36,866 nt of DNA from Methanolobus sp. (GTDB taxonomy: Archaea; Halobacteriota; Methanosarcinia; Methanosarcinales; Methanosarcinaceae): the NCBI GenBank assembly GCA_029762595.1, contig JARVGJ010000022.1:1-36866 (forward strand). Direction: 5' to 3'. Position 1 is the first letter of the stretch, and each line of letters begins with the position of its first letter. Below the pieces are notes generated by a model. That model saw nothing but the letters and a program-made list of their open reading frames with translations. It made no database searches and was not told the origin of the DNA. A program made the position numbers and the translations under genes. Shown here one piece after another: positions 1 through 36,866 of this stretch.

Positions 1-186
1 TTCTGAGCCTGATGGGTTCATTACTGATCCTTGTGAATGACTGGACCGGTGCTCCTCTCCTTTCCACACCGAATGCGGGGAAAGCCTGGCTGAATTTCCC
101 GTCTGCAAAAGCAGCAACAGCCAATAGTTCAGCAGCTGTGACAGAGCCCTGACCACCTCGACCGTGTATTCGTATTTCTTTCATCT
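1..186 (-). CDS. porC: Pyruvate synthase (pyruvate:ferredoxin oxidoreductase) gamma subunit, N-terminal part, runs off the window
   Basis: The first 62 codons of a minus-strand gene are present, and the rest lies beyond the left edge. The protein starts [20 protein letters not shown] and continues with the segment [15 protein letters not shown]. Both are hallmarks of the gamma subunit of pyruvate and related 2-oxoacid:ferredoxin oxidoreductases. That subunit joins the alpha, beta and delta subunits to interconvert pyruvate, CoA and ferredoxin with acetyl-CoA and CO2 in the cytoplasm. In methanogens porC usually heads a porCDAB operon, so the remaining subunits are expected to the left. The start is set by a GGAG Shine-Dalgarno about 6 bases upstream (193-198). 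Related 2-oxoisovalerate or 2-oxoglutarate gamma subunits share the motif, but the wording here is closest to Methanosarcina PorC as I remember it. Confidence 0.88.
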
Positions 187-394
187 AGAATTCTCCATAA
201 ACCTTGTAACAATAGCTATAATTTTCATTCCGGTACTGCCCAAATGTTTTTCAGGGTAACATTGCCAGGTGTTGTGTCGAACATCGATGTATCGAACGCC
301 TCATATTTTCGTCAACTGACGTTAAATGCAATGTTTAATTGTGTAGAATCGGTTAATTACTATTTAGTCTTTCGGTAATTTACACCGTTAATTA

Positions 395-405
395 CTTATA
401 TATAG
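395..405 (-). promoter_or_regulatory. Candidate TATA box for the por operon with a long 5' leader
   Basis: On the minus strand the block reads CTATATATAAG, a near-ideal archaeal TATA box. Transcription would begin near 370-375, giving a leader of about 185 bases before porC. The leader zone holds a 10-bp direct repeat, GTTAATTACT (plus strand), at 352-361 and 387-396. A second weaker AT block lies near 211-221, but it is too close to the Shine-Dalgarno to be the main promoter. Confidence 0.45.
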
Positions 406-442
406 GTAAAATTGTATATATTATTTTTAAGTTATTTATTTT

Positions 443-466
443 AAACATGCATCATAAGGCATGTTT
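443..466 (-). terminator. Perfect 8-bp inverted repeat over the dus stop codon, followed by AT-rich DNA
   Basis: AAACATGC (443-450) and GCATGTTT (459-466) are perfect inverted copies around an 8-base loop. The TGA stop of the dihydrouridine synthase gene lies in the loop. On the minus strand the stem is followed by an A/T-rich run. It could aid termination or 3'-end stability of the dus transcript ahead of the por promoter. Confidence 0.4.
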
Positions 467-1414
467 GCACATTTTTTCCAAACTGCTTATAATTTCTTCA
501 GCATTATTTGAAACTGCAATACTTCTCCTTATATGCCTGCCATTTCTCATTCCCCGGGTAAACCAATGTGCTTGCGACTTAATGTCCACTGTATGCACAA
601 GTCCATGTTTTTCCAGAAGATCAAAGTAGTATCTAAGGTCTGCGACTCTGCGGGCACATTCATCATGGCTAAGCATTTCCCCGGTTTCCAGATAATGTGA
701 TATCCTTTTGAAAAGAAAAGGATTTCCCATTGCAGCCCTTCCGATCATTATACCGTCACATCCGGTGTCCTGTAATGTCTGTTCTGCCGATATCTCATCC
801 ACGATATCACCATTGGCGATGACCGGAATAGTTAGTTCCTGCTTGATCTTCCTTGCATATTCATGGCTGGCTTTTCCTGAATACTGTTGCTGCCTTGTCC
901 TGCCATGAACCGTTATTGCGCTGGCACCGGCATCTTCTATCAGCCTGGCTATATCCAATGTCTTTTCCATGTCCTTAAGGATGCGTATCTTGGCGGTAAC
1001 AGGTGTAGTGAGATTTTGCACCAGCTCTTCTATTATTTCTTTCATAGTGGCAGGATAGTTCAGCAGGGCTGATCCACAGCCGTCCTTTGTCAGCAATCTT
1101 GCAGGACATCCAAAGTTAACATCAATTATCTCAGGCCGGTACAACTCTTCGATTCTCAGGGCTGCCTCTCTCATGACATGAGGGGAGTTACCAAAGATCT
1201 GTATACCCATAGGCCTCTCAGCCTCAGCGCTGAGACCCCGGTTTATGGTCTTCTCGTTCTCATAAATGACGGCATCCGAACTTATCATTTCAGAATATGT
1301 AAGGGCCGCACCATATTCCCTGCACATGAGACGAAACGGCAGGTTTGTCACATTGGACATGGGGGCCAGCAGGACATTACCGGGGATATCAAGGTCTGCT
1401 ATTTTCATGGTCAT
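452..1414 (-). CDS. tRNA-dihydrouridine synthase family protein (Dus/NifR3)
   Basis: This is a flavin-dependent enzyme that reduces uridine to dihydrouridine in the tRNA D-loop. It has the N-terminal TIM-barrel signature LAPMSNVTNLPFR (about residues 16-28), the catalytic-Cys segment DVNFGCPARLL (Cys about 103), the basic segment TVHGRTR, and the FMN-phosphate-binding ending IANGDI then GIMIGRAAMGNPFLF. At about 320 residues it is full length for COG0042. A helical C-terminal domain with a W-F-R motif (AHWFTRGM) follows. Codons 1414 (MTMK) and 1408 (MKIADL) are both possible starts; neither has a clear Shine-Dalgarno, and the TTG at 1417 is unlikely. It is transcribed away from the UPF0200 gene and probably alone. 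Which U position it modifies cannot be read from the sequence. Confidence 0.9.
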   Translation of the reverse strand: MTMKIADLDIPGNVLLAPMSNVTNLPFRLMCREYGAALTYSEMISSDAVIYENEKTINRGLSAEAERPMGIQIFGNSPHVMREAALRIEELYRPEIIDVNFGCPARLLTKDGCGSALLNYPATMKEIIEELVQNLTTPVTAKIRILKDMEKTLDIARLIEDAGASAITVHGRTRQQQYSGKASHEYARKIKQELTIPVIANGDIVDEISAEQTLQDTGCDGIMIGRAAMGNPFLFKRISHYLETGEMLSHDECARRVADLRYYFDLLEKHGLVHTVDIKSQAHWFTRGMRNGRHIRRSIAVSNNAEEIISSLEKMCKHAL

Positions 1415-1510
1415 CAATGATGCCGTTGGTCATAAAGATTCAGTTTTTTGCAATCTGTTCCCCTACGGCTTTGTAATATATGGTTCAGAATTGTTCTATC
1501 GAAGGGTATA

Positions 1511-1522
1511 CTAATATATAAG
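1511..1522 (+). promoter_or_regulatory. TATA box upstream of the UPF0200-UPF0201 operon
   Basis: CTAATATATAAG is preceded by purine-rich GAAGGG. The expected start point is near 1545, leaving a leader of about 105 bases before the ATG at 1652. Confidence 0.45.
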
Positions 1523-1573
1523 CAGAATGTATGGAAAATCAAATGTAATCTTGATTATGACAATTTGTTTGAT

Positions 1574-1598
1574 AACCATTTGTTTTGTAACAATGGTT
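1574..1598 (+). promoter_or_regulatory. Leader hairpin candidate ahead of the UPF0200 gene
   Basis: AACCAT-T-TGTT (1574-1584) pairs with AACA-ATGGTT (1589-1598) across a TTGT loop. This gives a 10-bp stem with one bulged T inside the predicted leader. The surrounding DNA is low-complexity and rich in TTTGTTT, so this may be incidental. Confidence 0.25.
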
Positions 1599-1651
1599 TT
1601 TATGACAATGGGTTCATTGATCGGTTTTTAAAAAATATAACAGGTTCATCC

Positions 1652-2206
1652 ATGACTAAGATCTTAGCTTTTGTCGGAATGCCGGCCTCGGGCAAATCAG
1701 AGGCAGCATCTGTCCTGCGCCGTAAAGGTATTGATGTTATCAATATGGGAGATGTAATCAGGGAAGAGGTCGTCCGCAGGGGGCTGGAGCCCACCGATGC
1801 CAACACAGGAGGTATTGGTACCGAACTGCGTGAAAAGGAAGGCAGGGATTCAGTTGCAAAAAGATGCATCCCCAGGATCAAAGCCACAAAAGAGGATTTC
1901 ATCGGTATCGATGGTGTGCGCAGTGTTTATGAGGTGGAACGATTCAAAGAGGCATTTGGTTCTGATTTTACCCTGGTTTCTGTGGATTCGCCCCTTGAGC
2001 TCAGATTTGATCGTGTACTCTCCCGCAAAAGAAGCGATGATATGCAGGACATCAGTGCCCTGAAGATAAGAGATGAGCGCGAGCTTGGCTGGGGTATGGG
2101 CGAGGCTATGAAGATAGCGGACATCGTAGTTGAGAACAATGCTACCCTTGAGCAGTTCAGGGAAAAGATAACAGCATTGATCGACGTTTCTGAGATCAAG
2201 GAATGA
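1652..2206 (+). CDS. UPF0200 family P-loop kinase-like protein (dephospho-CoA kinase/adenylate kinase-like fold)
   Basis: A 184-residue protein opens with MTKILAFVGMPASGKSEA; the Walker A loop GMPASGKS is near residues 9-16. INMGDVIREEV follows, the nucleoside-monophosphate-kinase-type substrate segment, then a DGVRS motif and a basic lid-like stretch (SRKRSDD). This pattern defines the archaeal UPF0200 family, which resembles dephospho-CoA kinase and NMP kinases; the substrate is not known to me. The ATG at 1652 is chosen because the Walker A strand begins at once; an upstream in-frame extension has no family support. The stop overlaps the next gene's start by 4 bases (ATGA), so the two are translationally coupled. 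In Archaeoglobus a UPF0200/UPF0201 fusion is known (AF_1395), which supports joint function. Confidence 0.85.
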   Translation: MTKILAFVGMPASGKSEAASVLRRKGIDVINMGDVIREEVVRRGLEPTDANTGGIGTELREKEGRDSVAKRCIPRIKATKEDFIGIDGVRSVYEVERFKEAFGSDFTLVSVDSPLELRFDRVLSRKRSDDMQDISALKIRDERELGWGMGEAMKIADIVVENNATLEQFREKITALIDVSEIKE

Positions 2207-2655
2207 GTATCATGATACAGGTACAAGTTTATGCGGATGTCAATCCCACAGAGAGCAAAGACCAGGTGTACTCTGCCCTGAGTCAGCTTTTCCCTGAGAT
2301 TGACTTTGGCTTTGACGAATTGTCTGAGCATCACGGAAGATTCTCAGGTGAGGGTGACATTTATGCTCTTAAATATATCCATTATCTTATCAGGGAAGAG
2401 GAGATCATCGATACCTCCCGCACCCGTCTTAATGTAGGTCTATCGGACGACGGTCTGTCAACTTCTTTCATGATCAATAAGCAGGTAGCCACCGTTGGCC
2501 ACCTGAACTATCCTGCACAGGAGGAACCACTGGGCTCTATTAACATAAGTATCCGGGCAGATTCCGCTGAGAAGCTCAGAAGATGTTTCGACTGGCTTAC
2601 CCCACCGACAGATAATGGTATACCAGATTTTGAAATGGATATAACGGATGTCTGA
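2203..2655 (+). CDS. UPF0201 family RNA-binding domain protein
   Basis: The gene encodes 150 residues of the UPF0201 family (COG1325, annotated as an RNA-binding domain related to exosome function). Typical features are the start IQVQVYADVNPTESKDQVYS, the segment ISIRADSAEKLRRCFDWLTPPT, and the alternating beta-alpha pattern. There are no catalytic motifs. The ATG at 2203 overlaps the preceding stop (ATGA); a second ATG at 2212 is an alternative start that would remove three residues. The 3' end overlaps the next gene by 8 bases. The three-gene overlap suggests the kinase-like protein, this RNA-binding protein and the TIM barrel are made together. The molecular role is uncharacterised as far as I know. 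Confidence 0.85.
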   Translation: MSIMIQVQVYADVNPTESKDQVYSALSQLFPEIDFGFDELSEHHGRFSGEGDIYALKYIHYLIREEEIIDTSRTRLNVGLSDDGLSTSFMINKQVATVGHLNYPAQEEPLGSINISIRADSAEKLRRCFDWLTPPTDNGIPDFEMDITDV

Positions 2656-3430
2656 AATGCATGTCAGCAACCTGAGCTTTTCATCACGTGCAGCTGTGGA
2701 AGATCCTTTTAACTGGGCATGGGATCTTGAAGATATCGGATACACCGGCTGGGAGATAGTCCAGGAAGGCTCACAATGCCTTAACAATGAGAATCTCCCA
2801 CAGGTCCGGGACATACTTGAAACCACTGATCTTACCCTTACGATACACCTGCCTTTCTCGGACATGAACCTTGCAGGTCTCAATCCCGGTATACATGATG
2901 AAGTGATGCGTCAGATGCGGTATTATCTGGACATGGCCTCAGGTATTGCAGAGCTGGCAGTGCTGCATCCGGGTTACCTTTCACCCTATGGCAATCAGGT
3001 CCCCGATAAAGCATGGAAGGTCAGCATCGAATCCATCCAACAGCTCTGCGATTTTGCAGAGGACAGGGGTATCCTGATTGCCGTTGAGAACATGCCGGAT
3101 TTCCCCAAGATATACGGCAAGGTCCCTGACGAGATGCTGGAGATACTGGAAAAGGTCAACAGGAAGAATATCGGAATGACCCTTGATGTGGGACATGCCA
3201 ACACCATGGGACTTGTGGATGATTTTGTGAAGAAGTGTCTGGGCAGGATAAAGCACATGCATATCCATGATAACCACGGAGCCCACGATGAGCACCTGCC
3301 TCTGGGACAGGGTAACATCGACTGGAAAAAGTTCATGGAAAGTATCTCAGGCTACAAGGGCAGGCTCGTTACTGAAATGCGCTGCCTTGATGAGGGGCGG
3401 CAGTGCATTGAGTATTTGAAGAAGCTCTAG
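2648..3430 (+). CDS. Sugar-phosphate isomerase/epimerase-like TIM barrel (xylose isomerase/AP endonuclease 2 superfamily)
   Basis: A 260-residue COG1082-type barrel. Metal-site motifs appear in order: LTIHLPF, AVLHPGYLS, IAVENMPDF (Glu ligand), MTLDVGHAN (Asp/His), HMHIHDNHG (His ligands) and the last-strand Glu in LVTEMR. These match the xylose-isomerase-like/endonuclease IV fold, which binds up to three divalent metals. A sugar-phosphate isomerase or epimerase, or an AP endonuclease, is therefore possible. The start overlaps UPF0201 by 8 bases; a second in-frame ATG follows three codons later. The stop is TAG, and an amber readthrough would add 22 codons before TAA. The substrate cannot be assigned. 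Confidence 0.8.
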   Translation: MSEMHVSNLSFSSRAAVEDPFNWAWDLEDIGYTGWEIVQEGSQCLNNENLPQVRDILETTDLTLTIHLPFSDMNLAGLNPGIHDEVMRQMRYYLDMASGIAELAVLHPGYLSPYGNQVPDKAWKVSIESIQQLCDFAEDRGILIAVENMPDFPKIYGKVPDEMLEILEKVNRKNIGMTLDVGHANTMGLVDDFVKKCLGRIKHMHIHDNHGAHDEHLPLGQGNIDWKKFMESISGYKGRLVTEMRCLDEGRQCIEYLKKL

Positions 3431-3477
3431 TTTTTGGACTCTGTAGAAATCCTATTTATCAACGAGTTTTGGATCAT

Positions 3478-3540
3478 AACCACAGACAAACGCAGATAAC
3501 AGTTATTTACATCTGTGTGTATCTGCGTGCATCTGTGGTT
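3478..3540. repeat. Intergenic dyad element with 10-bp internal periodicity
   Basis: Outer arms AACCACAGA (3478-3486) and TCTGTGGTT (3532-3540) are perfect inverted copies, as are inner arms CGCAGATA (3491-3498) and TATCTGCG (3520-3527), separated by a 4/4 internal loop. The right half consists of three decamers, ATCTGTGTGT, ATCTGCGTGC and ATCTGTGGTT. It resembles ACCACAGAT-type dispersed palindromic repeats seen between genes in many prokaryotes. It could also serve as the terminator of the upstream operon. Confidence 0.6.
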
Positions 3541-3626
3541 TATAGCAAAGCAGGGGTATTTTAAAGAGCCGGTTTTTGAATACAAAAAAGTGTAGGTAAA
3601 TAGAGTTATCTCCCTATTTTCTTTTC

Positions 3627-3797
3627 TTATTCTTCCAGCCTGCCATGCCTGCGGTCTATATCATCCATCTGGTCCAGCAGTTTGCGGATTGCCGCCCTTA
3701 TGGCATCAGCCTGTGTAATGAATTTCTTGTTGTCTCCGATATGACTGTTAAGGTCATCAAGAAGTTCCTGGGGAATGTCAACACTTACTTTTGGCAT
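3627..3797 (-). CDS. Ribbon-helix-helix (CopG/Arc-type) DNA-binding protein, 56 aa
   Basis: A short minus-strand gene encodes 56 residues. It has the RHH pattern: a beta strand (MPKVSVDIPQELLDDL), a turn, and helix ITQADAIRAAIRKLLDQM, followed by an acidic/basic tail ending RHGRLEE. RHH proteins dimerise through the strand and bind operator DNA in the major groove. A GGTGG Shine-Dalgarno lies about 6 bases before the ATG (3797), supporting expression. It sits downstream of tRNA-Lys on the same strand and has no adjacent toxin gene, so an antitoxin role is not supported; an autonomous regulator is more likely. The target is unknown; nearby palindromes are candidates. Confidence 0.8.
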   Translation of the reverse strand: MPKVSVDIPQELLDDLNSHIGDNKKFITQADAIRAAIRKLLDQMDDIDRRHGRLEE

Positions 3798-3891
3798 ATT
3801 TCCACCTTTTTTGAGATAAAGGATGAAGACAAATTGAACTGATAGGATTTAACCTTTTAGAGAAAACGGGATTAAAAGAGATTGTATGATG

Positions 3892-3965
3892 CGAGCCGGA
3901 AGGGAGTTGAACCCCTGGCCTACGGATTAAGAGTCCGTCGCTCTGCCTGGCTAAGCTACCGGCCC
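3892..3965 (-). tRNA. tRNA-Lys (anticodon CUU)
   Basis: The minus strand folds into a complete cloverleaf of 74 bases. The 7-bp acceptor stem is GGGCCGG/CCGGCTC (one G-U pair), the D-arm starts TAGCTTAGCCAGG, and the anticodon stem ACGGA/TCCGT encloses loop CTCTTAA with anticodon CTT. A T-arm with GGTTCAA follows. The 3' CCA is not encoded. A strong TATA box lies at 4011-4020. Confidence 0.95.
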
Positions 3966-3975
3966 GCGTTGTCAT

Positions 3976-4020
3976 GCTCAATTGAGCGAGACATCCATAC
4001 GTACTGGCTTCATATATACG
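3976..4020 (-). promoter_or_regulatory. tRNA-Lys promoter with a 12-bp palindrome near the start point
   Basis: On the minus strand CGTATATATG (4011-4020) is preceded by CGAAA, a good BRE plus TATA box. About 25 bases on, at the expected start point, lies the perfect palindrome GCTCAATTGAGC (3976-3987). It falls in the 5' leader removed by RNase P, or at +1. Confidence 0.55.
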
Positions 4021-4046
4021 TTTCGGTTAAAGGTGTTTGAAGGAAC

Positions 4047-5924
4047 TTAAATATGTTTCACCACGCACCTTGATAGTCCCATGATCTCCACCATATCACT
4101 ATTATCCGGGCTCTGGATTATCATCTGTCCCTTCTTCAGGTATGGGATGCGCTTCTCAAATTCCTTTTTCACCTTCATGCTGTTGATGGCGGCATCGTTG
4201 CTGAGATTGAGGATTATGCGGGTGTTTATCTGCTTGAAGATGGTCTCATCGATGTCCTGGGGATCCTGGGTTATGAGGAAAAGGCCCAGTCCTTCTTTCC
4301 TGCCCTGGCGTGCTGCATCCGCAAACTTTGAGATGAGGCGTCGGGAGTGTTCGCCGCCTGCCTTTGCAAGATAGCGGTGAGCCTCGTCCAGTCCAAGGAT
4401 TATCGGAGTTTCCTTCACGGCCGCCTCGCCGGAAGTGTTAAGTTTGTTGTCAACGATCAGGCTCATCAAAGTAAGAGTAATGATGTCCCTTATGCGGGAG
4501 TTGGTGATGTATTCTGTTGGGAAGACGCTGACCTGTCCGGACTTGAATATCTGCCCAAGGATCTCATTTATGGGTCTTGCCGGCTGGTCGAATACCCTTG
4601 CAAGTGAGCGGTTCTTCACCCTGCGCACGATACCATCATAGGATGCTTCGTGTATCTTTCCGCTTTCCACATACAGATCCCTGGTTACATCGTTATCGAT
4701 AAAGTCCATGAAACCGCTGTAGGTGTGCTGCCCGGCCTTCTTGAAATAATCATCAAGCAGCAGGTCAACTCCAACATATTGCAATTCGGTCATACCCACC
4801 GGGGCAATGAGCCATGAATTGTTGCGTACCATCTCAAAGGGTATCGTGAACTCTATCTGCTCTGCCATGGACCTGCCTGTGTAACCCTGGCCGTCAACCT
4901 TTGCAACAAAGGTCCTGGTGTTTTTGCATGCACCGAAATTGATTTTCTCAGCCCGGAATCGGAAGTCATCATCATCTGTGATCTGGGGATTGTCCTCAAA
5001 CAACTGCGAATACTCATCCTGCGGGTCCATGATGACAAGGCAGGGGTTTTTCCTCTCCTCTGAGCCACGGAGATGATAGCGGTTGTTCTCACTCATGAAC
5101 TGGCGCAGGATGTTCTTGGTAAGGAAGGTCTTTCCGGTACCGGTGCTGCCGCAGACCAGCATGTGCCTGAAGATCAGGGGATCACCCATGGAGTAATCAT
5201 TTCTCAGGTAATATGGTACTGTGGGGGGCACTGCATGTGTTCTCACAAGTTCCCCTCCAACACTCAGATGGCCCAGGAAGAGACCCTCCTCCGGGATATT
5301 GAGGCCTGTCTGTATCTTCTTTTTATCCGTCACAGGCAGTATGGGTGTGTTGGGGCGGGGTATCCTGTCACTCATTCTCCTGGAAAGGCCCCCTCCCTTT
5401 TCCTTTGCCTCATAGAGGATACATATAGGGTCAAGATAGGCCAGGAACTTGTAATCCACTTCATCTGTGGTATTGGACTGCAACATCCTGCGGGAGTGTA
5501 TCTCAGTGGCATCATCCACGGCAAACTCCTGCAGGTACTGGAGCTTCCATATCCTTGAAAAGAGGTCCTCATCGCCGTAGGGCACAACGGCATATGTGCC
5601 AAGTCTAACTTTCTGGCGGTGGGATGTGGTAATATAGCCTGTTATCCTTGCACCGGATTCTGTTATCTCCAGCGGGTCCATACCTGTGGTGATTATACCT
5701 AAAGCCTCATCTGAAACACCTTTTTGGAAATTACCGTTTCTGCTGCCAGAAACTGTCCTTTCATTCTGCAGTATCGATGACCCGGGCTCAAAATCCTCAA
5801 ATATGTTCTCATTAGCTGTTAAATCCAGACCTCCTTTTTCCGGTTCATCTGCCAGCTCCCCCGGATTCTTATCAACCTTATCGTTCCTGTTTTTCACAAA
5901 GGCAAGTATATCCTCATCTCTCAT
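4047..5924 (-). CDS. herA: HerA-type DNA translocase/helicase ATPase
   Basis: This FtsK/HerA-superfamily ATPase forms hexameric rings and works with NurA in DNA end resection. It has a HAS-barrel-like N-terminal region (about residues 80-180), Walker A GSTGTGKT (about 259-266), the DPQDEY segment after strand 2, Walker B in ILGLDEAHRYL, the sensor-like FLITQDPQDID and a C-terminal Arg-rich segment. The start at 5924 overlaps the nurA stop (ATGA) and has a strong GGTGGGAGG Shine-Dalgarno; the GTG at 5939 lies within that Shine-Dalgarno and is rejected. At 625 residues it is about 100 longer than typical HerA. The first 70 residues look acidic and disordered. Mre11 and Rad50 are not adjacent. 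Confidence 0.88.
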   Translation of the reverse strand: MRDEDILAFVKNRNDKVDKNPGELADEPEKGGLDLTANENIFEDFEPGSSILQNERTVSGSRNGNFQKGVSDEALGIITTGMDPLEITESGARITGYITTSHRQKVRLGTYAVVPYGDEDLFSRIWKLQYLQEFAVDDATEIHSRRMLQSNTTDEVDYKFLAYLDPICILYEAKEKGGGLSRRMSDRIPRPNTPILPVTDKKKIQTGLNIPEEGLFLGHLSVGGELVRTHAVPPTVPYYLRNDYSMGDPLIFRHMLVCGSTGTGKTFLTKNILRQFMSENNRYHLRGSEERKNPCLVIMDPQDEYSQLFEDNPQITDDDDFRFRAEKINFGACKNTRTFVAKVDGQGYTGRSMAEQIEFTIPFEMVRNNSWLIAPVGMTELQYVGVDLLLDDYFKKAGQHTYSGFMDFIDNDVTRDLYVESGKIHEASYDGIVRRVKNRSLARVFDQPARPINEILGQIFKSGQVSVFPTEYITNSRIRDIITLTLMSLIVDNKLNTSGEAAVKETPIILGLDEAHRYLAKAGGEHSRRLISKFADAARQGRKEGLGLFLITQDPQDIDETIFKQINTRIILNLSNDAAINSMKVKKEFEKRIPYLKKGQMIIQSPDNSDMVEIMGLSRCVVKHI

Positions 5925-7198
5925 GCTTTTTCCTCCCACCTTGTATCGTTGTAATTGGTATCTATCCTTGAGTTCCTGAACCTGTCTACGATGTGGCGTC
6001 TTTCAGACACCGGGATCTTTGCGATGGAATCGGCTTTTGACAATGTTGCCGGTATTCCGTTAATTGCCAGGTCGTAGAGCACTTTTCTTGTCATAAGGTT
6101 CTTCAATTCCTCGTTCTTAACCAGTCCGTAGGGTGATTCTATCTTGAACATGGTGTTAAGCTTAGGCACAAATGCCATGAAAAAACACAGGGCATAATCC
6201 TCTGCATCGAACTTACCCCCGGCCAGTTCTGTCACCAGGGGTGAGGTGGACCTTAGCATCTTATCGTAGAACTGGTTTGGCTGCATGAACCAGTTCGTAT
6301 AGGTAATATATTTATCAGCTTCCTTCTTCTTCATTCCTGTCTTTTCCAAAGACAGTGCATTTCTGAAGAACTGGGCATCCACCAGCCACGGAAGGTCAAG
6401 TCCTGGATCCTGTTTTTTCAGTGCCAGCATTATCTGCATGTCCTCCGGGTTCTTGACAAAACCGATAATAGGTTTCATTTTTTCCAGATGATGGTCCATT
6501 ATATCGATATAGTTCTGTATTAGTTCAGTAATGCTGGGTTCACTCCTTATTCTAACCTCTTCGGAATCCACCACCATCCAGTACATGATCCTCTTAGGAT
6601 AGATGGGCCCGTCCATTATGAAAAACCCATTCGCATCAATGCTGTCAAGCATCCATAGTATATGCTCTGACTCGCAAAGGTACATAGCCACATCATGCAG
6701 TATATCGGTTACTTTCCTTTCAAGTGATTCCGGCTGGATTCGGATTATTTTCTTGCGGCAGTGGTTGTTATCGAATGATTCCCAGCCTTTGCTGGTATCT
6801 ATATATATTTTTTTGCTTGCGTTGTACGTGGCTGCCACGATGGTTCTCTTGCTATGGATATCAAGGTCCGTGGGAGTGCTTGCAATAGCACAATGGCAAA
6901 TATCCAGATAAAGGCCATTATCAAATGTCTTAGCAGTGGTACTGCCACTGTCACAGGAGTAAGTCATGGGAAAAGGGTCATCTGACCTTACCATTCTTTC
7001 TATGCTTGCCTTGGCGCGCCTGACCGGTCCGATGGATTGCAGAACGATCTTCCCGTTGTATTCGAGCTTCCTGAGCCTGTCAAGGATATTTTTTACCTTC
7101 TGCGTATCTTCATATTCATCTCTGTCATCTTTGAAACAGATATCGATACGGTCGACTATCTCATGGATCTCTTTTATGTGAACCGGCTCAAGGGTCAT
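5921..7198 (-). CDS. nurA: NurA domain nuclease, HerA partner
   Basis: This 425-residue protein is encoded just upstream of herA with a 4-base overlap. NurA is a Mn-dependent 5'-3' exonuclease and endonuclease that docks on the HerA ring. Visible motifs are the first catalytic block SCDSGSTTAK (Asp83), the second acidic block IMDGPIYPKR (Asp196), and a conserved C-terminal basic/acidic region. The overall similarity to NurA is in motifs and context rather than continuous, which is normal for this divergent family. There is no Shine-Dalgarno before the ATG at 7198. A TATA-like block at 7221-7233 would place the transcript start at or next to the ATG, so the mRNA is probably leaderless. A CAGA-type tetranucleotide tract lies just upstream of that promoter. 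Confidence 0.82.
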   Translation of the reverse strand: MTLEPVHIKEIHEIVDRIDICFKDDRDEYEDTQKVKNILDRLRKLEYNGKIVLQSIGPVRRAKASIERMVRSDDPFPMTYSCDSGSTTAKTFDNGLYLDICHCAIASTPTDLDIHSKRTIVAATYNASKKIYIDTSKGWESFDNNHCRKKIIRIQPESLERKVTDILHDVAMYLCESEHILWMLDSIDANGFFIMDGPIYPKRIMYWMVVDSEEVRIRSEPSITELIQNYIDIMDHHLEKMKPIIGFVKNPEDMQIMLALKKQDPGLDLPWLVDAQFFRNALSLEKTGMKKKEADKYITYTNWFMQPNQFYDKMLRSTSPLVTELAGGKFDAEDYALCFFMAFVPKLNTMFKIESPYGLVKNEELKNLMTRKVLYDLAINGIPATLSKADSIAKIPVSERRHIVDRFRNSRIDTNYNDTRWEEKA

Positions 7199-7220
7199 GT
7201 GATAGGATAGTATGTGAAAG

Positions 7221-7233
7221 ATAATATTATTTT
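7221..7233 (-). promoter_or_regulatory. TATA-like block for the nurA-herA operon
   Basis: The minus strand reads AAAATAATATTAT about 30 bases before the nurA ATG, consistent with a leaderless transcript. Confidence 0.35.
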
Positions 7234-7243
7234 GTATCGATAT

Positions 7244-7280
7244 TCTGTCTGTCTGTCTGTCTGTTTGTCTGTTTGTCTTT
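7244..7280. repeat. Tetranucleotide tract (TCTG)n with TTTG variants
   Basis: Five perfect TCTG units are followed by TTTG, TCTG, TTTG and TCTT on the plus strand (CAGA on the minus strand). It lies in the 319-base gap between nurA and the symporter, directly upstream of the nurA TATA block. Such tracts can change length by slippage. Confidence 0.8.
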
Positions 7281-7417
7281 ATACTGGATGCAGGACATAT
7301 TTGTAAAATTTTATTTTATTTTAAGTTTCCCCATAAATCAAACAAGTGTCTGAAGAGACTATTTATGGTACAAGGTTAAGTAAAGTTGATTACAGATAAA
7401 CTTCATTTTCTGAAAAC

Positions 7418-7486
7418 CCTTATATATGACCCGCAATAAGAATCATATCACATATATAAAGGTCTTCAGCAGTTTATCTGCTGGAA
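7418..7486 (+). promoter_or_regulatory. Symporter promoter region: two TATA boxes and a leader hairpin
   Basis: CCTTATATATG (7418-7428) follows purine-rich TGAAAA. A second block, CATATATAAAG, lies at 7451-7461. A short hairpin (TTCAGCAG 7465-7472 with CTGCTGGA 7478-7485) falls just after the second box. Either TATA box is usable; the first would give a leader of about 65 bases that contains the hairpin. Confidence 0.45.
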
Positions 7487-7517
7487 ATTGCTCATTGTTT
7501 ATTTAGAGGTCGTATTT

Positions 7518-9455
7518 ATGGAAACTTACCATATATTCATAATATTAATGGCAGTCTATCTGCTTGTATTGATAGGCATTGGTCTCTATTTCACAAAACG
7601 TCAGAGATCTGTGACTGACTTTTGGCTTGCAGGCCGTAAAATAAATGCTTTAAATATTGGTTTCTCTGCAGCTTCCTCGTGGATGACCGCGGGTGGCATA
7701 CTGGCCGTTATCGGTTTTTATATGCTGCTTGGAATGGGTTCCATATGGGGTTTTGTAGCTCCGAATATCCTGGCACTTATCCTTATAGGTCTTCTTGTAG
7801 GTAAGATCAAACATCTTCCGGCAATCACACAACCTGAATTGCTGGAACAGAGATACAGTAATGTTTTACGTGCTCCCGTTGCTATAATCATTGTAATTGT
7901 AATGACCCTGTTTGCAGTTGCAGATATCAAGGGTCTTTCACTTGTGCTTGAGGTCTTCTTTGGTCTGCCGCCAATATATGCTGCAGCCATAGTTGCAATT
8001 GCTATCTCTGTCTATGTCACTCTTGGAGGCTTCTCTGCGGTCATATGGACAGACACTATACAGTTCCTGATGCTTGCGACCTTTTCAATTCTGATAGCAG
8101 TTGTGGTTGTCAGTGCAGCTACTTCAGGATCTGTGGATGTTCCTGCAATAAGCACATCTGAACTCTTTGGCAATGTACCTTCAGAATGGTGGAACCCGTT
8201 CATTATTGGTATTCCTATTGTGATGATATTCATATTTGCAATTATACCAGGGTGGATCACAGAGCAGGACCCATGGCAGAGGGTTTGGGCAGCAAAAGAT
8301 GAGAGGTCTGCAAGGAATGGTATGTTCTTTGGATCATTTTTGGTATTCATCGTTTTTGGTCTTGCATGTGCTGTAATTGCCATAGGCCTTAGCCATATAT
8401 ATCCTGCAATACCTGCCTCATATTCAGAGCTTGGGATGGCTGCAATGGTCCAGGCGGAACCTGCATTGCTTGTGTTCATTGTAGAGAACCTTTCACCCCT
8501 GGCCCTTGGACTGTGTGCTGTAGGTCTTGCTGCTGCAGCCATGTCATCAGCAGACACTTTTGCAACTTCCGGAGGTTCATGTATCTCACGTGACATATAT
8601 CAAAGGTTCATAAAACCCGATGCCACAATGAAGCAAATGATGGTCATTAACAGGATAAGTCTGGTAATAATCATTCTTATGGCAACCCTGCTCTCATTCC
8701 GCATCCAGAGTATCATCGATGTTATCCACATTGCAACCTTCATTGCAAGTGCATCATATTTCTTCCCGCTCATGGGAGGCCTTTTCTGGAAGCGTGCAAC
8801 TAAGGAAGGTGCCCTTGCAGGACTTATAGCGGGAGCTGTTACACAGATCGGGCTTACGGTGGTCGACATTGTAAAAACTCCTCCTCTTTCACCCTATTAT
8901 CTGGAAACTGTTCATCCTCTGCTTGCACACCACGGTGTGATAGCAGGAATGGTATTCAGTGGAATAGCATTCTTTGCAGTGTCCCTGGCAACAAAACCGT
9001 CAAGTGCCGTGAACCTTGCACCTTTCTTTGCAGACGAGGCAGCAAAGCTTGAAAAGGAAGTAATCGGAATTGTCGATGAGGCAGATCCGGAATATAAGAA
9101 GCTTCTTGGTGTAATTGACAGGGAAATCACCGGTGACCGTGCAAGTGTAAAGCTCAACCTTGAAGCATCTGCAACAATCAACTGGGATAAATTCCTAAAT
9201 GAGCTCAAGTCCATTCATCCTTCCTGGGTTACACCATCAGGCAGGGACTCTGTCTACAGGCTTACCAAGGCTGATATGCTTGCCTGCGTTTCCCTGACCC
9301 GCGGAGAGAATGAAAAAGAGATCTGGTTCTCATCCGAACCTATGGCAGCTGACCTAGACCTTAGCACAAAGGAATTCCTTTTGGCTTTCAAGCAGGTTGC
9401 TGAGGCACTTAGCAATATCGGTTTGCTGATGACACTGCCATCCAGCGACAAATAA
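7518..9455 (+). CDS. Sodium:solute symporter (SSS family)
   Basis: A 645-residue integral membrane protein with about 12-13 hydrophobic segments between residues 5 and about 515. SSS hallmarks are FWLAGRKINALNIGFSAASS early on, the TLGGFSAVIWTDTIQFLML segment, ITEQDPWQRVWAAKDE, and the conserved MSSADTFATSGG. These proteins import solutes (proline, pantothenate, betaine, acetate and others) using a Na+ gradient; the substrate cannot be assigned. The last 130 residues form a hydrophilic cytoplasmic tail. The start at 7518 has AGAGGT 7 bases upstream; the earlier in-frame ATG at 7488 lacks one. The gene is flanked by tetranucleotide repeats on both sides and appears monocistronic. Confidence 0.88.
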   Translation: METYHIFIILMAVYLLVLIGIGLYFTKRQRSVTDFWLAGRKINALNIGFSAASSWMTAGGILAVIGFYMLLGMGSIWGFVAPNILALILIGLLVGKIKHLPAITQPELLEQRYSNVLRAPVAIIIVIVMTLFAVADIKGLSLVLEVFFGLPPIYAAAIVAIAISVYVTLGGFSAVIWTDTIQFLMLATFSILIAVVVVSAATSGSVDVPAISTSELFGNVPSEWWNPFIIGIPIVMIFIFAIIPGWITEQDPWQRVWAAKDERSARNGMFFGSFLVFIVFGLACAVIAIGLSHIYPAIPASYSELGMAAMVQAEPALLVFIVENLSPLALGLCAVGLAAAAMSSADTFATSGGSCISRDIYQRFIKPDATMKQMMVINRISLVIIILMATLLSFRIQSIIDVIHIATFIASASYFFPLMGGLFWKRATKEGALAGLIAGAVTQIGLTVVDIVKTPPLSPYYLETVHPLLAHHGVIAGMVFSGIAFFAVSLATKPSSAVNLAPFFADEAAKLEKEVIGIVDEADPEYKKLLGVIDREITGDRASVKLNLEASATINWDKFLNELKSIHPSWVTPSGRDSVYRLTKADMLACVSLTRGENEKEIWFSSEPMAADLDLSTKEFLLAFKQVAEALSNIGLLMTLPSSDK

Positions 9456-9530
9456 TCTGATTGTAAAAAAATTCCTACATTGCTCTGGATTCTTTTTCCG
9501 GGGCATTTTTATCATTTTTCGGATTTATCT

Positions 9531-9553
9531 GTTCGTTTGTTTGTTTGTTTTTT
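9531..9553. repeat. Tetranucleotide tract (GTTT)n after the symporter
   Basis: GTTC is followed by four GTTT units and extra Ts. It sits between the symporter terminator region (T-runs at about 9492-9520) and the promoter of the next gene. Confidence 0.65.
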
Positions 9554-9657
9554 AATTCACTAAACGGGTAAATATTTATTTACTTTCTATCTATTATTCC
9601 TATACTATTTCAAAAGCTATCTATAATTTAAGTTCTCTATATATATTTGTGGTACAT

Positions 9658-9963
9658 ATGGAACTGAAAAATCCTATTCTGGATATTGAGATGACTGAAG
9701 AGAACAGGGAACAGATCCAATCCCTGAAAGATCTTTTTGAAGAATTAAACCCTGAAGAAAAGTTCGATGTCGTGGAACTGCAGAACATAATGCTTCAAAG
9801 GCTTTCGGGTCGTAATGATAGGTATGCTTTCCCGCAGGGTAGCAGAAAAGCACAAAGGGATGAAACTCAGATAATATCCCACATGTCAAGCAGGTCACTT
9901 GATTACTCACAGATGTGCATCAATTATTATGTTTCAAAGATCTCTTCTGTCCTGGAGAAGTAG
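9658..9963 (+). CDS. Small uncharacterised protein, about 101 aa
   Basis: I do not recognise a named family. The protein begins MELKNPILDIEMTEENREQ and is highly charged and helical. It has a leucine-spaced middle (LFEELNPEEKFDVVELQNIM) and a C-terminal segment with two Cys/Tyr-containing helices (SQMCINYYVSKISSVLEK). No signal peptide or membrane segment is visible. The start is uncertain. The ATG at 9658 has no good Shine-Dalgarno; a GTG lies three codons earlier and another ATG at 9691. AT-rich blocks at 9619-9646 could serve as the promoter. The stop is TAG. A cytoplasmic regulatory or scaffold protein is possible, but this is a guess. Confidence 0.6.
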   Translation: MELKNPILDIEMTEENREQIQSLKDLFEELNPEEKFDVVELQNIMLQRLSGRNDRYAFPQGSRKAQRDETQIISHMSSRSLDYSQMCINYYVSKISSVLEK

Positions 9964-10115
9964 AACAGGCATTTTGGTCATTTTATTCTTTTGCCATCCT
10001 GTTTTCAGCTGAGCGCCAGCTTTGTTACTTGCGGATATGATCTTTCATTTGCATTTTATCAGTATTATCTGTAGTTACGTTCTAAGACTATTATCACAGA
10101 TTAAAGAGGGAACAC

Positions 10116-10502
10116 ATGGAAGTAAGAATTAACCTAATCACAATCTGGACAGATGACATTGGTCCTATGAAAGAGTTTTATACAAGTACACTGGGGTTTA
10201 ATGTCCTGGATGATCTGGGGACATATATCGAACTGGAGAACAGAGGTGTAAGGTTCGCTCTTTGCATGCGTGAGGTCATGTATGACTATTGTGAAGAGTA
10301 CAGGAAACAACGTGCAGGACAGTCCTTTGAACTGGCTTTCTCATGCAGGGCCCCTGATGAAGTGGACATATCATACGAGGATATAATATCAAAAGGTGGA
10401 AAGCCTGTTCAGGACCCTATGACAATGCCATGGGGTCAGAGGACAGCACTGTTTGCTGATCCGGACGGGAATATACATGAGGTATTTGCAGATCTTGAGT
10501 AA
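10116..10502 (+). CDS. VOC superfamily protein (glyoxalase/bleomycin-resistance/dioxygenase fold)
   Basis: A 128-residue protein with the paired beta-alpha-beta-beta-beta pattern of the vicinal-oxygen-chelate fold. The first module starts INLITIWTDDIGPMKEFYTS with LGF and YIELENRGVRFAL. The second ends GQRTALFADPDGNIHEVF, the classic DPDGN-x-x-E motif whose Glu is usually a metal ligand. Members include glyoxalase I, fosfomycin-resistance and epimerase enzymes, so the reaction is not assignable. A GAGGG Shine-Dalgarno 5 bases before the ATG supports the start. It has its own upstream gap (9964-10115) and no tight operon partner. Confidence 0.85.
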   Translation: MEVRINLITIWTDDIGPMKEFYTSTLGFNVLDDLGTYIELENRGVRFALCMREVMYDYCEEYRKQRAGQSFELAFSCRAPDEVDISYEDIISKGGKPVQDPMTMPWGQRTALFADPDGNIHEVFADLE

Positions 10503-10556
10503 TTCCAATCCTTTCAAATGTCGGTCATACCAGATCCTTACCCTATCATCACTCAA

Positions 10557-10566
10557 AACTTATAAG
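10557..10566 (+). promoter_or_regulatory. Palindromic TATA box of the MetE-like gene
   Basis: ACTTATAAGT is a perfect 10-bp palindrome about 26-35 bases before the ATG at 10592. No Shine-Dalgarno precedes that ATG, so the transcript is probably leaderless or nearly so. Confidence 0.5.
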
Positions 10567-10591
10567 TGAAATACAGGCTAATAATGTTGCC

Positions 10592-11626
10592 ATGGCAGAG
10601 ATTATCTTTGATGACATTGGCAGTTTTCCCCTTCCTTCAGGTACGTCCAAAGAATGGATGGCGGGGAAGTTCTCCGGAAATAATAGTGATGAGGAGCTTT
10701 TCAGGATCATAAACGAAGCTTTTATGAAAAAGGTCAGGGCCGGTGTAGAGGTACCCACATACCCTCAGTATCAGGATATGAACGAGCAGTTCCTCTCCAT
10801 CATCAGGGATGTGGATCTGACAGAAGAGCCATTTAAGGTAAAGCTTGCCAATGCACGTATTATTGAACTTCAGGCCATTGAAACTGCTGCCAGGGCTTAT
10901 CGGGAAGAGAACGGGGAAAAGCTTGATGTACGTATCTGTGTAACCGGTCCCCTTGAGCTTTATCTCAAGGAGTTTGGAGGCACTGAGTATGTGGATATAC
11001 TCAACCTGTTTGCAGAAAGTGTGGATCGTTTCGTGAAGAACTCACTTTCCAATGCGAAAAACTTCAATATAAGGACCATCTCAATTGACGAGCCAAGCAT
11101 AGGTATCAATCCACAGGTGATGTTCTCTGACAATGACCTCATCAAGGCCATGGACATTGCATGCATTTCTGCAAAAAAGGCTGCCTGTGATGTGGAGATC
11201 CACCTGCATTCCCCGCTTCACTACAAACTCGCCTGCCAGACGGAGAATATCAGTGTCATAGGGGTAGAATCCGCAGCAACTCCTTCATATCTTGATCTGA
11301 TAGATAAAAAGGTCCTTGAAGAAAGCGATTCCTACCTGAGGGTCGGTATCGCCAGGACGGATATATTCAATCTTGTCTCTGTGCTTAACGACAAGTACAA
11401 TACCAATGTCTGGAAGGATACCCGTTATTTTCCTGAGATAATAAATGAGATGGAGACCCCTGAACTCATTTCAAAGCGCCTGAGCAAGGCATATTCGATC
11501 TTTGGTGAAAGTATCAGGTATGCGGGTCCTGATTGTGGTCTGGGTGCCTGGCCATCACAGGAGATGGCTTGCGCTCTGTTGAGCAATGTGGCTGAAGGCA
11601 TGGCAAAATTCAGGGAAGGCCGGTAA
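10592..11626 (+). CDS. MetE-core-like methyltransferase (methionine synthase II / archaeal methylcobalamin:homocysteine methyltransferase superfamily)
   Basis: A 344-residue TIM barrel of the UROD/MetE superfamily (COG0620), the size of an archaeal core MetE that lacks the folate half. It opens DDIGSFPLP; VTGPLELYLKE, ISIDEPSIG and the final AGPDCGLGAWP follow. Of the four MetE zinc ligands, the Glu (GVESA, about 226) and the C-terminal Cys (PDCGLG, about 315) are present. The HxC motif reads H204-L-H206-S instead, so the usual Cys is missing. It may transfer a methyl group from a corrinoid to a thiol such as homocysteine, or act on another substrate. It is transcribed alone, convergent to the SpoIIM-like gene. 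Confidence 0.75.
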   Translation: MAEIIFDDIGSFPLPSGTSKEWMAGKFSGNNSDEELFRIINEAFMKKVRAGVEVPTYPQYQDMNEQFLSIIRDVDLTEEPFKVKLANARIIELQAIETAARAYREENGEKLDVRICVTGPLELYLKEFGGTEYVDILNLFAESVDRFVKNSLSNAKNFNIRTISIDEPSIGINPQVMFSDNDLIKAMDIACISAKKAACDVEIHLHSPLHYKLACQTENISVIGVESAATPSYLDLIDKKVLEESDSYLRVGIARTDIFNLVSVLNDKYNTNVWKDTRYFPEIINEMETPELISKRLSKAYSIFGESIRYAGPDCGLGAWPSQEMACALLSNVAEGMAKFREGR

Positions 11627-11660
11627 AGTAAATGAAACCTTATTTTGATCATATCCTGAT

Positions 11661-12698
11661 TCAGGTCAGGAATGTCTCCAGGATGTTGTCCAGTACCACC
11701 ATCATACGGTCAACTATTTCCAGTGTAATATAGGTCTCAATGTATGCTGCCACAAGCAATGTCAGAATAATACAGCAAAGCATTTTCCATGTATATCCTG
11801 AGAGGATGTAATCCTTTGCCATTGTGTATGTATATCCTGCATCCTCTTTGAGGCTTTGGATCTCATTACCACTGAACAGTTCTTTGCCGATAACCTCATG
11901 AGACTGCAGGTATGCGAACCTGTAGCCTATGGCTGCAGCAATCAGGAGTGCAGGGATCTCGATGATCCCATGGGGAACTATCGCAACAAAAAAGTAGGTC
12001 ACATTATACATCAACCCGATAGCAGTTCCTTGCAGTCCGAATAAATGGAAACCCGTTAAAGCCCCGTTAAACGTAAAGAATGCCAGAAGGATACCCACCA
12101 AACAACCATTCACTATCAATATCATAAGAGGTACTGTGTATGGGAGCATGAATGCAAAGTCCCTGTATTCATTCTTCCCGTAACCGCAATACTGCCATAA
12201 TGTGCCTTTCTTTTCTTCCATGCTCCTATCAAGGGATGAGAAATCCCTGTCAAGTATGGATGTTATTGTAGTTAGCATTCTGAACATGGGCATCATGAGC
12301 TTTTCAAATAGTATTGAAGAAGATGCATAAAGGCGGTGTTTTTGTCTCATGCTGATATCACTTATCAGTATCCTGTGGAGCATAATAAAAAACCCTGTAC
12401 CTATCACTGCAAAGGATGCTGCGATGCTGTTAAAGATGAATATGGCCCAAAAAGGGCTTATGTGATTTGCAGTTACCGTCACCTTTGCAGTTGCTGCAGA
12501 GGCCGTATTCATAATAGCTTCACTTACGGGTTCTGGCTGTGCGAATGTTAACATCAGGATATATGCAATGATGGCTGTTGTAAAAGAGATAGCAATTGAG
12601 AAAATGAATACTTTTGCCGACCATTTTACATCTGCAAGACCAATTCTAAGAATCTTATTTTTTTTGCTGCTATCATTTATGTATCTGCTATTATTCAT
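11661..12698 (-). CDS. SpoIIM-like (DUF95/COG1300) multi-pass membrane protein
   Basis: A 345-residue protein with about 5-6 transmembrane segments: one near residues 30-50, one near 85-110, then a cluster from about 180 onward. The diagnostic segment is FFVAIVPHGIIEIPALLIAA, the P-H-G-x-x-E signature of the stage II sporulation protein M family. In archaea the role is unknown; it is not sporulation. A long cytoplasmic loop (about residues 118-175) is charged. The ATG at 12698 has no Shine-Dalgarno, and a GTG at 12707 is an alternative. It is divergent from the KaiC-like gene, with a shared AT-rich promoter region. Confidence 0.78.
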   Translation of the reverse strand: MNNSRYINDSSKKNKILRIGLADVKWSAKVFIFSIAISFTTAIIAYILMLTFAQPEPVSEAIMNTASAATAKVTVTANHISPFWAIFIFNSIAASFAVIGTGFFIMLHRILISDISMRQKHRLYASSSILFEKLMMPMFRMLTTITSILDRDFSSLDRSMEEKKGTLWQYCGYGKNEYRDFAFMLPYTVPLMILIVNGCLVGILLAFFTFNGALTGFHLFGLQGTAIGLMYNVTYFFVAIVPHGIIEIPALLIAAAIGYRFAYLQSHEVIGKELFSGNEIQSLKEDAGYTYTMAKDYILSGYTWKMLCCIILTLLVAAYIETYITLEIVDRMMVVLDNILETFLT

Positions 12699-12766
12699 GC
12701 GAAGCACACTACATTGTTATATTTTAGATATCGATGCATTGAAATACTTTAGATATATATAATTGT

Positions 12767-12790
12767 ATTACTATATTACTATATCACTAT
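12767..12790. repeat. Three tandem 8-bp repeats in the SpoIIM/KaiC divergent promoter
   Basis: ATTACTAT (12767-12774), ATTACTAT (12775-12782) and ATCACTAT (12783-12790) follow directly after a TATA-like block (GATATATATAATTG, about 12752-12765). They fall around the expected start point of the KaiC-like transcript. Confidence 0.7.
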
Positions 12791-12814
12791 CTAATAAGTA
12801 TGGGATGTATATCA

Positions 12815-13558
12815 ATGCGGATACCTACAGGAATAGAAGGGTTTGACGATCTTGTTCAGGGCGGTTTTCTGACTGAGAGGGTTTATGTATTAAGCGGTCC
12901 ACCGGGAAGTGGAAAAACAACATTCGGTGTTCAGTTCCTTGCCCATGGGGCAGCAATGGGTGAAGTGGGCCTGTATATTACTTTACTGGAATGCCCGCAG
13001 AATATCATCAATGACATGTCCAATTATGCCATGAATGTTCCCACGCTGATCAAGATGAAGAAACTTCTCTTTGCCGACCTTGGTCCTCGCATGGAATACG
13101 GTTATATGGATGAGCTAAACGAATTCATCACCACTGATTATAATGTTGGCAAGAGCTCCATTGAAAGCGAGGCTCCATCACCTTCTATGGTCTTCAAAGA
13201 GATTGCGGCCTATGTATCGGAATATGATGTAAAGAGGCTGGTAATTGATTCGGTTTCTGCTATCCGCTTTACCACAAAGGACCTGTCTTTGCAGGAAAAA
13301 GAGATGAGCAGGTTCATACGTAATCTTAAAAAGCTTGGGTGTACCACGGTTCTGTTATCTGAGATGACAGATCCGACTGCTTATTCAACCGAGCAGTTTG
13401 CTGCACACGGGGTTATTTTCATGCACAATTTCCTATATGATAAGACCATGACCCGTGCTTTGCAGATCATAAAGATGCGCGGTACAAAGCATGATTGTAA
13501 TATGCGCAGTGTCACTTTCACCGACAGAGGATTGAAAGTTGAAGGCTACATTGAATGA
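12815..13558 (+). CDS. KaiC/RadA-like RecA-superfamily ATPase (RAD55 family)
   Basis: A single-domain KaiC-type ATPase of 247 residues. It begins MRIPTGIEGFDDLVQGGF, the standard entry to the domain. Walker A GPPGSGKTT spans about residues 28-36, the LYITLLE strand carries a catalytic-Glu-type position, and Walker B is RLVIDSVSA. Such proteins (COG0467) bind ATP, often oligomerise, and act in signalling, motility or recombination mediation; which of these applies here is not visible. The ATG at 12815 is preferred because the domain starts there and GGGATG lies 6 bases upstream; the ATG at 12800 would add five residues. The partner gene follows after 12 bases. Confidence 0.83.
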   Translation: MRIPTGIEGFDDLVQGGFLTERVYVLSGPPGSGKTTFGVQFLAHGAAMGEVGLYITLLECPQNIINDMSNYAMNVPTLIKMKKLLFADLGPRMEYGYMDELNEFITTDYNVGKSSIESEAPSPSMVFKEIAAYVSEYDVKRLVIDSVSAIRFTTKDLSLQEKEMSRFIRNLKKLGCTTVLLSEMTDPTAYSTEQFAAHGVIFMHNFLYDKTMTRALQIIKMRGTKHDCNMRSVTFTDRGLKVEGYIE

Positions 13559-13570
13559 TGGTTGTTTAGA

Positions 13571-14083
13571 ATGGTAAAGATATTTAAGAGGGCAGGAGAA
13601 AAAAAGATCCTTCCCGAAGAAGGCAGGGAGCAGCTTGCAATCGCATCTCAGCGGCTTGGTTTTGAGGTGGGTTATCATCGCCACTCAGAGATAGGGTGGG
13701 TCCATGAGAAATTAACCCAGATCTACAGATTTGCTGAAGAATATGATCTCAGGGATTTTGTAAAGGAAAATTACAATCGTGGTAAAGAGGAAGGTTCAAA
13801 GACAAAGGAAAGAGATACTAAATCAGGTCTTTCCGGAGGTATATCTTCTCAAGAGCCTGAAAAAACACCTGGCTTTACATTTGAAAGATCAAAAAACGAT
13901 CAAACTCTCCCAAAAACAGACGTGGGTTACAAAAGCTCTACCATCTCAGTACCTGTTGCCTCGAATATGATCCTACAGCCTGGTCTGGTTGATCTGCCTG
14001 ATAACATAGAGAGGACCAAAGCCATAGAAAGACCTTCATTTCTTGATGGTGCCAGGCATCTGACACCTAAAAAAAACAAATGA
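13571..14083 (+). CDS. Uncharacterised protein encoded with the KaiC-like ATPase
   Basis: I do not recognise a named family. The 170-residue protein has a basic, helical N-terminal half (MVKIFKRAGEKKILPEEGRE to about residue 75, with HRHSEIGWVHEKLTQIYRF). It is followed by a Ser/Thr/Pro/Lys-rich, probably disordered tail that ends in basic ARHLTPKKNK. No Cys clusters or membrane segments are present. It begins 12 bases after the KaiC-like stop, so co-transcription is very likely. The ATG at 13571 is chosen over an in-frame TTG at 13562. A role as adaptor or substrate of the ATPase is an inference from position only. Confidence 0.7.
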   Translation: MVKIFKRAGEKKILPEEGREQLAIASQRLGFEVGYHRHSEIGWVHEKLTQIYRFAEEYDLRDFVKENYNRGKEEGSKTKERDTKSGLSGGISSQEPEKTPGFTFERSKNDQTLPKTDVGYKSSTISVPVASNMILQPGLVDLPDNIERTKAIERPSFLDGARHLTPKKNK

Positions 14084-14098
14084 ATGCGTAAAAACGAT

Positions 14099-14114
14099 TA
14101 TTTTTGCCTTTTTT
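14099..14114 (+). terminator. T-rich terminator between convergent genes
   Basis: Two T-runs (TTATTTTTGCCTTTTTT) follow 15 bases after the stop of the plus-strand pair. This is typical of archaeal poly-U termination. The minus-strand GTPase gene ends 6 bases further on. Confidence 0.5.
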
Positions 14115-14120
14115 GAACAG

Positions 14121-15158
14121 TTAATTCTCATGGCCAAAGGCAACAAATCTTTGTTTCTCATCAAGGTTTGCCAGGATGAACCTGTCTTCCTTACTGTAAG
14201 CGATCTCCTTTGAACCGGATAACTTCAAAACATATTCTTTTGCGGGTTTAGCAGTTTCTTTTCTTGCGTCTCCCTCTAAGATCTCAGTAACTCTCACAGG
14301 TGAAGACTGGAGTCCTGTGTAAAGGTGCAACATATCATTTACATTGAATTCCTTTGTAAGAGGTGAAAGAGTACATCTGAGCACAAGATCAGTAGCAACA
14401 TTTTCTTCCTTGGAGAGTACAAAGCCCCTGTCAATATCCTTTGATTGGACACCTTTTAGAGCCAGTCCAACCCGGGCACCTGCAGGAGCGGACCTAACAT
14501 CCACATCGTGCATTTGAATGGATCTGATCTCAAGTTCCTTTTTAGCTGGATATGCGATCATTTTATCTTTTGCATTAAGGGTTCCCTGCATGACAATCCC
14601 GAGCACCACACATCCGATTCCCGTTACATTGAATGACTGATCTATTACCACCCTTGTCGGCATATTGTCAAGTTCTTTTAGTTTTCTGTCTGCTATGTCA
14701 CCTACCGAGAATATGAGTTCTTTTAGTTCTTCCATACCTTCAAAGGATGTAGTTGACACAGATAGATAGTCCCAGTTCTCAAGGCAGGTGCCTTTTGTGA
14801 TCTTCTGCAGCTTGGCCTGGAGTTCTTCCTGAGCAATAGGGTATGATGTATCGGATTTTGTGAGAACCACGATCCCATGTTCATATTGCATCAGGTCAAG
14901 TGCGATAATACATTCTGCAGCAAGCTGGTCAAGTCCGGATGGCGGGATGCATAAAAGAGCAATATCAGAAAGGTTAAGTGCTGTAACCAGTGACTTGACA
15001 GATGCCGGGTATCCGGTGGCATCAATGGTTGTGAGTATCCTGTCGTTCTTGGCATAATCGTACATTGTTATGTCAGTGACATTACTTTTCTTTCCAAGTT
15101 TCCCGGCAAGCGTGGTCTTGCCGCTTTTCTCACTTCCGATGATAGCAATCTTTGTCAT
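14121..15158 (-). CDS. SelB-like/EF1A-like translational GTPase with degenerate switch motifs (aSelBL type)
   Basis: A 345-residue protein with an EF-Tu-like G domain, then domain II (PTRVVIDQSFNVTGIGCVVL, the typical beta-barrel entry) and domain III. The P-loop GSEKSGKT (8-15) and base-recognition TKSD (100-103) are present. The G3 motif reads DATGY (46-50) instead of DTPGH, so the catalytic His position is Tyr. Only about 30 residues separate G1 from G3, leaving little room for a normal switch I. It matches the archaeal SelB-like family described by Atkinson and colleagues, which occurs without selenocysteine. An AAGGTG Shine-Dalgarno supports the start. It lies 52 bases after the RNA ligase gene on the same strand, so one operon is likely. 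Confidence 0.8.
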   Translation of the reverse strand: MTKIAIIGSEKSGKTTLAGKLGKKSNVTDITMYDYAKNDRILTTIDATGYPASVKSLVTALNLSDIALLCIPPSGLDQLAAECIIALDLMQYEHGIVVLTKSDTSYPIAQEELQAKLQKITKGTCLENWDYLSVSTTSFEGMEELKELIFSVGDIADRKLKELDNMPTRVVIDQSFNVTGIGCVVLGIVMQGTLNAKDKMIAYPAKKELEIRSIQMHDVDVRSAPAGARVGLALKGVQSKDIDRGFVLSKEENVATDLVLRCTLSPLTKEFNVNDMLHLYTGLQSSPVRVTEILEGDARKETAKPAKEYVLKLSGSKEIAYSKEDRFILANLDEKQRFVAFGHEN

Positions 15159-15210
15159 ATGGGCACCTTTTTGTGGTTTACGAATTAATCTACTCGGATA
15201 TATGTCTTTT

Positions 15211-16377
15211 TCATGACCAAAGCTGACCTTCCAACATTGCCATTGTCTTATCGGTTGTACTCTTGTTTATTTTCCTGACCTCTACTACATAATCTTCACC
15301 AATCCTTTCCGGTGTTCCAAGAACCACATAGAGCCCGAACCTTTCCATATACGCTTTGAATTTGTGGATGACATTCTCGTCTCTGACCCTTATACAGAAA
15401 TCATCTGATAGTCTTTCACCAGTTGCTACCTGGGCTATTGTTCCTTTCATCGGAAGAAGTATGCTCTCACCAAGCCTTTTGCACCTTTTTTGGAACTCTT
15501 CCTCATCTTCAGACCATTCATAGGACTGGAAACCTTCACGCACCACCCGGGAGAAAAGATAATCGCGTCCTGCCTCGTTGTAGAACCTGAATGCCTGCTC
15601 CAGATCTGAGCAATTGCTCTGGGAACATGTGTATTTAATTGGTTGCAATACCATTTTGGGGTCTTTGATAACAACACCCTCATGCCCCTTTTCACCCAAT
15701 TCTCTGATGATACCTGTGATCTTAGCCGATGCTTCATTGATGCTGAATTCCCCGAAAAGCCGTACCTGATTGAAGCCGTATTCTTCTCCCAGTTCTCTTC
15801 TTTGACAGACCTCTAACGGCTCTCCTGTATCTTTGTATCTCATATCGAAAACGAAGAAATCAAGTGAATCTATATCATAGATATTCTTCTGAACATATGG
15901 ATTATCAGGACCTGCCATTTCTCCGTAGACAATAATGTCAGGATGATCCTGGAAAAAATCCCTTTTAAGAAAGTTCTGCACTCTCTCTGTGGAATATGGG
16001 CAGACATGACCACTACGGGTAAAGGCAATAAGTTTACCTCTGTAATCCACAACACGGACATTATATCCGTTCATCTTCTCTTCAACAACAACCGATTTTA
16101 TCTGGCTGAAGTTCCCCTTCAGTGCAGGATCAAGGAGCATTGCCCTTTTTATCTTTGGAAAACCACGTACCAGTTCGAAAGAGCCATAATGATCGATCAG
16201 CGCGGTTCCATTTTCAATCTGTGGTGCGTGTCCTTCGAAGCGGTAAATATTGCTGTACTCATCCCAATTCTGCCTAAGGTTACCCTTTTCGATTATCTCT
16301 GAAAGCCTGGAAGGCGGAAGTTCCAGGAACTCGGCCGCCTTCTCAATATCAAGTTCTGTTTCCTTATAATATCTCAT
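15211..16377 (-). CDS. ATP-dependent RNA ligase, archaeal Pab1020/Rnl3 family
   Basis: A 388-residue covalent nucleotidyltransferase of COG1423. Motif I is EEKMNGYN, with the adenylated Lys at about 101 (KMNG). LIAFTRSG, VYGEMAGPDNPY, DFFVFDMR and EGVVIKDPKMVLQPIKY correspond to motifs Ia, III, IIIa, and IV to V. The C-terminal region (YSWSEDEEE onward) fits the family's extra dimerisation domain. The characterised Pyrococcus and Methanothermobacter enzymes join or circularise single-stranded RNA through 5'-adenylated intermediates. The ATG at 16377 has AGGTG upstream; the GTG at 16380 is a weaker alternative. It starts 18 bases after the stop of the CBS gene upstream, so it is part of the same transcription unit. 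Confidence 0.88.
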   Translation of the reverse strand: MRYYKETELDIEKAAEFLELPPSRLSEIIEKGNLRQNWDEYSNIYRFEGHAPQIENGTALIDHYGSFELVRGFPKIKRAMLLDPALKGNFSQIKSVVVEEKMNGYNVRVVDYRGKLIAFTRSGHVCPYSTERVQNFLKRDFFQDHPDIIVYGEMAGPDNPYVQKNIYDIDSLDFFVFDMRYKDTGEPLEVCQRRELGEEYGFNQVRLFGEFSINEASAKITGIIRELGEKGHEGVVIKDPKMVLQPIKYTCSQSNCSDLEQAFRFYNEAGRDYLFSRVVREGFQSYEWSEDEEEFQKRCKRLGESILLPMKGTIAQVATGERLSDDFCIRVRDENVIHKFKAYMERFGLYVVLGTPERIGEDYVVEVRKINKSTTDKTMAMLEGQLWS

Positions 16378-16395
16378 CACCAGACACCTGGTTCT

Positions 16396-17172
16396 TTACT
16401 GGACCATTCCGCTGATGATACTTCTTCTGGTGATCAGTCCCACCATCTGTCCTTCAAGGTTGACAACAGGCAACCCTCCGAAGTTCTCTTCAAGCATCAT
16501 CTTCGCCGCATCGCTTGTTGAAGTGTTCGTGTATACTGTTTTGACACCCATTTTCATTATATCTTCCACGATGAGGTTCTTTATGCGTGATTCCTGCTTG
16601 CTGCCCTCCACGAGGTCACGGAAGGAACGCATTGCATTTGCAATGTCTTTTTCAGTAACGATTCCCACGATCTTGTCGCCTTCCATTATAGGTATCCTTC
16701 CAATATTGTTGTCAAGCATCAGTCTTCTGATATGGATGACACGGTCAGCAGGGCCTGCAACAATAGGATTCTTCTGCATGATCTCTCCTGCATACCCTTT
16801 GAAATTGTTGTTCTTGAGGATCTCATTTGGTGTTACCCAACCAATTATCTGTTCGTTCTCAACAACAACCAGTACTCCTCCATTCTTTACCATTATTGTG
16901 ATGGCATCGTTCACCTTCGTATCAGGCAGGACTTTTACGTAGTTGTCTGAGATAGCTGTTGCCACATGAAGGGATGAAGCTGGTTTGTTTCCCTTTTTGC
17001 GTGTTCCCAGCTCTTTTGTCAGATTTCTCATGGTAAGTACTCCAAGCAGCTTGTCATCGTGTTTTACCAGAAGACGTCTTATTCCCTTCTTTTCCATAAT
17101 ATCAAGTGCATGGGAAATAGTATCTGATTTATCTACTAGTACTGGGTCTGCCATTATATCCTTTACTTCCAT
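16396..17172 (-). CDS. Four-CBS-domain protein
   Basis: 258 residues made almost wholly of four CBS motifs. They begin [16 protein letters not shown], then a less typical second ([16 protein letters not shown]), [15 protein letters not shown] and [15 protein letters not shown]. Each ends in the usual G-V/I/W-T/L-x-x-D/N/R strand-helix. Tandem CBS pairs bind adenosyl ligands (AMP, ATP, SAM) and regulate partners; no catalytic domain is fused here. The ATG at 17172 has a good AGAGG Shine-Dalgarno, and the first CBS motif starts immediately, as in the upstream paralogue. The alternative is a GTG at 17220 overlapping the upstream stop (GTGA), adding 16 residues. Placement directly before an RNA ligase that consumes ATP and releases AMP suggests adenylate sensing, which is inference. 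Confidence 0.87.
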
Positions 17173-17216
17173 TATAATTCCTCTGATATTGTTTTGGTCT
17201 TTTGATCCTTCGAAGC

Positions 17217-18056
17217 TCACTGAACTGCTTTTAGTATATCCCTTCTGCTGATGATCCCGGTGATTTGTCCGCCGTTGGTCACAGGCAGGGCTATAGTATG
17301 CTCATCAATCATTATCTTTGCAGCATAAACCGCCTTATTTTTCATATCAACTGCTGGTGGCAGTTCTGACATGATGTCCTCAGCAACAAGGGGTACTTCT
17401 TTTATGTAACGATATTCTTTCTGGCCGGCAGGGCTTGAGCGCCTTGTCATCTTTATGCTCTTTGAAGGCAGGTTCCCTTCGTTGTCGGCCATAAGGTTAA
17501 ACGCCACATTGGTAGTGGTTATTATACCGACAGCTTCATCGGAATCGTCATTGACGATCACACGGTTTGTCTTGTTCTCTTCCATTTCGCTGATAACATG
17601 GTTGATCGTGTGATGCCTGTGGACGAACACGATATCATCTGTCATTATCTCTGATACCTTTGTGTTTATATCCTGCTCTGAGAAGTACTTCATAATGTCA
17701 GTTCCTGTCACTATGCCTACCACTTCCCTGTTCACCACCGCAAGTGAGTTTATGCCGTTCTCTATCATCAGGTTGCTTGCCTGGGCAACAGATGCCCCAG
17801 GATATATTGTGATAGGATTCTCATGCATCACCATGTTTACCGGAATCTTGTCAATGGGTCTTCTTCTCCACATCGGTTCGGCTTGTGCCAGCCTTTTTCC
17901 AAGATCTGTCTTTGTGACAATTCCGATCATCTTTTCATCTTTAGCTACCACAAGAGTGCTGATCTTATGTTTCAGCATGAGGTTTCTTGCGTATGCTACT
18001 GTTTCTTCCGGTGCAATGGTAAAGACCGGTGAACTCATAATGTCCTTCACATTCAT
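17217..18056 (-). CDS. Four-CBS-domain protein, paralogue of the downstream gene
   Basis: 279 residues with four CBS motifs: [48 protein letters not shown] and [16 protein letters not shown]. The closing strands are [27 protein letters not shown] and [10 protein letters not shown] linker between CBS3 and CBS4 is Ser/Lys/Arg-rich. The ATG at 18056 is fixed by the strong AAGGAGG Shine-Dalgarno. The reading frame stays open for over 90 bases upstream but has no comparable signal. With the next gene it forms a tandem duplication heading the CBS-CBS-ligase-GTPase block. The ligand and partner are unknown. Confidence 0.87.
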
Positions 18057-18386
18057 GTTGTTCCTCCTTTTGTAAGCCCGGGCCATTATTTCAGCCAAGC
18101 CTGCAGGATATTTTTTTTCTTTTAATCTTTCAAGAGCGCATACGATCAATATCGAAATTGATGTGCTCTTTTTTACTCCTATTCTTCTCCATGGATCCGT
18201 TTACGCATGTGAGGTAAACAAAGACCTATTTTGTAACCACATTTTTTGCGGTCTTGATTCCGATTCAGGGTTCCATTTCCACCTCCTGTTAATATTCAAC
18301 ATCAACTGATGTGACCTTCAGGTTACTTTTGGACCATTCTTTACCAGAATCTTATCGAATATATGCATAGCATGGTTCCTAGGATA
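18057..18386. other. Upstream region of the CBS operon with an orphan Shine-Dalgarno and micro-ORF
   Basis: No gene of normal size is present. On the minus strand GGAGGTGG (18279-18286) is followed by ATG at 18276, but the frame stops after three codons (M-E-P-TGA). The adjacent frame runs open for about 30 codons with protein-like composition (NRNQDRKKCGYKIGLCLPH and more). This may be a leader micro-ORF or the start of a frameshifted small gene. Further on, the frame of the CBS gene is open upstream of its ATG. Confidence 0.4.
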
Positions 18387-18786
18387 TTATTCACCCATCC
18401 GTTCATAGTTAACACTGGTGTATTCATAATTTAGGGTATCATCTTTGGAATTGTGCTATTGATTATTCGATGTTCCAGTTCATTGACCTTGTATCTCATT
18501 TCCAATTGAACCACTTCATCCAGGACATCACAAAAAAACCGTGTTTCTCTTGTCAGAATATCCGGAAGTTATGTGAACGACGTTCCAGCTTTCAGGTAAA
18601 TGATCTTTCTGCATGCAAATGTGCTATTGCTTTTCAAAATGCAGTTAATATACAATGCCTGTTTGCAGTAACAGTGGATCCAGCTAACACAGAATACCAG
18701 GCTCTTATCATTTTACCTGGTTCTAATTGCAGTGTTGCTTTGAAAGTCGATACATTCCTTCTTTTAAGACATATCGGGACAGACAT
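18387..18786 (-). pseudogene. Possible eroded gene between CBS genes
   Basis: Minus-strand reading gives protein-like pieces in different frames. A 50-codon ORF lies at 18634-18786 (MSVPICLKRRNVSTFKATLQ onward, ending CILTAF). A highly charged helical piece at about 18431-18541 begins RFFCDVLDEVVQLEMRYKVN. A piece ending TLNYEYTSVNYERMGE stops at 18387. Stops and at least two frame changes separate them. A competing plus-strand ORF (18470-18838) has no start signals. I do not recognise the parent family; it may instead be non-coding. Confidence 0.33.
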
Positions 18787-18834
18787 TTATTTCACCAGCT
18801 TGAAGTGTCCTTTATCAGTTGACCAGTCAAAGAA

Positions 18835-19443
18835 CTAGTCGTAGTAACCCTCATCCTCTTTACAGTCCTCACAAAGCATCAATCCGTTAACATCCGCAAG
18901 ATTATCTACAAAAGCGCTGCAACGCTGGCAAATACCACGTTCAAACTCCTGTTCCTGCCGGACATCACTTTCATGATGCAGTTCGATAAGACCTTCCAGG
19001 ATAGTTGTCAGACCGGGAGCAATGGCAATTATATCCCTGTCAGTTATCATCCCGGCTATCTGGTCACCTTCCATTACGGCAAGTCTGCGAATGTTGTATC
19101 TGACCATCATTTCAGCAGCTTCGATTATATTTGTGGAAGGTTTTATAGATATTATGGGAGATGACATGATCTCTCTGGCTATCATCTCTGCAGGAAGGAC
19201 ATTCCTGATAACGGTCTTGATTATAATGTCATGTTCAGTTATGATACCAATGCTATCTGCATCATCTTTTACAATGATGCTATCAGTATCATTCTCTGCC
19301 ATCTTTCTTGCGACTTCAAGGACATTGGCAGCAGCATCGATGCCAACAATGTTCTTTGACATCGTTTCCCTGACCAACATATCATTCTGTATCTCCAGAA
19401 TCGAGCTGTCGGTTTCCATGCCATTATGATTATTCAAGACCAT
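18835..19443 (-). CDS. CBS-pair protein with C-terminal zinc ribbon
   Basis: 202 residues. Two CBS motifs (VRETMSKNIVGIDAAA with IGIITEHDI, and AREIMSSPIISIKPST with AGMITDRDI) are followed by a short helical linker. A C-terminal C-x2-C ... C-x2-C ribbon (ICQRCSAF and LMLCEDCKED) presumably binds zinc. CBS plus zinc-ribbon proteins are common in methanogens and are thought to couple adenylate or other ligand sensing to protein or nucleic-acid contact. The ATG at 19443 has GGAG 8 bases upstream and a TATA block at about 19515-19525 on the minus strand. The stop is TAG; readthrough would add 15 codons (FFDWSTDKGHFKLVK) before TAA. It is separated from the other two CBS genes by the eroded stretch. 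Confidence 0.85.
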   Translation of the reverse strand: MVLNNHNGMETDSSILEIQNDMLVRETMSKNIVGIDAAANVLEVARKMAENDTDSIIVKDDADSIGIITEHDIIIKTVIRNVLPAEMIAREIMSSPIISIKPSTNIIEAAEMMVRYNIRRLAVMEGDQIAGMITDRDIIAIAPGLTTILEGLIELHHESDVRQEQEFERGICQRCSAFVDNLADVNGLMLCEDCKEDEGYYD

Positions 19444-19514
19444 AAGATGTTCTCCAGAATCCCGGATTAAAGGAAGTTGTTACCTATAGTCCACAATTAA
19501 AATGTGACTGTTAT

Positions 19515-19525
19515 TCTATAAATAG
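19515..19525 (-). promoter_or_regulatory. TATA box of the CBS/zinc-ribbon gene
   Basis: The minus strand reads CTATTTATAGA about 75-80 bases before the ATG, giving a leader of roughly 50 bases. The rest of the gap between this gene and rpa (19444-19667) shows only a 24-codon ORF without a Shine-Dalgarno. Confidence 0.4.
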
Positions 19526-19667
19526 GTGTTCGTGCTTTCTTTTCAATGTCCTCCTGTGGAACACAATGAGCTTATTGATGTTTATTTCAGTGAGGATTAT
19601 TGATCTGTGACATCCCTTGGTATTTCCCTGTCCTTTCTGATATCTTAAGTTCAATGATCATGTTGTT

Positions 19668-20795
19668 TCAGCGGACCATTATCTTTGTTCTGTTTCCTGC
19701 GCTGAGCTCGATCTCATCATTAAAGCCCGATCTGGCATATCCATCTATTATCTCCACGGACATATCAATATCCAACTGGTCTACAAGAAGTGCATGGTCA
19801 CCCCACAAAGCTACGCGTATCCTGCCTGTGTCGTCTGATACATATATATTTGAAACCATATTCACAGTGCCGTCATCGCGATTGAATTCACGTATCTCAC
19901 CAATTCCGGACACCTGCCCTGCTATTGAGTAGGATTCGCCAGGTATGATATCCGAGACAGGTGTGAATTCCTCCCTGAATTCTATCTCTTCTTCTATTTT
20001 GCGGATTGAGCTGCGATTTCCAATCTGCATTTCCACCTGCTGGTTGAAATTATTCTCCCGTGCATATCCATTGATTATCTCTACGGAATCATCCAATTCA
20101 AGGTCCTTTGTAAGGTCTGCCATCTCGTCCCAGAGAGTCACCCTTATCTTGCCTGTTCGATCGCCTATCAGGACGTTTGCTACCTTTCCTGTTCCCCCGT
20201 CTTTTTTGTTGAAAGTCCTTATGTCGGATATATCCAGGATACGTGCACGAATATTAATGTCTCCCATTCCGTTCTTAATATCCTCTATTTGTTGGGATTC
20301 AATACGTGCCTCAACTTTTTCATCGCTCTCACAGAACACACCATTATTACCGATATTCACCTCTATTCCAGAGTAACCTTCCTTAACGTAACCTGCTATC
20401 TGATAATTCTGACCTATTTCGACCTCTCCTGTCTTTATGAGGTCTGCCCGCTCGTCCCACAATGTCAGGCGTATTGAACCGGTTTCATCAGCAACTATGA
20501 TATTGGCTACCCGGCCGATGGTGCCATCGTTGCGGTTGAATTCTTTTGCAGGGAAAACTGACATGATCTTTGCAATGAACTTGACATTATTACAATTTGG
20601 ATTTATGTCCGCTATTTTCTGTAATTGTGTTTCCCCATTGTCACTGACACCCAGATCATGAGCCACGAGCATGGCGGCTGTCCTGGTGTCGCAGAGCCCG
20701 CTCATTTGTTCAACCTTTTCTTCAACTTTACGTGTAAAATCATCTTTACTGATGATACCGCCCAATTTTTCGTATACTTCTTTTATCTCATCCAT
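19668..20795 (-). CDS. rpa: Replication protein A-like single-stranded DNA-binding protein, three OB folds
   Basis: 375 residues with a short helical N-terminus (about 1-65) and three similar OB-fold units, at about 67-155, 175-265 and 285-375. Each unit carries the repeated wording R-x-F-N-R/K-x-D-G-x-x-x-x-V-A/S-N-I/V followed by D-x-T-G-x-I-R-V-x-L-W. That is typical of archaeal RPA, which coats single-stranded DNA in replication and repair. No C-terminal zinc finger is present, so it is like the all-OB RPA1 type of Methanosarcina, which has four OB folds in M. acetivorans, rather than the two-OB plus zinc-finger types. A weak AGGGT precedes the start, and a TATA block (TTATATAA) lies near 20880 on the minus strand. 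It is transcribed alone. Confidence 0.88.
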   Translation of the reverse strand: MDEIKEVYEKLGGIISKDDFTRKVEEKVEQMSGLCDTRTAAMLVAHDLGVSDNGETQLQKIADINPNCNNVKFIAKIMSVFPAKEFNRNDGTIGRVANIIVADETGSIRLTLWDERADLIKTGEVEIGQNYQIAGYVKEGYSGIEVNIGNNGVFCESDEKVEARIESQQIEDIKNGMGDINIRARILDISDIRTFNKKDGGTGKVANVLIGDRTGKIRVTLWDEMADLTKDLELDDSVEIINGYARENNFNQQVEMQIGNRSSIRKIEEEIEFREEFTPVSDIIPGESYSIAGQVSGIGEIREFNRDDGTVNMVSNIYVSDDTGRIRVALWGDHALLVDQLDIDMSVEIIDGYARSGFNDEIELSAGNRTKIMVR

Positions 20796-20965
20796 AATAA
20801 TACCCTGAAATGTGAATTTAAAGTCTGAATATTATACTGATCAATTATCCATCTATCTCTTGCCTAATCTAGTATTCTCTTATATAATTAATCTAACGAA
20901 AATGTTCTCATTACCAAATGTTTGCCATTGCGTATTTTGAGATGATGGTTGTGCCGTTTTAATAA

Positions 20966-20975
20966 GTTATATTAA
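20966..20975 (+). promoter_or_regulatory. TATA box of the RNA 2'-phosphotransferase gene
   Basis: GTTATATTAA lies about 25-34 bases before the ATG at 21000. This suggests a leaderless or very short-leader mRNA; the AGGTG at 20981-20985 is too far from the ATG to be an ideal Shine-Dalgarno. Confidence 0.4.
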
Positions 20976-20999
20976 TTATGAGGTGTATTTGCAGTTATC

Positions 21000-21635
21000 A
21001 TGATCCGTAAATGTAAAGAGCATGGCTATTTCAGGGGAGAGAGTTGCCCTGACTGTGGAGAGGAAGGACGTTATGTGCTGGATGATGATCGGGAAGAGCG
21101 GCTTGGAAGATTCATTTCCGGTGCATTGAGACACTTCCCTGAAGATGTGGGTATTGAAATGGATGCTCAGGGTTGGGTGGTTCTGGACAAGCTATGTGAT
21201 ATAATGAAAAGGCGTTACAAATGGGGTACCATGGAGCGTCTGGTATCACTTGTGGAATCAGACTGGAAAGGGCGCTATGAGATAGACGGACGTTACATAA
21301 GGGCAAGATATGGACACTCAGTAGATGTGGACCTGATATCCGACTATCCTGAAAATGAACTGCAGTATCTGTATTACGGTGTTAGTCAGGAGGAAACGGA
21401 CATGTTGCTTGACAATGGGATCTCTCCTATCAGGCAATGCTATGTACACTTAAGTACGTCGTTTGAAAAAGCAATGAATGCTGCTTCGGTACATACAGAC
21501 AATCCGGTTATTATCGAGATAGACGCAAGTGCAGCCCAGCAGGATGGTGTGGATATCGTTACAGTGAATGATGATATAGTGCTTGCAAGGGGAATCCCTC
21601 CAGAATACATCAGCGTTGTGGAATCCGGGGATTAA
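21000..21635 (+). CDS. kptA: RNA 2'-phosphotransferase (Tpt1/KptA family)
   Basis: The family removes a 2'-phosphate from RNA splice or repair junctions using NAD+, producing ADP-ribose 1'',2''-cyclic phosphate. In this 211-residue protein the catalytic set is visible: R44-H45 in GALRHFPED, the Arg in IRARYGHS (about 100-107), and the Arg before CYVHLS. The NAD-binding wing (VIIEIDASAA) is followed by GIPPEYI near the C-terminus. The first 25 residues form a small zinc-ribbon-like module (CKEHGYFRGESCPDCG), seen in archaeal members. It is convergent with rtcA, with only 3 bases between the stops. Archaeal targets are unclear because archaeal tRNA splicing leaves no 2'-phosphate. Confidence 0.93.
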   Translation: MIRKCKEHGYFRGESCPDCGEEGRYVLDDDREERLGRFISGALRHFPEDVGIEMDAQGWVVLDKLCDIMKRRYKWGTMERLVSLVESDWKGRYEIDGRYIRARYGHSVDVDLISDYPENELQYLYYGVSQEETDMLLDNGISPIRQCYVHLSTSFEKAMNAASVHTDNPVIIEIDASAAQQDGVDIVTVNDDIVLARGIPPEYISVVESGD

Positions 21636-21638
21636 TCC

Positions 21639-22634
21639 TCATTCCAATGATATTTCCGCAAACCCTTCTGTTTTGTTGATGCTGAATCGGACATCAAGTA
21701 ATTGTTCTGTTATGTGTATATTTGTGAGGCAATGTTGTGTAAGTTCCCTGACCATGAAAGAACCTCTTCCTGCAAGTCCTATATATGGTATTAATTGGTC
21801 TGCAAGGTGTATATCCACATTTGCTCCGGATAGCAGGTCCTCAAGCAGCATCTTTGCGGCCTGTGTGCCAACTTTTTCTGCAGCTAGTCCCTTTTTACCA
21901 ATGCTTGCAGCTCCTATGAGGCCAGACCATAGTGTAATCCCGCTTCCGGTAGAGGGTAAATTCTTAGTCTCAGTGTCAATACGAGCTTCGATCCCATTTT
22001 TATCAAGCAATCTTTTTGCGCAAAAAGCCTGTCTTTGAGAGATATGCTCAGGCAGGTTGGAACTATGCGAAACCCCATATGTGGCACTTTTGCTTTTTTG
22101 AAGATCAGATCCTTTCAGTCTGGAGGGTTTGATCTCTATTTCTGCAAGACCTCTTCCCTTTGGGTAATATCCTCTCTCTATAAGCCTGATACTTGCTTTG
22201 TATCCCATTTTTGAGAGGGCTTTTAATGTCACATTTTTCATGTAATCTATCGAAGGCGACCAGGTGACATCTGTTCCACCTGTGATACTAAACTTTGTCC
22301 TCCCGGAGGAATAAGCGGCCATTGGCATGATAGATTGCATGAGTAAGGAAATGCTCCCTGCAGTACCGATGTGTATATCCGCGTCAACCCCCCTTATTTC
22401 CGATGGAGAAAAGTATATCTCAGTTGATCCTGCAAAAAGTCCCCTTACATCGGCGCCACACATCAGGGCCATTGTCTCTACAGATCTGACATGTTGAGGT
22501 TTAAGTCCTTCATGCGGGCGGTTGCTGCGTATGTTTCTGATGTGTACCTCTTCTTTGATAATAGCCGAAAGGGCAATAGATGTCCTGAGTATCTGTCCTC
22601 CGCCTTCTCCGTATGAACCATCTATTTCTATCAT
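21639..22634 (-). CDS. rtcA: RNA 3'-terminal phosphate cyclase
   Basis: RtcA converts RNA 3'-phosphate ends to 2',3'-cyclic phosphates through a histidine-AMP intermediate, using ATP. This 331-residue protein starts IEIDGSYGEGGGQILRTSIA, the family signature, and has RPHEGLKPQHVRSVE and GRGSFMVRELTQHCLTNIHI. The His of QHCLTN (about 301) is the expected adenylation site. The length is normal. It starts 5 bases after the stop of the flavoprotein gene upstream, so the two are co-transcribed. No RtcB gene is visible in the window. The end-processing chemistry pairs logically with KptA and the RNA ligase. Confidence 0.94.
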   Translation of the reverse strand: MIEIDGSYGEGGGQILRTSIALSAIIKEEVHIRNIRSNRPHEGLKPQHVRSVETMALMCGADVRGLFAGSTEIYFSPSEIRGVDADIHIGTAGSISLLMQSIMPMAAYSSGRTKFSITGGTDVTWSPSIDYMKNVTLKALSKMGYKASIRLIERGYYPKGRGLAEIEIKPSRLKGSDLQKSKSATYGVSHSSNLPEHISQRQAFCAKRLLDKNGIEARIDTETKNLPSTGSGITLWSGLIGAASIGKKGLAAEKVGTQAAKMLLEDLLSGANVDIHLADQLIPYIGLAGRGSFMVRELTQHCLTNIHITEQLLDVRFSINKTEGFAEISLE

Positions 22635-22639
22635 GTCTT

Positions 22640-23995
22640 TTATTTACGCATCTTTTTCAGAGCACCCTTTGCAGCAAAACTTACAGGGTCTATTAGCATT
22701 GCTACTGGTGGGGCATAACAGGTTTCGATGCTTGCCAGCTCATCTGCTGTTGTTCTCTTTTTGATGGCCAGTGTAAGAGCATCGATGCGCTCTTTTACTC
22801 CTTCACCTCCGACAACCTGAGCTCCTATAAGGTACCTGTCACTGAATATGAGTTTAATGTATAATCTGCTTCCTCCAGGGTAATATTCAGCCCTTGTGGA
22901 ACCTGTGGAAATGCCTGTTACTATTCTGATACCATTTTCAATTGCTTCTTTTGACGTGCTTCCTGTGCTTCCTACCTGTATCTCTCCGATAACGGCTATC
23001 CATGGATTCAGGACCGGGCCAAATGTTGCAGGCCCTGAGCTAAGGTTTGCAGTTATAGTGCCTGCCATCCTTCTCGCACTGCCTGCTATCTGACCTAACA
23101 TTGCTTTTCCGCTGATAAGGTCGCATAGTTCTACACATTCCCCACCGCAATAGATGTCAGGGTCATACTCTCCCTTAACAGAAGGGTTTAGATATTCATT
23201 TACGATGATGCCTCCGGTTTCACCAATATCTATCCCTGCAGCTGATGCCAGCTCGTTTTCCGGTTCAACACCTGTTGATATTATCACTACATCTGCGGGG
23301 AAATCCGTTGAATCAACTGTAACAGATTCAACAGATCCGTTCCCATTGATGGAACGGGGTACGTAGCCTGTAATTACCTTAACGCCCAGGGATTCGAGGT
23401 GCTCCCGGACAGGCTCTGCCATGTCAGGATCGATGTTGTGAGCGAGTATCGATGAACTTCTATTGATAAGTGTTGTGACTATGTTCCTTCCAGCAGTGGC
23501 AACAGCAAGCTCAGCACCAATGGCTCCGCCTCCTATAATGACAACATTTGAAGCATCCTCAAGTGCTTTTTCTATCCTGATCGCATCGTAGAGTGTCCTT
23601 AAGGTGAATACGTTCTTAAGTGAGGTTCCGTTTATATTCTCTGGTATCTTTGGTCTGCTTCCTGTTGCAATCACAAGTTTGTCAAAATGATGGTTTTTCC
23701 CTTCACAACGTATGAAACGTTCTTCCAGGTCAATTCCATCTACTTTTTTCCCAAGCCTGAGGTCTATTCCCATACCTTCAAAGAATTCCTTGTCCCTCAA
23801 TATAAGTGACCCTAGGTCCTTTATTTTCCCTCCTATGGCAAAGGGCATACCACACTGGCTATATGCAGTTTGACTATCAGCAGAAAATACCGTTACTGAA
23901 TAATCACTGTGACGAATAAGGCCTGTAGCCACTGCCATACCCGCAGCACCACCGCCTATTATAATTGCTTTCTTTCCATTGTTTTTGTTTTGCAT
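22640..23995 (-). CDS. CoA-disulfide reductase/NADH oxidase-like flavoprotein
   Basis: A 451-residue pyridine nucleotide-disulfide oxidoreductase. It has the N-terminal FAD site IIIGGGAAGM (11-20), a single redox Cys in AYSQCGMPFAIGG (Cys48, as in CoA-disulfide reductase, NADH oxidase and NADH peroxidase), the NAD(P) site VVIIGGGAIGAELA (151-164), the FAD-contact motif DIYCGGECVE, and a C-terminal dimerisation domain. It could reduce CoA disulfide, polysulfide or oxygen with NAD(P)H; methanogens use such enzymes for thiol balance or oxygen defence. The ATG at 23995 is preceded by AAAAGGAC at very short spacing, and an AT block near 24010-24024 suggests an almost leaderless transcript. It heads the two-gene unit with rtcA. 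Confidence 0.87.
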   Translation of the reverse strand: MQNKNNGKKAIIIGGGAAGMAVATGLIRHSDYSVTVFSADSQTAYSQCGMPFAIGGKIKDLGSLILRDKEFFEGMGIDLRLGKKVDGIDLEERFIRCEGKNHHFDKLVIATGSRPKIPENINGTSLKNVFTLRTLYDAIRIEKALEDASNVVIIGGGAIGAELAVATAGRNIVTTLINRSSSILAHNIDPDMAEPVREHLESLGVKVITGYVPRSINGNGSVESVTVDSTDFPADVVIISTGVEPENELASAAGIDIGETGGIIVNEYLNPSVKGEYDPDIYCGGECVELCDLISGKAMLGQIAGSARRMAGTITANLSSGPATFGPVLNPWIAVIGEIQVGSTGSTSKEAIENGIRIVTGISTGSTRAEYYPGGSRLYIKLIFSDRYLIGAQVVGGEGVKERIDALTLAIKKRTTADELASIETCYAPPVAMLIDPVSFAAKGALKKMRK

Positions 23996-24080
23996 GTCCT
24001 TTTAAAAGATGGTTTATGTATTAATCATATTCCTCTGCTCTGTGATTTATCATTAAAAGTCTGATAGAAAGTTATAATCC

Positions 24081-24108
24081 GCAAATCATTAAATCAGCAA
24101 ATCATTAA
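24081..24108. repeat. 12-bp direct repeat, period 16
   Basis: GCAAATCATTAA occurs at 24081-24092 and 24097-24108. Confidence 0.7.
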
Positions 24109-24199
24109 TCGGTAACTCAATGTAAGTTGTGTTTTCATATCTGGTATCCGGAAATATGTCAACCCATAAGTTTATAAAACTTTGAATTCTATTATCTAC

Positions 24200-24221
24200 T
24201 GTAATTATGATGTAATTATGA
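24200..24221. repeat. 11-bp direct repeat in tandem
   Basis: TGTAATTATGA occurs twice with no spacer (24200-24210 and 24211-24221). Confidence 0.7.
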
Positions 24222-24342
24222 TCATATAATTGCATCAATGATCGAAATTGAGATAATACAGATACTGTGAACAAGGTATCTTCCAATAATACAAATATAG
24301 TTCAGTCATCGTAATCATTACAGATTCAAATAGGGATCATCA

Positions 24343-24381
24343 ATCAAAAAGGTACTTATATTATCATCAAAAAGGTACTTA
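24343..24381. repeat. 16-bp direct repeat, period 23
   Basis: ATCAAAAAGGTACTTA occurs at 24343-24358 and 24366-24381, separated by 7 AT-rich bases. The spacing of about two helical turns would suit a regulator binding one face of the DNA. Confidence 0.75.
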
Positions 24382-24696
24382 GCAGGTCAAAAGCCATATT
24401 ATTCAATGAGGGATTTGGAATCGCTGCTTATTGACCAGGTCAGGAAAAAGGTTCAATAGCTTATTGCATTTTGCATAGAGTGCAAAGTTACTGCAGTTCT
24501 CAGCTTGGCGTTGGTTAGGATTAAGTGCATTTCTTCATTTTTATTCATTGAATTTTAGTTTCACGCTCTTCTTTTGATTTGTTAGTACTGCTTACATGCC
24601 TGATCCCGTGATTGGCCTGATTGCTGTAAACTGCTATTTTTGTATTATTAATGTTCCGGTATCTTCACTAATAACTGGATTAGGAGGATCATCAAT

Positions 24697-26052
24697 ATGC
24701 AAAATGCAGATACAACTAAATACATAATTCATTCAAAGATAAGTGCCGATGGAATTATCGAACGTCCTGATATTGTCGGGGCGATCTTTGGGCAGACTGA
24801 AGGCCTGCTTGGCTCTGACCTTGACCTTCGTGACCTGCAGAAGACAGGAAGGATAGGACGTATCGAAGTAGTTGTCAATGCCAAAGGTGGCAAGACCAAG
24901 GGTACAATCCTTATTCCTTCAAGCCTTGATAAAGTAGAGACATCTATTCTGGCAGCATCACTGGAAACCATTGACAGGGTAGGTCCATGCAGTGCAAAGA
25001 TAGAGGTAACCCACATAGAGGATGTTCGTGCAACAAAGCGCCAGCAGATAATTGAAAGGGCGAAATTCATTTTCAGGGGGATGTTTGATGAGAATCTTCC
25101 AGAGTCCCAGGAAATAGCCGATGAGGTCCGCCAGTCCGTAAGGGTTGAGGAGATGCAGTATTTTGGTAAGAACAAGATACCATGTGGTCCTGCTATATTT
25201 GATTCTGATGCAATTATAGTAGTAGAAGGACGTGCAGATGTCTTAAACCTTCTGAAATATGGTATTAAGAACACTATTTGTGTAGGTGGTACCAATGTTC
25301 CTCCAGAGGTTGCAGAGCTGACCAAGAAAAAAGATACAGTCACTGTTTTTACCGACGGCGACCGTGGGGGGGAGCTAATCGTAAAGGAACTGGTGCAGGT
25401 TGCTAATGTAGACTACATTGCCAGGGCACCTGATGGGAAGAGTGTTGAGGATCTTGTACAGAAAGAGATTGTCCGCTCCCTGAGGCAAAAAGTTCCAGTT
25501 GAGCAGGTTATCGACAAATATGTTGTCAAAGACCAGCCTGTATCTGATAAGTCTGATAATGCTCGTGTTCCGCGTCTGCCCACACGTAAGGAAAGAAGGC
25601 CTGCGCCTGATATCAAACGTGTTGGTGGTGCTTCTCAGGTGTCAAGACCTGTCAGGGAGCCACGTGGGCGAGATAGCCGCAAAAAGGATTCTGTAGATGA
25701 GGTAGAAGGGGATCAAAAGGCAGAAGAGGTTGCTGTTCAGAAGCCCAGAGTACCCACATCTCCTGAGAACAAGAGGTTTAAAACCCATGCCAATGACCTG
25801 ATAGGTACATTCAGTGCCAGATTCCTTGATGGCAAAGATAATGTTGTTAACGAAACGGCAGTTCGTGACCTTGTTAGCACCCTGAAGGATTATGAGGCTG
25901 AGGTAAAGACCGTTGTTTTCGATGGTGTGGTCACACAAAGGATCCTTGATATAGCAGCAGACAAGGGTATTGAGCGCTTGATCGGTGCGAAGGTTGGCAG
26001 TGTGACAAAGAGGCCTGCTTCTGTTAAGGTGCTCACTGCAGCTTCACTCTGA
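24697..26052 (+). CDS. dnaG: Archaeal DnaG primase
   Basis: A 451-residue archaeal-type DnaG. The N-terminal region ([20 protein letters not shown]) is followed by a TOPRIM domain at about 170-260, with the catalytic Glu in VVEGRADV (Glu177) and the DxD pair in FTDGDRGG (Asp220/Asp222). A variable, charged linker (about 290-360) and a conserved C-terminal domain complete it. Archaeal DnaG primes DNA weakly and is a stable component of the RNA exosome, where it favours adenine-rich tails. The start is fixed by GGAGGATC 6 bases upstream, an almost exact anti-16S match. It appears monocistronic with a long upstream gap and a hairpin terminator. Confidence 0.95.
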
Positions 26053-26069
26053 GTTCAACTTTATTTGTG

Positions 26070-26125
26070 TACTGTGCTTGCGCACAGTATATATATTCTC
26101 TATTTTTTATTGTTTTTCTTTTTGC
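26070..26125 (+). terminator. Hairpin plus poly-T terminator after dnaG
   Basis: TACTGTGC (26070-26077) and GCACAGTA (26082-26089) form a perfect 8-bp stem with a TTGC loop 17 bases after the stop. Several T-runs follow (TATTTTTTATTGTTTTTC). Confidence 0.65.
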
Positions 26126-26210
26126 AAGTCTCTATTTTATTTGCCTGTCCACCGGACAAAAGTCTGCAAATATTCATTATTATTCATGATAGTTATGCCA
26201 TAATGTTTAT

Positions 26211-26238
26211 TAATAATATATACGGAAATCATTTCCGT
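26211..26238 (+). promoter_or_regulatory. UPF0058 promoter: TATA box abutting a 17-bp palindromic operator
   Basis: A TATA block (TAATAATATATA, 26211-26222) runs directly into ACGGAAAT-C-ATTTCCGT (26222-26238), a perfect 8-bp inverted repeat with a 1-base centre. The spacer is too short for an RNA hairpin, so a dimeric DNA-binding protein is the natural reader. The palindrome lies between the TATA box and the expected start point (about 26245), a standard archaeal repressor position. A second AT block near 26280-26292 could be an alternative promoter. Confidence 0.55.
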
Positions 26239-26259
26239 GGGAAATACCTTTATTTTGAA

Positions 26260-26338
26260 ATCAACCAACTATCATTAGTGTATTATTTTTAAAAGTGCAC
26301 AAAAACAAGAATTTAATTCTAAACAAAGGTTGGTTGGT
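26260..26338 (+). promoter_or_regulatory. Leader pairing that would cover the UPF0058 translation start
   Basis: CAACCAAC (26262-26269) is the exact complement of GTTGGTTG (26329-26336), which ends two bases before the ATG at 26339. With flanking A-U and G-U pairs the helix reaches about 11 bp. If transcription starts upstream, near 26245, the stem would occlude the ribosome entry site. Confidence 0.4.
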
Positions 26339-26623
26339 ATGCATAAAGATGAGTTGATACAACTGCACACATTAATGGCACAGATCAAAAAGCACTTTGA
26401 ACATATGGGAATGGGCAGTTCCTTCAATGGATATGATTCCCTTTCCATAAGCCCTTTACATGTTCACAGAAGCAAAGCCGAACACAAACATGCCATATTC
26501 GTGCTTGGTAATGATATAGCATCGGCATTATCTCAGGATGATATCTCCGGAATGGGCAGGACTTCTGCAAGGATGCAGGAATTTGCTATTCGTGCAAGCG
26601 GGCGTCTTGGAAATACGAACTAG
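26339..26623 (+). CDS. UPF0058 family protein
   Basis: 94 residues beginning MHKDELIQLHTLMAQIKKHF. The segment ISPLHVHRSKAEHKHAIFVLG, with its run of His residues, and the ending RMQEFAIRASGR follow. This matches the small euryarchaeal UPF0058 family, whose function is unknown to me; the amphipathic helices suggest an oligomeric protein. The ATG at 26339 is used rather than an in-frame TTG at 26330 because the family starts MHK-E-L. The start region GGTTGGTTGGT resembles a weak Shine-Dalgarno and can pair with the leader. The stop is TAG. It is convergent with the acetyltransferase gene. Confidence 0.88.
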   Translation: MHKDELIQLHTLMAQIKKHFEHMGMGSSFNGYDSLSISPLHVHRSKAEHKHAIFVLGNDIASALSQDDISGMGRTSARMQEFAIRASGRLGNTN

Positions 26624-26670
26624 GTATGATCCGGGGGTATGGACTTGTGACCCCCTTCTGGTAGCGCAGG

Positions 26671-27141
26671 TTAAATTGTGTAATCCGCAGAGATTGCCGT
26701 AAACGGAGTAAGGCGTTTTTTCATTATGACCCCGTCTTCTCCGTCAGAGTAGTAGCCATGCTCTCTCCAGCAGGGTATGAAACCCATTCTTTCGTAGAAT
26801 TCCTGGGCCCTTTCATTGCTCAACCTGGTCTCAAGACTTGCATATTGCAGGAAATTGGTCGCGAACACAGAAACAATGGAATCCATGAGTTTTGCTCCAA
26901 TACCCATACTCCTGAATCCATCTCTTACAGCCAGCGAGAATATCCTCCCTTCACTTAAGGATGACTGGTAACCTACAACAAAACCCACAATGTAGCCGTT
27001 TTGCTCTGCAACGAAGAACCCTTCGTTGTTCATTTCATAGAAGTTCATGTACAGGAATGGATTATGCTCTGAAAATGCATCTGATTCTATTTCCATAACC
27101 TCCTCAAAATCACAAGGTTGGAAGTTCCTGATAATTATCAT
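26671..27141 (-). CDS. GNAT N-acetyltransferase (RimI-like)
   Basis: A 156-residue acetyl-CoA-dependent acetyltransferase. It has the N-terminal strand MIIIRNFQPCDFEEVMEIES, the acceptor-side strand GYIVGFVVGY, the acetyl-CoA pyrophosphate loop RSMGIGAKL (about 79-87, fitting R/Q-x-x-G-x-G/A), and the closing segment LETRLSNERAQEFYERMGF typical of RimI/NatA-like protein acetyltransferases. The archaeal RimI-type enzyme acetylates protein N-termini, so this is the likely role. It lies 18 bases after the archaeosine synthase gene on the same strand and is probably co-transcribed with it. Confidence 0.85.
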   Translation of the reverse strand: MIIIRNFQPCDFEEVMEIESDAFSEHNPFLYMNFYEMNNEGFFVAEQNGYIVGFVVGYQSSLSEGRIFSLAVRDGFRSMGIGAKLMDSIVSVFATNFLQYASLETRLSNERAQEFYERMGFIPCWREHGYYSDGEDGVIMKKRLTPFTAISADYTI

Positions 27142-27159
27142 CTGAAAACCACATATCTT

Positions 27160-29004
27160 TTATTGTTCTATCTTGCTGACGTGGCGCAGATCTACTGCAA
27201 CTCCGCGGGTGGATCTTTTCATCTCATCGCCACTCATGTTAGCTCTGCCTACGGCAATCGCATTCTTTCCTCTGATAAGCACTTCATCGTTGGGTCTTAT
27301 CATTGGGTCTGCGTCTATGACCCCCGGGGCCAGAAGTGATCCTCTGGGAACGAAATCATCTATCTCGACAATATATTTTCCCTGCCCCAGGAGCGCTTTG
27401 GCCCCATCGATGGTGACAGCAAGGGTGCCGTATTGAGGTATAAGGGTTGTAAGTTGTTTCTTTCCAACGAACACCTGATGCTTTGGGAATGGTCCCCTGA
27501 TTGTAGAATCATCGGGTACGAGTCTCTCTCCTGTACCTTTTCCAAATTGGAAATCAGCAACAGCCTTCATTAAGTCTTTCTGGGTCTGTTCATGGCTGCG
27601 CTTTCTAGTGGTGGAGATTGCAGATACTGTTTCACTGAGCTTTTTCAGTGATTCGCTTGAGGTTACATTTCCAAGGCTTGTATATGTTATACTGAGGCCA
27701 AGTCTGGCTGCTACCATTTCACATATCTGACGGTATGCATCCTCCACATGTGCAACAATTGCCTTATACCGGTGTTGTGAAAGATACTTTTCAAGGCAGG
27801 ATGAAACCCATTCCTTCTCTTCGGCGTCCCAGTATCCGGTCACTGTGGTGTCGTAGTGTGCTGCAGGATATGTCAGCTCAAGTTCCCTTGGTACTATTCC
27901 AAGAGGTGATGTTATAATTACTTCATGTACATATTTGCGGTTCTTACCAAGAGCATTGATGAATTTCCAGTGGTAATTGGATGTTGAATATGGCTTCTTT
28001 GCAGAACAAGGTAATAGAAGCAGTATATCCGTTTCCGGTGGAGTGTATCTCTCCTGTATCCTCCTTGCAAACCTGGCTATCTCCACCCTGTTCTGCGATT
28101 CAGTGCAGGTTGCTATCAGTTCGTTGTTCCTTGCAATGGGACATTTACTTTCCATGTAATCGTACTCTGCATCAGCAAGCCTTAATAGGGCAGTTAACCA
28201 GGGATGGACTCTGCATTGGCCCTCTACATATTCACGCAACATTCCTTTGCGTATCTTTTCCCTGACAAGGGCTGCTTCAGCCTCCATGGCATTGATATTG
28301 TGCTGTTCAAGGAGCATAGCCCGGGTCTTTTTATCCATTTCCAACATACTTGCAGGATCGGTCAATGAACATGCGCTGCACCTGCAGGGTAACTCTGTCA
28401 TTGAATCAAGGTGAAATTTTCCTGCAGTAGTAAGATATATGTCGCTGTATGCCGCAGTTATTGCTCTTGTGCTGTCAAGGATATCGATACCAAGGTAGAC
28501 CAGCATAGCGAGGTTTTCAGGAGTGCATATATTTGGTGCATAGATGGCTGTATCGGGGGATATCTCACTTCTCATTCCTATCAGTGTGCTCAGGAAAAGC
28601 CTTGCATTATTCTCAAAACAACCGGCGCCCTCCATTACATAGAGGTCGTGTTCCTTTACTTTCTGTCCGCTGATGCGGACTGTTCCTGTAGCTCCGATAC
28701 TTTCAAGTTCTGGGCTTTTTGCAGGTTTCAGGACAATCTCATGGGGTGCATCAGGTGTAAGATCCTGATGTGGAAGTATGATGATAGCATCTTCTCCGGC
28801 AATTTGTCTTAATTCCTGCAAGTGCTCTTCTGCTTTTTCAAATGTCCCATGTTTCCAGAGAGAGCCTGCGTCTATTATCGGGCTTTGCGGGGAACTAAGG
28901 ATTCTTGTATCGATTATTAAAGGCGTTCTTATAGTTTCCTTCAGGAGAAGTTTCCCTATCCTTGCAGCACCGTCACGTTGCTGTACTTCAAAGTATCGTG
29001 TCAT
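27160..29004 (-). CDS. arcS: Archaeosine synthase (ArcS, TgtA2)
   Basis: ArcS completes archaeosine formation at G15 of archaeal tRNA by converting preQ0 in tRNA. At 614 residues the length fits. The diagnostic motif PCSAKKPYSTSNYH (about 332-345, P-C-x3-K-P-Y-x2-S-x2-H) is complete. A TGT-like N-terminal half retains the zinc cluster C-x-C-x2-C with a later His (Cys207, 209, 212, His235). The C-terminus (FVGKKQLTTLIPQYGTLAVT then VLIRGKNAIAVGRANMSGDE) is a PUA RNA-binding domain. There is no Shine-Dalgarno. A TATA block shared with the divergent glcD gene lies near 29053-29064. The acetyltransferase gene follows 18 bases downstream. Confidence 0.92.
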   Translation of the reverse strand: MTRYFEVQQRDGAARIGKLLLKETIRTPLIIDTRILSSPQSPIIDAGSLWKHGTFEKAEEHLQELRQIAGEDAIIILPHQDLTPDAPHEIVLKPAKSPELESIGATGTVRISGQKVKEHDLYVMEGAGCFENNARLFLSTLIGMRSEISPDTAIYAPNICTPENLAMLVYLGIDILDSTRAITAAYSDIYLTTAGKFHLDSMTELPCRCSACSLTDPASMLEMDKKTRAMLLEQHNINAMEAEAALVREKIRKGMLREYVEGQCRVHPWLTALLRLADAEYDYMESKCPIARNNELIATCTESQNRVEIARFARRIQERYTPPETDILLLLPCSAKKPYSTSNYHWKFINALGKNRKYVHEVIITSPLGIVPRELELTYPAAHYDTTVTGYWDAEEKEWVSSCLEKYLSQHRYKAIVAHVEDAYRQICEMVAARLGLSITYTSLGNVTSSESLKKLSETVSAISTTRKRSHEQTQKDLMKAVADFQFGKGTGERLVPDDSTIRGPFPKHQVFVGKKQLTTLIPQYGTLAVTIDGAKALLGQGKYIVEIDDFVPRGSLLAPGVIDADPMIRPNDEVLIRGKNAIAVGRANMSGDEMKRSTRGVAVDLRHVSKIEQ

Positions 29005-29052
29005 TGCTGGTTAATAGTTGTAGTCAGATGTAAAGGTTTGCCTTCACCAAAA

Positions 29053-29064
29053 AGTATAAATCTT
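29053..29064. promoter_or_regulatory. Shared TATA block between arcS and the glcD-type gene
   Basis: AGTATAAATCTT works as a TATA box on the plus strand (preceded by CACCAAAA), with a start point at about 29084, only about six bases before the glcD ATG, so that mRNA is probably leaderless. Read on the minus strand the same block (GATTTATACT) could serve arcS. Confidence 0.5.
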
Positions 29065-29089
29065 ACTATCCCACTTAAAAAACGATTCC

Positions 29090-30472
29090 ATGCAAAAATC
29101 AGATTTACTTGAAAAACTGCAGCAAATAGTGGGAAAGGAAATGGTAACCACTTCGGCTGCAGAGCTTTATTGTTATTCATGTGATGCTTCCCAGGTAAGG
29201 GGAATGCCCGATATTGTTGTCAGGCCTGTAAGTACCGAACAGGTCTCAAGGATAGTCCGGCTTGCTTATGACAATGGGATCCCTGTTACTCCAAGAGGTG
29301 CAGGCACAGGACTTGCAGGGGGTTCTGTTCCAATAGAAGGAGGCATAGTTGTTGATATGTCCTCAATGAACAGACTACTGGAGATGGACCTGGATAATCT
29401 CCAGGTTGTAGTTGAGCCTGGTATTGTCCAGGAAAAATTGAATGAGGCACTTGAACCATATGGTTTTTTCTTCCCTCCTGATCCCGGAAGTTCTGCAATG
29501 TGCACACTTGGCGGGCTTATCGCCAATAATGGAAGTGGAATGCGTTCAGTCAAATATGGCACCACCAGGAACTATGTGCTGGGACTTGAGGTGGTACTTG
29601 CGGACGGTACTGTGATCAATACCGGTTCAAAGACCACAAAATCTGTAGCAGGATATTCCCTGACCGATCTATTCGTTGGTTCGGAAGGCACTCTCGGTGT
29701 GATCACGGGGGCTGTCCTGAAGGTAAGGGCACTTCCAAAGGAGCGTTCTGTACTGCTTGCATCTTTTGAAAATCCAGAACTTGCAGGCAAAGCAGTTGTC
29801 AAGGTGCTCTCCAGCGGGATGATCCCTTCGGCCTGTGAGATCCTGGACCGCAACATCATTGAGGCCATAAATACCTACGATCCTAATATCGGCCTTCCCA
29901 GGGCAGGAGCTATTCTTCTGTTTGAGGTGGACGGGACGGAGAACACAGTTCGTGAAGGTATAGAAATGATAAAAGAAGCCTGCAGTTCACTTGCAAGCAG
30001 TATCAGAGCTGCATCTGACAAAAAGGAAAGGGATGAGATATGGGCTGCAAGGAGGCTTGTAGGTGCAGCAGTTTCCAGGCTTGACCCTCTTCGTACCAGG
30101 GTTTATGTGGGTGAGGACATAGGCGTTCCTATAAAGGAACTTCCAGGAATGCTACATAAGGTCAGTGAGATCTCAAAGGAATTCTCCATGCCGATAATGA
30201 CCTATGGGCATATCGGTGATGGCAACCTTCATACCGGTATGTGTATCGATGTGCTTGATGAAAAGGAATGGGACAAACTTAACATGGCAGCAGATAAGAT
30301 ACACCGCACTGCCATAGAGGTCGGCGGAACAGTTACTGCTGAGCATGGTGTAGGCAGTGCCAGGGCAGAATACATGGGTCTGGAACTTGGAAAAGGTCTT
30401 GATGTCATGATATTGATAAAGAAAGCTCTTGATCCTAAGGGCATACTTAATCCGGGAAAGATGGGAGTATGA
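29090..30472 (+). CDS. FAD-linked 2-hydroxyacid (lactate/glycolate) dehydrogenase subunit, GlcD type
   Basis: A 460-residue PCMH-type flavoprotein. The FAD-binding core reads RPVSTEQVSRIVRLAYDNGI, then TPRGAGTGLAGGSVP, FFPPDPGSSAMCTLGGLIAN, and SLTDLFVGSEGTLGVITG. The C-terminal cap has YGHIGDGNLHTG and TAEHGVGSARAEYM, typical of D-lactate and glycolate dehydrogenases. It oxidises a 2-hydroxyacid to a 2-oxoacid and passes electrons to the iron-sulfur partner encoded next. The stop overlaps the next start by 4 bases (ATGA). No Shine-Dalgarno is present and a TATA box about 30 bases upstream indicates a leaderless start. D-lactate use or formation is the best guess; the substrate is not proven. 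Confidence 0.88.
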   Translation: MQKSDLLEKLQQIVGKEMVTTSAAELYCYSCDASQVRGMPDIVVRPVSTEQVSRIVRLAYDNGIPVTPRGAGTGLAGGSVPIEGGIVVDMSSMNRLLEMDLDNLQVVVEPGIVQEKLNEALEPYGFFFPPDPGSSAMCTLGGLIANNGSGMRSVKYGTTRNYVLGLEVVLADGTVINTGSKTTKSVAGYSLTDLFVGSEGTLGVITGAVLKVRALPKERSVLLASFENPELAGKAVVKVLSSGMIPSACEILDRNIIEAINTYDPNIGLPRAGAILLFEVDGTENTVREGIEMIKEACSSLASSIRAASDKKERDEIWAARRLVGAAVSRLDPLRTRVYVGEDIGVPIKELPGMLHKVSEISKEFSMPIMTYGHIGDGNLHTGMCIDVLDEKEWDKLNMAADKIHRTAIEVGGTVTAEHGVGSARAEYMGLELGKGLDVMILIKKALDPKGILNPGKMGV

Positions 30473-31533
30473 GAATGGACAATTCTGATATGCGCTCAAT
30501 ATTGAAATGTGTCCGTTGCGGTACATGTCGTTCTATATGTCCTGTCTTTGATGTGGTAGGCTGGGAATCGTCCAGCTCCCGCGGAAGAATGCTGGTGGCT
30601 CATGGTGTTTCTCAGGGTATGGACGTAGACCAGGGTGTATTTGACAGCCTGAATACCTGTACCACCTGTGGGCTCTGTGAGCAGATGTGTCCTTCAGGTG
30701 CATCTCCTGTAAAAGTTATAGAGAATGTCAGGCATCAGCTTGTTCTGCAGGGTAAGATGACCGAGGCACAGAGATCATTGCGCAGCGAAGCTATTGAAAA
30801 AGGAAATCCCCTTGGGGAGATAAAAGACAGGATGGCATGGCTTGGTGACTCCGGCAGGGATCTTGCAAAAAAGGCAGATTATGTGTTCTTTGCAGGTTGC
30901 CTGGGTTCATACAGGTATCCTGAACTCACAAAAAGGACCTTTGAAATACTGAAGAGCTTCGGTGTCACTGTACTGGAAGAAGAGGTGTGTTGCGGATCCC
31001 CGCTTCTGAGGACGGGTTCTGATCCTTCTGAGCTCATCTCAAATAACCTCCAGCAGATAAAAAATACCGGTGCACATACTATAATCACCGGCTGTGCAGG
31101 ATGTTACACTGCACTTAAGAACGATTATCCCGGAAACCTGGATGTTGTCCACGTAACAGAATTCCTGGCCGATCGCCTGGCCGAGCTGGGCCTTAAAAAG
31201 CTGGACCTTAAGGTGACCTATCACGATCCCTGTCACCTGGGCAGATGCAATGGTGTGTTCGATGCCCCCAGGCAGATAATAATGTCAGTCTGCGACCTTG
31301 AGGAAATGAGGAATAACAGGGAAAGATCCAAATGTTGCGGTGCTGGTGGAGGAGTGCTCAAAGGTTATCCTGAACTTTCCCTTGACATCTCAAAGAAAAG
31401 ACTTGAGGAGATTCCAAAAGATGTGGATTATCTTGTAACCGCATGTCCTCTATGCCGTACAAACCTCAAACGTGGCGACCCTGGGATTGAGGTGCTGGAT
31501 ATCATCGATCTGCTGGAAATGGCAATGAAATAA
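30469..31533 (+). CDS. Iron-sulfur CCG-domain subunit, GlcF/HdrD-like
   Basis: A 354-residue electron-transfer partner of the preceding flavoprotein. The N-terminus has two 4Fe-4S ferredoxin motifs (CVRCGTCRSICP at 14-25 and CTTCGLCEQMCP at about 64-75). The C-terminal half holds two CCG domains: AGCLGSYR ... EEVCCGSP, then DPCHLGRCN ... KCCGAGGG with C-x2-C near the end (CPLCRTN). Such domains bind a non-cubane 4Fe-4S cluster in HdrB/HdrD and GlcF. Electrons could go to a quinone-like carrier (methanophenazine) or to a heterodisulfide reductase-type acceptor; this is inference. Translation is coupled to the upstream gene. Confidence 0.88.
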   Translation: MRMDNSDMRSILKCVRCGTCRSICPVFDVVGWESSSSRGRMLVAHGVSQGMDVDQGVFDSLNTCTTCGLCEQMCPSGASPVKVIENVRHQLVLQGKMTEAQRSLRSEAIEKGNPLGEIKDRMAWLGDSGRDLAKKADYVFFAGCLGSYRYPELTKRTFEILKSFGVTVLEEEVCCGSPLLRTGSDPSELISNNLQQIKNTGAHTIITGCAGCYTALKNDYPGNLDVVHVTEFLADRLAELGLKKLDLKVTYHDPCHLGRCNGVFDAPRQIIMSVCDLEEMRNNRERSKCCGAGGGVLKGYPELSLDISKKRLEEIPKDVDYLVTACPLCRTNLKRGDPGIEVLDIIDLLEMAMK

Positions 31534-31558
31534 TTGCTATCTTCCGGCAATATTTTTA
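31533..31558 (+). terminator. Short stem plus T-run terminator after the GlcF-type gene
   Basis: ATTGC (31533-31537) pairs with GCAAT (31547-31551), followed by ATTTTTAC. It immediately overlaps the stop codon. The rest of the gap to the convergent YgiQ gene is AT-rich without other signals. Confidence 0.4.
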
Positions 31559-31632
31559 CAAGAAAAGCATATTCTAATATTCTTATTCTGATACTCTTAT
31601 ATTTTCCTTAAAAAAACGATCTTATCATGGAG

Positions 31633-33483
31633 TTACCATCCGTTCTTTCCTTTTTTCCGGCTTATCAGACAGTTCCAGGAATTGCCGGCAAGGTCAAGGC
31701 GGTTAGCACGTTTCAGCCCTTCATACACAAGGTTATGGTTTGAAGGCTCCCTGTAATGCAGCATTGCCCGCTGAATGCTCTTCTCTTTCTGGGAGGTTGT
31801 CACATATATCTTCTTCCCGGTGAAAGGATCCGTTCCTGTGTGGAACATGCAGGTTGCCGCAGTCATGGGTGTAGGTGTGAAGTCCTGTAACTGTCTGGTG
31901 TACCTTCCGGTATCTCTGATATACTCTGCGGTCTCTATCATATCATCGAGGGTGCACCCGGGATGACCTGACATCAAAAAAGCCACAAGGTACTGGTCCT
32001 TGCCCACTTTCTTGTTGATCTCTGTGAACTTCTGCTCAAACCGTTCAAATACCTCCCTGCCAGGCTTCTTCATGGCACTGGTGACACTGTCACAATAGTG
32101 CTCCGGTGCGACCTTCAGTTGTCCGCTGACATGGTGGGCACATAGCTCTTCCATGTATTCCTCATCAAGCAGTGCAAGGTCGTAGCGTACTCCGTAACCT
32201 ACAAAGACCTTTGATATCCCTGGCAGCTCCCTGAGCCTGCGCATAAGTTCAATTAGTTTTTTGTGACTTGTGTCAAGGGATGGGCACGCATCGGGATAAA
32301 TGCATAGCTTATTCTTGCATACTCCTTTTTTCTCCCAGTTATTGCACTTCATCCCGTACATGTTGGCCGAAGGCCCTCCAAGTCCGTTGATAGTACCTTT
32401 GAATCCCCTGGCATTCCTGAAGCCTTCTGCTTCCCGAAGTATGGATCCTATACTGCGGCTGCGGATCATCCTCCCCTGATGCAGGGCGATCGCACAGAAA
32501 GAACATGCACCAAAACAGCCTCTGTGGGTGTTGATGGAGAACTTTACCATGTCAAGTGCCGGTACAGTTTCACTGTATGAAGGATGTGTCTCCCGGGTAT
32601 ATGGGAGCTCATATACATGGTCCAGCTCTTCAGTTGTGAGAGGGCGCATGGGTCTGTTCTGCACTATCACTGTCTTGGGGTGGACCTGTACGATGCAATG
32701 GCCACGTATATGGTCCTGTTCTTCATAGATGATCCTGAATGCATTTGCATAAAGCTCCTTATTCTTTGAGACTTCGGTATATGGAGGTATCTCTATGCAT
32801 TCCCTGAGTATTTCCTCTTTTTTTTCTTTCCAGCTTTTGATGTCCATTTTCCAGACGGTGCCGTCAACTTCATTTATATCAGAGATAGCTTTTCCTTTGT
32901 TGAGCATGTCTGCGATCTCAAGTATCTGCAGCTCTCCCATGCCGTATACAATAAGGTCTGCAGGCGAGTCTGCAAGTATGGACTGGCGTACTTTGTCTGA
33001 CCAGTAGTCGTACTGTGCAAAGCGGCGCAGGGAAGCTTCAATTCCTCCGATCACCTGAGGTACGTTTGGAAATGCTTCACGAAGGCGGTTTGAATAAACT
33101 ATAACTGCCCTGTTTGGCCGAAGTCCTGTTTTGTTCCCGGGTGAATATACATCCTCGTGTCGCAATCTCTTTGAAGGGGTATAGTTGCTGACCATTGAGT
33201 CGGTGTTCCCGGCACTTATGGCAAAGAAAAGACGTGGTTTGCCTAGTTTTTTGAATTCATCCGTGTTTTCCCATTTAGGTTGCGGGATCACTCCTACTCT
33301 GTAACCTGCATCTTCAAGTACCCTGGCTATGATACTTGTTCCAAAACCAGGATGGTCAACATAGGCATCACCTGTTACTATTATTATATCAAGCTCTTCC
33401 CAGCCTTTCTCTTTTGCTTCTTTTTTACTGGTTGGCAGGAAGGCTGTGGAAGGAATCTTCCCTTTAACTTTCTTGTTTTTCAT
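31633..33483 (-). CDS. YgiQ family radical SAM protein
   Basis: A 616-residue radical SAM enzyme of the YgiQ (UPF0313) family. The N-terminal domain (ELDIIIVTGDAYVDHPGFGT) precedes the cluster motif C-x3-C-x2-C in GCFGACSFCAIALHQGR (about 320-336). A second Cys-rich insertion (KCNNWEKKGVCKNKLCIYPD) is characteristic of the family. The C-terminal stretch ends LAGNSWNCLISRKKGKNGW. The reaction is unknown; the family is widespread in anaerobes. It is encoded 23 bases after the MBL-fold gene, with AGGA before the ATG, so it is likely the last gene of a TatD-MBL-YgiQ transcript. Confidence 0.92.
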   Translation of the reverse strand: MKNKKVKGKIPSTAFLPTSKKEAKEKGWEELDIIIVTGDAYVDHPGFGTSIIARVLEDAGYRVGVIPQPKWENTDEFKKLGKPRLFFAISAGNTDSMVSNYTPSKRLRHEDVYSPGNKTGLRPNRAVIVYSNRLREAFPNVPQVIGGIEASLRRFAQYDYWSDKVRQSILADSPADLIVYGMGELQILEIADMLNKGKAISDINEVDGTVWKMDIKSWKEKKEEILRECIEIPPYTEVSKNKELYANAFRIIYEEQDHIRGHCIVQVHPKTVIVQNRPMRPLTTEELDHVYELPYTRETHPSYSETVPALDMVKFSINTHRGCFGACSFCAIALHQGRMIRSRSIGSILREAEGFRNARGFKGTINGLGGPSANMYGMKCNNWEKKGVCKNKLCIYPDACPSLDTSHKKLIELMRRLRELPGISKVFVGYGVRYDLALLDEEYMEELCAHHVSGQLKVAPEHYCDSVTSAMKKPGREVFERFEQKFTEINKKVGKDQYLVAFLMSGHPGCTLDDMIETAEYIRDTGRYTRQLQDFTPTPMTAATCMFHTGTDPFTGKKIYVTTSQKEKSIQRAMLHYREPSNHNLVYEGLKRANRLDLAGNSWNCLISRKKGKNGW

Positions 33484-33506
33484 GTTGGGTCCTTGCTTCT
33501 GGAATT

Positions 33507-34142
33507 TCAGAATATACCTTTGGACATACGCAGGGATAGTTCGATCTGCCTGTTAACATCATTGGAGCTTACGTCCCCATGTCCTGGATAGAGTGTCCTT
33601 ACGTCAAGCTTTACAAGCTTTTCTATGGATCCCGTAAGCTGTGAGCGGTTGCCACCTTCAAAATCAGTGCGTCCGATGCTTCCTCCGGGGAATACGGTAT
33701 CTCCTGAGAAAAGACTTCTGGATTTTGCTTCATAGAGGCAGATACCTCCTGGGGTATGCCCGGGTGTGTGGATCACCTCAAGCTCTTCATCATTGCCAAT
33801 GTCTATCCTGTCACCTTCATTTAGGAGGACGTCAGGTTCGATTGAAGGGGCTTTGTATCCGAACATTGAGGCTGCGCTGACATGATCATTTTTTAGAAGA
33901 TCAGCGTCATTTATGTGAATAGCTATCTTTGCACCGCTAAGGTGTGATATTTCCAGAGCTGAAGCTGTGTGATCATAATGGCAATGGGTGAGTATTACCA
34001 TTTCAAGGTCCTTTAATTCTATGCTTTTAGTTATTTCCTCTAACATTCCTTTTGTGTTCATACCGGTATCTACCAGTACCTTCCCGTTGATTAGGAATGA
34101 GTTTGCATCGTAAAGCCCGGTATTGATATGTTTGACCTGCAT
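33507..34142 (-). CDS. MBL-fold metallo-hydrolase (glyoxalase II-like)
   Basis: A 211-residue metallo-beta-lactamase-fold protein with all metal motifs: TLTHCHYDHTA-type H-x-H-x-D-H (here ILTHCHYDHTAS), HTPGHTPGG, LFSGDTVFPGG and LYPGHG. It resembles glyoxalase II-like hydrolases that cleave thioesters or lactonised substrates with two metal ions, but the substrate is undetermined. An AGGAG Shine-Dalgarno 7 bases before the ATG confirms the start. It sits between tatD and ygiQ on the same strand, with gaps of 57 and 23 bases, so it is probably part of one operon. Confidence 0.9.
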   Translation of the reverse strand: MQVKHINTGLYDANSFLINGKVLVDTGMNTKGMLEEITKSIELKDLEMVILTHCHYDHTASALEISHLSGAKIAIHINDADLLKNDHVSAASMFGYKAPSIEPDVLLNEGDRIDIGNDEELEVIHTPGHTPGGICLYEAKSRSLFSGDTVFPGGSIGRTDFEGGNRSQLTGSIEKLVKLDVRTLYPGHGDVSSNDVNRQIELSLRMSKGIF

Positions 34143-34199
34143 GTTTATTCTCCTGCCAAAAAAGATTAATCAGAATAAGGGATTACCTGAACAATTACT

Positions 34200-34958
34200 T
34201 TAAAGATGAAAAGCCCTGCGGGTATTTTTCATTGTCGCCATGGCTATTTCTTTCTCCTCAATTTCCTTAAGACCAGCGATAACAGGGACTGAATCAAGCA
34301 CGAATGCCGGCTCGTTCCTGCCTTTCCTTGGTGAGAGGAAAGGACTGTCTGTCTCGATGAGCATGTTCTCCAGGGGCAGGTTCTGTGCTATTCTTTTGTG
34401 CTGTTCTGAGAAACAGACAAGTGTTGGCACTGATATATAGTGTCCTGCATCAAGGATGTTCTGCATGGTCTCAAGTGACCCACCATAGCAATGAAAGACC
34501 ACCATGTCAAGATCCCTGCTCATTTCAAGTGCCAGCTCCTCGCCGTCCCTGCCATGTATCACCAGGGTCTTGTTGTACCTGTCTGCAATCTCAATGACCT
34601 GCCTGAATACTTCTTTCTGCCTTTCCCTGCCAGCATCCTTGGTGCAATAGTAGAAATCAAGTCCTGCCTCTCCTATTCCTATGGCCTTGTCAATGTTGCG
34701 CTCCATCTGGGACAGTATCTGTTTTATCTTTTCATCATTTGCATCAGGCACCATCTGGGGGCTGAGGCCAAGGGTTGCATGGATGAATTCGTACTTTCTG
34801 GCCAGTTCAAGGGAATCAGCATTCGACCTGTAGTCGATACCGGAATTGATCATTGTCACAACCCCACTGTTCCTGGCCCTCTCTATAGTTTCATGCCTGT
34901 CTTTATTGAACTTTGAAAAATCAAGGTGGCAGTGGGAGTCGATAACTTCGTATTCCAT
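34200..34958 (-). CDS. TatD family metal-dependent hydrolase/DNase
   Basis: A 252-residue TIM-barrel amidohydrolase-like protein. Its metal ligands sit in DSHCHLDF (residues 7-14), GIGEAGLDFYY (Glu), LVIHGRDG (His), VFHCYGGS (His) and ETDSPFLSP (Asp), the full TatD set. Family members act as 3'-5' DNases or on RNA and peptides in repair and quality control. The ATG at 34958 has no Shine-Dalgarno. A TATA block at about 34975-34988 on the minus strand puts the start point at the ATG, so the mRNA is probably leaderless. It heads the TatD-MBL-YgiQ group. Confidence 0.9.
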   Translation of the reverse strand: MEYEVIDSHCHLDFSKFNKDRHETIERARNSGVVTMINSGIDYRSNADSLELARKYEFIHATLGLSPQMVPDANDEKIKQILSQMERNIDKAIGIGEAGLDFYYCTKDAGRERQKEVFRQVIEIADRYNKTLVIHGRDGEELALEMSRDLDMVVFHCYGGSLETMQNILDAGHYISVPTLVCFSEQHKRIAQNLPLENMLIETDSPFLSPRKGRNEPAFVLDSVPVIAGLKEIEEKEIAMATMKNTRRAFHL

Positions 34959-35131
34959 GTATATACATTCGGGTCTTATTATATAGGAATTACAGTATTG
35001 AAGAGTCTGAATACATGCTTGAACAAATTTTTGGATTTCTGGGCCGGAAAAATGTAGAACCGTAATTATAAGGAAGGGAAAAGGAATGAATATAAGGGTG
35101 GATGTTTACGGTCCTGCGATTTATCTTCTTT

Positions 35132-36695
35132 TTATTGCATGCTCCATAGCTTCTTCTTTTCAAGAAGTATATTGATGGCTGTGATAAGGGCGTCAACGGA
35201 TGCTGTAGCAATGTCGGCACTTGCTGATTGTGCACTTACCACCCTGCCGTCCTCATCTTCCACGGAGATTGTCACTTCTGCAAGTGCATCACTTCCGCCA
35301 GTGATTGCTTCAAGGCTGAAGTCCCGCACCTTGACCTTGGTATAATTACCTATCATCAGTTCCACTGCTTTAAGGGCAGCGTCGATGGGTCCTACTCCGT
35401 AGTTGGAGGCAACGGCTTCCTCATCTCCTATCTTTGCCCTGACAACAGCTGTCGGGGTTGTAAGGTTGCCTGTCATTACTGAGAACTCTTTGAGTATTAT
35501 GGTCTCGTTGCCAAGGTTACGACCAAGTACGGCAGATGCTACTGCATGGAGGTCTGCGTCACATATGCGTTTGCCTTTATTGGCTATGTCCTTGATCCGG
35601 ATAAGTATTTCATCAAGTTGTTCTTCGTTGGTCTCGATGCCCATATCTTCCAGAGACCTCTTTACAGCATGCTTGCCTGCATGCTTTCCCACGACTATGC
35701 GGCGCTTGTGGCCCACCATCTCAGGGGTCATGATCCCTGGTTCGAATGTGTCGGATTTTTCGAGTACTCCATGGGTGTGGATGCCGGACTCGTGGGCAAA
35801 TGCATTATCTCCTACTATGGGTGTGTTCACAGGCATGTGAATACCTGTGAGACCTTCAACCATCCTGGCGGTCTCAAGCAGATATTCTGTCTTGATGTTT
35901 GTCTTGGCACCATATATGGAATGCAGGCACATGACCACTTCTGCAAGGTTTGCATTACCTGCACGCTCCCCGATACCATTGACGGTGACTTGTATCTGGC
36001 TGGCGCCCGCCTCTGCTGCCATGAGGCTGTTTGCAACAGCTATTCCGAAATCGTTGTGGCAATGTACATCTATGGGTATGTTTACCTGATAGTTGATGTT
36101 CTTTACAAGTTCATACATAGAGGATGGTGACATAATGCCAACTGTGTCGGGTACGTTTATGATGTCGCATCCTGCGGATTCTACGGCCTTGTATACATCT
36201 ACCAGATAGCCAATATCGGTCCTGGTGGCATCCATGGCTGAGAACATGCATTTAGCTCCATGTTCCTTGATGTATTCCACAGCATCTACTGCCATGCTAA
36301 GGACTTCTTCCTTGCTCTTCTTTATTGTATGTATCCTCTGGATGTCAGAAGTTGATACGAAGGTGTGTATCATGTCTACATTACAATCTATACAGGCGTC
36401 CAGATCCTTTGTAAGAACGCGGGCAAGACCACAGACATCGAGACTTAGTCCTTCGTTGGCTATGGCTCTGACATTTTGCTTTTCGCCTTCCGAAGATACG
36501 GGGAAACCAGCTTCTAGCACGTCAACCCCAAGTTTGTCCAGCTGGCGGGCAATCTTGAGTTTTTGCTCGTTGTTGAGTGAAACGCCAGGTGTTTGTTCAC
36601 CATCGCGCAGTGTCGTGTCAAAAATAGTCTTGTGTGTGTTTATCAGTGGTTTATCGCTGTAAAAAGCGATCCCTCAGTTCTACGGTTGAATTCAT
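35132..36695 (-). CDS. leuA: 2-isopropylmalate synthase family (LeuA/CimA) with apparent frameshift near the 5' end
   Basis: This acyltransferase condenses acetyl-CoA with a 2-oxoacid. The main frame holds [57 protein letters not shown] and a C-terminal LeuA-dimer regulatory domain. These fit 2-isopropylmalate synthase (leucine) or citramalate synthase (isoleucine). The main frame has no start codon: it opens after a TGA at 36674-36676. The ATG at 36695 begins a 14-codon frame ([17 protein letters not shown] at 36651-36653). Removing one T from the T5 run at 36661-36665 joins the frames into [18 protein letters not shown]. Initiating at the internal GTG (36520) would lose the catalytic motif. 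It is a sequencing error, a real mutation or +1 frameshifting. Confidence 0.85.
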
Positions 36696-36717
36696 GTTAA
36701 TCATTCCCGCCTTGTAA

Positions 36718-36731
36718 CTTATATTATAAAT
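36718..36731 (-). promoter_or_regulatory. TATA box for the leuA-type gene
   Basis: The minus strand reads TATTTATAATATAA about 23-36 bases before the ATG at 36695. Any leader would be very short. GGGAATGAT lies just before the ATG and resembles a weak Shine-Dalgarno. A second in-frame ATG is at 36704. Confidence 0.5.
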
Positions 36732-36835
36732 ACTCTCCGTAAGTATGCATGCAGTGAATTATATCTCTTGCAATTTATAGAATACCATATCCCGCAATGC
36801 TTTTATACAAAGCCTGTTATGTAGGGGTGCTCGCG

Positions 36836-36866
36836 ATGAGCCAAATGATGCGGTCTGCGCATCAGT
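36836..36866 (+). CDS. Start of an unidentified gene, cut by the right edge
   Basis: Ten codons are visible (MSQMMRSAHQ), preceded by AGGGGTG 7 bases upstream, a good Shine-Dalgarno, and by a TATA-like block (TTTTATACAAAG, about 36800-36811). It is divergent from the leuA-type gene. Too little is present to name a family. The close spacing of TATA box and Shine-Dalgarno leaves a stable RNA as an alternative. Confidence 0.4.
   Translation, partial: MSQMMRSAHQ

Follow-up and report, generated by a model that had tools for sequence, protein, structure and literature searches.

A probable archaeal ribosome-dormancy gene cluster with an attached Rnl3-family RNA ligase in Methanolobus

CBS-module proteins of archaea were assigned to families CM-1 to CM-6, including a 'CM-5/4/1/2 cluster', and CM-1 and CM-4 were reported in dormant ribosomes of Methanosarcina acetivorans (Madru 2026, PMC13324472). 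Going by the titles of PDB entries, the 70S ribosome of this organism carries SriC with SriD in 9zni, SriA with SriB in 9znf and SriD in 9zng. No paper on the Sri proteins was found in the open-licence literature (preprints excluded), and the entry titles are our source. A long insert or loop between CBS3 and CBS4 is reported for Dri and HibA. AMP is the ligand reported to bind most tightly to a HibA CBS module (Kd 12 uM), and HibA on the ribosome is not moved by AMP or ATP.

Rnl3 ligases are reported to circularise C/D-box RNAs. RNA ligases are also reported to release AMP, and it is stated that the sealing step (step 3) of MthRnl, a homologous ligase from a thermophile, is inhibited in vitro by ATP from about 50 uM. 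A link between Rnl3 and HARP has been published (Seshadri and Gopalan 2025, PMC12153264); HARP was adjacent to the ligase in 163 of 501 archaeal cases of the published set, so adjacency is not universal. Neither knock-out of the Thermococcus kodakarensis ligase nor HARP knock-outs caused a growth defect under the conditions tested. In Methanosarcinales, aSelBL or 'EF-Pyl' was seen to have a ligase gene upstream, in many cases itself preceded by a CBS gene (Atkinson 2011, PMC3037878).

The window analysed here is a stretch of 36,866 nucleotides from Methanolobus sp. (GCA_029762595.1, contig JARVGJ010000022.1). It holds CBS-A, CBS-B, Rnl3 and aSelBL as a four-gene minus-strand block (Table 1), and the gaps of 52, 18 and 44 bases given by an earlier sequence-only reading were borne out by the open reading frames and the better starts. 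The CBS-A and CBS-B frames run over 17217-18149 and 16396-17220; their better ATG codons are preceded by AAGGAGG and by a Shine-Dalgarno-like GAGG, respectively (both read by eye). The Rnl3 frame (15211-16380) opens with GTG and has an ATG at 16377. The block extends beyond the limits first drawn for it, its conserved first gene coding for a protein with two CBS domains and a zinc ribbon (the latter read by eye in the sequence); this gene lies upstream in 66 of the 80 ligase loci with enough flank. The CBS-A leader was also considered as a riboswitch, which we rejected: a search of 13500-22700 gave no Rfam match, and the hairpin, with a weak consensus fold (-2.3), is a lead.

Table 1. Features of the block and its surroundings
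Feature	Position	Strand	Remarks
aSelBL, SelB-like protein of archaea with partly disrupted GTPase motifs	14121..15158	-	3wnb 389 bits
Rnl3-family ATP-dependent RNA ligase (predicted activity)	15211..16377	-	TIGR01209, PF18330 + PF09414
CBS-B, four-CBS protein, SriD orthologue	16396..17172	-	258 aa from ATG 17172
CBS-A, four-CBS protein, SriC orthologue	17217..18056	-	279 aa from ATG 18056
CBS-A leader: ATATCCTGCAGG-like motif, hairpin, AAGGAGG	18057..18125	-	common to many Methanolobus; lead only
2xCBS + zinc-ribbon protein, first gene of conserved cluster	18835..19443	-	PF00571 x2

CBS-A and CBS-B each have four CBS stretches in Pfam and no other domain. In the PDB sequence search CBS-A matched 9zni_6 (341 bits, E 3e-101), a chain of the SriC and SriD entry that is also its top Foldseek match, with 58% identity to ribosome-bound SriC in the structure alignment. 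CBS-B matched 9zni_7 and 9zng_7 (351 bits, E 3e-104), and its AF2 model superimposes on 9zng_7 with TM 0.95, rmsd 1.1 and 62% identity. In the tree, four-CBS proteins fall into four orthologous clades (support at least 100/99), and CBS-A shares one with SriC (100/100). The uL2 chains of 9znf, 9zng and 9zni are identical in sequence to uL2 of published M. acetivorans ribosome entries. Homology thus shows CBS-A and CBS-B to be orthologues of SriC and SriD, which are bound jointly to the M. acetivorans 70S ribosome. The link between the CBS genes and translation, first guessed from gene context, is therefore stronger than supposed. Assignment to an anti-phage CBS protein was rejected, as both proteins score 56-58 bits with NCBIfam where the cut-off is 260.

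CBS-A is probably CM-1 and CBS-B CM-2; this mapping (CBSx/CBSy/CBS-A/CBS-B to CM-5/4/1/2) is based on gene order and Dri matches, not on the published CM tree. The Methanosarcina cluster encodes two more four-CBS proteins, CBSx (9znf_4 type) and CBSy (9znf_5 type); 9znf is the entry of SriA and SriB, whose genes lie within this cluster in relatives. The neighbourhood led us to expect that the Methanolobus of the window had lost both CBSx and CBSy, which proved wrong: CBSx is present on another contig of the assembly (C11, 308 bits), and only CBSy has no orthologue there (best match 39.5 bits). Remnants of either gene in the 778-base gap were sought, with chance-level matches alone (best E 0.006 over 38 aa).

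In the model, SriC has a beta-hairpin (198-222) between CBS3 and CBS4, where the SriD model has helices. The hairpin loop carries a net charge of +3 to +7 in 16/16 sequences, on an acidic body, and positions 199, 205 and 216 are K or R in all 16. The ligand motif Gxx(T/S)xxD occurs in CBS1 and CBS2 of every SriC (16/16), in CBS3 of five and in CBS4 of ten; SriD has it mainly in CBS3 (13/16). With AMP-binding relatives and this conserved motif, energy sensing by CBS-A and CBS-B remains plausible, as the earlier reading suggested; the ligase gate attached to that suggestion is not supported.

The ligase scores 389.7 bits with TIGR01209 (cut-off 136.9) and combines Pfam RNA_ligase with Lig_C, the Pab1020-type C-terminal domain (133.3 bits). 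Its PDB matches include 5d1o (291 bits) and PAB1020 (2vug, 205 bits). Lys102 (EEK102MNG), Glu234 and Lys249 are invariant in 18/18 aligned sequences; Lys102 is the motif I lysine, and the other two residues belong to further catalytic motifs. The protein is an ATP-dependent RNA ligase of the Rnl3 family, with activity predicted from its sequence.

aSelBL has EF-Tu domains 1 and 2 (Pfam). As it scores 126.5 bits with the selB profile, below the equivalog cut-off of 242.25, the protein is SelB-like but not SelB. The match stops at profile position 297 of 581, and the protein (345 aa) is devoid of the C-terminal extension. G3 reads Asp-Ala-Thr-Gly-Tyr in place of DxPGH, the catalytic His being Tyr in 6/6 aligned sequences, and aSelBL is tied to the block in Methanosarcinaceae only. 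The earlier description as a translation-factor-like GTPase thus holds for the resemblance to SelB and is overstated as to the GTPase.

Genome searches covered Halobacteriota, the phylum of the window; one contig scan gave mainly Methanosarcinales and relatives. Of the assembled genomes with both genes, 58/58 have SriC upstream of Rnl3 and on its strand, an order much too regular to be due to chance and shared by nine family labels of our sample. The comparison of neighbourhoods in relatives that had been proposed earlier therefore supports a conserved block. Outside Methanosarcinaceae the CBS genes are kept at 28 of 40 ligase loci, while the seven other window neighbours gave one weak match there. 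The spacing from CBS-B to Rnl3 has a median of 12 bases; the 59 rows behind this figure include one weak match that is spurious. In Methanosarcina it widens to at least a kilobase, so a single transcript cannot be general. In Methanothermobacter, too, CBS genes presumably stand next to the ligase (MTH1221-1226); a literature search on these names found nothing.

Since CBS-A and CBS-B are orthologous to ribosome-bound proteins, we consider the block to be a reduced archaeal ribosome-dormancy cluster (CM-1/2/4/5) with an attached RNA ligase, a reading to which we give a probability of roughly 0.6 and in which ribosome parking and low-ATP sealing would form one starvation programme. As energy falls, SriC and SriD would attach to 70S ribosomes that stand idle and obstruct their tRNA and mRNA sites, the basic hairpin of CBS-A perhaps being used as Dri and HibA use their long loop. 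Rnl3 would serve starvation and recovery by sealing 5'-phosphate/3'-hydroxyl RNA ends, with C/D-box sRNAs and pieces of rRNA or tRNA as candidate substrates. It would need no CBS gate, because in MthRnl ATP itself inhibits sealing, so that falling ATP would favour it. HARP, encoded elsewhere, may cut the RNA ends; aSelBL, the weakest step, might be a non-hydrolysing binder of ribosome or tRNA. The gene order kept in many archaea suggests a role for RNA sealing in the storage or restart of ribosomes at low energy. A fuller version, doubtful as a whole, makes the locus a dormancy island: CBS modules would keep ribosomes parked, the ligase, freed from ATP inhibition as energy falls, would seal or circularise cut rRNA, tRNA or guide RNA ends for restart, HARP would supply the ends, and the GTPase-dead SelB relative would help to guard or clear the tRNA site.

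The genome of the window encodes HARP (280.8 bits; positions 34706-35353 of contig C33) on a contig other than that of the ligase, hence not adjacent to it. Across 294 genomes 116 have both Rnl3 and HARP, three Rnl3 only, five HARP only and 170 neither, whereas co-occurrence of Rnl3 with SriC is weak (phi 0.165). The co-occurrence partner of Rnl3 is HARP (116/119), not the CBS genes (59/119), which makes an obligate CBS-ligase machine unlikely. The same figures favour the best-surviving alternative, to which we attach a minor share of probability: Rnl3 joined the Sri cluster once, the order was never broken, and the ligase is HARP's partner in circularising C/D-box sRNAs, unrelated to dormancy. 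The HARP link and the circularisation are already in print, and the Rnl3 tree is compatible with a linkage that arose once, on which view the 58 cases amount to one event plus retention. Passive inertia nevertheless explains the order poorly, because it outlived all seven other neighbours tested and spans so many family labels.

The sequence-only reading had envisaged CBS proteins that associate with the ligase and switch it by AMP/ATP, so that RNA joining tied to translation would be ligand-gated. The constant order, the tight spacing, the motif kept in CBS1 and CBS2 of SriC and the reported AMP release all suit this proposal, which we nonetheless find improbable. The known partner of the CBS orthologues is the ribosome, and among the PDB matches of Rnl3 and aSelBL no ligase or SelB-like chain of a 9zn entry appeared. 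Many genomes have the CBS cluster without Rnl3, and others Rnl3 without SriC (60/119); on this ground we rejected the cluster as an Rnl3 regulator for the main reading. No CBS-ligase fusion was noticed in the loci read (one holds a CBSx-CBSy fusion), and the homologous ligase responds to ATP by itself. At the inspected loci lacking Rnl3 no other RNA ligase was seen in its slot; next genes there include deoxyhypusine synthase (one locus by profile, three by eye), MscS and, on the other strand, RtcA (one locus each). A role of the CBS proteins in transcription control or in ligand sensing on behalf of other enzymes, with ribosome binding in M. acetivorans as a side effect, is very improbable: HhpR is a stand-alone CBS-module regulator of transcription, but its matches here are weak (49 and 54 bits, cut-off 520), the ribosome-bound chains match six to seven times higher, and the published tree sets HhpR apart in CM-3.

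Both HARP and Rnl3 occur widely in archaea, and their knock-outs reportedly show no growth defect; the positional tie to ribosome-dormancy genes directs attention to starvation and recovery, not growth. Dormant ribosomes may require RNA end repair besides shielding, and aSelBL, an orphan translation factor, gains a likely setting. If true, the dormancy-island version would mean RNA repair built into ribosome hibernation.

The claim that no such system had been described was partly wrong. Parts of the neighbourhood were in print (2011, 2025, 2026); in the open-licence literature available to us (preprints excluded) no paper joining the ligase with the Sri/CM dormancy genes, or the whole combination, was found. 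Atkinson 2011 (PMC3037878) treats the same aSelBL family, but names the ligase a DNA ligase and regards the significance as uncertain, where we find the RNA ligase family Rnl3, that of Pab1020 and MthRnl. Seshadri and Gopalan 2025 (PMC12153264) mention neither CBS nor hibernation; HARP is present in our genome too, but the window ligase sits with Sri genes. The cluster of Madru 2026 (PMC13324472) likewise contains four-CBS proteins, yet ligase and SelB are never named there (0 occurrences), whereas our block has both Rnl3 and aSelBL. HibA joins ribosome hibernation and adenylate binding in a four-CBS module; CBS-A and CBS-B share the module and may share both functions, but the HPF/RaiA domain fused to it in HibA was not found in them (Pfam). 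Dri of Pyrobaculum calidifontis (9e6q/9e7f) places a four-CBS module on the ribosome, as do the Sri orthologues of CBS-A and CBS-B, and the CBS-A model aligns with its residues 331-633 (Z 19.3, rmsd 3.7, 248 aligned) and 17-291 (Z 17.7, rmsd 3.8, 244 aligned); Dri, however, has two CBS modules in one chain, while CBS-A and CBS-B are separate genes. Compared with the Sri cluster of M. acetivorans, the block in the window retains only SriC and SriD.

The block is an archaeal Sri/CM ribosome-dormancy cluster (CM being the CBS-module families), reduced in Methanolobus, with the RNA ligase Rnl3 and the SelB-like protein aSelBL attached. It is real, conserved and mostly explicable. Open reading frames read from the sequence place all four genes on the minus strand, as the sequence-only reading had it, and its gaps of 52, 18 and 44 bases are reproduced with the starts best backed by Shine-Dalgarno-like sequences. 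Four CBS stretches were found in each of the two proteins that it had described as four-CBS. A profile search identifies the ligase as a complete Rnl3 (389.7 bits to TIGR01209). It is 77% identical to its nearest named Methanolobus relatives, and its catalytic residues are invariant in 18/18 aligned sequences. The third protein is aSelBL, not SelB (selB score of 126.5 vs a cut-off of 242.25).

CBS-A matches PDB chain 9zni_6 (341 bits) and CBS-B chains 9zni_7 and 9zng_7 (351 bits). According to the PDB titles obtained via Foldseek, these M. acetivorans 70S ribosome entries hold SriC and SriD (9zni) or SriD (9zng), while 9znf holds SriA and SriB. Chain 7 is present both in the SriD entry and in the SriC and SriD entry, which identifies CBS-B as SriD and, with it, CBS-A as SriC. 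An independent check came from uL2: the protein of the window's genome matches a single sequence that 9znf, 9zng, 9zni and the four published M. acetivorans ribosome entries have in common. The same 9zn chains are the top Foldseek matches of the CBS-A and CBS-B structure models (pLDDT 84.8 and 89.9). By homology, the two proteins are thus relatives of ribosome-bound CBS proteins, and they presumably serve in dormancy in Methanolobus. According to the HibA paper (Madru, 2026; PMC13324472), which cites Nissley 2025 on this point, CM proteins occur in dormant M. acetivorans ribosomes; the HibA paper also gives Kd values of the HibA CBS module of 12 uM for AMP, 65 for ADP and 113 for ATP.

In relatives, the full cluster has two further four-CBS genes, x and y, between a zinc-ribbon CBS gene and CBS-A. 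The Methanosarcina versions match 9znf_4 (x, 473 bits) and 9znf_5 (y, 662 bits), chains which the PDB titles do not apportion between SriA and SriB. Each of the cluster's four four-CBS proteins is therefore closely related to a protein seen in a ribosome structure. In a tree of 104 proteins, x, y, A and B form four clades, each at 100/99 or better. The window's genome has x on another contig (308 bits), and no y orthologue was found in it (best match 39.5 bits).

Among 294 genomes from the phylum, 119 scored above the cut-off for Rnl3. Besides the window's own, 80 of 118 loci were fetched; the others are 38 of the 48 loci from family f6. Eighty loci, the window's among them, had enough upstream sequence (L065 was too short and was dropped, L079 was retained by hand). 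SriC and SriD precede Rnl3 on the same strand in 58 of these; ten, all f6, carry the zinc-ribbon gene and y, and 12 (f10, f15, f20, f26) have no CBS cluster genes upstream. The expectation that relatives keep the block held in the neighbourhood comparison: SriC and Rnl3 occur together in 59 genomes and are linked in all 58 assembled across the site, the 59th (G226) having them on different contigs. In Methanosarcina the gaps widen to a kilobase or more. Outside the window's family, CBS genes are retained in 28/40 loci, and the seven other window neighbours gave a single weak match in the same 40 (Lpd, 25 bits, L106). aSelBL lies downstream of the ligase in 40/78 loci with enough downstream sequence, all within the window's family; beyond it, aSelBL was found on the same strand in 0/38 and on the opposite strand once (L083). 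In the Rnl3 tree a branch with 100/100 support has the CBS-linked ligases all on the same side, which is most simply explained by a single origin of the link and its later retention.

The tight CBS-ligase machine proposed from the sequence, however, fares poorly: Rnl3 and SriC each often occur without the other (both 59, Rnl3 only 60, SriC only 58, neither 117; phi 0.165). The single origin of the link and the wide Methanosarcina gaps count against it too. Rnl3 instead co-occurs with HARP, its reported partner encoded elsewhere (both 116, 3 and 5 alone, neither 170; phi 0.944). aSelBL and SriC (both 95, 22 and 23 alone) give a phi of 0.681, confounded by descent. As these 294 genomes are related to one another, p-values computed for these associations carry little weight. 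Twenty SriC loci were fetched from genomes without Rnl3 over the cut-off, and 18 have the intact five-gene CBS cluster. L196 has A and B only; in L203, SriD is split and adjoins an Rnl3 remnant, and the genome concerned (G010) still has HARP.

Position, together with one biochemical fact on MthRnl, points to a possible role of the ligase in the low-energy state. Step 3 of MthRnl is inhibited by ATP from as low as 50 uM. If this holds here, falling ATP would speed sealing, and ligase and CBS proteins would therefore share a low-energy state without contact. Neither ligase knock-out in T. kodakarensis nor HARP knock-out in H. volcanii or M. mazei is reported to have caused a growth defect; these knock-outs apparently did not address recovery from starvation (PMC12153264).

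Several elements lie near the block or its counterparts. The linkage of Tpt1/KptA and RtcA to the ligase is confined to the window's family; RtcA also adjoins SriD in the unrelated L196. The KaiC-like ATPase and the 173-aa protein, which has no match in Pfam or NCBIfam, are retained beside aSelBL across much of this family. The SriC leader arrangement is common to many Methanolobus, and its TCCT could pair with the Shine-Dalgarno. In genomes that lack Rnl3, a deoxyhypusine synthase gene adjoins SriD or lies near it (identified by profile in L197 and by eye in L210, L212 and L215). Methanococcoides-type ligase genes (L048, L049, L053, L063, L069, L125) have an in-frame TAG at codon 66, 67 or 85, probably pyrrolysine; L050 and L139 lack it. 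L045 has its ligase in two pieces that overlap (206 and 209 bits), through a frameshift or sequencing error.

Features in the window and in related loci
Feature	Location	Strand	Remark
HerA-like and NurA genes	window 4047-7198	-	archaeal DNA end-resection pair
KaiC-like ATPase, then 173-aa protein	window 12800-14083	+	
CBS-A, CBS-B, Rnl3, aSelBL	window 14121-18056	-	
Leader of SriC	window 18057-18125	-	motif ATATCCTGCAGG, then hairpin, AAGGAGG
Tpt1/KptA RNA 2'-phosphotransferase	window 21000-21635	+	within about 7 kb of ligase
RtcA RNA 3'-phosphate cyclase	window 21639-22634	-	within about 7 kb of ligase
Split SriD	L203 8867-9680		two frames
Rnl3 remnant	L203, about 2 kb past start of SriC		40 bits
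Fused x and y	L232 8843-10576	-	single frame of 577 aa; 450 and 550 bits against the x and y profiles

Parts of this picture are known: the ligase as an upstream neighbour of aSelBL, often preceded by a CBS gene (Atkinson, 2011; PMC3037878), the HARP-ligase link (Seshadri and Gopalan, 2025) and the CM families with a CM-5/4/1/2 cluster (Madru, 2026). The ligase joined to dormancy genes was not found in the passages of these three papers that were consulted; a paper accompanying the January 2026 PDB entries, if published, may already treat this neighbourhood. Interest centres on why a sealing enzyme stays beside dormancy factors. Between CBS3 and CBS4, the position at which a long loop is reported for HibA and Dri, CBS-A has a basic hairpin (net charge +3 to +7, with the body at -1 to -17, in 16/16 sequences). 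The x-y fusion of L232 resembles Dri, and relatives of x and y occur together in 9znf.
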